This document shows positions 1-64,000 of a stretch of 64,000 nt of DNA, in pieces. The notes under the pieces are model-generated. The model did no database searches, was not told the DNA's origin, and worked only from the letters and a program-made list of their open reading frames with translations. The stretch spans positions 70,280,144 through 70,344,143 of the forward strand of contig NC_081181.1 of assembly GCF_029867415.1 (NCBI RefSeq), written 5' to 3'. Numbering within the stretch: the stretch's first letter is position 1; every line of letters starts with the position of its first letter. Source of the stretch: Vicia villosa (Eukaryota > Streptophyta > Magnoliopsida > Fabales > Fabaceae). The position numbers and the translations under genes were made by a program.

Positions 1-449
1 TAGGTATACTTAATAATTTTAGTTACTCAATTTTCTTAAAAACATCGAAGTAAGAAATAAATAAATAAATAGAACTATTTTCATGTCTTAAATATATCTT
101 TTTCCTGCATGTCAATGCATAATGTGCTATTTTGAATTAAAGTTGTTATTTGCCATATATCCAGCTGATTGATAATAATGAAACAGTTACAAATTATAAC
201 ATACAACTACATCCTTGCTGCCACTATTATGCTTCTATGAGAAAAAAGTCAGTTACTTGAGTCCAACGAAATACTTATTTTTGCCTTTGAAAGACGTTGT
301 ATTAAAATTGATTCAATTACTAAGTAGCCTTTTGTTCCTCCAAGTAACTGAAGCAATGAATACTCTAAATAATTCAGGGATATGTTTGTGTGGGTAACAC
401 CACAATTTAATTTTCAACAACAATCTAACAAATAAAGGATAGTAGTTAC

Positions 450-2901
450 CTGGTTGAATGCCAAGCTCTCCGCGAGAAAGAATAAACCCTCATCTCCAAA
501 ATTGCGCCCTGCCATATTATATGTATGATAACTTAAATTTTCTTTTATAAACGCAGTTATGTCAACAGTACACGCAGGTTAAAAAGGGTCATGTCAATAG
601 AGTCGACTGCAATAAAGCAAGAAATATCTGACAGGTCTGTAACACCTAAAATACAAAATTTCTTTGCTTTCATTAATGAATCAATTTATATGTTTGCATC
701 TTAATACAACAACCACCCTAAAAATAAATGGAACTAATTTTTTTTAGCAACTTCATTTAATGTCCTTGTTTCGAATGTGGTCGGAGTGTAGAATGATTAA
801 ACTAATTAGCAATATTGTCGATGGCGGACGGCGGTCCATGGCGGAGAGCCAAAATCCCGCCATACCGGCCACAAAGCGGCGCCGTTATTGCAGACAATGG
901 CGGAAAAGCCTGCAATAGCGGCCGATATTTACCATTGCGGTGCCATAGCGGCCATGGCGGGGCAATTTGATAACACTGCTAATTAGAGCAAGATCATCAA
1001 TTAAATAATTAGCACTATAATCAAATCTAGTCCAGCCAAATTTGAATGGACTTTTAAGTAGACACTTAAACCAGAGATTTTAAAATCAAATCAACTTCTA
1101 ACTCATAACTCTCTAACAATGTAATTCATTTGTAAAATCAATTCAAATCCCTCAATGTTATTTTAAGAGAAAAACATGTTGAGAAGACAAAGAACACAAC
1201 AAAATTGAGAGACACAAGCTATGAATGGTACAATAACAGCACTATTTTGAAATTTTTACACAAAGAAACCACACTTACTAAACTAGAAGCATATCAAACA
1301 ACCAAATGTATTTCATTAGGAAAATCAAGTCAAACCCCAAAAAAACTTTGAGAGAAAAAACAAGTACTCTCTCCGTTTCAAAATGAATGTCGTTTTAGAG
1401 AAAAAAAATTGTTTCAAAATGAATTTCATTCTCACTTTTCAATGTAGAAATGATTGCTATTTTTTCAATTGTATCCTTTAATTATTACTTTGAAGTTTGA
1501 ACACTACTTCCAATACATTAACAAGTTTAATTAAGTGCAATATTTTATGACACTATTATTACATTTCTTAATCTGCGTGCAAAAACCTTAAACGACACTC
1601 ATTTTGAAACAGATGGAGTATATAAGACAAAGAACACAACAAAATTGAGAGGCACAATCCATGATTGGTAGAAGAACAGCACTATTTTGAAAATTTTACA
1701 CAGAGACCACACTAACTAAATGAGAGACATATCAGGCAACCAAATATTTCCTTTCCATATATATCAATAGCCAGCATACCTGACATATCAATAAATGGAA
1801 ATGCCCTTAGTTCTCGAGCAAACTCATTAAGTTTCTGTTGAGATTGCTTTTCAATCTTCATCCCAAGCTGAGACAACAAATTTGTACCGGCAGCAAATGA
1901 CCATTTCAATCCTTGTGAAGCAGACAGGTTTTCAGAAGCCGGAGACTTTGATTGCTTTGGAGTTGGAATAAGAAGCTTCTCTGCCAACTTCCAGATAACT
2001 GTAAGCTGAAAACAAATTAGTACCACCACAATGATCATATCTACAATGACCTTTTTTTATATCAACTACACAATTACACAAGAAGCTTCTTTTGTTACAG
2101 CTTTCTATCATGCCCATGATGATCAGTTTTTTTACACCAATTACACGACGACAAAACTATAAAATTCTTAACATAAATGTCTAATGATAACTATACATAT
2201 GAAATTCATGAATTATATTTATCCTAACCTATCATACACATATCCTATCCTATCTTTTATTGCAATTTCAAAAACAAATGTGAAACAGGATACAATTATA
2301 AATTACCTATGAAGCACGGACGCAGACACGAACACTAGTCACAACACCGATGCACACACGTCGGTAGTAATTTGAAAAAATTAATAAATTAAACTAATGT
2401 TGAAGAAATTGCATTATTTACACCAAGTTATAGAACCAATCCTCATTCCCAAATAATCATGAAAATAGTATTATGAAACATAGATAACTACAAAATGAAT
2501 TGAATACCGATTGTGACTGCTAAGAGGACACCAAATGGAGCAACAGAGGTTGCAATCTGTTTAACAGTAGCAACAGACAGAGTCGCATTAGCCTGAGACT
2601 CGCGATAGACTCTACGAGAACGAGAAGCACGTGCAGAAGGAACACTAGAGTCAGCCCTAACCACGAAGCTTCTAGAAGACACTCCCAATGCAAAGGTTCT
2701 CCGCCTCTTTAAATTCGGAAGCCAGACGAATTGGACGGCGGTTACGGCCAGATACTGCGACCGGTTTTGGCGGAGGCGAAGCTGTAAGACGAGAGAGAAC
2801 GCGTTAGGGTTTGGATAAAGAAGAAAGAGAAGTGGTTGGTTAGTTGGTTAGTTACTTACTTGCGGTTGCGAGTAGATAGAGAGCGTGGAAGTGAAAGCCA
2901 T
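450..2901 (-). CDS. Plastid-targeted membrane-anchored LRR (RNI-type) protein, 5' exons only
   Basis: Four exons can be joined in frame: 2860-2901, 2508-2781, 1780-1998 and 450-508, each bounded by GT and AG (donors GTAAGT, GTATTC, GTATGC, GTAACT). They give about 198 residues starting at ATG 2901. The N-terminus is rich in Ser, Arg and Leu with almost no acids, ending near FVVRADSS, which looks like a chloroplast transit peptide. Residues about 92-112 (VAPFGVLLAVTIVIW) form one membrane segment. A Ser/Lys/Gln-rich stretch follows, and the last exon reads NFGDEGLFFLAESL, the start of a ribonuclease-inhibitor-type leucine-rich repeat. No further exon was seen before position 1, so the LRR domain lies outside the window. 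Function is unknown to me; similarity to embryo-essential RNI-like plastid proteins of plants is a recollection, not a search result. Exon phases agree at every junction, which supports the model. Confidence 0.72.
810..978. mobile_element. hAT-type MITE in intron 3
   Basis: A 169-bp GC-rich island (repeated GGCGG/CCGCC words) sits in an AT-rich intron. It is flanked by identical 8-bp duplications, CTAATTAG at 802-809 and 979-986. The ends are imperfect inverted repeats: CAATATTGTCGA at the left and CAGTGTTATCAA on the reverse of the right. The 8-bp duplication and CA-TG ends are the hAT signature. It has no coding capacity. The duplicated octamer is itself a palindrome, so repeat orientation is not informative. 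Confidence 0.85.
1135..1755. repeat. Tandem duplication (about 185 bp) in intron 3, second copy split by a MITE
   Basis: The stretch 1135-1319 is repeated at 1320-1366 plus 1619-1755. Shared blocks include AGACAAAGAACACAACAAAA (1185 and 1624), AACAGCACTATTTTGAAA and CAACCAAAT. The copies have diverged. Removing the Stowaway-like element at 1367-1618 gives a second unit of about 184 bp, so the duplication came before the insertion. The end of the second copy abuts exon 3 (ends 1780). Confidence 0.75.
1367..1618. mobile_element. Stowaway-like (Tc1/mariner) MITE
   Basis: The left end CTCTCTCCGTTTCAAAATGA and the right end (reverse complement CTCCATCTGTTTCAAAATGA) are inverted repeats, continuing through GTGTCGTTT or a close variant. 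TA dinucleotides flank both sides (1365-1366 and 1619-1620). The length of 252 bp, the CTCCCTCCGTTtC-type end and the AT-rich interior without an ORF are typical of Stowaway MITEs. Confidence 0.82.
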
Positions 2902-3570
2902 GGATTATGAAAAATGAAGAAGCATAGAAGGATTAATTGAAGATAGAGATTATTGAATAGTGGAAAATATAATTCTTCGTATGTGGATAATTTCACCGAA
3001 GACGGAGACTGAGAAAGTTGAGATTAGTCTAGAGAAGAAAGAAGAACGACTAAAAGGTTTGGTTTTGTTCTTGTTGCCTTGTGTTCTATAGCATTTGGGC
3101 TGTTTTACTAGATTGGATTTCTCATTTCTAACTATCAATGAAATATCTATCCATTAAAATTAGAATTAAAGAAAATTATTTCCACCCTTATATGGGTATA
3201 TCCTACTTTTGAAAGAAGATGCATCTTCGAACGCATCTAAAATCACATAAAAAATTTTTTTTTTGAGTTTTATCATTATTTTAAAAAATATATTCGGAAG
3301 ATACATCTCTGAAATACTTTATACACTCATTTATGGGATTTTGTTATTCGAGCAATTGATTTAAATATCAACTCAATGATATTTTTGGAGATGCATCTTC
3401 AGTAATGTCCAGCGGAAAGATTGATAAAACACCACCTTGCATGAGTTTCTTCTTCATGCTAGAACAAGAAACCATTGCAAAAAAAAGCCCTTGAAAAAAA
3501 CTCTCTCATTAGGTTAGTTGGAAGGTTTTGACGCCAAGTTTAACTTAATATGATGAGTAAAAAGGAAGTA
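2902..3570. promoter_or_regulatory. Upstream region of the LRR-protein gene and AT-rich spacer
   Basis: The first about 250 bp upstream of ATG 2901 (read on the minus strand) should hold the 5' UTR and promoter. I see no clear TATA box; a TTGGGCTG site II-like word lies near 3094-3101 on the plus strand. From about 3180 to 3420 the palindrome GAAGATGCATCTTC or close variants recurs (about 3217, 3296 and 3387), probably remains of an unclassified repeat. No gene is visible up to the R1 LTR at 3571. Confidence 0.35.
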
Positions 3571-5223
3571 TGTTAGAAGATGTTCTGGATTTTCGACAAG
3601 AAGTGTGTTAGAAGGTCCTAGTCAAAGACACATTTGCATGAGAGGGAGATGTTGGATAAGACTTAGAAATAATTTTTAAGTTCGAAGTTGAGATTCGACA
3701 GAAGCAATGTTGATAGTGCATTTGACGAAGAGTTTTGAATTTGAATAAGAGATGATTGTTTTTCATCCTTATCCAGTTTCGAAGAGGAGACATGTGTACT
3801 CTTAAGATAAATGAAAGACATGCCAAGCGAAACGTGTCATTTTCTGGAAGAAAGACCGTTGATTAGCAGTTATTTTGACTTAGTATATTTAGGGGTCTTA
3901 GTGTTAGGATTTTCGTGTGTTCATTTGTTGTACAAATACTCATAAATACTTAAAGTATCTTGTGAATTGAAAAAAGAGTTGTTGAGAATGTATGTGTGAA
4001 AATACCATTATTTTATTTTAGTTTACAATTTGTTTACATTTCCAACATTTACTTTTCATTGCAATTTCTTTTAGAAAAGCACTTTTATTTGCAATTTCCT
4101 TTACATTCTATAAGTTTTAACTTCTAAATAAACATTCTCCAAATCATGAATGTTGTCTAAGAGTTTAACATTCAAGAAAATATAATCTAAATAATAGTAC
4201 ATGTCCTGGGATTCATTGTGAAGATGTTTTCATGTTGGCTGTATTTGTGGTAAAACTTACTTGAGTGTTTAATATCTTGACTGATGTCATGACATGTTTG
4301 ATATTGTGTTGTGCAGGCTGCATATGTGTTAAGCTAATACAGGCTCTGTAGTGAATGTCATGACCGATGTCATGACATCCTTGTGTGACAGCAGGAGCTG
4401 TTATATTTTATTAATTGTGTTTCTTGATTTCTCTCAATCTACAATTTAGGAAACCTTTTATTGTGTGTTGAATATCTCGTCCAAAAGATTTTGCTGACAG
4501 CACATTCTGTAACAACCAGATGGCGTGTAAATTAGGTTAATTTGGTTAACCCTAATTTGTTTCTAAAAAAGTCCAAGGCCCAAGAGCTGCATATAAAAAG
4601 TCTGCAATCCTAATTTGGAACGCAGAGAGAGTAAATTGTTAATTGTGAAGAACCATAGTTCTGTAGCTGTCTCCTGTACTCCAAGCAATTGTCTATGATG
4701 ATTGCGTTGGAATAGGTTGTTTGTGTTAGTTGTCACTCTAAGCTTTTAAGCACGAGTGTGTGTCTCTTGATTGAAGCTTTTAAGTAGATCAAGGTGTGTT
4801 TTTGAAGTGTGTCTTCTCTCTAAATTTATGTAATGTTTATTTGTAATCACTGCTGTGATTGAGGGAGGGTGAGTGGAGATACTCAGGTCTAGGAATAGAT
4901 TGGAATTGCATTGGGTAGGTTTTAAGTGAGGAGTTGTAAACGTGGGGGTTTAACTCCGAATTAATTATCCTTATATTGGATTCCCTCCCTGGCTTGGTAT
5001 CCCCCAGAGTAAGTTGTTTGAACCGAGCTGGGTAAACAATTATGTGTGTTCTCTATTGTTTTTATGCGTCTCTGTTTTAATTATATGTGCTGTGTAATTG
5101 TGGATGTCATAACATCCAGCAAGACATCGTGCGTGAGTTACTAGAATTTTCACATTGGTTGATCCTGTAAGTTAACCATTTTGTTGGAGACCAGAGGTTG
5201 TTTACTAATTTTCACGGTAAACA
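3571..5223 (+). mobile_element. R1: 5' LTR of a decayed Tat-type Ty3/gypsy element
   Basis: It begins TGTTAGAAGATG and ends GGTAAACA, followed by AATTGCCACGCCTAGTGGGAC, a variant of the primer-binding site of R5 at 42956. Blocks at 3890-4010 (GGGGTCTTAGTGTTAGGATT and the following region) and 5160-5223 align with the R5 LTR. Without the solo LTR inserted at 4217-5154 it is about 715 bp, against 955 bp in R5. A TATA-like TAGTATATTTAG lies near 3880. The 5' LTR of R1 is thus recognisable but old. Confidence 0.75.
4217..5154 (+). mobile_element. Solo LTR (copia-like) inside the R1 LTR
   Basis: It begins TGTGAAGATG and ends TTTTCACA, and interrupts the R1 LTR exactly where the aligned R5 LTR is continuous. 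It has a TATA box (GCATATAAAAAG, about 4588) and no coding sequence. Flanking pentamers are TTCAT and TTGGT, so a target duplication is at best degenerate. The palindrome GATGTCATGACAT occurs at 4283 and 4366, with partial forms at 4354 and 5102. Assignment to copia rests on general LTR character and is tentative. Confidence 0.6.
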
Positions 5224-5325
5224 AATTGCCACGCCTAGTGGGACAGTGCTTTTGATTAGAATATTTGTTCTTGTGAAAAATTTTGTATAAAGTTCTTCAT
5301 TATTTCTCTGATTAGACTTTGTTGC

Positions 5326-5475
5326 ATGAGACTAAGAAGTGGTAAAATAGCCACAAACAATGGAGAAATACCAAAGAGAAGATGCATTAGGAAAATGATG
5401 AATCAAAGTCAGCCAAGTAATCAAAATCCACCAAACAATGATGTAGTACCACCTTGTTACCCTAAGATTTCAACT
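5326..5475 (+). pseudogene. R1 gag N-terminus, broken
   Basis: ATG 5326 opens a peptide beginning MRLRSGKIATNNGEIPKRR, which aligns with the start of the R5 gag (MNLRNGKLTNNAQLIPKRR at 43038). It is interrupted at 5476 by a solo LTR. It follows the primer-binding site by about 80 bp, as in R5. Confidence 0.7.
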
Positions 5476-6227
5476 TGCTAATAATGGCAAGTAATATCTA
5501 AAAATGTATAAGATCATTAAACATTCGAAGTCAAGACAGTTTGATTAAGAAGTTCTTTTAGTCGAGACTGTTCGACTAAAAAGGATATAATTGCCATAGT
5601 CATTCGACTAAAATGTGTAAATACCATGGTCATTCGACTAAAATGTACAAAAACTTAGGCGTTTTTGCCAAGCATAGAGTTGAAGTCGGAAGACACCAGA
5701 AGTCAAAGGTGACAGTTTTCAAACGGTTTTCAGCAGTTTCTAAAAGACGCGTGGAAATCTCACGGACGAAGATGATGCATGTCATGGACACGTGTTGGCT
5801 AGTGATTAGTCGACCGTTAGTAGTAGTTATTTTATTTTTCATTATTTAAGCAAGTTTTAGATGAATAGTTTGGGGTCCGCATTTTCTACAGAACACAAGA
5901 AAGCTCAAACCTCTGTGCAAAATGAGTAATGAGTGTAACTTTGGAATGTATGTATGCGTACCAATTTAAGTTTATGCAATCATCATTTTATGCATTACTT
6001 TCAGTACCAATTTACTGCATTTACTACAATTCATAGTCTTTATTTAGTGCAATTATTTATAACTTTCAGGGTGTTCATTTACGTTACTTTATTACTGCAT
6101 TTAATACGAGTTGAATTCATACAAACGACAAAGAAAAGCAATTAGTCCTGGAATATTCTAGTTGATTCCGCAAAAGTAACCTTTAAAAAGGAAACTAGCG
6201 ATTGTTTACCATATTTCTGGGTAAACA
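5476..6227 (+). mobile_element. Solo LTR inside R1 gag
   Basis: It begins TGCTAATAATGG and ends GGGTAAACA, the same terminal word as the Tat LTRs of R1 and R5, with a GATTGTTTACC block just before the end as in R5. Flanking pentamers CAACT (5471-5475) and CACCT (6228-6232) agree at four of five positions, fitting an aged target duplication. A TATTTAAG box lies near 5843. The 18-bp word GTCATTCGACTAAAATGT occurs twice about 32 bp apart (5600-5650). It has no coding capacity. Confidence 0.65.
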
Positions 6228-9200
6228 CACCTCTATTATTTTCGGCATGGGGAACTACGGTTTCACCGCTTATATCTAAATTGATACCATACACGGCAAG
6301 TTTGACGCCAGTACAATCGATTGCCCAAAGTGGACCCATTATAACTTATGTGGGGCTACATGGTCCACCAGTGACCCCCCCCCCCCCACTAGTGTGAAAT
6401 GTTTCACACAGGCGTTATAGGTCTTCTGGCTTCTCTATGACTTTAGGTAGTCACGAACAACCTTATGAAATGCCAACTTCGTTGATGACAAGTTTGCACA
6501 CCAATCAACATTTTCAAAACCGGTGGTAAACATAACTTCGCCATTACAGGGATCTAGGTCTGCTGTTAACAACTTGGGTCGAATTAGTCAATCCGTAGGG
6601 ATGTGATATTCTATCCAAATGCCAAATTTGACCAATAATTCTGCAATAGTAATAAGGCAGCAAATAGACAAAAGTAACCAAGAGATGATCCAAATGCCAT
6701 CCCAAACAACGGGTACGATATTCAACCCTTTAATCCAAAACATTACCCAAGCAAACCAGCAAATGGCAACACAAATGACGCATATTACTAAGTTCTTTAG
6801 GGTACCACAGTCCCCTCGACGTCCTTAGAGGCAATGGGTGAGATAAAATCAAGGGGTAGTCCTCGAAGAAGACCACATTATTAACTAAGCTTAACAAAAT
6901 CAAAGAAATGCACCCCAGGAAAATACGGTGAATCAGGGAGTAGCAGTCGAACCTCCTAGGCATGAACCACAGATTCCAAGGGTAGTTATGGTGAATAGGA
7001 ACCAAAACGCTGATGAAGTCATACATCATATTCGACGTGATGATATGGCAGCAGATGATAATCTAGCAGCCATGGTCGAAAGAATCATGGCGTGAAATGG
7101 GGTGAATGTTGGCATTCATATACCAAGTTACACATCACCATTAAATGAATATATCTTACAATCAGATGTACCACTTAGATGGAAATTCCCCAAGTCTACT
7201 AAGTTTTCTAGGGATATTACTGAGTCCATTGTCGAACATGTGACCAAATACCTAATAGAGGTAGACGAAATTGCCAGTAACAAAAACCTTAGGATAAAAT
7301 GCTTTCCAAGTTTACTTACAAAAAATGTATTTACCTGGTTCACTATATTGCCAACGAGTTCGATACATAGTTGGGCTCAGTTGGAAAGGTTGTTCCATGA
7401 ACAATTCTACATGGGGCAAACGAAGATTAGTCTGAAGGAATTGGCAGGTGTCAAATGAAAATTCACTGAGCCAGTAGATGATTACTTGAAGAGATTTTGT
7501 TTGCTCAAAGGCAGATGCTTCACGCAAGTGCCTGAGCATGAGTTGGTCAAAATGGCCGCTTAGGGCCTTGACTATTCCATTAGGAAGAAGTTGGATACCC
7601 AACACTTGAGAGACATGGCATAGTTAGCTGATAAGGTTTGACAGATAGAACACATGAAGAGTGAAAAACCTAGGCCGAATAAGAACAATAGAAAGGAAAG
7701 AATATCCTATGTTGAATTCGACGAAGGTGATCAAGAGATGTGTAATGATCCTTTGGATTTCGACGAAAGCGAAATTGATCTTGCTGAACTAAAACAAGGA
7801 CCACCTTATTCTTGTAAAGTCTTAACACCTTCGAATGGAAAAAAACCCAGTCGAATCAGACAAGGGTGATCGGTTCCCTAAGAAAACATATACTTTCAAC
7901 GTCACCAAGTGTGACTAAATATTTGATTTATTAGTCAAAGATGACCAGGTGATAGTAACTCTTGGTGCTAAGATGCCTCCTCTTGAACAAAGGAAAAAGA
8001 GGGGGGTTTTGTAAGTATCATAACTTTTTGGACGATAAAACTTCTCAATGTTTTCTTTTCAAGGATCTTGTTCAAGGTGCGCCTACTACTATGAGCCATA
8101 TATGATCAACATGGAAGAAGTTGCTAAGGACTATGACTAAGAAATTTTAATGGTCGAATCTGCTGAAGGCTTCGCCAAGGAAACCACTGAGGGTTTTGTC
8201 TAGGGATCAACTAAAAACACCAACAAGGGAATCACTGAGGATTCCACTCAAATGATGACAACAACTGAAACTACGGAAGGTTTCACAAAATTGACAATGT
8301 GACTAAGGCTGTTGAGGGCCTTGTAGTTAAATTGCAGGATTTGGGCATTGCTGAAGATACCAGCCTAGGGGTGAACATGGTCGAACTATCCTAGAAACTG
8401 AAATGCAGGTTGATGAGCAAGCCCAAAGACATGAGGAATATAATAAAGTGTTGTTTCCCAATCAAGACGAAAGCTTGATGGAATTACTTTACATGTGCCA
8501 AAAGAAGATATTTGAAGTTATGTTGTGTCCTAGGTGCAGCTCAGTGTTTGATAGGAAGGCCATTGAGAATATTGAAGGTTTTCAACAAGCCAAAGACAGG
8601 AGAAATCAAAGAAATGCTAAAGGTCGGTTTACCTTCGACAAGAGGGGGAATACCAAGAAATCAGGAACATGGAGGATAAAGGTTTCGTGGCAATAAACTA
8701 ACCACCTTTAAACCCACCTCTGAAGCCATAAGGGGGAAGTGGGTAAGGCCTTCTGAGAAATGGGAAAGTGGCAAAGGAACATGGCATAACTTCGAAGTAA
8801 AAAGAGGCTCATTGATAGCCTACAGGAAGGAATTTCAGGCGTCAAAGCAGTTGCCTTACATATCAGATAATTATAAAGGCAAAAATCCTATGACCAGATC
8901 ACAATGACACAGGGAGCAAAGAAGAAGAAAAGTTGAGAGAGAGAGAGCCTAAGGCAAAAATGGTCGCATAATCGAGAAGTAACATACCTTCAAACAAGGG
9001 GAAGGATGGAGAAAAGAAGAATCTTGGGAGGAAATGATTTCACTCAGAGCATTCGGAAGACAAGGTCGAAAATCAAGGTACAAAAGATGATTTGCTGACA
9101 TAAAATTTTGACACTCAGTCACAACCATCGTTGGACATCACTTGCAATGTGGTGTATGTTCTCCAAAGAGAATATGATCAAGTTACTGAGGTCGAAGAAC

Positions 9201-10248
9201 CGGAAGACAACACTGACATTAAAATGGCCAAGCACAGGCTAGTTTATTACTATGTTATGAACAACGACTATGTCAAAGAACAAAATGCTTTCTTTAAAAG
9301 GCCTGGCGAAGCCATGAAGAATCACTTGAAACCTCTCTTCATTAGAGGTAAGGTTGAAAATGTGGCGATAAACAAAATATTGGTAGACGGAGGCGCGACA
9401 GTTAATTTAATGCCGCACACTATATTTAAAAATTAGGGAAGTCCGATATGGATACAAAACCACATAACACGATATTATTCAACTATGAGAGAAAGGTGGG
9501 CACAACATTGGGAGTGATCCAGGTCGATTTGACATTTGACACAATCACCAAGTCAACCATGTTCATGGTTGTTGAATCGAAATCTAATTATAATCTATTG
9601 TTGGGTCAAGAATGGATCCATGGCATAGGGGTTGTGCCATCTTTAATGCATCAAAGGATTACTGGCGAAATGATGGTATTATGGAGAATATAGAGGCAGA
9701 CCAAAGCTATTTTACGGTTGATGTTAATAATGTTGATAGAATACACTTCGACAAACATTTGGAATATATTGCTCCATGCAATCCCGTCGGATTTTCATTC
9801 ACACCAGATGACAATGCATATTGTTCCTTGTATTTGCACCCCGCTCAAGGGTTTCAGTGGGATCGACAGGTCGTGGGAGATGAAGACCTTGGATATGGAG
9901 GGACAGAAGGAATCCAACCATCTAGTTGAGGAAGCAAACTCAGTGGAGATGTCTGAGTCACAGACATTAGGAAAGATTTCGGCTTATATAGTCGAAAAAA
10001 CTAAAATTGGCCCTAGAGGCTGGGGTTAAATTCATGGTTGTCGAAGCCGAAAATAATGAAGCGCACCTTGAAGGTCCTGGTAAGGATTTCGATCCAGATC
10101 CACCTGATAAGATTTAGGACGAAGTGCAAGGCTAGAGACTCGACGCCATCTATGATGACGAGCCTTTGAGTTTCGAGAAGGATTAGTTGACAAACAATAT
10201 AAAAATGTTGGCACATGATCCGGTTGAAGAAATCGACTCGGGATAAGG
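6228..10248 (+). pseudogene. R1 gag-protease region, degenerate and truncated before RT
   Basis: Open pieces in several frames align in order with R5. They are the gag linker (about 6619-6828), the capsid domain (7102-7650, with ERLFHEQFYMGQTKISLKEL as in R5), an acidic linker, a CPRC-containing segment (8403-8696), and the protease with VDGGATVNLMP (about 9380-9420) and LLGQEWIHG (about 9600). The last recognisable piece is the linker before reverse transcriptase (MLAHDPVEEIDSG, about 10205-10240). RT, RNase H, integrase and the 3' LTR are missing. Many stops and frameshifts, plus a run of 13 C at 6375-6387, show it is long dead. The right edge touches a Tekay LTR at 10251. Confidence 0.8.
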
Positions 10249-10250
10249 GG

Positions 10251-12601
10251 TGTAACACCCTCTAAACCCCAAAACAAATATATTGCATAATCAGAGTAAA
10301 TTAGCATGCATTTCAAAAAGGGTGTCACATTTATTTCAAAAACCAAAACAAAAATGCACTTGGTCATGTTTATAACACGCATTTAAATTCATGTTTCATA
10401 TGCACATCACAGCGGAATAATTAATCATTTCAAAATGATACCAATAATTGAAATCTCATAATAGAAAACATGCATTAAAAAATTATGCACCAAAGGCCAG
10501 CCATCACATAATCTCAAATACATCAAAACATAAAAAGAGTATAACAAACATCTCCCAAAAGAAACATGAGTTCAAACATTTTCCCGTGTTACATAACCAG
10601 AGCATCACTCACTACCTAGAATAACAGATAAACAAGAACTAGTTCCACGACTAATCCTTGCAAGCAAAGCACCACTACTCCTCGGTACTTGAGCGATGTC
10701 GTATAAAACATCATTTCAACATAAGGGTGAGAATTAATATCATTATAGCAATATATAATATTAAGTAGTACAATACAAACATACATCATTAGAATTTATC
10801 ACACTTTATACATTGATGTATTCAACACTTTTTAAATGTAATTCACATGTTTATATATACACCATAGCTCAACAATTCAATATATCAAAGTAATCAATCA
10901 CAATTACCACCAATGTACCATTCACACAAATATCACACAAAGCACACGAAAATACATTTCACACCGACACAATTGACTCTAATGCGACTCTATGCAATAT
11001 TCATGTGGTACCAATTGTTATCCTTATAGGTATCACCGCGTCCATCTCCAATACAGATAACCGCAAAAAATAAGCTTGTCCCTTAAGCTTCAAAATCATC
11101 TCCAAGGTTTGGGACAAGTCACTAGTTTCCAAGAAACTAACGAACACTGCCTCTTCACACCGAATGAATGCATGTGAAAATACCAACAATCATATGCAAT
11201 TAAGACCATCTCCAAATCTTAATCATACAAGAATATATCACACCATTCATCACATATGAAATATCTCACCTTTTGCACAAACATACATATATCATGTTAT
11301 CAATTATATATGAAAACACCTTCATAGCACTCACCAAATTAACATATCACAATTAACATGTAGCAAACGAAGTTCAAAAATGTTAATCTCAACCAATTGC
11401 AATTCACAACATACATATACACAAAATTCAAGTGTTATATTCATACAAAGAATTACCTCAAAAGCCATCCAAACATATTCAGAAAGTTCCAAAAAATTTA
11501 TGACAATTCATGATAAATAAATAGTATACAAAATCCAGTTCAGTTTATAAAATATAAAACATTTCCTTCCAGACCTCGCTAAGCGAGCTATAGTTCGCTA
11601 AGCAAACTCACGAAAAAACAAGAAAATTATGCTTCAAACAGATTTTATTTTCCATGATTTTTACCAATGAACCCATCCAAACAACCATAGTTTATTAAAT
11701 AGAAGCGTTATAACATGTATTCATCATATATCATCAATTAATATCACCTTTTACACAAACATACATATATCATGTTATCAATAACATATGAAAACACCTT
11801 CATAGCACTCACCAAATTAACACATCACAATTAACATGTAGCAAAATAAGTTCAAAAATATTAATCTCAACCAATTGCAATTCACAACATACATATACAC
11901 AAAATTCAAGTGTTATGTCATACAAAGAATTGCCTTAAAAGCCATCCAAACATATTCATAAAGTTCTAGAAAATTCATGACAATTCATGATAAGTCAATA
12001 GCATACAAGATCGAGTTCAGTTCATAAAAATATAAAATATTTCCTTCCAGACCTCGCTAAGAGAACTCACAAAAAAACCCAGAAAATTCTACTTCAGACA
12101 GATTCTATTTTCCACGATTTTTATCAATGAAACATATCCAAACAACCATAATTCATGAAATATAAGCATTATAACATGTCTTCGTCATATAACATCAATT
12201 AATAACATCAAGACATGATTCAAGCATTAATTTCATGGATTCAAATCAAAATCTAACATTTCAAAACCTGGAAAATGAAATCCTCAAATCCTACACATGT
12301 TACTACCCATTACCTACATCATATACCCCATAATCATATAAAAAACCCACCCTTACCTTAGATGAAGTTCTCTTTCTAAGGTTGCCTCTTCTTTTTTCCC
12401 TTTCTCTTTTTTCTCCTCTTTTCCTCTCTTCTTCACTTCTCTTTCTAACTTACTATTTTCTCTTGTTTTGTTAAACTCTTACTAACATAATTCTCTTAAT
12501 GGACTTACTGACACATACCCCCACCTTTACTCTTCCTATTATCATTATTAGTCTCAATTAGTCATTCTATTATTATCACACCCAATAAATCAACACATAT
12601 A
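10251..12601 (-). mobile_element. Tekay-type LTR (a), minus sense, truncated in U3
   Basis: On the plus strand it starts TGTAACACCC, the complement of a GGGTGTTACA LTR end. The right part resembles the other Tekay LTRs: CCTTACCTTAGATGAAG (about 12354) followed by a pyrimidine-rich tract. It stops at 12601, where a different LTR begins, so the first about 150-200 bp of U3 are missing. A 478-bp period is present: about 11260-11737 is repeated at about 11738-12190. No ORF is convincing. The transcription sense (minus) is inferred from the comparison with the LTR at 62604. Confidence 0.62.
11260..12190. repeat. Direct duplication with 478-bp period in Tekay LTR (a)
   Basis: ACATACATATATCATGTTAT begins at 11281 and again at 11759. 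The following AAAACACCTTCATAGCACTC, CATCCAAACATATTCA and CTTCCAGACCTCGCTAAG recur in the same order. The second copy has point differences and a shortened CGCTAAGCG segment. Confidence 0.8.
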
Positions 12602-15600
12602 TGTAGCGGGGGAAAATTGAGATCAAAGTCATTGGATTGAATTGACTCATTATTTTAGTGAAAGTCGTCACCGCGCTTTATTGTTTTCAAAGGAAAAGGG
12701 AAAAGAGCGAAATAAAGCCCAGAGAAGTTTTTAAATTAAAAAATAATAAAAAGCATAGATCTTAGGTACGGAGATTGATTATGCAAGGGGAAGTTATTAA
12801 CACCCCTCACATCTGTGGTACTCCATAAGAACCTTTTTGTAAATCTGTGTTAAAAAGAAGATGTGTGAAAAAAGAGATTTTGTATTTGGTTTTAAAATTA
12901 TGATCAACAAGATGTTACATCTTGTGCCTACATACCTCCTCAGTGCAATGGAAAAGTCATAGCAAATGTAGTTCCACTTGAAAGAGAAATAAAATATTTT
13001 TGAAATAGAATAGATTCTTTTCATCATAAGAGAGAAAACTCAGCCAATCATTATTGAACATGATAATAGATGAATCCTTTGCATCACAAATAAAAGAAGG
13101 GTTCCAAATTGGATAAATAAGTATGCCTCTAACTCTCTCAAGTGGAAAAGAATCTATTATATCAATCAATATCAAGATCTTGGAGAATTACATATCCACC
13201 ATAACAATTACTCATGTATAAACTTTGAAAGAAGAACCATCAAGGGCAAAAGATCTTTACTAAAAGTTTTAAAAGAGTTTGCAAACATAAGAAGATTTTG
13301 AAATAGAGGGAGAAACTTTGAAAAATAAATAAGATGGGAGGAGATGAATGGACTATCCTAAAACATAAAATAAAAGCTAAAGACAAGAACAATCTAACCA
13401 AATAAGAAGCCAACACATGACATAAAGAAGTCAATGTAGAATTCTCATCCTTTAGATTTAACCTAGCCAAGAAAGCACAATACCAAGTACCAGATAAAAT
13501 AAGCCTTAGATGAATCATAGATCAAGCAAAGTCTTCAATGAATATAACATATTTATATGAGTAGCTTGCAATCAAAGCCTTGGAAATGCACCATAAGAAC
13601 TTAAGACAAAAATTGGCCAGAGTAGCAGCTGCATACAGAAGAATTCTCATTCACGATGCCTTGGAGTAAACCCCAAGGACTTCAGATAAATAATAGAACT
13701 CAAATAACTTGCACACAAAGAAAAACAACCTAATGCCTTGGAGTAAACTCCAAGGACTCTAGAATATTAACAGAATAAAGCCAAGGTATCAAAGTGTTAG
13801 TCCAATAGTCCATCCTCCAAGCTTAGGGTATAGTAATCAAAGTCCAAGTCCTTCTTAAGTCTTTTATGGTTCAAGTTTGGTTATTAATGTTTTAAGAACA
13901 AAATAAAAGTCCAAATGGACAAAAGAGAAGTTTATAAGCATAAACATGATAATGGATGATGAATGGTGAAATAAAGCATAAAATAAAATAAAAGATATAA
14001 TAAAGCAAAATAATAAGTATAAAAGTAAAGTTAGAAGTTAATGATTATTAGTTAATTGCCAAAGTGAATGATCGGCGATGATTGACTAATGAACTTAGGT
14101 CAAAGTTAATATAAACTCATTAGAGGATTAATAGAATCAAAACCTCTACACAACAAGTTTTCAAAGGTCTTGAACCAATTGTCAAATAATCAACCATCCT
14201 TGGGATTATAAACATAAGTTTAGGTCACGAATGATCATTTTCTGATACAGGACAAAATTTAGTGTTATGTTATGTAATTTCCAATTATCTTATATAGAAG
14301 TCACCCTACAACGAGGCCGATCAATAACAATTTACGTATTTAAAAATAAATTAGAGAAATGATATGTAAATCATTCTCCTAACATCTGCAACACATGTAA
14401 AATAACAATCAAAAACAAGATTGGGATTGAGATGAAGAGGGAGGGGAATGGATTGGAATTAAAATCAAGTGTTCAGATGAATTTCTTTTGATCATAATGA
14501 GATATCATCTCAATGATCCATCAGAGGAATGATAAAATCAAAGCTTCTACACAATGCATTCATCAAGACTTACACCCACAAATCAAAATAAAATAGATAA
14601 AGGGAGAAAATACATCCACAAAATATAATAAAAGGCAGAACCAAGAGATAAAAACCAATTTAAAGAAATAAAAAAGATTTTAAATGGTCAAATAATAAGA
14701 AATTATTGATGAAATACTTAAAGAGTATCATAACATCAAATAAATTTCAAACAAGACCATAATAAAATCAAAAAAGCAATATAAGATTTTTAGAAAAAGG
14801 TTTGGTAATTTTCAGAAACTTAAAACTTTTTAAAAATGACAAAAAATGTTTAATTAATTGAAATTTATTGATGAAATACTCAAAGGGTATCAAAACACCA
14901 GATAAAAATTCCAAAAAATAATCAGAGGTCCAACACAAGTCAACAAGTATTGACAAAATATTTTATAATTTTTAAAGGTCAGAAAACAATTTTAAACCAA
15001 TTAAAATAAATCTAACAAAGCAAAAAAACAAGAATAATAGTAAAATCAAAAATAAAAATATGAAAAAAATATAAAACAGAAAGAGAAAAATAAAAGAAAA
15101 TTTTAGCAAAAACTTTGGTATTTTTTTGGAATTAAAATGAAAGAGATATTAAGTTTTGAAGATAAAACAAAATTAACAAAAGAAAATAAAAACAAAAAAT
15201 GTGCACCATTGGATAATATCAAAACGCGTTAGTAAATAGATCCAAGAGATATGGCGCGTTATGCATATCATGGACATTAATGAATAAACCACAAGATCAC
15301 ATTTAAATCAGATTTTGAAAATAAGTGTGGCATTATTTCATTGGTTGAAAACGAACACGTTATCGTCTTCAACCTCCATCCACTCTGAAATCACATTCCA
15401 TGGATTGTAAAATTAGGAGCTCAGACTGGTGTTGTTAGATTCGTCTCTTCAAGAAGATCACAACCATGCCCTCGCGTCAAATTTATTTTTGTCATAGCAT
15501 ACTCAATTTGGAAAAAACCAGAGAAACAAAGTTTGAAAACTTGAAAACAGATGAAGCAAACGCATCCACTGTTGAAAATGAATGATGCTATGAGCATCAG

Positions 15601-16990
15601 AGAGTCAAGGGCTACATCGTAGCAAAATAATTGAGGTGAATTGGTGGAGACAACTACCTGTATAAGTTTAACTTTGAAGCTATGAAAGTGGAGTTTGTGA
15701 GCTTGATTCAAGGAGAGTTGAGATTTAATTCTTGCTCAGTTTGCTTTAGGAAGTAACAAGGAAAGACTGAATTTGAATCTCAATTTCATTGAGGGATGGT
15801 TTAAATAGGAGTAGAGGTTTCTTGGCTCTTCAAGCTTGGAAAATGACGAGGAGAGCTCCTCTATTTATATGAGAAATGAATGATGCAATGAGGATAAGGA
15901 ATTATTAATCAAATCATGCAAAACAAGTTAGATGTGATCATGCCAAACGTGTGACTTGAAATGCATCAAAAGGACCTCAAGCCAAGTGCAAAACTCATCA
16001 AAATACGTATGGGCATTTAGTTAAACATGTTTAACAATAAAACTTTGAATAATCCGACCAATAATCCAAATTTACTCATGGTAACCAGTCTAAATTGAAG
16101 CCAAAAATAGATTTCATGGAACTAACTTCAAACTTATGGTGCAAGTAATGTAGGAATCTTTATGATGCAATCTTGGACTCTTTGGAAAGCTGAGTGATCA
16201 AGCTTTACAATATGCTTGGAAAGGTTGCATTTGGTCAACTGCGCACAAAGATACAAGTCTCCAAAGTTGGTGACAAAAACTGCTTCAACACTTAGAAATT
16301 TTCGAAGTTTTTGACATCCATGAGTGCACAACTTTGAATCAGGCCTTCTTGCAATTGGCTCGTGCGTTTTCTATTTTTATTTGAGCCAAATACTCTTATA
16401 ATAAAGATGAACACAATTAAAAAATAATCACTTCCATATGTCTTATGAATTGAGAGATATGCCTTTGTCAACTTTGGCAAAAACAAGGCAATCTTGTGAG
16501 GTCATTTCATCAAACACCTTTATGTATGTCTTAAATGAGTACTTTAGAGCTTGAATGGATCAAAAGTCCCAACATGAAAGTTGTAGAGAATGGAAAATTA
16601 AGCTTATAGCCAAAATTTATTTAAGATAAAGTTAAAATTGAGTTATTTGGACTTGTGGTCAGTCTTGCACACATGATATGCCTTAAAACCTAGGCATCTT
16701 GAAATGTCCTATAATGTTTTCCTTTCTTTCATGGTCTTTCACTTAAATTATGGATATTCAAACATGGATTAAATTAGACTCACTCAAGATTACTATGCAA
16801 AAGAATGGCTTCAAAATGATAAAAAATGAGCAAGTTATGATCCTTTGAAGTGGACACACAATTCCTTGAATTTTCAAAGGAGGACCTATAATGTCTTTTC
16901 ACTTTTGATGACTTTCTTCACAAAATTTCCTCTTGACTTGTGAAGAGAAGTTGTTGATGATGTAAAGTAGAATAATTTGAAAAAATAAGC
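12602..16990 (-). mobile_element. Large Tat/Ogre-like LTR, minus sense (right edge approximate)
   Basis: The plus strand starts TGTAGCGGGGGAAAATTGAG and shares its first 500 bp in order with the R3 5' LTR at 40161 and the reverse of R4 (37748 downward): CACCGCGCTTTATT, the AAGGGGAA...CACCCCTC stem-loop, and a conserved AATTGATTGATATAAT-like segment. A minus-strand TATA (CATATAAATAGAGG) lies near 15860, so about 3.2 kb would be transcribed R-U5. The interior is AT-rich with no retained coding sequence. The left flank is a Tekay LTR rather than a primer-binding site, so this is a solo LTR or a 3' LTR remnant. The U3 end word was not found; the right boundary is a guess. Confidence 0.55.
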
Positions 16991-18592
16991 ACTCAACATG
17001 CATGTGGTGCCATTTATAGACAACACAGTTCCATCTTACTCTCTGATCCCTACCATTGGATCATATTCCCTCTTAGAACCAGAGCACACCAAAAATTGTT
17101 ACCATCACCATAGTTAACGCCTCACCAATTCCCACTAGAACAAACTACCCGCTCCTGATCTACACCATATGACCAAATCATAAAAAAACGAAATTGAAGT
17201 TCGTACACCATGAATGCATGACTCAATAACATGCACTTGAACACATGCACACATGCCCCCTCTTATGAACGTGCACAACACCAATAATACCAACAACATA
17301 ATCATGATAAGCAAAATATAAACATGAAATAATAATTAATCACAACAAATATCACCACCTCATTTATCATTTGCACCACACAACATAATTCATCACTTAA
17401 ATCATGTTAAAATTAATTAAGCATTACTAGTAATCAACCATAGACACCAAATAATACCCAACAATACTCTGAATCATCACACAACAGCAAAAACTAGAAT
17501 CGAAACTCAATTCCACACACTAGAGCTCATTACGCTCATTCTGGGTGCATGACGGATTACCCGTCCGAGTAATGACGCTCGTCATCGACTTAAAACATCA
17601 AAGCGTCACTTATGTGACCACTGGCTCCACAAACTGAGTATGGGCTCTATCACATCCTACCCTTCATGGTGATGACACCCACCATCGACTCAAAACACAT
17701 GGCGACCTAGTCTCCACGTTGGTGACGCCCAACACCTGCATCAAAAATGCAGAAACTCGTTTTCTGCCATTGGTGCCTTATAGGAGCTCCAATTTTTTGT
17801 TCTAATAACTCAAACCAGTCCAGAAAATTAACCAAATAATCATGCATAAATTACTACATGTTATTTCACACATTTAACACAATTAATCTAACAGTTCTTC
17901 ATATCAAGATTATGCATAAATCTTTAATCATCAACAATGGCTTATTTTCATCAATAATTCTAAAAACCAGAATTCATGCACGTATAATGGTACACAAAAT
18001 CACATCAAAATCAGCATATAACAACCAATATAATAACAAAATCAAATCATGTATTAGAACACCCAATCCCATTAGGGGTTAAGGATTCATCATTCTACCC
18101 TCATGCTTAAACACCCATTAATGAAGAAATTTCCCCTTACCTTGTTTTTCTAGCAGCAAAGGAATCTCACAACTGGGTTCTTCTTCTCCTACCTCTAGCT
18201 TCTTTGATCTCACTCTTTCCTCCTTGCCACTTTTCTTCTAAATTTACACATACTAATATATTATAGGTTAATTCTCTCTTAACCTTAAATATTAGGTTAA
18301 TCTAATTAAAAACCAGTTTCCACCCGTTAATCTCTCCTCTCACTCCTTTACACCATTATTCTATTAATTCGCAATTCAACCCCATCTTTTACTATTCTCT
18401 ATTTTCTTACTCTTTTATTTTAATTAATAACATACTAATATTCTAGATTTAATTTAGTTTTCTCCCTACACTCCACAATATAAACCATACACCCCAACAC
18501 ATATTTATTTAATTAAACCATAATAATTAAATAAAATGCACATAATATAAATAAATCATTAAAAATAATTATTCAAAAACTGGGATATTACA
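16991..18592 (-). mobile_element. Tekay-like LTR (b), minus sense (left edge approximate)
   Basis: It ends on the plus strand with GGGATATTACA (sense start TGTAATATCCC) at 18592. It carries the same promoter-side arrangement as LTRs (a) and (c): CCCTTACCTTG (about 18136), then pyrimidine-rich and AT-rich U3 sequence. The block 17540-17745 has GC-rich words (GACGCTCGTCATCGAC, GACACCCACCATCGAC). The left boundary with the Tat-like LTR is not resolved. Confidence 0.5.
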
Positions 18593-19132
18593 ACTTTGAG
18601 TTGCCATATACAATTTAGGCATCTAAGAATTTTTACAACTAGTTCCTCATTTGAAAATATTTTCCTAGATTTCTTATATGGCTTACGGTATGAGTAAATC
18701 ATATTTGCATTTAGTTAATGCTCTCTTAAGGTCTCATTTTGAAGAGTACATACTCATGGGTTAATATGCCCAACATTTCCTTCTTTACCTCAGTAGTTTT
18801 TACACGGCTAATTTGTAGGTTGTCACAAACTTCTTTTGTAGTATCGCAATGAGAAACTCGCAAAAATCCATCAAGACCGAAAGCGGTAGTGATGATAGCT
18901 TTCTCTTTCAAACCGTGCTGCATATTTTTTTATCATCTTTGGTATAATCTTTTTCAGTTTTGTTTTCTACAACACTATTAATTTTATGTGCATGAACAAA
19001 TGGACCTTCCTTCACAACTTTTCAAATGCCACGATTCATCCCTTCTATGAAAAACTTCATTTTCTTTTTCCACAAACTATACGCTTCTCCATTAAAGAAT
19101 GTAGGTTTGCTTAGTGAATAACTTGAAGTCAT
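18593..19132 (-). pseudogene. Ty1/copia gag fragment
   Basis: From ATG 19132 (minus) the peptide begins MTSSYSLSKPTFFNGEAYSLW and continues, with stops and frameshifts, to about 18726, where LISRV..TTEVKKEMLGILTHEYVLFKM-like sequence is read. The F-x-GE-x-Y-x-LWKKKM pattern and the downstream VKxxxxxxLTHEYxxFKM pattern are features of copia gag (UBN2-type). It lies directly downstream (minus sense) of a primer-binding site and LTR. The rest of the element is missing at the junction with the Tekay LTR at 18592. Confidence 0.68.
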
Positions 19133-19184
19133 ATTTCCTCCTAAGACAAATAGTCCTTAACAAGAGTTGGGCTCTGATTCCAAT

Positions 19185-20340
19185 TGTTAGACAGGTGACT
19201 ATAAGCATAAGAGGGAGGTGAGTTGTGGTATTTAAAATTCGCGATTAATTATATATTTTTCTCGATTAAACTTGAAATTGTGTAGTAGTTTCTTGAGAGT
19301 AAATAACATCGCAAATAAAATAGTAAAAATAAATAGCAAAATTTAAAGAGGATAAGGTTGGAGAGATTGCACCAGAGAGTCATACAGGTTTGACTGAACG
19401 ATGGTCTAGTCCTGTCCCTAAGAGATCTTTTTGAGAGTTTAACTATAAATTTTGAGCTTTTGAAGATTATGCCCACAAACCTTTATACTATCTGATCTTA
19501 AAACTTTTACAGGCTTATCCATAACCAAAGATAGCTTTTACCACGTACTAAGCTAACAAACCTTCTTAGAGATTTTATGGTTGATCTCAATAACCAAAGC
19601 ATAACTTTTTCCAGCAAAGCTCAATAAAACAAAACAGAGATTTTATGACTGGTTTATCTCACGAACCAAGCTCAATCTTCTCAAAAGTATCACACTCTCA
19701 AGAATTAAACAAACATCACATGAACTTACAAACTCTTCCTCACAAGCAAAATTTCACTCAAAAGAAATATGGAAACTTTAAGTGAAAATAAATATTTCTA
19801 GAAAGAGAATGAGATAAAATAGAGAGATAAATTTTAAAGAAAATGCAAAGCTTTGGAAAGTGACGTGAAATGAAGAGGAGGAAAGCCTCCTTTATATAGG
19901 AATTGGAAAAAATCAGAAGATGCGATAATCCATGGGAAAAATTGATGGGCTAATAGATTGGCACAATGCTCCAATAGATTGGAAAAGTTAATTTTATTCG
20001 ATTACCTTACCCAACATGAAAATATTTGATATAGAGTCGTTGTAGGTCATTAGGATGATGACTTAATTGTTTGGTTAATCGTTTATTAGGCCCTCTCAAA
20101 TCGATTGACATGACGTCCAAATCCACTGCCTGACTTAAAATTTTTTTCCAATCAATTGGCTTAAGTATCCAATCGATTAGTTAGATAAAAAAGCTTTAAA
20201 AATATATTTGACAACTTTGTAATGACTTGGCTTGGCCTAGAAAATAATTTTCAATATTAAAAACTTTTGTAAAAGATTTTTAAGGTGTGTGTGAGGGTTT
20301 AAGTTTCCTTAGTGCTTAGAAGTCAGCTCCTTACTTTTAC
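19185..20340 (-). mobile_element. Ty1/copia 5' LTR with primer-binding site, minus sense
   Basis: The LTR ends (sense) CCTGTCTAACA at 19185. The primer-binding site TGGAATCAGAGC follows on the minus strand at 19171-19182, one base from the initiator-Met-type TGGTATCAGAGC. A TATA box (TCCTATATAAAGGAGG, minus) lies near 19890. Pairs of AATNGATT words spaced 21-22 bp occupy 19952-20180. The right boundary near 20340 is approximate; the LTR start word was not identified. Confidence 0.6.
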
Positions 20341-20657
20341 CAAGCTCATGTCACTCAGACAAACATGACCTAACGAGCGGAATAATCATCTCATCAAATA
20401 AATGGTAAAATCAGATGATTCTCATACATCATCCACCATGTCTCGATGCATTTAAGACAATCTCTATCTCTTAAACTACACAATCACATCTTTCCAACAT
20501 TGCACAATATACACAACATGACTTCAATGCCAAACAATGCATCACTCAACACACATCATTCAATCACATGTATTCAATTCTAGCATAATCATTATTCAAT
20601 CCACATCTCGAAACATACACATTTAAATGATCATTATCAACAAGACACATTAAAATA

Positions 20658-20713
<56 letters not shown>

Positions 20714-21678
20714 CCCAACATATCATGGATATCACATCACTTAACACATCTATGAATATTAGTCACAAGTCATTAATTCATAATGCATACATAAGTAAGT
20801 CACATGTTATCCATATTTTAAAATCAAAATTAAACCATTCAACATCAACCAACTCTATTCTATCATATAGATAATCTCATTAGCTTCCTAACGCTTCAAA
20901 CGGCGCATAAAACGGAGTTACGGATCAAAAGTTATGGTCTTTACAAAATCTGCCAAAAATTGGATGCTGCCAGCGGGTTTGCTCAGGTCGACCCTGGCTT
21001 CTGTATAGGTCGACCTATGCTGCGTAAAAACCCAAAAATCACAATTTTCCTTCCCCATTCAACTCATACAACAACCACTAACCCTCATACAATTTATACA
21101 TCAATTGAAAGCAAATTTAGCACACATATAAGGTTCCTAACCATGGGTCATCCATACAACACATTGAACATGAACAAATCACAAAATCCAATTGATTTCA
21201 CATAAAATGTTAGGGTTCATACATTTTCATGGGATTTCAAAGATTGAAGAGAATCACACAAACACATACATTACCCAATCATATAAACTATTAGAACTTG
21301 GATTCTAACTCTTACCTCTAGCTCTTAATCCACCCTCTTCAAGGATCTACTTCCTCTTTTACTTTCTCCCCTTCTCTTCTCTATGCCTATTTTCTCTTCT
21401 CTTCGCTTCTTTCTATCTAATTTAGGTTAACTCATAAAATTCTCTTCTAACTCTCATTATCTCATTGGGCTTAACCCATCCACTATTCTCATTTCTATTT
21501 CCACTAAGCCCAATAGCTAATTCTAATATAATTCTACAAATTATTAATTAGCTAAATAACATATTACCACACAATTAAATAATTATCACTCAAACAATAA
21601 TTAAATAAGATACAAAAATAATACCAATTATCAAATAATCCTAATTAAATAAAATCTAATAAAAAATAGGGTGTTACA
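20341..21678 (-). mobile_element. Tekay-type 3' LTR (c), minus sense, left end missing
   Basis: The plus strand ends GGGTGTTACA at 21678 (sense start TGTAACACCC). It is followed by ACTCTCTCCCACTTAAAAG (21679-21697), the reverse of a purine-rich polypurine tract, so this is the 3' LTR of the polyprotein fragment at 21699-22935. It contains CTTACCTCTAGCTC (about 21313) and the AGGTCGACC pair at 20985 and 21007. A (TA)n run at 20659-20709 interrupts it. The GGGTGTTACA counterpart of the LTR 3' end is absent; the copia LTR adjoins instead. Confidence 0.65.
20659..20709. repeat. (TA)n microsatellite
   Basis: About 25 uninterrupted TA units within the Tekay LTR (c). Confidence 0.97.
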
Positions 21679-21698
21679 ACTCTCTCCCACTTAAAAGA

Positions 21699-22935
21699 TT
21701 TTCGGCCTCGAAAATTACCTCAAACAAACAACTCCGGATACGATTCCTTCATCTTATCCTCGAGTTCCCAAGTGATATTACCATCGGCTAGGGGTGTTCA
21801 AATCCAAATAAAAACCGCAAACCGATAAAAAAAATCAAAAATAGCAAAAAACCGAAGTTTATTTGATGTGTTTGGATGCCATTTTTTGAGAACCGCACAG
21901 TTCGGATTGGATTTCTGATTGATTTTTCAAAATCGATCCAAACCAAACCGAACCGCATGTATATGTATTTTGTACTTATTTATTTTTTATTAGTATGATA
22001 TGTTACATAAATTTATTATTATATGATAATTAATTTTTTTATCTTACCTATTAGTTTAGTTTAATCTATTTATTTTTATTATTTTATTCATTTCAACTAT
22101 AATCGATCATTTTCATTTTATAATATTAACTTTTAATATACTATATGATATATATTATATCAAATCTATAATTTATTAGTATTTTTATAATATTAATAAA
22201 AATATAATTTGTAATTTGGATATCCAAAAACCGATCCAAATTAAACCGCATTAAATTGGATCAGATTGGATTGGATTTTTTTAACATATCATCCAAAACC
22301 AAACCAAACCGCAAGTAAATTTATTTTTGGATCGGATGAATTTTTGCCTTAAAACCGATCCAAACCGAACCGCGAACACCCCTACCATCGGCGACTCCAC
22401 CCCATATCACTTTCACCAAAGCAATCTCCTTACCACGAAGCTTCTTCACCTCTCGATCTTCAATTCGCATAGGTGATGTATCAATCGTCAAATTATCTCT
22501 CACTTGAACATCATCTAATTGAACAACATGTGATGGATCCGCAATGTACCTCCTCAATTGAGACACATGGAATACATCATGCAAATTAGAAAGCGACGGT
22601 GGCAATGCAATCCGATATGCCACTTCACCTACTCTCTCCGAAATCTGATAAGGACCAATGAATCGCGGTGTCAACTTACGCGACTTCAAAGCTCTACCAA
22701 CACCCGTTATTGGCGTAACTCGAAGAAACACATGTTCATCCTTCTCAAACTCAAAAGCATTCCTCCTATTATCATGATAACTCTTCTGACGACTTTGAGA
22801 AGCCTTCATCTTCTCTTGAATCATCTTAATCTTATCCGTAGTTTCTTGAATTAACTCGGGTCCAACCATAACACTCTCTCCAGATTCATATCAACACAAA
22901 GGAGTTCTACACCTTCTACCATAAAGAGCTTTATA
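21699..22935 (-). pseudogene. Tekay/Del chromovirus polyprotein C-terminus, split by a hAT element
   Basis: The minus strand encodes the end of integrase: ALYGRR near 22920, a GPY/F module (LTPRFIGPYQISERVGEVAY), then NLHDVFHVSQLRRYIADPSH and a chromodomain-like tail (KLRGKEIALVKVIWGG). The reading runs 22869 down to about 22385. The last chromodomain strand and the end of the protein continue at 21788 downward, on the other side of a 596-bp hAT insertion. Upstream it stops at about 22935, where an unrelated GC-rich repeat begins; RT and most of integrase are gone. One stop lies between ALYGRR and the longest open part. Clade assignment rests on the GPY/F plus chromodomain order and the TGTAACACCC LTR. 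Confidence 0.82.
21789..22384. mobile_element. hAT-type non-autonomous element in the chromodomain
   Basis: The 596-bp element has perfect 11-bp terminal inverted repeats, TAGGGGTGTTC and its complement, and identical 8-bp target duplications CCATCGGC at 21781-21788 and 22385-22392. The ends are rich in AAACCG/CGGTTT words; the middle is AT-rich. It has no transposase. Removing it with one duplication restores an uninterrupted chromodomain frame. Confidence 0.92.
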
Positions 22936-23085
22936 TATAAGCGGGTGTGATTTCAGGTTTCGGGTGCGGGTTTCACACTACCCAAACCCGCACCCGAACC
23001 CAGTCAACTCGGGTTTTCACCCGTTGACTCGGGTTCGGGTGCGGGTGGGCCCTGCGGGTTTGGGTCTGCTTACCATCCCTATTTG
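22936..23085. mobile_element. GC-rich repeat remnant, possibly one end of a hAT element
   Basis: It is dense in CGGGTT/AACCCG words with self-complementary stretches (CGGGTTTGGGT, ACCCAAACCCG, GCGGGTGGGC). It ends GCTTACCATCCCTA, the complement of a TAGGGATGGTAAGC end, which resembles hAT termini. A matching left end was not found, so this is partial. It marks the truncation of the Tekay polyprotein. Confidence 0.4.
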
Positions 23086-23761
23086 TGGATTTTTTTGACA
23101 AATTCTCAGGATGGAAGATCAACACTTAGGTCAACAGATGTTCTGAGATACAAATGGGTAGGGGGAAGACATCCCTAACATGATAAAACCTGTTTGGACA
23201 ATCGACATACTCTCATACTATTTGCATTTGACACTTTGGTCTTCCTAGTACCCGAGACCGTGAATCTTTTACATAAAATCCAAAGACTCATGCATAGTAA
23301 TATTGCATCTCCTAGAACTATAAATGTAATTTTTTTTAAAAATTGATTAGCAATCCAAAAAGGGATAATAACGCAACTTATTACTTGTTTGTCTTCTATT
23401 TTTGTATAATTTATTATAGGGTTAATACCGATTTTAAAACGAGAGAATCTTCAAATGTTAAGGAAATTCTTACAACTTTTTTTTTGGCAGGGGTTTTTTT
23501 AAACCAACTCCATATAGCAGGGGTGAAAATAGGTATTAACTCTTTATTATATTATTATTACAAAATAAATAAATAAATGTATTATACATTTTTTTTTATA
23601 TAAATCAAGTATTCTCTAGTTAAGTTGAAAAAGGTCCTGATTGTCTATTCTAAGTGTTCTTGGATACCTTTTTGTTTACTTGTAAATGCTATAAAAAATA
23701 ATGTGTTCTTGGATACCTTTTTGGCTACTTTGGCTACTTGTAAATGCTATCAAAAATATTA
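23086..23761. other. AT-rich spacer, nothing recognised
   Basis: There is no coding pattern. A short imperfect direct repeat (TGTTCTTGGATACCTTTTTG at about 23647 and 23703) is the only structure seen. Confidence 0.5.
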
Positions 23762-24044
23762 CTCCCTCCGTTCCTTTTTAAGTGTCGTTTTAGAATAATT
23801 TTTTTGTTCCTATTTAAGTGTCGTTTTATAATTTAATGTTATAGTTTGTCAATTATACCCTTATTTTTTCAATAACTCCACCTCACATTTTTCAATTAGT
23901 TATTGGAAAAAGAGAGTGTATGAATGAATTTATTTGGAAAGAGAAAAATAAATAAGGGTATGATAGGAAAAGTAACTCTAATAATCCACTATCTTGGTTG
24001 AAGAGCTTTTCGCTAAAATGACACTTAAAAAGGAACGGAGGGAG
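23762..24044. mobile_element. Stowaway-like MITE
   Basis: It is 283 bp, with nearly perfect terminal inverted repeats: CTCCCTCCGTTCCTTTTTAA at the left, and the same word reversed at the right. They continue through GTGTCGTTTTAG, or GTGTCATTTTAG on the reverse of the right arm. TA flanks are at 23760-23761 and 24045-24046. The interior repeats the TTCCTATTTAAGTGTCG word once more (about 23810). No ORF. Confidence 0.92.
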
Positions 24045-24061
24045 TATTAGGTTACCTTCGT

Positions 24062-24496
24062 GGAAAATTTTTTTTAATAACCAAATTTTAAAAAATATAT
24101 ACATAACTAACCCCTATTTAAAGAAAATTATCCCAATAACCATGTTTAGAGGTGTTTTACACATAGGCGCCATTTCATATGGCGCCTCCTTTTTTTTTCA
24201 AATTTTTTCAGTTACCTGCGGATTTACCTGCAGATTTGGTGTTACCTGCGAATTTACATGCAGAACAAACATTAAAATATTCTGCATGTAAATTCGCAGA
24301 TAATTCCGCAGGTAACACTAAATCCGCAGATAAATCCGCATGTAATTGGAAAAATTTGAAAAAAAATAGGAGGCGCCATATGAAATGACACCAACGTGTG
24401 AAATATCCCCAAATATGGTTATTGAGGTAATTTTCTTAAAATATTGGTTGATTATGTATATTTTTTCTAAAACTTAGTTATTAAAAAAAAAATTCC
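24062..24496. mobile_element. Mutator-like foldback MITE with about 200-bp arms
   Basis: The whole 435 bp folds back on itself. The left arm (AATAACCAAATTTTAAAAAA, TTAAAGAAAATTA, CATTTCATATGGCGCCTCCT, TGCGAATTTACATGCAGA) is matched in reverse by the right arm with about 80-85% identity. The flanks are TACCTTCGT at 24053-24061 and 24497-24505, a 9-bp target duplication, which together with the long arms points to a Mutator-like element. CCTGCGGATTTA-like 12-mers are repeated near the tip of the hairpin. It lies 8 bp from the Stowaway MITE. Confidence 0.85.
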
Positions 24497-24505
24497 TACC
24501 TTCGT

Positions 24506-24945
24506 TCATCCAAAACATTAAATTTTAAAATTAATAGTAAAAATAATTAATTATGTATACAAATTGAATAATTAATTATGTATACAAATTGAATCACTAT
24601 TCATAACAAAAAAAAATTGAATCACTATTACTAGCCGTTAAGGTTTTAGTTTTTTTTTTTTGTGTGATAATATTTTTTTTAATTTGTTAATAAAATGATG
24701 TAAAATTCTTGAAGTTGACCATTATGATAAAAATGATGTAAAGAATATGCATTTATGAAAATATATATTTTTACAATTTTATTGTTTAGAAAACATAATT
24801 TATGTGTACAAAAACACAATATTTTTTAAGAATCTATCATATCTTAACATAAATTTTAAAATAAAAATAAATGGAGTCTTACATATTTCCCTTTCTATTT
24901 TGTTCTTTAAACAATTTGAAAATGATTTCTTCTTGGCTCCTTAGA
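24506..24945. other. AT-rich spacer, nothing recognised
   Basis: Homopolymer A/T runs and a short duplication (AATAATTAATTATGTATACA at about 24543 and 24568). No gene or element ends were seen. Confidence 0.5.
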
Positions 24946-25670
24946 CCATGTGCAATGGGTGTGTTTATTTAAACTCAACATGGCAAAATCATGTGCAATG
25001 GGTGTTTAGAGTAGTGTTGAGTGTGTGTTGGAGGAGAGAGATGTTGAGAAAACTCAACACAATGTACACTGACGCAGGGGCGCATGTGGCAGCGGCTGAT
25101 TGGCTGGCCAGATTTTTATCCATTTAATACTTTGAACTCAATTATTTCGTTGCAAATTAATTTTTATTTATTTTATTTTTTACCAAAATTCATGATTTTT
25201 TTTTCTCTCTATAAATAGAGACTTGGTTCATTTGATTTGGACACAGAAAAAAAACCAAGTTTTTCACTATCTTAATCTTATTATTATCTTTCTATTAGTG
25301 TTTATTTTGAAGTTAAGCGTCTTTTTTTAGTGAAATGAATCCCAATAATCATTTTAACACTCAAAATTCTGCTAATTTTCCATTTAACCAAAATCCCAAC
25401 AATTTTCAAAATCCCAACTATTAAGTATTTATTATTTTAATTTAATTTTAATCGATAATTGTAATTTTATGTAATCATAAAAATAAAAATAAAATTTAAA
25501 TAAGAATATGAAAATAAAAAGTGGTGGGGTAGGGTGTTGAGTGAAAAACCATTGGAGAGGGTAAAAGTTGAATGGGTGTTGAGTTATTAGGTGGAAGAAA
25601 GAGAAAATGATGTAGAGTGTTGGAAGTTAAAAAAGTGGGTGTTGAGTGTTGAAACCATTGTACATATTGG
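24946..25670 (+). mobile_element. Harbinger-like transposon remnant with ORF stub
   Basis: The left side has CCATGTGCAATGGGTGT (repeated near 24990) and the right side ends ACCATTGTACATATTGG, an imperfect inverted repeat. Inside, ATG 25335 opens a short Asn/Phe/Pro-rich peptide (MNPNNHFNTQNSANFPFNQN...) ending after about 30 residues. It resembles the N-terminus of the Myb/NAM-associated protein carried by plant PIF/Harbinger elements. Most of the element is deleted. A TATA-like TCTATAAATAGAG lies at about 25208. Family assignment is tentative and no 3-bp target duplication was confirmed. Confidence 0.5.
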
Positions 25671-26489
25671 GTTTGTACTTTGTAGTTGTACATTGCAGTA
25701 CCGTACGTCATTGCCAAGTGTTTTCTTTTACGAACTTCACGCAACATATTTTTGTAATATAATAATATTTTGCCTTTTTTTAATTTATTTTTATAAAATA
25801 TGGTATTTGTTATTGGTACAACAATAATACCGTTGAGCTTACAATTTCTTTAATTGTTTATATATATTTTAATGTTAAACGAAGGTTCCAGTAAGTTTCA
25901 TTGAATAATTTGATCAATGTCAATTTATCCAGTCATGAACATCGATAGCTAACCAAACATTTGATTCAGTCACGATATATGTTCATTGTAAAATAATGTT
26001 TCATCTTCTGTTTAATTAGTACAAGTACTTCTATGTATACTACACAATAATTTAGTACAATAATTTTCTTACACGTTTGTCAAATTATATTACATTATAT
26101 ACTATTATTTATAAAGGAGTAATATTAACTTTCTCTATGTTATTTAGGCATTTAAATATATATTTTTTAGATTTCAACTTTAAAATGTAAAAACTATGTA
26201 GTGTTTGTTGTTAGTTAATTAATTTTAGAATATTTATAAGTCGGTTAATATGTTGTTAGGTAGTTATAACTAATTTTACATGTGATTATGATTGATGTTA
26301 TATGTGGTTATTACTAGTTCTGACATATAGTTGGAATTACGAATTATGAGCAAGCATTAAGCTTAGAACAAAAATACAAGTTTGCAAGCGACAAATTTAT
26401 CATATAAATATATAATTTTTACATTTTATTATGATTAAAGATAACATTGACGGACACTCTCAAATACGTTTAAATACATAAAAAGAAAT
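25671..26489. other. AT-rich spacer, nothing recognised
   Basis: There are no convincing ORFs, repeats or element ends. Confidence 0.5.
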
Positions 26490-28374
26490 TTTAATGAGCT
26501 TTTAATTCAAAACAGAAATAAAACAGAAAAAGAAATCCTAATGAGTTTTTAATCCAAAACATAAATAAAATAGAAAATTGTGAAAAATATTTAAATGTTG
26601 TATTCATACTTGAAATAAATTCGAATGGCTTAAAAGGCCCATACATCCATGTGAAGCAATGTGTTGGACTTGTGAGCTGATTCCTATCTGAAAATGTATA
26701 ATATTAGTCATTTTGCTATCAAACGCTAAACCTGCACAATTCCTATCAAACTTTTTTGAGGCACGTCTTCTTCTTCGATACCACAACCAACCTTCCTACA
26801 TCAGCCTCCTCCACCTATGAAGAACTCCGCCCCGAGTTCTATTATTGATAAAGAGCCTCATCTACTTGATACTCATGAATGTCAACAACATTGAAAGTAT
26901 TGACCATATTCATGGAATCCTGGAGAGCTACCATAAAAGCATTATCATTAATCTTTTGTGCCACTTTGAACGAGCCATACTTGCGTGACTGCACCTTGTT
27001 GTAAGTACCAAACCTTTCCTTTATGTAGAAACAACATCACATCGTCTCCCACATTGAAAATTTTAACTTTTCTCCATTTATCTTGCATAAGAAGCAAATC
27101 GTTTGGTAGTTCATCTGCGGTCAACTCCTTGAAATCCTCTAGGATCCCTAACACTTCTTTTGGAATTGATGTTTCCTCGTTTAGAGCACCCATCATTCCT
27201 TTAATAATCACTTAACATAAAAATTTAGTTTCTTTAACTACCTCAACAAACTCCTTTTCACTTTGCATCATCACTAATAAACCATACTTCTTTCCTCCTT
27301 GATTCATATCAAAGTGCAAAATAGGAGCCATAGAAATTTTATGTGTTCTCCATGTAAACATCATTACGTTATTCTGTGCTAGATAAGTGATGTCATTATC
27401 AAACTGCCAAGGCCTACCAAGTAAAATATAACAAACATCCATATCAAGAACATCATAAAGTACATATTCTCTTTAATACTTTCGATGGCGGTAGGAATTA
27501 TGCAGGCTAGTGTTACTCGAACTTGAGATTCCTTGCTTACCTGACCAAGGGTGTATGGCTTCTCATAGAATTTTGTGGACAACTTCAAATAATCTATCAA
27601 TTTATCTGACACTAGATTCTCCATGTTCCCAATATTCCCAATCAAATTACACGATTTGTTATTGGTAGAACAATGTGATTTTAAACAAACTCTTGCGATG
27701 TCCTTCATCTATGGATGCTAGTTAAAAATTTATGCAACACAAAATTTACCCTCTCATCATGTTCTTCCTCTGCAAACTCATCCTATGCATATTTATCGTT
27801 CTCAGCTACATGTCTTTCTCTTTCCTGCTCCTCTTTCTTTTCTTCGGCAACAACAACGCTCTCCATGTTAGACAAACATTTAATCTGTAACCTTTTTCAT
27901 TACAATAATAACACATGTCTATATTGGTTTAGCATATAGATTATTCTTCCTCTAGACTAATGTTTTACCCTGCCATACACTCCTAGGGCTACTAGTCCCC
28001 ATATTCTCAAGGTTGTAATCCCTAGTTGACGCACTCTTTTCCTTGTCGCCTATTGATTCAAAGTAATTCTGTGACGAATACTTAAAAGATGAAATTTTTT
28101 TAGGAGATTTCTCCATCAAGTTTGCCTTTAAAGCTAGACTAGATACCTAATGGGCTTTTAATCCAAAACAAACAAAAAATAGAAAATTGCGAAAAATATT
28201 AAATTGTTTTATTCAGACCTGAAACAAACTCGGATTGCTTAAAAGGCCCATATATCAGGTATAATAATAGTCATTATGATATCAGACGCCAAACCTACAT
28301 AATTCCTGCCGAATCTTTTTGACGCACAACTTCTTTTTGATACACGCGACCAATCTTCCTACATCAAGCTCTAT
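26490..28374 (-). mobile_element. Internally deleted Ty3/gypsy chromovirus with short LTRs
   Basis: Two related segments flank the element: about 26530-26803 and about 28140-28370. Shared blocks include TTTTTAATCCAAAACA, GGCTTAAAAGGCCCATA and CAACCTTCCTACATCA; on the minus strand both start TGATGTAGGAAG, so they are probably LTRs of about 230-275 bp. Between them, minus sense, are a gag C-terminus, the protease and a fragment of the integrase C-terminus, and little else. The LTR copies are quite diverged, so the element is old. Confidence 0.65.
26840..28135 (-). pseudogene. Chromovirus gag C-terminus / protease / integrase-end fusion
   Basis: The minus strand reads, in order, a decayed zinc-knuckle region (CYCN near 27910) and an acidic EEHDERVNF segment. 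Next comes a protease-like domain (SHCSTNNKSCNLIGNIGNMENLVS, about 27580-27680, and DVCYILLGRPWQFDNDITYL, about 27375-27440). It then reads PKEVLGILEDFKELTADELP, the linker before RT. At about 27080 this passes straight into KVKIFNVGDDVMLFLHKGK, normally near the end of integrase. RT, RNase H and the integrase core are missing without a visible seam. The protease active-site Asp is Asn (IGNIGN). The class resembles short-LTR chromoviruses. Confidence 0.75.
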
Positions 28375-28985
28375 ATATGATTATAACCTATAAGTTAGTT
28401 AGATAGTAGTATGATCATATAAATAAATGATGTAACTCATGTTTTTATTGATCACTAAGACTAGTTGAATACAATCACGAATTTTATCCCTCTACTTATT
28501 TCTCTCTTTCCCTTATTTCTTGTAAAGCAAGAAAGTTCGTGATATAACATATTTGGTATTAGAGTCTAGTTCTTGATTGTGTAGAGCACATATAATCAAG
28601 AATTTGCTTCTATTATCAACCAATAAAAAATGACTGGTGGTAATGGCTTTCCAAACACACGTCCAATCTTTGATGGCAAGAATTGGGAGAGATGGCACAA
28701 ACAAATGAAGGCTTTCTTTGATTATCAAGGTATACTCGAATTAGTTGCAAATGGAGTTCAAGAATTCACAATAAATTAAAATAAAGCACAAAAGAATGTT
28801 CATAAGGAAGATAAGAAGAAAGATTACAAGGTTATACACTCAATACAAGCAGCAACAGATGTTGCAAACTTTGACAAAATTTTTCATGTTGGGAATGAAA
28901 AGAAGGTATGTGACATTAATCAAATACTATGAAGTAGGTGACAAAATAGAGAGTTTTAAATTGCAATCTCGGAGAAGACATTATT
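28375..28985 (+). pseudogene. Ty1/copia 5' LTR end, primer site and gag N-terminus, truncated
   Basis: TTGGTATTAGAGTCTAG (about 28552) resembles the initiator-Met primer site TGGTATCAGAGC. ATG 28630 then opens MTGGNGFPNTRPIFDGKNWE, followed by RWHKQMKAFFDYQGILELV: the F-DG-NW-RW-QMKA pattern of copia gag (DUF4219/UBN2 type). After stops and a shift, KYYEVGDKIESFKLQSRRR (about 28922-28978) continues the UBN2 domain. It is cut at 28985 where the R3 LTR begins. Sequence upstream of the primer site is probably the LTR, but its start was not found. Confidence 0.75.
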
Positions 28986-30995
28986 GTAGTCCACAAGAGA
29001 GCCTTAAGCGTTTTTTAGATTTTTGTTGTTTATTAGTGTTTTAGCATAAAAGTAAAGTATGGTCCAAGTGGACAATAAGAAAATAGCGGAAACATAAACA
29101 TAGCGTCTAAAATGGACAAAGAAAAAAATAGTGGAATGTAAACGTCCAAATGGACGAAGAGAAAATGGCGGAAACATCAACATGATGAAATGATAAAATA
29201 AAGCAATAAAGCGAAAAATAAAGAGCGATATAATAAATTGCGGAAATTAAAGTCAATGGTTAGATGTTAAAGATAACCATCTTGAAACTTGTCAAGTATG
29301 TTATCAAAGTTAGTAATAAAGATCGATGGTGAGTGAAGGATGTTCTCGGATTTAAATTCAATGGAAATTTATCAGAAGCTTGATAAAATCATAGCGACTA
29401 CACGATAAACTTCCTTAAGTCTTAAATCAACCGCATACAATTCTCTCCCATGTTTGATCTTTTTTGATTCGGGACACGAAATATTGCGCTATGTTAAGCA
29501 GATCGCCAAGTGATTTATGTAGAAATCACCCTACAACGAGGCCGGTCAAAAATTTATGTGCTAATGCATGCAAGAGAAGTGATATGTAGATCACTCTCCG
29601 AAAGCAATACCGCATGAAAAGAAAATAGGTAGCGATCTAGTCTTTACCAAGAATCCATAAGAATTATCAAGGTATTAAGACTTTCATCGATCAAAAGAAG
29701 AAGAAATAAAAGATGGAACCACATTCAAAAGCTCATTTCATCCATAATTTCAATCACTTAATATTGCGGATTTGGATTTTCATCCTATCGGCGCCCTAAG
29801 TCCATTGATATTAGAGAGAAATTAGGCCTCTAATTTGTGATTCAAAGAAAATATCAAAAGAATGGAGTAGAAGAAGAGTTAAAACCAAAAACAAGTCAAA
29901 AATAGCAAAAACAAGCATTCTGCCTCACTGGAAATCGATTTACCTCTGTAGGAAATCGATTTCCTGAGTGCAAAGTTCAAAATTGGCATAAAAACAAGGT
30001 GGAAATCGATTTCCTACAGAGGGAAATCGATTTCCTGCACGCAGCTTTCAAAAAATCAGCATTAGGAAGCATAAAACTTGACTTAAGCAAACATACAAAC
30101 ACCTTATGATCACATATCAATTGGAGCACGAATTTTCCATCAAATCACCATCAAATAGGACCAATATAGCATCAAAGATGCATCACATATAAGCACAAAA
30201 GAATCACATTATGATAGATAAAAAATGATGAAGAAAATTACCAAATCTTGAACAAAACTTAGATCCACTTCAAGAATCACCAATACAAACCTTGATCTCT
30301 CAACAATTGAAGGAAAAAGAGTGAAATGGATGGTGGTTTAGCTCAGAGTTTATGAGGTTCAAGATGTGACTCACAAACTTTATGAAAGAAAAAGAGCTTT
30401 GGTGAATTTGGTAGGGATGAAGAGAGAAATTGCAAGAGTTTTATTGGCTTTCTAAGCTTGTGAAATGAGGGAGGCAAGGCCTCTATTTATAGAATTGGAG
30501 CAAGAGTAGTGGCAATTTGGTTATTGTGCACTTGGTAATTAATCTTGTGTTTAATTGATGTTTAATTGGTAAAATAGGGTTAAAATGGGTTTAATGAAGG
30601 GAATTAATTTTGGTGAGGTGGAAAATTGGTAAAATGACAAAAATGATCAGAGAAAATAGGTGCCAAAGTGATGTCATGCTTCCCTCTCTATTTTTTGAAT
30701 TTTCTCACCAGGAAATCGATTTCCTATATGGGTAAATCGATTTCCACCTTCAAATTTTCAAAAAGTTTCCTTCTTGCATTGTTTTAATTTTTGCCCGATC
30801 TTTTACCTGTAAAATATAAACAAAAGAGACAAAATACATATTTTTTGGATTTTGGTTAGTATAAAACAAATTAGACAAATATAAATGTTTGGTGGTTCCC
30901 CTCAAAGACAAAATGATACCTCAAGATTGTGATCTTGATTGATGATTGAAATGCAAATGATGTATGATCTTAGGGTAAACAATTGAGGTATGACA
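28986..30995 (-). mobile_element. R3: 3' LTR, minus sense, 3' part missing
   Basis: The sense start TGTCATACCTC is at 30995; AAATAGGGGCATC, a polypurine tract, lies just outside (30996-31008). The sequence matches R4 reversed and the R3 5' LTR (28986-29665 equals 41312-41997 with few changes). A minus-strand TATA CTATAAATAG is at 30483-30492. The last about 1.15 kb of the LTR (to the CCCCGCTACA end) is missing at the junction with the copia fragment. It carries six GAAATCGATTTC palindromes in three pairs. Confidence 0.8.
30483..30492 (-). promoter_or_regulatory. TATA box of R3 3' LTR
   Basis: CTATAAATAG followed by AGGCC on the minus strand, identical to the box in R4 (35187-35196). Confidence 0.7.
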
Positions 30996-31261
30996 GATGC
31001 CCCTATTTAAGTTTCTTCTATCCGGAGATGTGAGGGTTAAAATCCTCAGCTCGACGTTATTGAAGAGACTTAAATATAAAACACACAGTTTTTGAACCTA
31101 AGGTATGATGTGATGCTAATGGATGCATCAAGTATGATTATGGAATAGAGGGAAATATAACACCATTGGGGAGATAAGAAAGGACTCCTCTGGGGAAAAG
31201 GTATGTGTCATCCAGGAATAAAACTTTGGACTTCACAGGAGAAAGAGACAGTCAACAGAAG

Positions 31262-32176
31262 CTTTCAAGAGTAAAACATGAAAGGAACTCTGGACAGAAA
31301 ATCAACAGAGATATTCAGAAAGAAAGATCTCTGGAACCCACATCAAAAATCATTCAAGAGTAAAACATGAACGAGTTTGGAAAGGAAGGATAAATCAACA
31401 GAGACATCCACAAGAAGCGATGGATGAAACTGGAAACCCACATCAAAGACATTCGAGAGTAAAACGGGAATGAATTTGGAAAGGAAGATGCATCAACAGA
31501 AGCAATCAAGAGTAAAACATGATTGAACAGCATCATAGACAATCAAGAATAAAACATGATTGAATAACATCAAGAGTAAAACATGATTGGCGAACATCAG
31601 GGACAATCAAGACTAAAACATGATTGGACAACAACATATACAATCAAGAATAAAACATGATTGAATAACATCAAGCGCAATCAAGAGTAAAACATGATTC
31701 GCGAACATCAGGGACAATCAAGACTAAAACATGATTGGACAGCAACATAGACAATCAAGAATAAAACATGATTGAATAACATCAAGCGCAATCAAGAGTA
31801 AAACATGATTGGCGAACATCAGGGACAATCAATACTAAAACATGATTGGACAGCAACATAGACAATCAAGAATAAAAGATGATTGAATAACATCAAGCGC
31901 AATCAAGAGTAAAACATGATTGGCGAACATCAGGGACAATCAAGAGTAAAACATGATTGGCCAACATCAAGGGCAACCAAGAGTAAAACATGATTGAATA
32001 ACATCAGAGACAATCAAGACTAAAACATGATTGAATAACATCAGAGACAATCAAGACTAAAACATGATTGAATAATATCAAGCGCAATCAAGAGTAAAAC
32101 ATGATTGAGCAGCATCAAGGGTAATCAAGAGTAAAACATGATTGGGCTCAGAGACATTCAAGAATGACATTGAATG
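31262..32176. repeat. Tandem hairpin array, 37-bp units in a 111-bp higher-order repeat
   Basis: Most units read CAATCA-AGAGTAAAACA-TGATTG, a 6-bp stem around an 11-nt loop. Units at 31674, 31785 and 31896 (AGCGCAA) show a 111-bp period, i.e. three 37-bp units. The edges carry other stems with the same loop: CTTTCA/TGAAAG (31262-31284), CATTC/GAATG (31450-31472) and CATTCA/TGAATG (32155-32176). Position next to the 3' LTR fits the known tendency of Tat-lineage 3' UTRs to generate tandem repeats. Confidence 0.9.
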
Positions 32177-34229
32177 AGGTGAAAACACTTTAATGGGGAT
32201 TATGACATCCATAGTAGCTTTGGATAAAAGGTGAGAAAGTTCTGGAAAATCATCAGAACAAGCAAGACATATCCGGGAGAACATCGGATAGACAGAGACA
32301 AGCTTTACCAAAAGGATAAATCTGTTTTGGTAGGTGCCAAGTAAGTTGGACTTTGATCTCAAGGTAAGATGTTGATAGCAACAGGACCTCGGAAAATGTA
32401 AATGAGCATGAATTTTGTTTCAATGCATGATGTTGAATTTTTCTATGCATGATATATGATCAATGCAATGCAATTGTGTGTGACAACTAAGGGAGACTCT
32501 TTTGTGAGGCAAGATTGGGACTCTGATTCCTCAACACGGGAACTCTGCCAACTCTGCTTGGGAAGAAGATGGTTAAACAAACTTCTATCATATTGGTAAT
32601 TGTATCAAACTGACGATCCTTTTGGTATGGACTGATAAATTGCTTGGGGAATGCTGAAGAAGATTGCCCCTGATTCATTAATTGTTGCAAGTTAACTGAT
32701 CATGGCTTCAGCTGAACGGTACTGAGGATGAACTGGTCATGGCTTCAATTCTTGAAATGCATGTTGGGATGGCTTGCCCCAGTATAAGTCTTGAAAGGAT
32801 ATTCTGATCAACAAATCTTGAACTGAACATCTTAATCAACAGGATCTTGAAGTAACGTGCCCTTGATAGGATCACTGATCAAGTTTCTCAACTGTTTGAA
32901 CTTCCTGAAAGATGAGTGCTTACTTGAAAATAAAATGTTCATTCAAGAATGGTAATTTTAATGCAATGCTCAAAACATATTTTTGAAATCAAAATCAATA
33001 TTGGAATGATGTTATTGATGTAAAGCAAATGGAATCACTGGTAAAAACACAAAGGTTAAGACATTCAAAGTGAAAGATAAAGAAAAGGCATGATATCAAA
33101 ACAAATGATTGGCAAATCTCATGGGAGTCAGCTTACGCAACCTTGTTGTAGTATGCTTTCAAACAAACCTTGCTTCAATTAGGTCTTCTAAAGGTTATAA
33201 CGTGGCCTGGTTCACGGTTTCAGAAACAAAGGATATAAGGCTCAAAAATTTTGTAACCCACCCCATATTCGTGGTGATCTCCAGTCCTACACTCAGTTAA
33301 TTCAACTTATGCATTCAGGTTCCAAGAGACTTTTGGAATTGCACCTTTGATAATGATGATGGTTCACAAGCAAAGAGAACTTTTGAGATGGCAGTCACTT
33401 CTCCCTTTTTATGATCACAACATTTTGTTGTTTGAGGATTTATTGACTTCTCTCTTTTTTTTGATCTTTTTCTTTTTATATCCCTAACTTTTGCCTGAAC
33501 TGTTTATTTTGAACTTACAGTCAGCGGGATGCCCCTTTTTTTGCCTAAGTCATCTTTTTTGGTTTTGACTTAGCAGGCTTTTCTTTGATTCTATTTTTTT
33601 GATACATACATTTTTTTTTATAAAGATAGTGAATGCCTTGCTTAGTGATTAATGAACCATCATTAGCTTTTGATTGACATCTCCAACACTTCCTTGATGT
33701 ATGCGGAGGAAAACTTGTAATTGAAACCTTTATTGAAAGTTGTATTGAATGATTCTCTTAAAATAGAATGCACAGCCAAATTTACTAAGAACTACCGTGC
33801 CCCGGGTTAAAAAATGCGGGTTTTTTCATACAGAAAGAAACTCCAACTTCGAAGGCTCAAAGGGGTTGACGAGGGATTAACTTCCTTATTTCTCCAGTGT
33901 TTGGGAATTGAAACAATGCCTGTACATCATCAACAAAGTTTTGTTTGAAAGCATACATTTCAACAACTTGGGTATTTTGTTGTCATCATCCTCCCTCCAA
34001 TCTTTGCATAAAACACAAATTTGAAATAGAAAGAAAATGGAAGAAAAAGTTTTGTAAAAGAAAGCATAAGCATAAACATAGTAGATGAAAATGAATTCAA
34101 AATATGCAATGCTCATTTCATTAAAATCACCATTCAGAAACAAACAAAGTCTAAAAGTAAACAGCACAATAAAGGAAATACAAACAGTACAGAAACAAGG
34201 GCCTAGTGACTAATCAGCAACAAGGATGA

Positions 34230-34492
34230 TCTATCCCATCTAAAACACTTGGCTTTAGGAAAATCGGGCTTTGACTTGTCTTCAGCCACTATGATCTGGT
34301 AAAGGATTGGTGACAACATTGGGACCAACATCTCTGAAAGAGAGGAGCTTTAACCTAACCAACTCTTGAACTCTAGCCTTCAAAGCAAAGCAGTTTTCTA
34401 AATCATGGCCAACACCACCCTAATGAAATTCACAATGAAGATCTGGTCAGAATCCTTTTGAGGGAGGGTTTCGAGGAGGAGGCATGGCTCTT
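34230..34492 (-). pseudogene. R3 gag C-terminal fragment (beyond the solo LTR)
   Basis: The minus strand reads a PPPRNPPSKGF-type segment, then C-x-FH..GGVGHDLENCFALKARVQEL, a zinc-knuckle-like and helical stretch, and stops near 34270. It continues the gag that is cut at 37754. One stop lies within. No protease or RT follows. Confidence 0.65.
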
Positions 34493-34497
34493 GTTGT

Positions 34498-37400
34498 TGT
34501 CATACCCCAAATTTTGACCCTAAGATCATATATCATTCATATCCCAATCATTAATCAAGAGCTTCACTTGGAAGTTTTGTTTGTGGTGTTGCACTCACCT
34601 CATCAATAAGAGGGACCGTCAAGCACCAATGATTGTTTATCTTGTATGCATATTATACTAACCCAAATACCAAAAATATTGCTTTGTTTCTTTGTAGGCT
34701 TTTGTTTTGTAGGTACCAAGCCAAGACATGAAATAAACAAGGCATTTTCCACATTTTGGACTGATGAAATCGATTTCCCTCTTGGGTAAATCGATTTCCC
34801 TACAGCAATTTTCAACAAAATCACATTCTGGACAGCATGAAATCGATTTCCCTCCTGGGTAAATCGATTTCCCTAGTGTATTTTGCGCCAAATTCTCTTC
34901 TGGAACAGAGTGAAATCGATTTCACTCCTGGGGGAAATCGATTTCCTTAAGGCGAAATTCAAAAAAAATAGAGAGGGAAGCTTGATTTGATTTTGGCACC
35001 TATTTTCTTTGAACATTTTTGTCATTTTACCAATTTTCCACCTCACCAAAATAATTCCCTTCATTAATTCCATTTTAACCTCATTTTACCATTTTTTACC
35101 ATTCAAATGCCACTTTAATCACCAATTAAACACAAGTTAATTAACCAAGAGCAAATGACCAAATTGCCACTACTCTTGCTCTCATCCTATAAATAGAGGC
35201 CACTACTCTCTCATTTCTCAAGCTTGGAGAGCCAAAAAATTGCTTGCAAATTCATTTCTCACCCTTTCCAAAACCCTCACCCAAAGTTCATTTTCATAAG
35301 ATTAGTGAGATTCACATTGAATCTTGCTAATTTTGAACTAAACCTCCTACATTTCTCTCTTTTCTTTGGTTGTTCATCTCCAAATTTGAAGGATCTATAC
35401 ACTTTGTGCTTGCTCTTGAAGCTACTCCAAGACTTTTGTTCAAGAAGTGGTAATTTGCTAGATCCACGATGTAGATCTTTATTGCTTGTGTTCAATGCAT
35501 CTTTGATGCTATATTGATGATATTTGCTGGTTTTGTGATGGAAATTTCGTGCTCAAGTTGATGTGTGATCATAAGGTGTTTGTATATTTGTTCAAATCAA
35601 GTTTCATGCCTTTAAATGATGTTTTTGCTGAAATTTGCACTGATGAAATCGATTTCCTTAAGGCTGAAATCGATTTCATGCTGTACGTAACCTGTTTTTT
35701 TTTTTGAAAACTGCACTATGGAAATCGATTTCCCCTGCATGAAATCGATTTCCTGCTGGCAGAATGTGGTTTTTTGCCTTTTTTATGCTTGTTTTGGCTT
35801 TCTTCTTCCTCCATTTCATTAATATCATTGGATCTAGGATGTTGATAGGTTTGAAATGACCAAATCCATAATATTAGATGAATGATATTAATGATAGTGT
35901 GAGTTGATTTTACTTTATGCATTTTATTTTCTTCTTCTCTTTTTTTTTTTCTTTTTGATTGATGAAAGTCTTAATACTTTGAGAATTCTTATGGATTCTT
36001 AGTAAAGACTAGATCGTTACCTATTTTCTTTTCGTGCGGTATTGCTTTCGGAGAATGATCTACATATCATTTCACTCGCATGCATTAGCACATAAAGTTT
36101 TGACCGGCTCGTTGTAGGGTGATTTCTACATAAATCACTTGGCGATCTGCTTAACATAGCGCAATATTTCGTGTTCCGAATAAAAAAGATCAAATATGGA
36201 AGAGAATTGTATGCGGTTGATTTAAGACTTATGGAGGTTTATCGTGTAGTCGCTATGATTTTATCAAGCTTCTGATAAAGTTCCATTGAATTTAAATCCG
36301 AGAACATCCTTCACTCACCATCGATCTTTCTTACTAACTTTGATAACATACTTGACAAGTTTCAAGATGGTTATCTAGAACATCCTGCACTTTACTATAC
36401 CGTTCTTTATATTTCTCGCTTTATTGCTTTATTTTATCATTTCATCATATTTACATTCCACTATTTTTCTCTTTGTCCATTTGGACATATGTTTATGTTT
36501 CCGCTATTTTCTCTTTGTCCACTTGGACCATACTTTACTTTTATGCTAAAACACTAATAAATAACAAAAATCTAAAAAAACTCTTAAGGCTCTTTTGGAC
36601 TATTGGTTACTATCCCGAGCATTTTGGAGATTCGGACTTATGGACTTAGGACCTCTGGACCCTTATTCTGTTATTACTCTGTGATTGTTCTGTCTGTCTG
36701 GCATTGGATTGTTGTCTGTTTGTGTATGCAGGTATTTCCTTGAAAGCCCTTGATGGTTAATTCCAAGGCATTGATATAAGGATTTTACCCGAAAACAGCC
36801 GTTACTCTGCCCGATTTTTGTCAGAATTTTAATGTGCTTAATGCAAAGTGGTGCTAAGACAATAAGTTCATCTGGATCCCCAAGTGATAATGTTGGTTTA
36901 GTATTGATATTCCAAAGGAAGGGAAATCTACCTTGACTCACAATGTCAAGTGTTGGCTTCTTATTTCGGTTAGACCGTTCTTTTCCTTAGCTTTTATTTT
37001 ACGCAATAGGATAGCCTCTTCATCTCCTCCCACTTCTTAAATTTTCAAAATCTTCTCCCTTTTTCAAAATATTCTTATGTTTGCAAATCTTTTCAAAACC
37101 TTTTTCTTAAAAAATATCTTTTGCCCTTAGTGGCCTTTTCTTCGAAAGTTTAGACACTATTAATCGTCGAAACGAGTGGTTATACCCCACGATTTTGAAA
37201 TTGATTGATATAATGAGATCTTTTCCGCGTGAGAGAGCTAGTGGCATACTTGTTGATTTTATCCGAGTTGGAGCCTTTCTTTCATTTGCGATGCAAAGAA
37301 CTCATTTGTTCTCATGCTCAAGATCAATGGCTGAGTATTTCTCTCCAACGACGATAAAGTGTTTATTCGTTTTTAAAACGTTTTTCCCTTTAAGCGGAAC

Positions 37401-37748
37401 TACATTAGCTCTGACTTCTCCATTGCACCGAGGAGATATGTAGGCACAAAGCTTAACGCTTTGCCGAGCTTATTTTAAAAATAAAACAAACCGTTTTTTA
37501 GCACACACACGACACAGATTTTCAAAAAGGTTCCTGTGGAATACCACAAATATGAGGGGTGCTTAAAACCTTCCCCTTGTATAATCAACACCCAAACCTG
37601 AGTTCTCTTTCTTGTTTTAAAAACAAAACTTTGGGTTTTACGTTCTTTTCCCTTTTCCTTTGAAAAAAATAAAGCGCGGTGGCGATTTCAAAAGAAATAT
37701 TGAGTCGAGTCAATTCCATGGCTTCGATATCAGATTTTCCCCGCTATA
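34498..37748 (+). mobile_element. R4: 3.25-kb solo LTR (Tat/Ogre-like) inserted in R3 gag
   Basis: It begins TGTCATACCCC and ends TTTTCCCCGCTATA (the canonical end CTACA is changed at one base). The flanks are GTTGT at 34493-34497 and 37749-37753, a perfect 5-bp target duplication. The LTR lies opposite to R3 and splits its gag. It is the same family as the R3 LTRs. TATA is at 35187-35196, ten GAAATCGATTTC palindromes in five pairs surround it, and a stem-loop lies at 37555-37577. No internal sequence is left, so it arose by LTR-LTR recombination. Confidence 0.93.
35187..35196 (+). promoter_or_regulatory. TATA box of solo LTR R4
   Basis: CTATAAATAG, followed by AGGCCACTACTCTCTCATTT. About 690 bp of U3 lie upstream and 2.55 kb of transcribed LTR downstream. 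It corresponds to the minus-strand box at 30483-30492. Confidence 0.75.
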
Positions 37749-37753
37749 GTTGT

Positions 37754-39166
37754 GATCAATCCCTTTTGAACCAATGCGGGATACAATTCAGTGTAAGTCA
37801 TAGGAATAGGATCAAAGTGAGTCATATCGCGGTTCTGATTCTGATTAGCAACCCGAGGTTGAGGAACTTGAACTTGCACAGGAGCGACAGCGGCTACATA
37901 AGGTTGATCACCATTTTGAGGTCTACGACGAGATCCCCTTCTGTCATTTGACACAACATTAGTCTCATTCTCTTTCTTCTTGTGGAAGTTTCCATAAGGT
38001 TTCTTCTATCCACCAGAAGATTCAGCAACATGAGTAACTTTCCTATTCTTGATTCCCTCTTCAAGTCTCTGACTAATGGTAACCAAGTCTGTGAAGTTTG
38101 AAGATACACTATCAATCATCTTCTCCCAAAAGAAAGGTGAGAGAGTGTCCATAAACATGCCAGTCAATTCCTTTTCAGCTAAAGGTGGCTCCACTTGAGA
38201 AGCTAGCTCTCTCCAGCGTTGAGCGTACTCCTCGAAAGATTCTTTCTCTTTTTGAGACATGCTTTGCAGTTGTCGGTGATCAGGTGCCATGTCCAAATTA
38301 TACTTATATTGTTTCATGAAAGCATCAGTCAGATTTTGGAAGCAATGAATGTGACTCTTCTCAAGCCCCATATACCATTTTAGCGAAGCTCCACTCAAAC
38401 TATCCTGAAATCAATGGATAAGCAATTTATCATTCTGGGTATAAGCAGCCATCATGCGATAGTACATGGTAAAATGGCTTCTTGGGCAAGTGTTCCCTTT
38501 ATATTTCTCAAACTCAGGAGTCTTGAATTTTGCAGGCATGACAAAATTGGAAACCAAACACATATTCTCAGCAGCAACCCCAAAGTAATCATTTCCTTCC
38601 ATGGCTCTCAGGCGCTTTTCTAAAGTATGATACTGCTCTTTGACATCTTCAATATCTCCAGCATCTCCTTGACTTCCATTCTAGGAACGGGCAACTTGAT
38701 ATTCAATCAGAGGATTCACATAAGTAGGCTGAGCAACAGTGTGCACAATAGGCTGAGATTCAGCCATGATAGGAGCACGAAAAAATTGGTTTGAAGCTTG
38801 ACCAATCACAAGTTGTGAAGATTGACCAATACCAGGAGTCTTCTCATAGGGAGGAGTGTAACCAGGTGGCAAACCAAACTCAGGCCATGTAGAAGGTGGT
38901 TTTTGAGTAGGTTGAGGGTCAACATCAGCACTTGAGACTTCAACAATGACAGTCTTCTGAGGCGGTTCTCCTCTAGCAATCAAAACTTGCAGCATTTCAG
39001 TTAGCTTGGTCATGCCTGACTTTAATTCATCAATTTCCATTCTGACCTCTGTATTGTGTTGCTCTTGGTATTCCATTCTCAATCTGACGTTGGCTCTAGT
39101 TCCGTACTTGTGTGGAGGAATCAGCTTGACGGTAGACAGACAAACTCTGAAGAGGGAGACAAACAA
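37754..39166 (-). pseudogene. R3 gag (matrix/capsid part), interrupted
   Basis: Open pieces in order (minus) are 38681-39166 (MTKLTEMLQVLIARGEPPQK, then a Pro-rich linker WPEFGLPPGYTPP), 38411-38602 (VMPAKFKTPEFEKYKG) and 38006-38398, the Retrotrans_gag capsid domain (SGASLKWYMGLEKSH, QYKYNLDMAPDHRQLQ, SFEEYAQRWRELASQVEPPL). After 38006 come KKKENETN and DRRGSRRRPQNGDQ, a basic linker, up to TELYPALVQKGLI at about 37755, where the solo LTR R4 interrupts it. The rest is at 34230-34492. At least two stops or frameshifts are present. With no pol in R3, this is a gag-only, non-autonomous element. Confidence 0.85.
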
Positions 39167-40160
39167 GGATAAGTTTTCTGGACAACCTGGATGTATGTAT
39201 GCAAATGATGCAATTGTTTTTGTCTCTTTTTATTTATTTGATTTTCAAGGAATTCAAGTTATTAATTTGTAAACATCAAAACATGAAGGAGGTAAATCCT
39301 ATATTGGATCAAAGCTTTGATCAAGTTATCATCAAGATCAATCATCCATTTTGGTGGACTAAGGTTTTCACCCCATCAACACCCAAGATCCATTGAGTTT
39401 GATGAAACTTATGATGTTTAGAAAGAAAGACCTATGAGTTCCTTGGAAATCAAATGAATGCATGGATGCATGGTTTATGCATCAACCATAATCAAGATCA
39501 CGCACGGCCGCACGAACAAAGTTCAAAGTTTCGACGTCACGAGCATGGAGTCAAGGTTAAGAACCACCCCCAAAGGTATGTACTAGGGAATTTTGTACCT
39601 GCTAAACGGGTTCTACAAAGGTTCCCAGAGTTTTCAATCTTCTATCAGATACTACCGGCTTGCACAATTGCTCATGGGCGTCAATAATATTCCTAAAAAG
39701 ACCTCGTCTGAGCGTAGCATTGCATGACAACAAGCTCAAATTGGTACTCGAACTTGTTTCTGCGCTACATCCTAAAATGGCTTATATGGGTTAAAAGGGT
39801 TCTAGGTCATTCAGCTTCTACGGACACTCACTATTGAAAGTAATAGCGTTCTTACGATGGCTCGTAACAATAACTACTACCTTCCATGAGGCCTCCACTG
39901 ACTGGGGTTCCACCATATGATGCTCATGTTAAGGATTGCTCCTGACATGCAACTATTGGTCTTACCACCTCCTATCTCAAGTTACTCACAAAAGTCCGGG
40001 TTAGGACTTTATCTCATCACAGAGGAACCATCGAGCATCAAAAAGAAAAGAAGAAAAACAAACAAAGCACACAATAATATATACAGATAAAAACACACAG
40101 ATAAAAAAAATAGGCTTAACACACTTAAAACTGGATCCCCAGCAGAGTCACCATTTTTTC
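39167..40160 (-). other. R3 5' untranslated leader with primer-binding site
   Basis: On the minus strand the LTR end CCCCGCTACA is followed by GAAAAAA and then TGGTGACTCTGCTGGGGA (40136-40153), two mismatches from the complement of a plant tRNA-Arg 3' end as I remember it; tRNA-Arg priming is described for Ogre elements. The remaining about 950 bp to gag have no ORF. A pyrimidine tract with CTCTTCAG at about 39143-39150 (minus) could be a splice acceptor. Confidence 0.65.
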
Positions 40161-41998
40161 TGTAGCGGGGAAAATCTGAGATCGAAGCCATAAGATTGAC
40201 TCGGCTCAATATTTCAGTGAAAGTCGCCACCGCGCTTTATTATTTCTAAAGGAAAAGGGAAATGAACGAAAAAAACCCAAAGTTTGTTTTTAAAACAAAA
40301 AGAAGAGATCTTAGGTACGGGTGTTGATTATACAAGGGGAAGGTTTTAAGCACCCCTCATATCTATGGTACTCCACAGGAACCTTTTTGAAAATCTGTGT
40401 CGTGTGTGCTAAAAAGGGTTTGTTTTATTTTTAAAATAAGCTCGGCAAGACATTAAGCCTTGTGCCTACATACCTCCTCGGTGCAATGGAGAAGTCAGAG
40501 CTAATGTAGTTCCGCTAAAAGGGAAAACGTTTTAAAAAGCGAATAAACACTTTATCGTCGTCGGAGAGAAATACTCAGCCATTGATCTTGAGCATGAGAA
40601 CAAATTAGTTATTTGCATCGCAAATGAAAGAAGGGCTACAACTCGGATAAAATCAACGAATATGCCACTAGCTCTCTTACGCGGAAAAGATCTCATTATA
40701 TCAATCAATTTCAAAATCGTGGGGTATCGCCACTCGTCACAACAATTAGTCGTGTCTAAACTTTTGAAGAAAAGGCCACTAAGGGCAAAAGATATTTTGA
40801 AAAAGGTTTTAAAGAGGTTTTACAAACATAAGAAGACTTTAGAAAAAGGGAGAAGATTTTGAAAATCTAAGAAGTGGGAGGAGATGAAGAGGCTATCCTA
40901 ATGCGTAAAATAAAAGCTAAGGAAAAGAACAGTCTAACCGAAATAAGAAGCCAACACTTGACATTACGAGTCAAGGTATATTTCCTATCCTTTGGACTAT
41001 CAATACCAAACCAACACATTAACACTTGGGGATCCAGATGAACTTATTATCTTAGCACCACTTTGCATTAAGCACATTAAAATTCTGACGAAAATCGGGC
41101 AGAGTAACGGCTGTTTTTGGGTAAAATCCTTATCTCAATTCCTTGGAATTAACCATCAAGGACTTTCAAGGAAATACCTGCATACACAAACAGACAACAA
41201 TCAAATGCCAGAAAGACAGAATAACAACAGAGTAACAATATCATAACAGACAGGGTCCAGAGGTACTAAGTCCATAAGTCCAAGTCTCCAAAATGCTTGG
41301 GATAGTAACCAGTAGTCCATAAGAGAGCCTTAAGCGTTTTTTAGATTTTTGTTGTTTATTAGTGTTTTAGCATAAAAGTAAAGTATGGTCCAAGTGGACA
41401 AAAAGAAAATAGCGGAAACATAAACATAGTGTCCAAATGGACAAAGAAAAAAATAGCGGAATGTAAACGTCCAAATGGACAAAGAGAAAATGGCGGAAAC
41501 ATAAACATGATGAAATGATAAAATAAAGCAATAAAGCGAAAAATAAAGAGCGGTATAATAAATTGCGGAAATTAAAGTCAATGGTTAGATGTTAAAGATA
41601 ACCATCTTGAAACTTGTCAAGTATGTTATCAAAGTTAGTAATAAAGATCGATGGTGAGTGAAGGATGTTCTCGGATTTAAATTCAATGGAAATTTATCAG
41701 AAGCTTGATAAAATCATAGCGGCTACACGATAAACTTCCATAAGTCTTAAATCAACCGCATACAATTCTCTCCCATGTTTGATCTTTTTTGATTCGGGAC
41801 ACGAAATATTGCGCTATGTTAAGCAGATCGCCAAGTGATTTATGTAGAAATCACCCTACAACGAGGCCGGTCAAAACTTTATGTGCTAATGCATGCGAGA
41901 GAAGTGATATGTAGATCACTCTCCGAAAGCAATACTGCACGAAAAGAAAATAGGTAGCGATCTAGTCTTTACCAAGAATCCATAAGAATTCTCAAGGT
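40161..41998 (-). mobile_element. R3: 5' LTR, minus sense, interrupted by R5
   Basis: The plus strand starts TGTAGCGGGGAAAATCTGAG at 40161 and runs colinear with the R4 reverse and, from about 41312, with the R3 3' LTR (28986 onward) up to TCTCAAGGT at 41998. There the LTR of R5 begins. The remaining about 1.3 kb (TATA, U3) should lie beyond R5, outside the window. The stem-loop AAGGGGAAGG..CACCCCT is at 40335-40357. Confidence 0.85.
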
Positions 41999-42953
41999 TG
42001 TTAGCTGAAGATTTCGTTTGAGAAGAATGTCTTTCGAAGATTTGGAATTCAAAGGAAGATGGTTACTGATGATCATCTTTGAAGATAAAAATGGCTACTG
42101 ATAGCCATGCTTCGAGAATGATGTTTAAGTTGGAACAAAGATAGTGAGCGCCGAAGCTAAATTCGAAAAGAATGGTCTTTGGGACTTAGACGTTTTTTGT
42201 GAAATATGCGAAGTACTGAAGCTTAGCGTGTTTTCGTGGCATTCTCGATTCTGATTACGTTGCCACGCGTCGAAAGAGGATTCAGGCGGGAGGATTTGAA
42301 TTTCGAAGTAGTTTATATAACTGCACAAAGACAGATGGCATCCCAGGGATTCTCGAAGAATAACGTGGCATCAGATTAGTGTAGGACCGTTAGGGTCAAA
42401 TTTAGTATAAATAAGGGTCTTAGTATTAGGATTCCAGGTGTTCATTTTGTACAAATCACTCACATATTACTCAAGTATCAAGTGTTAAGAGAAAGAGTTC
42501 GCTGAGAAATATACGTATGACACCAACACCATTTTAAATACATGTGTATTTTTCTTTATTCAAGTATCTTTCGATATTATTGCATTCCATTTACTTTATG
42601 TCATTTATATTCCTGCACTCTTTACTTTCATGTCATCTAATTTTCGAAGCATTTAACTTTTCTGCACTTTAAGATTCTTGCACTTTTACAGTTTTGTCTT
42701 ATGTTTTATCTTTAACTTACCTTTCGCTGATTTTATATTTACGTGTATAACAAGGTGATTGCTAATCTTTATTTCCTTGATTAAGTATTTCTTATTTCGA
42801 GACACACCAAACATAGACATAATTCGAACTATCATGAATAACAACCTTTTTGACTATGTCCTAGGATCAATCTAGTCGATCCTGCGAGTAACCAAATCAT
42901 ATTTATTATAGTTTGGAAGACTAGCGGTTGTTTACCGGAAATCACCGTAAACA
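41999..42953 (+). mobile_element. R5: 5' LTR of a Tat-lineage Ty3/gypsy element
   Basis: It begins TGTTAGCTGAAG, ends CACCGTAAACA and is 955 bp. The left flank is AAGGT (41994-41998). TATA box TATAAATAAG is at 42406-42415, followed by GGGTCTTAGTATTAGG, shared with R1. The primer-binding region TTGGCACGCCCAGTGGGAC follows at 42956-42974. No 3' LTR exists in the window because R6 is inserted first. Confidence 0.88.
42406..42415 (+). promoter_or_regulatory. TATA box of R5 LTR
   Basis: TATAAATAAG, about 630 bp upstream of the first gag codon. Confidence 0.7.
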
Positions 42954-42955
42954 AA

Positions 42956-42974
42956 TTGGCACGCCCAGTGGGAC
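42956..42974 (+). promoter_or_regulatory. R5 primer-binding site
   Basis: TTGGCACGCCCAGTGGGAC starts two bases after the LTR end and is conserved, with changes, in R1 (5226). It looks like a Tat-type site; the tRNA was not identified. Confidence 0.65.
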
Positions 42975-43037
42975 AGTGTCAAGCATATTGTTATTAATCG
43001 ATTGTTTTGTTTTATCTAGAAAATATCAAGACCTTGT

Positions 43038-44867
43038 ATGAACCTTAGGAACGGTAAATTAACAAACAATGCACAACTGATTCCCAAACGAAGGTACAAC
43101 AAGAAAATGGTCGTTACGACCAGTGCAGGGGGAGATCAAGATCCCCCACAAGGGTCAGGAACAGGAGCGGCAAATTCTACGCATGTTTCGACTTCTACTC
43201 AAGGAGCGCAGGATATACCGGGTCCGACTGGATCGAGACCTATGGATAGTTCCCAGGCTATACCTGAAAATAATGCAGCAACGACAGGGACTATTCCAGT
43301 TTCAGTGTCGACTACCGCGCCTCCATCCTCAAGTGCGAGCGAAATGCAACTTGCCTCGATAAATGCTGCAAATCAGTTATTTACCCCAGGATCATCCGCG
43401 TTCGAATGGAGACCAAACAGTCAATATGGAATGCCATATCCATACATGACAGGTACACGAGGAGCAGGACCTACATACACTACAACTAACCCAGCAACGT
43501 TTTCGCCAAATGCTGGTTCAGTGGGTCGAAGCGCACAAAACACCGGCTTCTCTGCCCAAATACCCAATTTTACCACAAGCAATCAAGCAGCATTCCGACA
43601 AGAGATGGACGCAAGTAACCACGATATGTTAGGAATCCTGGCCAAAGAATTAGCGTCAATCTTAAATCCATTAGCAACCAATATTGCTAATACTAATCGG
43701 GAGAATGTGGAAACTTTTCAAAAAATATCTTCCCAAATGAATCGAATGGCAGAATTCATGGGACTTCAACAACCCAAGCGGAGAAATAACCAATCCTCTT
43801 ATCGAGAAGGCGATCCCATTCTAGAACGTATCCAAAATGCGGTTCCTCCGCCTGGTGCAACCACTGCTGGCGTGATTCCTCCACAAAGAACAACAATGGT
43901 CGAAAGGAATCGGGTAATAGATTTAGAGGCTTCGAATCAAAGAACTGTTCCCGTCCAGCAAGAGTTTGAGGAAGAAAGACCCAGATTAAGGGTAATAGGT
44001 AGGAACGAACACCCAGACTAAGTAATTCAGAGAGTCAGGAGAGAAAACCTGGCTACAGAGAATAACCTAACTGCCATGATAGAGAGAGTTATGGCCAATA
44101 ATGGCCTCAGTACTGGACTTCGACGTCAAAATTATACATCCCCCATAGCGGATTATATTATGCAAACAGAATTACCAAGAGGGACCAAAGTACCCAAATT
44201 CACAAAGTTTTCAGGGGACACTAGTGAATCAACGGTGGAACATATTGCCAGGTATCTGACAGAAGCAGGAGATTTAGCAGGGAATGAGGATTTAAGGATT
44301 AAATACTTCCCTAGTTCGCTGACAAAAAATGCTTTTGTTTGGTTCACTACCTTACCCCCAAATTCGATAGATGCTTGGGCAAACTTGGAAAGATTATTCC
44401 ATGAACAATTCTACATGGGTCAAACCAAGATAAGTCTGAAAGAATTGGCTAGCATCAAGAGGAAGTTCACAGAACCTATAGATGAGTATCTAAACAGGTT
44501 CCGTTTGTTAAAGTCAAGATGTTTCACGACTGTCCCAGAGCATGAACTAGTCGAAATGGCTGTTGGTGGTTTAGATTATTCAATTAGAAAGAAACTGGAT
44601 ACTCAATATCTAAGGGATATGGCCCAGTTGGCAGATAGGGTTCGACAGGTCGAACGCTTAAAAGCAGAAAAGGCTAGGGCAAACAAGGGCTACAAGAAAG
44701 AAAGGGTAGCGTACGTCGAAGCAGAAGACGTTGACAGCGAATCTTTCGAAGACTCATACAGTGTAGAAGAGGTCGAAGTAGATCTAGCCGAACTAAAAGA
44801 AGCACCACCTTATGCTTGCAAATTACTTACCCCTGCCAATGGAAAAAATCCAGTAGAGAATGATTAG
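43038..44867 (+). pseudogene. R5 gag, N-terminal and capsid domains (two in-frame stops)
   Basis: ATG 43038 opens gag (MNLRNGKLTNNAQLIPKRR). A Pro/Ser/Thr-rich low-complexity region, including TSTQGAQDIPGPTGSRP, follows to residue about 200. A TAA at 44019-44021 interrupts, and the same frame continues through 44076 into the Retrotrans_gag capsid domain, residues KYFPSSLTKNAFVWFTTLPP, ERLFHEQFYMGQTKISLKEL and DEYLNRFRLLKSRCF. An acidic tail ends at a TAG (44865-44867). There is no frameshift in this part, so decay is by point mutation. It is homologous piece by piece to R1 gag. Confidence 0.88.
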
Positions 44868-44936
44868 AGCGATAGATTTCCTAAGAAAACTTATACATTT
44901 GATGTCACTAAGTGTGACGAAATATTTGATTTACTA

Positions 44937-46643
44937 GTGAAAGATGGCCAAATGATAGTGCCTCCTAATTCTAAAATTCCTCCGTTAGAACAACGGAAGA
45001 AGAGAGGTTTTTGTAAATATCATGGTTTTTTAGGCCATAAAACCTCACAATGTTTTCTTTTCAGGGATCTAATTCAGAATGCTATCAGAGATGGACGTTT
45101 GAAATTTGCTGATAAGGCCAAGAGCCACATAAAGGTCGACACAAACCCCTTGAACATTGCTGACACTAACCTGTGTGAACCACTTGATGTCAACATGGTA
45201 GAGGTGTATGAAGTCGAAGTTGCTGAACCAGAAATGATGTCAACTGGAAAGCAGGCTACTGAAGGCCTAAATAACAATACGGTCTTCAATACTGATGTTG
45301 AAGAATCCTCCAATACAGAGACGACTGAATTTTTGAAAGAAGAAACCAGTGAGGCCACTGAAGACCTCAGGGTGAAACTTCAACAAATTCAGATTTCTGA
45401 AGCCCCTCCAGCAGTTGTTAACATGGTCAATGTTAGACGGCCTTTGTCTGAAATTGACGAATTGGAAAAATGGTTGACAAGGCAAAAGAGGAATATTGAA
45501 ATTACACCAAGAGGAGAAACCCTGAAAGATTATCTCTTGAATTGCCATGAAAAGACTGGCGGAAAACAATGGATGTGTCCAAGGTGTTCGATCATGCTGA
45601 ATCGAAGGGTCCAGGCTAACTTCGAAAGGGCCCTGCGAGAAAGATTGGAACAACCATGGAGAGGAGGAAATCCTTTGCTAAAGGTATACCCAAAGATGGA
45701 AGAAAGCTTGGTGGGCTTCCTGGTCAAATGCCACAGGGAAAACACTAAAATTGCACTATGTCCCAGATGTGGAGCAGTCTATGACGAAATACAGGCACGG
45801 TCATTCCAAAGGGTGTATTGCTATATGGGTAGAGAAACTCAGGGACTTCATCTTAACCTGTATGGTTTCGATATATGGACTCCATCGAAGAGACCTGACA
45901 GCCCACATCCTAGAGCTCGAAGAGTCACATTCAAGGTCCCTGCGGACGTACCTAGGGACAGATGGATGCAAGCTGGTGCAAGGACCAACAAATGGCGAAG
46001 TTGGGACCAAGGGGGAAGGACTGCAACGGCGTATAGGAAACAATTCCAAACCTCAAATCGAGAGATGTACAGGTTGGAGAACTACAAAGGCAAAAATCCT
46101 ATGTCCAGATCCCAATGGAGAAGACACCAGAGGATGAAGAAGGCTCAAAGAGAATACAAACCGAGGGAAATCGGAGAATCTAGTAGTAACCAAGTCCCAA
46201 CCCAGGGGGCAAGGTCAAGCAAACCTCCAGTGGAACGCAAATTGTTCGATTCTGAAAATGAGAAAGAAGAGGAAAAGATGCATTCCAGCCTTTGGAAAGA
46301 AGATGATAGAATGACAAATGATTTTGACTCTGATGGGGTATCATCTATAAACCTCAACTGCAATGTTGTGTCTGTACTCCCTCATGAGTTTAATCAAGAA
46401 ACTGAAGTTGAAGATTGTGAAGAGGCTGACGTCGAAGAGATGGCGAAACACAGACCTGTGTGTTACTATGTGCTGAACAATGGTGCAGTTGAAGAGCAGA
46501 ATGCTTTCTTCGAGAGGCCTGATGAAGGTATGCGAAACCATTTGAAACCACTCTACATAAGGGCTAAGATTGAAAATGTTGGCAATAATAAAGTCCTGGT
46601 AGATGGAGGGGCAGCAGTGAACCTAATGCCCAATACATGCTGA
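44937..46643 (+). pseudogene. R5 gag C-terminus with zinc motifs, running into protease
   Basis: This is the same frame as the previous gag pieces, 568 residues. First comes GFCKYHGFLGHKTSQC, a C-H-H-C zinc-binding motif. Later, two copies of a C-x(11-13)-CPRC motif appear: NCHEKTGGKQWMCPRCS (about 45538-45592) and KCHRENTKIALCPRCG (about 45727-45775). Next is a basic RNA-binding-like region (SQWRRHQRMKKAQREYKPRE) and an acidic stretch. The C-terminus enters protease: VLVDGGAAVNLMP, active site DGG. A TGA at 46641-46643 marks a frameshift; protease continues from 46637 in another frame. Confidence 0.85.
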
Positions 46644-47176
46644 AAAGAATTGGTATATTTGATACTGATATAAGGCCACATAACATGGTTTTGTCTAACT
46701 ACGAAGGCAAAATAGGGCAAACCTTGGGAGTTGTCCAAGTAAATCTAACGGTGGGTTCAGTCACGAGGCCAACTATGTTTATGGTCATACCAGCAAAAGC
46801 AAATTATAACCTCTTGCTCGGAAGGGAATGGATCCATGGAGTTGCTGCTGTGCCTTCGACAATGCATCAAAGGTTAACCATTTGGAGAGAAGATGGCATA
46901 GTAGAGAATATTGAGGGGGATCAGAGTTATTACATGGCTGAAGTTAATCAAGTTAATAAGACTAACTTTGATAGGAACTTGGCAAACATAGGACCTTGCC
47001 ATGTTGCGGAAGATATATACACCCCAAACAAGAATGCATTGTATTACTTGTCTTTGCACCCAAATGGGTTCCAATGGAATAGGGAAATAATGGACGGCCC
47101 AGAAGATACCGCACCAATAGAGCATTATCCAACAATACGGCCAACAGGCTGGGATGACGACGTTGATGATGTCTGA
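46637..47176 (+). pseudogene. R5 protease, C-terminal part
   Basis: It continues the protease in a shifted frame (LKRIGIFDTDIRPHNMVLSN), with NYNLLLGREWIHGVAAVPS, the conserved retropepsin C-terminal segment, followed by a linker. A stop at 47174-47176 and another frameshift pass the reading to 47154 onward. R1 carries the corresponding segment at about 9440-9900. Confidence 0.85.
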
Positions 47177-48458
47177 GTCATCATTCTTCGAAAAGATTTT
47201 GGCTTATATAGCCGAGAATAAAAGAAAGACGGCTCTCGAAGCCGAATTATCAAACATGTTGGTTAATGCAGGTCTAAGAAAGGAAGAAACGACAGATTCG
47301 GGGATACATATGATCCCTCAACCACCTGAAGATCCAGTTCGAGTCGAAGAAATCTCAGGAGAAGATTCGAGTCAAAGGTTAGACGCAATCTACAACGAAG
47401 AACCCTTGGGATTCGAGAAGGACCCAATGGCATCAAACATAAAAATGTTAGCCCAAGATCCACTCGAAGAAGTAAATCTTGGAGACGAGGATCGAAAGAG
47501 GATAACATACGTCAGTGCGAAATTAGACCCAGCGTTGAAATCAAGAGTTATCAAGTTGTTAAAAGAAAACAAAGACTGTTTCGCTTGGGATTATGACGAG
47601 ATGCCTGGTTTAGGAAGAGACCTGGTCGAACTAAAGTTGCCAATAAAGGATGGGAAGAAGCCCATAAAGCAGACTCCTAGAAGGTTCGCGCCAGAGATCC
47701 ATTCAAAGATTAAAGCAGAGGTCGAAAGGCTTCTACGTTGCAAGATCATCCAAACTACAAGGTACGTTGAATGGATTGCCAATATTGTACCTGTTATAAA
47801 AAAGAATGGTTCATTAAGAGTATGCATAGATTTTCGTGATCTGAATGCAGCAACTCCTAAGGATGAATATCCCATGCCTGTGGCAGAAATGCTAGTAGAT
47901 TCAGCCGCAGGCTTCGAATACCTAAGTATGTTGGATGGATACTCTGGGTATAATCAGATCTTCATTGCAGAAGAAGATGTGTCTAAAACAGCTTTCCGTT
48001 GCCCAGGGGCAATAGGCACCTATGAGTGGGTTGTAATGCCTTTCGGTTTAAAGAATGCTGGGGCAACCTATCAAAGAGCAATGAACTCTATATTCCATGA
48101 TTTTATAGAAACATTCATGCAAGTATACATAGATGACATCGTTGTGAAATATGTTTCAGATTACGATCATCTTGATCATCTAAGCCAATCATTCGAAAGA
48201 ATGAGAAAACATGGCTTAAAGATGAATCCCCTTAAATGTGCTTTCTTTGTGCAGGCTGGAGATTTCCTGGGCTTCGTAGTCCATAAGAAGGGAATAGAAA
48301 TTAACCAGAATAAAACGAAGGCTATCATGGAAACTAAGCCTCCATCCACGAAGAAAGAACTGCAGTCCTTACTGGGGAAGATAAACTTCTTGAGAAGGTT
48401 TATCTCTAATTTGAGTGGACGCACGCAAGCTTTCTCCCATCTACTTCGACTCAAGTAA
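47154..48458 (+). pseudogene. R5 reverse transcriptase
   Basis: 434 residues: a linker, then the RT fingers and palm. Visible motifs are WIANIVPVIKKNGSLRVCID, YPMPVAEMLVD, MLDGYSGYNQI, AFRCPGAIGTYEWVVMPFGL, and the catalytic YIDD (about residues 325-328, codons 48126-48137), all apparently intact. The thumb follows (LGKINFLRRFI) up to a TAA at 48456-48458; the same frame continues for about 25 codons (FEWRAEHQEAFDKIK) before the next frameshift at about 48530. RT would copy element RNA in Ty3-type particles. Confidence 0.92.
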
Positions 48459-48532
48459 GGAAAGTTTGAATGGCGTGCTGAACATCAAGAAGCTTTTGAT
48501 AAAATCAAGCAATACTTGATCCATCCACCAAT

Positions 48533-50287
48533 TTGTCTCCCCCAAATGGGAAGAAGCACATGCGCCTGTATATTTCGGCTTCAGATAATACAATAGGCAG
48601 TATGTTAGCGCTAGAAGATGAAAATGGCATCGAAAGAGGCATTTATTATTTAAGTAGAGTACTCAATGATGCAGAGACTAGGTATAGCGCAATAGAAAAA
48701 CTCTGCCTTTGTTTATATTTCTCTTGTATCAAACTTAAGTATTATATAAAGCCAGTTGATATTTATGTTTCGTCTCATTGTGATGTTATCAAACATATGC
48801 TATCAAAGCCAATATTGCATAGTCGAATTGGCAAATGGGCTTTAGCCCTTACTGAATACTCACTGATATTTCAACCTCTTAAGGCAATGAAAGGTCAGAT
48901 TGTATCCGATTTCATTATTGACCATGCAGTGGTTGAGAACCCTCAACAATATGTAGACTTGAAGCCTTGGAAGCTATACTTCGATGGTTTGACTCATAGA
49001 GAGGGAACTGGTGTTGGAATGTTGATAATTTCTCCTGATGGAATTCCAACAAAGCTCAATTACAAGATTGAAGGTCCCTTATGCTCCAACAACAAAGCTG
49101 AATATGAAGCACTGATTGCTGGACTTGAAGCTTTGTTAGAATTGGGGGCAACCAGAGTCGAAATTAAAGGAGACTCCGAACTAGTGATTAAGCAACTAAC
49201 AAAGGAGTACAAATGCATCAAAGAAAACTTGATCATGTACTTTGTCATAGCAAATAGGTTGCTTAAAAAATTTGAATATGTGGAGTTAAATCACGTCTCG
49301 AGGACCAAGAATCAAGAAGCAAACGATCTGGCACAGTTAGCCTCAGGATACAGGGTATCAAAAGAGAAATTAGAGGAACTGATCGAAGTAAGAGGAAAAG
49401 CAATGGCTACCAAGCTTTCCCCAAGTGACTTGGAGAATTCACAATTAGGTTTTGCCAGCAAAGAAGAGTTTGAAGTATTAAATATAGACTCTTTAGCAGA
49501 CACAGATTGGAGGAGTCCAATTGTGAACTATCTAAAAGATCCTTCGACAGACACGGATAGAAAGGTGAAGTATAGAGCTTTATCATATTTCCTGATGGGG
49601 AACGAATTGTTTAAGAAAACTCCTGAAGGAGTCTTGGTGAAATGTCTGGGTGAAGCAGAAGCATATTTGGCTCTCTCAAATGTACACAGTGGAGCATGTG
49701 GTGCACATCAAGCGGGGCACAAAATGAAATGGCTTCTGTTTCGATATGGAATGTATTGGCCTTCTATGTTAAAAGACTGCATAGAATTCGCAAAAGGGTG
49801 TCAAGAATGCCAAGAGCATGCAGGTATTCAACACGCTCCAGCGAATGAGTTAAGTTCAATAATAAAACCACGGCCTTTCAGAGGCTGGGCACTAGATCTG
49901 ATTGGAGAAATTCACCCTAAATCCTCTAAGGGTCAAAGATACATACTAGTAGGAATAGACTACTTCACAAAATGGGTCGAAGCGATACCGCTGGCGAATG
50001 TGGACCAAGAGGCTGTGATTGAGTTTATTCAGAAACACATCATATATAGATTTGGAATCCCAGAAAGTATAACCACAAATCAAGGATCAGTGTTCACTGG
50101 GCGAAAGATGCAAGACTTCGCCAAAGAAATGGGTTTCAAGTTGCTTACTTCTACACCTTACTATGCTCAGGCAAATGGACAAGTCGAAGCAGCGAATAAG
50201 ATAATAATCGGTCTCATAAAGAAACATGTAGGAAAAAAGCCTAAGAGTTGGCCCAAAACCTTGGACCAAGCGCTTTGGGCTTGTTGA
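48533..50287 (+). pseudogene. R5 RNase H, second (archaeal-type) RNase H and integrase core
   Basis: 584 residues. Residues 1-110 are the RT-linked RNase H remnant. Residues about 145-275 form a second RNase H with LYFDG, NNKAEYEAL, GDSELVI and NQEANDLAQL, matching the D-E-D-D set; an extra RNase H of this kind is a hallmark of the Tat lineage. Integrase follows: the HHCC zinc domain (HSGACGAHQAGHK, CQECQEHA) and the core with ALDLIG, the second acidic site changed to Asn (TTNQGS, codon 50078-50080), and NGQVEA. A TGA at 50285-50287 interrupts the core; the same frame continues after it. The Asn probably abolishes integrase activity. Confidence 0.92.
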
Positions 50288-50776
50288 ACATCTCCAAAAG
50301 AAGCTACAAACACTACGCCTTTCCAACTGACATTTGGACATGACGCAATACTCCCAGTTGAGATATATTTGCAGTCAGTTCGGATACAAAGACAGGCAGA
50401 AATTCCTCCTAACATGTATTGGGAGTTGATGATGAACGAATTAGTAGACTTGGACGAAGACAGACTTCGAGCATTGGAGATGATAAAAAGACAAAAAGAA
50501 AGAGTGTCCAGAGCATACAACAAAAAGGTGAAAGGTAAAACGTTTATCAATAATGACTTAGTTTGGAAAGTTATTTTACCTATAGATCGAAAGATTCAAA
50601 CACTTGGTAAATGGTCCCCACACTGGGAGGGACCCTTTCGAATCTTGAAAGTATTCTCGAATAACGCTTACGAGATAGAAGAGTTAGCAGAAGATCGCAG
50701 GATCCTAAGAGTAAACGGGAAGTATCTGAAGAGATACAAACCAAGCATGCACGAAGTAAAGATTGCAAAAACGTAG
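50288..50776 (+). pseudogene. R5 integrase C-terminus (GPY/F-like module)
   Basis: It continues the frame after the stop at 50285. It reads TTPFQLTFGHDAILPVEI, a helical RALEMIKRQKERVSRAYNKK segment and the module GKWSPHWEGPFRILKVF ending RYKPS. A TAG at 50774-50776 closes the polyprotein. No chromodomain follows, as expected for Tat elements. Confidence 0.88.
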
Positions 50777-51018
50777 ATATTGAGGTATACTACGTAAGCC
50801 AAAATGGTTGAACTAACACCAAAATAGCTGTGTGTTCAAACAAACATGTATGGCAAATAAAGTAAGAAGACAAAGAAACTTCAAAATATTTTCCATTAAT
50901 ATCAAAGGAGTACATTCATTACAGAAAAGGTGGTTCCCAAAACATTGAAGGTCACAAAATCCAAAACATAAAAACCTAAAACAAACCACCTCCTAGTTGA
51001 TCCTTTGATCTAAACCCT

Positions 51019-51801
51019 CTAGGGAAACATGGGCAAGCTTTCCGCCTCGAACATGTCCATGGATCCAGAGTTACGCATCCTCCTTACTATTCCCTTTTTG
51101 AGGAATATGTAAGATAAGAGCCTTCCATATGGAAGACACGTTATGACCCCTTGACGAGCAGCAGCCATAGAAACTGCTTCAACAAGCCCTTTGAAAATCA
51201 TTAAAGGGAAGTTGATTTTCTTCCCACGGAGGGCACAGAGGATAAATTCCAAATCCTTCACCATGATGCTGTTTTGATCATGGTTTCGTGGATGAAAGTT
51301 TCCCACGAGGAGTTGATGCCAAACCCTAATGACCTTGGCGCTGAAAGGATCGTTATCCATGAGAGTCCTCAACGAAAGATGAGTAGTCATGTTGAAGCTA
51401 TTGTCATCAAAAGTCTCACCAGAGTTATTGCATCTCATCAGGTTAGAGATGGTGGAGGGAGTGATTCTAATGTGGGCACTTCGAACCTCAGAGACTATAG
51501 TGGTTCTGCCTTCCGGATTTATGCGTAGAGACGCAAACATCCAAAAGTCTGCTAACATGTTGGGATAAACAGGTCCCTCTAGGATTTCATAGTAGAAATC
51601 AAGTTCTTGGTTAGCAAAAAGGGCACTGATGCTTATGAAGTTTTCCTCAAGTTCTTCTTCAGAGAGTTTGAACTCCTTTTTTATGCAAGCCCTAATGTTA
51701 TTGTAAGTGAGGGGTAGTGCCATGTGGAGAAGAAAAGTTTGAAAAGGGTTTTTCTGACTGTGTTTGAGAGAATGCAAGAAGAGAAACGAAGTTTTGGACA
51801 A
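51019..51801 (-). CDS. R5 antisense ORF 1 (putative plant transposon protein domain)
   Basis: A 260-residue open frame runs opposite to pol, 240 bp downstream of it. It has no stop, although the polyprotein has four. A likely internal start is MALPLTYNNIRACIKKEFKL. The body has SALFANQELDFYYEILEGPV and HIRITPSTISNLMRCNN, similar in style to the 'putative plant transposon protein' domain found in antisense ORFs of Tat-lineage retrotransposons. Function is unknown; nuclear or RNA-related roles have been proposed for the class. It ends DMFEAESLPMFP. An upstream extension of about 26 residues may not be translated. Confidence 0.7.
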   Translation of the reverse strand: MSKTSFLFLHSLKHSQKNPFQTFLLHMALPLTYNNIRACIKKEFKLSEEELEENFISISALFANQELDFYYEILEGPVYPNMLADFWMFASLRINPEGRTTIVSEVRSAHIRITPSTISNLMRCNNSGETFDDNSFNMTTHLSLRTLMDNDPFSAKVIRVWHQLLVGNFHPRNHDQNSIMVKDLEFILCALRGKKINFPLMIFKGLVEAVSMAAARQGVITCLPYGRLLSYIFLKKGIVRRMRNSGSMDMFEAESLPMFP

Positions 51802-52316
51802 GAGTTTTGAAGCAAGCGTGAAGAAAGAAGTATAATGCTAATCCTTTATATAGACCTGGGGCAATAAAGGAACGGTTCAATTTTAATGATTGATTAGACT
51901 GCGTTTGGTATTCCAAAGAGAAGTTATGGCTTCCGCCGTTTCCCGCCCTTGGAAGTTGAGATGTAATCATGAATAACTGGTGCACGCACGTCTCAAAGAG
52001 ACGTTTTGAAGAAAGTGACGTCATCACTTAATGATGGTTACAGCTAAGGGAGTAGAAATGTCAAGTCTAGGCTAAAAGGGTTGCGAAGGATAGTCAGGTC
52101 ACGTGCTTACATTTATTAAGATTACTGTGGCAATAAAAATATATTTTGGCAAGCTTTGAAGAATTGCTAGAGTGCTACTCATGACCATTGCAAAATGAAA
52201 TAAGTGGGTAAATTGACAGATAAAGTTGCACGTATATAGATTCTTGGAGAAACTGACTACAAAACAAAGAAAAGATAAGTGCGCAGCACAAAAAGAGAGT
52301 ACAAGGTTCGAAGCAA

Positions 52317-52769
52317 CTAATTAAAATCCCTAGGAAGATTATCTTTTATCTTCGAATCTTGAGTTTTCCACGAAGACATACGAAGATCAAGCAATGCCCG
52401 TTGTCTCTTTAGTTCTTCAATTTCTTGCACTAGCTTCTGTGCAGCCTCGAAGTGTTGGATCACTGACTGCGCCACTTCAGTTAATTCCTGCTGATTGGTT
52501 TGCTGAATTGTTGCCTGACGAGACTCAGCCTCCTTTATCTTCTCTTCGAGCATTTTAATTTCCTGTTTCCAAGACTTGATATTCTTTTCACATTCGTCAT
52601 ACACTTCTTGATTCTTCAAGCGCTTTAGCTTAAGGGCGTCACCCTTTTTGGTTGCATCAGTAGCAGCTTTCCATGAAGAACTATGAGAAGCCATCTTCGC
52701 AGTGAGTTGTTCGTAAACATTTTGCTTCCGAAGAATGTTAGACTGAAGTTGTTCGATTAGAGAGCTTAG
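52317..52769 (-). pseudogene. R5 antisense ORF 2, coiled-coil, cut by R6
   Basis: The minus strand reads about 150 residues from the R6 boundary: SSLIEQLQSNILRKQNVYEQ and SWKQEIKMLEEKIKEAESRQ, then AAQKLVQEIEELKRQRALLD and the end NLPRDFN. The Glu/Lys/Gln/Leu heptads predict a long coiled coil. It lies upstream (minus sense) of antisense ORF 1. The open frame runs on beyond 52769 to 52925, but that part is R6 LTR sequence, so the true N-terminus is lost. Confidence 0.72.
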
Positions 52770-53451
52770 TGTCGCTACCGCGAAAAATGGAATCAGAGTC
52801 GCCACTAATATATTCATCCCATCGCGGGAAAGGAATATCAGAAACCTAACTCGAAACAAGACCAAGGTCTTTCGACCAGAGAATAGGGCACGGGAGTCGG
52901 TTACGCAAGGGGAAGGTGCTAGCACCCCTCACGCCCATCGTACTCGATGGTATCCACCTATGTTTGTTTCTATCTAAAGGGTGTATCTAATGTCTAAACC
53001 TAAATGCGAATGAATGCAAAAGAAATACGGGGAAAAGAAGGATTATTTACAAGTGTGCTCGCTTAGGCCCCGCGACCCAATGCCTACGTATCCCTTAAAA
53101 GGAATCAGAGCGACCGTAGTTCGGCTCAATAGTTTCCATTTGTTTTGTGTTTTTTAGTTGAACAGAGGTTAAGGTCACAATCCACGATGCTCGACCTTTG
53201 GAGACTTATACGCCTAGTTTTGGAAAGGACTTAACTTGTTCTTAAGCGCCTAACAAGGCAAAAGAATGAACTTGGGTTTGTGTTTTTTATGTAACTACAT
53301 GATGAACAAAACCCAATACAAGGTTTCGCACCACTTCGTCACTTTGTTTTAATTCGAGCCTTTATTAAATGTTTTAAATGTTTTTGGTTGGGTATTTTTT
53401 AAGGGGATTTACTTTGCGATTTGAATCACATAAAAATGTATAATGATCGAG

Positions 53452-53705
53452 AAGCAGATTAGGGAATGAATCCCACTCACTTCTATCCCATTATATAATG
53501 TTCAAGAAACAGATTAGGGAATGAATCCCACTCATTTCTATCCCATTAATTAATGTTTGAGAAACAGATTAGGGAATGAATCCCACTCATTTCTCTCCCA
53601 TTAAGTAGTTACCGAGAAACAGATTAGGGAATGAATCCCACTCATTTCTATGCCACTAAGTGATTGAGAAACAGATTAGGGAATGAATCCCACTCATTTC
53701 TCTAT
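53452..53705. repeat. Minisatellite in R6 LTR, five units of nested hairpin
   Basis: Five units of about 47-64 bp share CAGATTAGGGAATGAATCCC and ACTCATTTCT. Each unit holds GGGA-ATGAA-TCCC inside an outer AGAAA...TTTCT pair. The first unit has AGAAG...CTTCT instead, a compensated change. Confidence 0.9.
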
Positions 53706-55492
53706 CACTTTCTTAATGTGATTCGCATCTTTATTCATTAGTGTTTTAATGTTGAAAAAGAAAAAGAATGAACAAAGGGGAACTAACCTATTCTCTAATC
53801 TAAGTTATTCTAATTCCTACTTCTAATTCTAAAGGGAGCATTAAAATGGTATTAACAAAGTAGGCCAAAAATATGGCCAAAAGCAAGTAACAAAAATCAC
53901 ATGACAATTACACAAAAATGACATGGAAATAGTACAAAAGCAATTCAAGCATTAGTGCGAAATTAAACTAAAAAATACTACTATTTTTATGGGTTTTTGC
54001 ATGAAGGAGAATTGAAAGGATTAATGTCAAACTTAACCTAAAATCTACTATTTTTATGAGTTTTTTATTGTCAACAAGGGAAATCTAATTCAAGTCTAAA
54101 TTGTATTAAAAACCTAAATTCTAATAAGCCTAAACTAGTATTCTTTTATTGTTTATTTTATGTCATTTTTATTACCTAAAAATCTAACAAATTTAATGGT
54201 GATTATCTTGTGAAAATGAACCTAAATCTACAAATTTTAATGGAGATTATTACCTAAAGTCTAACGAAGTGTGGGTTTTTTACCATACTTTTATTAACTA
54301 AATGTGCTAGAAAACAAACTAGTTATTAACTAAATCTAATGCCTAAAATCAAGCACACAGGGGGGTGAAAACTATAAGCAATGATGCAGGGAGTAATAAG
54401 GGCGCAGGCCCACGCGGTTATGGCCCAAAGTTGTTTTTGTACAAATTCTATGAAGTGCCAAAAATGGCACAGCACTGGGCCTCAGGGGGAGTGTAATGAG
54501 TAATTCGGGCCCAAGAGATTGTTTCCGTTTGATCCATTGTTGTTATTCACCATCATCCAGAATTCGTTTTTTATTGATTTTCATGAAAAGAAGAATTAAT
54601 TTAATAATTAAATAAAAGATGATAATCAAATTGGGAATTAGGGTTCAGTATGTGACCGTTCGTCTATCTCAGACTCATCTCACTCTCGTCTCTTTCGCTC
54701 AAACACGACGGCGTCGAGCAGCGGCCGGATTCTCCCTTCCTTCTTCTCCGTTCAGATTCGCCGCAAGCACCACCGTAACGGTGCTCTGTTCATCACCACA
54801 GATGTTGTCCTCTCAACTTAACCTCAGCTCCGACTCGAATCCTCCTTTCTCTCGATTCCGTTTTCATCTTTCTCCGATCCAACCAATTATTGCCCCGATT
54901 TGTCTTTCTCGGTCTCTATCGACTCAAACTCTCAAGCTCAATCTTTAATCTGATTCAGCACATGCTAGCCAACGAAGAATGACTCGCTCCATGTAATGTC
55001 TTCAGCCTCTCTTCTTCCTCGATTCGAACTTCTACTTTTCTCAGTCGAATCTTCGCGTGTTGCTCTTCAAGGTGCAGCGGTGTTGCTGCGATGATTGATG
55101 AAGATTTGATGCGAAGGGGACGATTTGCGAAGAAGGTGGAAGGAGAACTAAAGAATTGTGTTGATTTCTGTTTATCGATTTCAGTTTGTGATTTCCTCTT
55201 CTATGTTTTCTGCAGAATTCTCTGGTGAATCCAATGGAGGAATCTTGGCATGGAGAATTGAAGATGTGAGATTATGGATTGGAGATGGTTATGGTGAATG
55301 AAGGGGATTGGAGATGCTGATGAAGATGAGAGAAGAAAATGGTGGGGAATGGAAGAAGTTTCAGAGAGAAGAGAGAATGAAGATGATGAGGGTGATGATG
55401 AAGGGTGAGAAGTGGAGAAGGTGATTGAAAGTGAAGATTGGTGAGCAAGAGGAAGTGAAGGAGGTGATGAATGAAGGGCTCTGTTTATATAG

Positions 55493-55502
55493 AGGTTTGA
55501 AG
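55493..55502 (-). promoter_or_regulatory. TATA box of R6 LTR
   Basis: CTATATAAAC on the minus strand, followed by AGAGCCCTTC. It fits the minus sense set by the polypurine tract and leaves about 2.7 kb of transcribed LTR. Confidence 0.65.
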
Positions 55503-57059
55503 GTGGTTATCTGAAGGTAAGTCTCATTCCCTTTCTTCTTTTTTCTGTTGAATTCAGCTAGATTCTGTTAGTTAGTTAGGAGTTTGTTAGAGATTCTGTT
55601 TGACAATTATGTTAGTTGAAGGTTTAGAAGTTGGGATAAGAAAGTTAGTTACATGCTGAAAGTTTGTTAGATTCTGGTTAGAAAGTTCATAACTGATTTT
55701 GGAAGGTTGTTATGGTTCAGTTAAAAACGGTTAGGAAAGTAACTGAATCAGTTAGGTACAGTTAGTAAAAGGTTAAGGTTGTTAGAAGGGCAGTTATAGG
55801 GCAGTTTGAATGGTTAGAGGCAGTTAAAAGGGAGAAGCTGGAGGCTTTGTTAATTATACAGGGTGGTTTGCTATTGTATTGATTATGCAGGTTTTGTTTG
55901 AATGGTTTTGAAGGATTGGCTGAATGTTATGAAACTGTGAGCGAACCGTATGGTGAAGATGTGTGCATAGCTTAGATTATATTGAAGATTCTGATTTAGG
56001 TACAGATACATGATGTGGGAGTGGTTATTAGTGAATGTATTTGAATGCTGGTTTTGGTTTATATTGACTGCACTTGTTTTATGACTCAATTTACATGTTG
56101 TTTGGATAGGTTTGGGAACTTGTCAAGTCAAAAGATAGGCTGCAGCAAGTGTATTGGTGCGGAGACGCAACTAGTGTAATCGCACGGCTCATGGTGTATT
56201 TGGAACGACACAGAAATGGGCTAAACTATGAAGCTTGAAGATTGGGGAGAAAGAATATGCTTGAAGTTTTGAAGTTTAGTATAGAAATGTAACTAATTGA
56301 CTTTGTAATGAGACTTTTTCCTCTTTTTTGTATTGAATTGGATTGGAAGGGAACATTGAACAAGTAGATGATTCTCCTTGTAAAGTAATATGATATATAT
56401 ATACATATGGTTCTTGAAACTTGTAAATGGATGGTTACTCATAGCATGTTACGGTTTCTCTTCCCCAAAATTGAGACTTTAATTCCTTCTCCCTCCTTGT
56501 GTTTCCACTTTAATTTTACTTGTGATTTCACAGCCAAAAATTCTGAAGAAAAAATGCCCCGCACTTGAAATGATTCACGAAGTTCCACATAACTTTGATT
56601 CTTGTATGCAATCCCGAGTGACCGAGTGAGTTTGACCTTCGAATTAATGATAAGGAAATCTAGATAGATCCCTAATTCATCTGATGATTGTAAGCATAAT
56701 GACATGAAGCCCAGAACCTACACTCAAAAAGACCCTTTGATCGCCACAAGAAATAGGGAAATAAACTCTAATTCCACAGTTCAATGCTCATAAATACTTC
56801 GGTGAGAATAGCCTTGTAGCTTGAGAAGACAAAAGTTCATGATGAATGACCATATCAAAAATCTACTTCCACAACCCATGCTTCGAATGAGAACCAGATG
56901 ATCCAAGCTTATTTGATATGTACGTCTCAAACCAATGCAAAAACTTTGATTAATGAATGCATGAGTTATGTTAATGCCCTAGTGGAAAGATGATGCATAT
57001 GAAATGAGAAGTTTAAGCCAGTTAGAAATAAATATGTGGGCAAATTTTGGGGTGCAACA

Positions 57060-60000
57060 GCTGCCCCTATTCAATCTTCTTGAACCTGAATGTACGAACA
57101 ATACCAGTTCTGGACATTTGAGGTGTAAGTGGATTGAATACCCAACAGTACCATCAAAATTTGCGCTCTGGAGTAACAACTCTGAAGAGATACTTGTAAT
57201 TGTGATTTCGAATGAGGACATCAGTTACTATTGACTCCAAACAAGGGATACTATCAAACGCTTGACATAAACAAGAAACGCCAGTCAACTACTGGACCTT
57301 TGCCGATAACAACCGGACTTTGGAGGAAAGGACTAATAACAATCAGACCTAACCGAAGGATGCCTGTCACTACAGGACTTTGAAGGAAAGGGCTAGTAAC
57401 CACTAGACTCGACCAAGGGATGCCTGTAACCACAGGACTTTTGCTGGTAACAACCAGACTTTGAAGGAAAGCACTAATAACAATCAGACCTAACCAAAGA
57501 TGCCTGTAACCACAGGACTTTAAAGGAACAAACTAGTAACAACTAGAACTGACCAAAGGATGCCTGTAACAACAGGACTTTAAGGAAAAGGCTAGTAACC
57601 ACTAGACTCAACCAAAGGGTGCCTATAACCATAGGACTTTTACTGGTAACAACCAGATTTTGAAAGATGCCTGTAACAACAGGACTTTAAGGAAAAGGCT
57701 AGTAACCACTAGACTCAACCAAAGGGTGCCTATAACCATAGGACTTTTACTGGTAACAACCAGATTTTGAAAGATGCCTGTAACAACGGGACTTTAAAGG
57801 AACAGACTAGTAACAACTAGAACTGACCAAAGGATGCCTGTAACAACAGGACTTTTGCTGGTAACAACCAGAATTTGAAGGATGCCCATAACCATGGGAC
57901 TTTTGAAAGAGATGCCAATAATTATTGGACTTAACTGAATCCCACAGGCCAAAAGGCGGGGTGTAACTCTTCAAGAGTAGCGATCGTTCGAATTGCCACA
58001 CACAAAGTGTGGGTTATCCAAACGATTGAGCTCTGCAAACGGAAAATAACCAAAGAAGGTAATGATCTTGACAAAGAAAGACTTTGTATCCAGTCCGCAC
58101 TGGAGGGAGAAAGAAAGATTTCTTTTGGGGATATGTTACTTTGTGCCTTGGAATCACATACGAACTTGGCCTATGCATTGATGCATGTTTGAATTTTTCC
58201 ATGGCGTAATGCTCCATATTCATGGAAATGCTACGCATTTTTGTAGATGCGATGTGAATGCAATGAAACTATATGCAAAGCGCCAAATAAAGGCGTTGGT
58301 GTGATAGAGAGCAGAATCATTGGGGTCCCTTCAGGGAATATTCCATTATCTTTTTAATCGAATATCATCTTTGACCTCGGGCGAGATAAACACCAGGGAG
58401 AATTCCCTTAGAGTTGAAAACTCTGTGGGGATGCCAATCTTTCAAGATACCCCTTCTGGTTATTGACTTGCGAAGCAAAGCGTAACTTCTGACTTCTCAC
58501 CTTGTGCCATTGCTTGGAGAATTTTTCAACTTGGGGCGGTTCCCTCTTTCCACCATGGTGGGGATTAGAAATCCAGATAAGGAACCACGGTTTGGAGAAG
58601 CGGAACAACTCCTAGGAGAAATAAACTCCTATGCTCGGGGAATGGAACAAACTCTTAGGAGAAATAAACTCCTATACTCGGGGGGAGATTTTCAGGGAGA
58701 AACAAACTCCTATGCTAGGGGAGAGAGTAACTTGCTGGGGAAGAGCATTATGATACTTCTCCATTATGTGATGGTCAACTGCACTTTACACGTGAATGAC
58801 AGTTCTTCAATACAAACTGAAAGATTATGCCCCAGGCTTCTTGACCTACGAAGATATTTGCCTCGAAAGGATCCTTACACCATGCTTACTTAAGGTAATT
58901 CTGCCCCAACATACTCATACATTTGAAAAAGTCCCTCCTGATCAACGAATCCTTGAAGAGATTTGTTGAATCTCGACGTAACTGCCCCAGATTGAGTGAG
59001 CTTGAGAGATTCCTCGACGTCACTACCTCATATTGATTGAAATCAAGAGAGAGATTCCTCGACTTGATTAACCCTGATTGGTCGAATTTGAGATGTCAAA
59101 CCTTGATTTGCTTGCCCCATATGGGATGAACTCACGAGAGAGATTCCTCGTCGTGACTATTTCTAATTATGTACATCTTATCGGAATCCTTGAGTTTTAC
59201 TTCCCTTAAGATCCCACAAATCGTGGAAGTAACTTTACCACACTCAATAGAGTTTTCAAAACCTTCAGGGTAATCAATCAAAGAGAGTATCCACTGCTCA
59301 TGCTCAATAGAGTATTCAGACTTCTCCCCCCAGGGTAACCAATCAAAGAAGGTATAAACTCATTATGCTCACTGGAGTCTTCAGACAACATGCCCCTTGA
59401 TATCAATTTCTGAAATGACTTCTTTTTTTCTCTACGGAGTTCTCAAGTCTCTTTTACTTTAACATGATAAAGCTCTTCATGGATTCTCATCATGGAAACT
59501 TCCTTGATGTTTAAGCAAATGTTTTTTATGCAAAAGAATGTTAATTATGATAATGTCAATCCTAATTCAAAGCCTATGCTAGTCTTGAAGCTTACACAAC
59601 TTTTTATAAAATGAGGTTGCAACCTCTTGTGAATGAAAGATAAAGCGAGCATACGATACCAACATATATATATGTGTTACGCTTCATTGGGAGTCAGTAA
59701 ACACTATCTCATGGGAGCGCGTCTTCGAAATAAACCCTACTTCAATTAGGACTTTTAAGGGTTGTAACTTGGTCTGGTTCATGGTTTTCAGAAACAAAGG
59801 ATTTTTAGGCTCAAAATTATTTGGTGCCCACCCTCTTCATGATGTCCTCCATTCTTAAGTTCAATTAACTCAACATGAGTGTCCATCTCTCACAAGGAAT
59901 TTTTTTTGAAACGGTTGAGGAATCAATGAGGTTTTTCGGACATGGCAGTCGCTCACCTTTTATTCTTTTGATTCATTATCACACGACTTTGTTCTTGCTT

Positions 60001-61618
60001 TATTTTCACCATCATTTTTCTTTTTATTGCTATATTCTTTTCTTACATTTTTTTTCATCATTTTTTCTTTTATTTTTTTTTTGAACAAGTCGTGTAACCT
60101 CGCATTGTCTTCAATTCGTTGGAAGTGATTGCGATTGCCTCATTCCATGATTGATGAAGGATTACCATTGTGGCATCGTCATCTTTTATCCTCTTGGCGG
60201 GTGAAGGGTAACCATCACGGTTTTGACTTTCCTCAACCTTTTGAAGGATAACCATTGTTGTATCCTTAGATACATACCCTTTATGAGTTTTGAACATTTG
60301 ATCAAGTTAAATGAACACTACCCTGCCCCTGGGTTAAAAAATAAGGGTTTTTTCTGATTAGAAAAGAAACTCCTACTTCAAGGCTCAAAGGGGTTAACGA
60401 GGGTCTATCTCCCTTATATCTCCAGTGTTTGGGGATTTGAAACAATGCCTGTACATCATCAGCAGGATTTTATTCAAAAACACACAATTAGGGATTTTGC
60501 ATTTTTTTTATTGTCATCATTCTCCCTCCGCTCTTTGCCTAAGCAAGAGATTAATAAAGTTGGTATCGTAATGCCAAAACCTTTTTTTTTTTGAGTGAAA
60601 ACGAATGGATTACTTCAAGACAAACATAAACAATGCATTATGATTTTCATTCAGAAATTAACAAATTTTTACATGCTAGAAATGCTTAAACAAACAATGA
60701 AACGTTACAAATGAGAATGCAATAAAGAACTAAATGAATGCCCTTGTTGAGGAGACTTGACTCCGTCTGGACTTATTGCTCTTGAATGCTTTTTTCAGTT
60801 TTGATACCCCATTGAGACTTCAACTTGTGCATAGGACCTCTTGGAGTGGATTGTGGTTATTCCGAAATCAACGAGGACTTGAATTCTGCCTTTGAATGTC
60901 CTACCACCTTCAGTTGAATGGCTAGGTGCCCCAGCATGGTAGCCACTTAACATTATCATATGTTTCTTCCACACACTTTAGATTACTTCCCAGAAGAATA
61001 TTCCAACAAGGGCGTACAAGAGTGGTGCATTTTTGCCTTACTTTAGGGATTCGAGCAATGCAAATGATGCAATACTCAAGATAGACAATGTCTTGCTTAT
61101 CCCTCGGTCGGGAGCCCCAAATATAGATGCTAGAACAGTAATCACCATAATAAATGGAAGAAGCTAGTATGATCATCAAACTCAGGAGAGCTATATGTGG
61201 TAAGGAAGACCCACAACACAAATCTTAACCAACTGAGATTCTAACCAACAGGGAAGTAATTGAGCACAAGGCATTACGTCATTTTGTTTCCCATATTCTT
61301 TATTTCTTTGTTGACGAGCAAAGGCCACTGAGAAGAAAATTCCGGGAAGATATGACCCATGACATGAAGCAACAGCCTGAGAATGAGAAACGCCTCTGCA
61401 GAACACTCTTGATTATCACATGGCAAAAGATTCCGAAAGAGTCACACAAGAACTTGTAATGCTTTTAAGGGGTTCGAGCAATGCAAATGGTGCAGTGCTC
61501 AAGACCAGAATACGTCTTGCTTATCCCTCGGTCGGGAGCCCCAAGCAACTTCCACATATGTACAAGAGATGATTACCACTTTGGCTTCAATATCCAAACC
61601 ATTTGGAGTGAGAGTAAG
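57060..61618 (-). other. R6 3' untranslated region
   Basis: About 4.5 kb between gag and the 3' LTR. From the LTR outward it holds the polypurine tract, a hairpin array (57281-57925), three units around AGGAGAAATAAACTCCT (58610-58710, also a hairpin) and repeated GAGAGATTCCTCGAC words (58960-59150). Blocks conserved with R3 lie at 59680-59870 and 60310-60470. Finally there is a 75-bp direct repeat (61046-61120 and 61469-61544, sharing TCTTGCTTATCCCTCGGTCG). No ORF looks real. Confidence 0.7.
57281..57925. repeat. Tandem array of mini-hairpins with covarying stems
   Basis: About 20 units of the form N5-AAC(C/A)-N5' recur every 25-50 bp. Examples: CCTGT-AACC-ACAGG, CTAGT-AACA-ACTAG, CTGGT-AACA-ACCAG, CCTAT-AACC-ATAGG, CCCAT-AACC-ATGGG and CCAAT-AATT-ATTGG. 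A higher-order period of 107 bp is seen at 57559 and 57666. It lies 220 bp from the 3' LTR of R6, the same position as the R3 array, but has a different sequence. Confidence 0.92.
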
Positions 61619-62050
61619 TCACCCTTGCATTTTTTTTTTTACATCAGGCACTAGGCACAATCCAAAGATGTCTAAATCAACGGAGTCACAATCTTTTATG
61701 GCTTTCAACCTTTTCTCCAAGAGATGGAATCTTTTGTCAATTTCAGTAATCGGAAACTTGAAGATTTCCATTCCCAAATTTTTCTTATGATGTGGAGCCT
61801 CTTTAACAGTAATAGGAACCTCAACACACTTCAGACACTCTAATTCATAAGAACTTCTCATGTGTGAGATTAACATTTGCATTTGGCCTCTGAAGAAACT
61901 GTTCTCAAATCCTTTTGTCTAAGAGAAAAGGCTTGAATAACCTTCATACACAGATTTTTGTCAGTCCCCACTTCTGTTCTTATCTCAGTCAAAACCTCAC
62001 GGAGTTGTCCCATTATTAACTTTCAAGCGCGTAGCGGGGAGAAGTCAGAT
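61619..62050 (-). pseudogene. R6 gag N-terminal fragment
   Basis: The minus strand reads from about 62010 (MGQLREVLTEI-like) through ECLKCVEVPIT to ITEIDKRFHLLEKRLKAIKD and FGLCLVPDVKKK. This is the region before the capsid domain in R3-type gag (compare EKRLRAM..NDYFGVAAENMCLV at about 38560-38620, minus). The capsid itself and any pol are missing. Several stops are present. Confidence 0.6.
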
Positions 62051-62603
62051 TTTGTAGTTGAAGTTAGAACTTGAGTAGAAAGGGCCCTCATAAACTTCTG
62101 ATAGAACTATGAAATGCATGATAATGTGAATGCATGTTCCATTTATGGGGAATCCTAAAGACTCTTCATACTTTTTCTCTTTTATTCCCTTTTTTTTTTT
62201 GCATCTAGTATCTTTTTTTCTTCTCCATCTTTTCTGTTTTTCTACCTTTTTTTGTTTCCTCTTTCTTTTCCTTTTTTTTTTGAATGAGACTTTAGGATCC
62301 CCCACAAATGAAGTGAATAAAGTGATAATGTTATGCAATGCAAAAGCATGGGATCAAGGTCCATATAATCTTAGTAACCACTGTACAATCCTTTGAATAA
62401 CTGATGTAGGTCAGATGTCATGAGATCAAAGTTCCGACACTTTTTGAATACCAGGAGAACCAATAGTCACCAACAGAATAGAATAGTCACCAACGGTACC
62501 TGTCATGTATATCCCACCCCACTCACAGGTGAATCTAGGTCAAGGTAGGTCAAAAAGGTCTCCAGCGTTAACAACTCTCCTGAAACACCATCATTGTTGC
62601 AAA
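62051..62603 (-). other. R6 internal leader, no gene seen
   Basis: Pyrimidine-rich runs (62165-62285) create a spurious Lys-rich reading on the minus strand. TCACCAACAGAATAGAATAG-type short repeats lie at 62465-62495. It is cut at 62604 by the R7 LTR (flank GCAAA). Confidence 0.5.
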
Positions 62604-64000
62604 TGTAACACCCCATATTTTCTAAATTTAATTTAATTGGAAATTAAATTATTATTTGGAATTATTCAGTATTTTGTGGAATTATTTGGAAAGAAATATG
62701 AGATAGGCTATTGGGCCAAGTGTGGTGTTAGTAAAGAGGGGGGGGGGGGTGCTATGTTAGTAAAAGGTCTTGTTCCAATTAAGGCTTATTTTATAAAATA
62801 ATAAGGAAAATTGGAAAATGAGGAAAAAGGAGTCAGAACGTGAAAGATGAGAAGTGGAAGAGAAGAGCTGAGGAACGTAAAGAGGAAACAAGGAGGAGAG
62901 GACCAAAGATCAAGAACTCTTGGCTAAGGTAAGGGGGGACTCTCTGGTTATCATCTATTATCGTGTTCTTAGATAATAATATTGATTAGGGATGTTGTTG
63001 AGTCAATTGGGTCATATGTTAGGTTTAGGGAGGTTATGAATTGATGAAAATTGCAATGGATTATTGGTTGATTATGTGTTGTTTTGATGTGTGATGATGA
63101 ATAATGATGCAATTGATGATTAGCTGCCTGTATATGATGTTTAGAGTCAGTGTTGGACTCAAATTGAGTCAAATCGCAGGTCTGACGCAGACCCGAAAAT
63201 CTATGAAATCGCCAGTTCGCGCCGCGTCCTAGTGTTGGCGCCGCGAAGGCGTACTTTTCCTCGCATCGCGCCGCGTCCATGAGTTGGCGCCGCGAACGTG
63301 TTGGTATGGCTTCAGGTCGCGCCGCGTAGTCTTGGTCGCGCCGCGTACTGTAGCGTTAGTTGTTTTCTTGGGAAAGTTAAATGATGTGTAACTTTCGAAC
63401 CGTAGGTCCGTTTTTAGTGTCGTTTCGAGCACGATGAATCTTATGAGATAACCTACGTGTTTAAATGATAAAATGAGGTGTGGATCCAATTATTTTTAAG
63501 TATGATTTTATTTCTTGGTGATTGATGTATTGTACATATAAGTGATGAGATATGTTAAAATACATGCTATGTGGAAATATTGGTCATGTGATGATTTGTT
63601 TAATTGGATGATATATTGTTGACATATATGATGACATGTGACAATATGAGTTGTTATTTTGAAAACATTATGATGTGATGATTTGTAGAGAATTGTATGA
63701 TGTTGATTGATTGTATTGGAATGATGTGGGTACATGTGTGTTCTTCTTATTGATGATGATGATTGATGTGGACACATGTATGTTCTTTAATGATGATGAT
63801 GATGATGATGATTGATTGTATTGAATGATGCTAATGTATATAAACATACTTTGATGATGATGATGTTAATGATGATGATGAAATGAGTATTTGATGATGT
63901 TACTCATTAGACTTGACGATGGTATAAGTATGTTGTATATGTTGCATTCATTCATGTGCATTGATGATACTGTATCCATAAGGGTGTGTTGGATCAGTGA
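62604..64000 (+). mobile_element. R7: Tekay-type LTR, plus sense, runs off the window
   Basis: It begins TGTAACACCCC. A GGCTAAGGTAAGGGG segment (about 62922) is the sense form of the CCTTACCTTAG seen in LTRs (a)-(c). It includes a run of 12 G (62738-62749), six GCGCCGCG words in three 19-bp-spaced pairs (63219-63345) and (GAT)n tracts (63750-63885). No LTR end is reached; whether an internal region follows is unknown. Confidence 0.72.
63750..63885. repeat. (GAT)n-rich microsatellites
   Basis: Several interrupted runs of TGA/GAT triplets lie within the R7 LTR. Confidence 0.9.

Follow-up and report, generated by a model that had tools for sequence, protein, structure and literature searches.

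A mini-hairpin array with covarying stems in a non-coding LTR retrotransposon of Vicia villosa: a possible multivalent RNA signal

Introduction

Do short hairpins whose stems change from unit to unit, and nevertheless stay paired, represent an RNA structure kept by selection, a trace of the copying process, or the common descent of a few units? The question is raised by a tandem array in a stretch of Vicia villosa DNA 64,000 nucleotides long ("the window" below). The original prediction described about 20 mini-hairpins at 57281..57925, placed them in the 3' UTR of a retroelement, and proposed either selection of the RNA hairpins or their correction by strand switching during reverse transcription.

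Macas et al. (2009) are said to have described hypervariable 3' UTR tandem repeats in Tat/Ogre LTR retrotransposons. According to a part of PMC7004042, legumes commonly have tandem repeats close to the 3' ends of their Tat/Ogre-type elements, and new satellite DNA arises from these; a part of PMC3305785 states that the function of the soybean repeats, if any, is unknown.

Methods

Genome-wide counts refer to an assembly of 2,034,964,285 bases in 1888 contigs. Copies were sought with a 301-base flank (40 of 1985 first-look candidates scored, 42 matches listed) and in a second flank search with a divergent copy (40 of 1979 first-look candidates scored). Array-targeted loci were fetched in four sets (14+20+17+10, i.e., 61); 6 near-identical tandem copies were dropped and the window was added. 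The unit counts leave out spacer sites with a TAACC core, recognised by their following context. The downstream LTR partner of the array-bearing element was read in the stretches L034 and L038.

The strand test proceeds from the consideration that selection on RNA tolerates G.U and does not tolerate A.C, while a process at the DNA level has no such preference. In the tree-based neutral null, alignment columns evolved independently, each with its own rate, on the tree of the units.

Results

The element that carries the array

The frames at 44-50.8 kb with gag-pol domains (Retrotrans_gag, RVT_1, RNase H, rve) are those of a host element, and placing the array in the 3' UTR of this gag-pol element (43-52.8 kb) was considered and rejected on account of the separate LTRs, TSD and PBS that surround the array (Table 1). 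These are the features of an LTR retrotransposon: direct LTRs of the TG...CA type with a short TSD, and a PBS and a PPT inside the LTRs. The two LTRs (4290 and 4292 bp) are 99.9% identical over 4292 aligned positions, with 2 mismatches and 2 gaps. On the minus strand, a PBS-like TGGCGACTCTGCTGGGGA stands two bases after one LTR, and a PPT-like GAATAGGGGCAGC stands just before the other. The positions of the PBS and PPT assign the element to the minus strand, so that the letters read are the reverse complement of its RNA. The array starts 221 bases inward from the 3' LTR of its own element.

When the array-bearing element is removed in silico, the two open stretches of the host antisense frame meet; the join was one base out of register, and it had omitted the last base of the duplication. 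The array-bearing element is inserted into the gag-pol element on the opposite strand. The strand and the element had therefore been misread in the original prediction; the location in a retroelement's 3' region stands once it is transferred from the gag-pol element to the 3' end of the internal region of this separate one. As to the host itself, its antisense ORF 51019-51837 (-) behind pol matches Transposase_32 weakly (E 4.5e-9; 36.9 bits against a curated cut-off of 45), and a PBS-like TTGGCACGCCCAGTGGGAC upstream of its gag-pol frames (42956-42974) differs from the PBS of the array-bearing element.

In the window copy of the array-bearing element, the longest frame at 57.06-62.6 kb has 135 aa and the longest near the PBS 166 aa; the stretch L032 (10 kb, reaching from one copy's array into the next copy's LTR) has no frame of at least 150 aa. 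Since neither has sizeable frames, we take the element to be a young non-coding LTR retrotransposon of the LARD type, with the long LTRs and the internal region lacking gag-pol that define this type. Like Ogre/Tat elements, it has tandem repeats shortly before its 3' LTR, their number varying between copies; the Ogre/Tat domains (gag, protease, RT-RH-aRH, INT) are not found, there being no sizeable frame in it, and for this reason its lineage is not assignable by RT.

Three further observations concern the structure of the element. The stretch 62604-64000 is repeated directly at window-equivalent 68034-69428 (L034:4034-5428; 99.86% identical, 2 gaps, no mismatches); the two are probably the LTRs of another young element that inserted into the array-bearing one. 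A head-to-tail tandem of the element is found at C1:127562700-127594499 (L031-L033), where three LTR starts at 127.57-127.59 Mb are spaced by 11,264 and 11,133 bases. Inside the LTR, positions 53439-53701 hold about 4.8 copies of a 55-bp repeat, which is matched in other copies of the element.

Table 1. Positions of the features in the window; L numbers denote fetched stretches with other copies
Feature	Position	Strand	Remarks
Antisense ORFs of the host gag-pol element, split by the insertion	51019..52769	-	listed frame 52317-52928 enters the LTR by chance
TSD CTTAG, left copy	52765..52769	.	right copy downstream of the window, window-equivalent 74892-74896
3' LTR of the array-bearing non-coding element	52770..57059	-	4290 bp, TG...CA; partner at window-equivalent 70600-74891
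PPT-like stretch adjoining the 3' LTR	57060..57076	-	minus strand GATTGAATAGGGGCAGC, then TGTTGC...
3' part of the non-coding internal region	57060..62604	-	longest listed frame 135 aa; broken at about 62604
Solitary unit GGAGT-AACA-ACTCT, outside the array	57170..57183	-	outer pair G.T on the + strand; AGAGT/ACTCT in L010, L021
Mini-hairpin array	57281..57928	-	stem of 5 bp; loop mainly of 4 nt, usually UGUU or GGUU in RNA
Array unit starts 1-12	57281, 57303, 57333, 57363, 57393, 57423, 57444, 57474, 57503, 57533, 57563, 57592	-	
Array unit starts 13-24	57622, 57643, 57670, 57699, 57729, 57750, 57777, 57807, 57837, 57858, 57885, 57915	-	
Flanking hairpin ACTCT-TCA-AGAGT	57966..57978	-	ACCCT/AGGGT in duplicated segments of L010, L013, L015, L019
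Flanking hairpin CCACAC-ACAAA-GTGTGG	57996..58012	-	G.U (RNA sense) in many other copies
Flanking hairpin ACAAAG-AAAGA-CTTTGT	58071..58087	-	
Flanking hairpin TCCAGT-CCGC-ACTGGA	58089..58104	-	compensated TCCAAT/ATTGGA in 4 copies; half-way forms in others
Flanking hairpin AAATGC-TAC-GCATTT	58226..58240	-	compensated AAACGC/GCGTTT in L020
Second hairpin array, loop AGANTAAAACA	31262..32176	-	stems CTTTCA, CATTCA, CATCCA, CAATCA; PPT-like boundary near 30996

The array in the window

A mechanical scan recovered 20 perfect 5-bp stems with loops of 4-5 nt at 57281-57928, and four imperfect units bring the total to 24. The feature is thus real and unusual, and the position and description first given for it are correct. 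The perfect stems have seven sequences (CCAGT, CCTGT, CTAGT, CTGGT, CCTAT, CCCAT, CCAAT), exactly those originally named, and the loop is AACA or AACC, as was also predicted, in 21 of the 24. The imperfect units are CCGAT/ACCGG, CTAAT/ATCAG (twice) and CCTGT/ACGGG; in the + strand reading, those at 57303, 57333 and 57474 have one A.C each and that at 57777 has one T.G.

Dinucleotide shuffling of the array, a null named with the original prediction, gave on average 1.5 and at most 7 perfect stems in 2000 shuffles, against the 20 observed. The bin 57001-58000 is the richest of the 64 1-kb bins of the window in stems of at least 5 bp (22 against 3.6 expected, z 13). Two other bins, 37001-38000 and 25001-26000, are also stem-rich (12 against 4.4 for stems of at least 5 bp; 8 against 2.4 for at least 6 bp). 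The folding energy of the array is low on the RNA strand (MFE z -5.6) and on the opposite strand (-4.8; 40 shuffles each), and in the fold of the whole array, long-range pairing between repeats competes with some of the hairpins. The array was rejected as a member of a known RNA family, as Rfam gave no match at the gathering threshold anywhere in the 64-kb window.

Tandem repeat analysis revealed higher-order duplications of 107 and 140 bp, owing to which the units are not independent; the duplication inflates their number, and the independent evidence is the variety of stems rather than the 20 units. Among the ten distinct arm pairs, 27 of the 30 inner pairs are Watson-Crick, against 13.4 expected with permuted 3' arms; this count was reached in none of 200000 permutations.

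Copies of the array and covariation of the stem

The exact unit CCTGTAACMACAGGACTTT occurs 1501 times in the genome (810 + 691), and its reversed control does not occur. Units are present in 50 of the 56 loci kept, all from the same genome, and total 1105: 862 are entirely Watson-Crick, 168 have G.U only (RNA sense), 34 have A.C only, and 41 are other. An array has from 2 to 64 units in the 50 fetched stretches, some arrays being truncated by the end of the stretch. Adjacent units have the same stem in only 1 of 968 pairs in the 50 arrays, while shuffling within arrays predicts 166.6. This rule may be simple inheritance, because exchange between like units preserves neighbours and because neighbours are often alike in the second family described below; no proof is drawn from it.

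In the commonest unit context (+ strand), the fourth pair is GC in 328 units, AT in 145, A.C in 13, G.T in 12 and C.C in 1, and the third is TA in 418, CG in 46, AT in 26, C.A in 6, T.G in 2 and T.T in 1. The two outer pairs, the closing pair and the first two bases of the loop are 98-99% constant in this context; the third loop base is 94% constant and the fourth is A or C in 498 of 509, while the inner stem holds its main base in 84% (position 3) and 68% (position 4). The two bases before the stem and the five after it are 97-99% constant, the more distant spacer is not. With units anchored on the seven known stems, the loop has 4 nt in 970 of 1003; among these 970, it is AACA or AACC in 872 and is closed by T-A in 951.

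Under the tree-based null for 372 distinct 30-mers, which is approximate (the tree comes from the same 30-mers, with a midpoint root and posterior site rates), the Watson-Crick fraction was on average 0.411 and at most 0.726, against 0.871 observed (0 of 300 simulations). In cells off the main pair the fraction is 0.676 with 0.24 expected, again 0 of 300; the number of pair types is ordinary, being reached in 16 of 300. Pairing is kept beyond permutation and beyond the neutral tree, and the prediction that it exceeds what duplication with random mutation would leave holds against this null.

A neutral history is a rival reading of these data. It assumes that a few hairpin types, arisen by chance or in old events, were multiplied by higher-order duplication, so that the covariation is descent. 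The 107- and 140-bp repeats agree with it, as do the many broken private units and the fact that three stems make up 721 of the 1105 units. It is opposed by the seven perfect stem types within one array and the outcomes of the arm permutation and the tree null, and also by the occurrence of both single-arm forms and the double form on differing loop backgrounds and in differing spacer contexts. The flanking hairpin at 58089, with its G-C, half-way and A-U forms, and a second family with the same design speak against it as well. We regard this history as already disfavoured and improbable.

Hairpins beside the array and a second family

Beside the array, positions 57931-59166 contain 9 stems of at least 6 bp against 3.05 expected (0 of 60 shuffles); no such excess was found in the LTR or in two stretches deeper in the internal region. 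The common variants of these hairpins, in the RNA sense, are G.U at 57996 and 58089 and A.C at 58071, 58226 and 57966; thus the five single-copy hairpins split, with no bias to G.U. Two further hairpins were discounted: that at 58410 is fully paired only in the window copy among the 13 rows shown, and that at 58110 is paired in 17 of 32 rows (18 with G.U) and not in divergent copies.

The second array of the window (Table 1), the strand of which was assigned from its PPT-like boundary, looks as if it lies in another LTR element. A genome-wide count of its open-stem pattern gave 1378 occurrences, against 0 for the control. Counted by eye, 75 of 100 listed places are Watson-Crick (58 CAATC, 13 CTTTC, 4 CATTC) and 25 are not (4 G.U, 3 A.C, 18 other). 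The adjoining stretch 32140-33140 is stem-rich (7 against 2.82, 0 of 60 shuffles); the other side is not clearly so (3 against 1.22, 5 of 60). UGUU begins both the most frequent RNA loop of the first family and the RNA loop of the second, which may be due to common descent.

Strand asymmetry and the rival mechanisms

The idea of the strand comparison was written down only after the orientation of the element was known, which should be kept in mind with the following count: with G.U allowed, 977 of 1041 units pair fully on the minus (PBS-defined) strand and 852 on the plus strand, 824 being all Watson-Crick. Haplotypes found in at least five loci comprise 7 wobble-only, 1 A.C-only and 5 Watson-Crick; those in two to four loci, 5 wobble-only and 8 A.C-only; those in one locus, 9 and 3.

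The asymmetry is concentrated in one class of units, denoted S/T (CCAAT, CTAAT and CCGAT types), which has 15 shared G.U contexts and no A.C-only context, and in which 116 of the 120 units with a non-Watson-Crick pair remain paired when read as RNA; the excess may descend from about three to five historical changes. Outside this class, shared contexts are 4 G.U and 2 A.C (Fisher p 0.68), and private (single-locus) contexts divide into 32 G.U and 30 A.C, with no strand bias. A strand-specific mutation bias was considered as the source of the G.U excess and rejected, none being seen in the private contexts or in the leader, where G>A variants number 12 shared and 9 single on 42 sites and C>T variants 10 and 5 on 35 sites; since neither has a clear strand bias, mutation by itself looks even-handed. 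The asymmetry leans towards selection on RNA, short of proof, because it rests on one unit class and few historical events.

The outcome that the original prediction named as counting against it, stem mutations left uncompensated in other copies at the neutral rate, was seen in part: of 472 private contexts, 65 do not pair in the RNA sense (30 A.C only, 35 other) and 407 do, while contexts common to at least two loci pair in 122 of 127. Unpaired private contexts are to be expected, as dead copies decay.

The two originally proposed causes are those that best survive. In the second of them, template-switch (quasipalindrome) correction, the polymerase copies one arm from the other during reverse transcription or DNA replication, and stems would be perfected again with no function of the RNA. 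It explains the nearly perfect Watson-Crick pairing, the flips of the third pair among TA, AT, GC and CG with no wobble step, and the flanking hairpins, whose sequences are unrelated. A part of PMC8794818 describes such correction in the hairpins of RNA genes, with 4-nt loops enriched in instantaneous compensations. However, no inverted loop with the four inner pairs intact was found inside 52 arrays (the single match, in L021, lies outside the array), mutations private to a copy often stay uncorrected, and S/T units persist with a non-Watson-Crick pair of the kind that RNA tolerates. Replacements of several bases in an arm are inseparable from descent in these arrays. We consider template switching a serious rival, if a somewhat unlikely one.

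The units could also act as DNA palindromes, i.e., as cruciforms, as dyads that bind a protein, or as pause sites favouring recombination and array growth. The variation in unit number among copies would fit, and such regions seed satellites in Lathyrus sativus (a part of PMC7004042). A dyad-binding protein, however, would fix the sequence of the arms, and it is the inner arms that vary; a wobble tolerance specific to one strand is not expected either. This explanation appears very improbable to us.

Discussion

The reading that we prefer, at a probability of roughly 0.48, is that the array may be a multivalent RNA-hairpin signal near the 3' end of the genomic RNA of a non-coding LTR retrotransposon, as its sequence pattern suggests. 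The hairpins would all display one small loop, in RNA usually UGUU or GGUU with a closing U-A pair, on stems that can be exchanged. As long as the element is active, a mutation that disrupts a stem would be lost or compensated; beyond this, the stem sequence would be free. To be copied, a non-coding element must rely on proteins supplied by another one, and many similar loops would most likely serve to bind a trans-acting protein multivalently, be it Gag/nucleocapsid or a protein of the host, with retention, packaging or dimerisation of the RNA as candidate roles. Unequal exchange or strand transfer among similar units would alter the number of hairpins, and the array would decay neutrally once inserted. 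We count in favour of this RNA reading that a second family of the same design with another loop is present in the window; we count against it that the third pair shows all four Watson-Crick pairs, including flips that are impossible via G.U.

It is tempting to go further and propose that, in legume non-coding retrotransposons, PPT-adjacent arrays with interchangeable stems are a packaging or dimerisation signal read by the Gag of another element, with neighbouring units kept different for separate folding. We hold this wider proposal to be rather unlikely; if true, the tandem repeats of the "hypervariable 3' UTR" would be fast-evolving RNA machines.

Dispersed packaging signals of retroviruses and phages consist of many small hairpins with a common loop motif and free stem sequence. 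The array resembles them in that its hairpins share a loop and vary in the stem; it differs in that its protein partner is a hypothetical one.

The array is probably a variant of the hypervariable 3' tandem repeats of Tat/Ogre-type elements. In common with these (parts of PMC7004042 and, for the Gmr9/GmOgre minisatellites, of PMC3305785), it consists of short, interleaved tandem repeats that separate the internal region from the 3' LTR in a legume, variable in length and monomer and with higher-order arrangements such as [ABAC]n. It differs in that its monomers are 20-30 bp long, each being a hairpin with a conserved loop and a changing stem. The part of the results and discussion of PMC3305785 concerned mentions no hairpin for such repeats; "palindrom" does not occur in the part of PMC7004042 that deals with them, nor do "hairpin", "stem" and "secondary structure" in a part of PMC11963269; and among the titles and abstracts listed by a literature search on hairpins in such repeats, none dealt with them.

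With LARDs, the element shares the long LTRs (4.29 kb here), the non-coding internal region and the assumed movement in trans. LARDs and TRIMs are said, in a part of PMC7215508, to specify well-conserved RNA structures; the LARD example Sukkula is a grass element, and no tandem array of covarying mini-hairpins is described in the portion of the source concerned. The hairpins produced by template switching, in the part of PMC8794818 cited above, are similar in their compensatory stem changes and conserved short loops, but are found in rRNA and microRNA genes, whereas here a retrotransposon array is concerned, without loop inversions in the arrays examined.

The covariation of the stems is a sign, at the level of the sequence, that at least one such array is either kept as an RNA structure or perfected again in copying. 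It would bear on how elements with no protein of their own are mobilised and on template switching as a force that shapes retrotransposon RNA.
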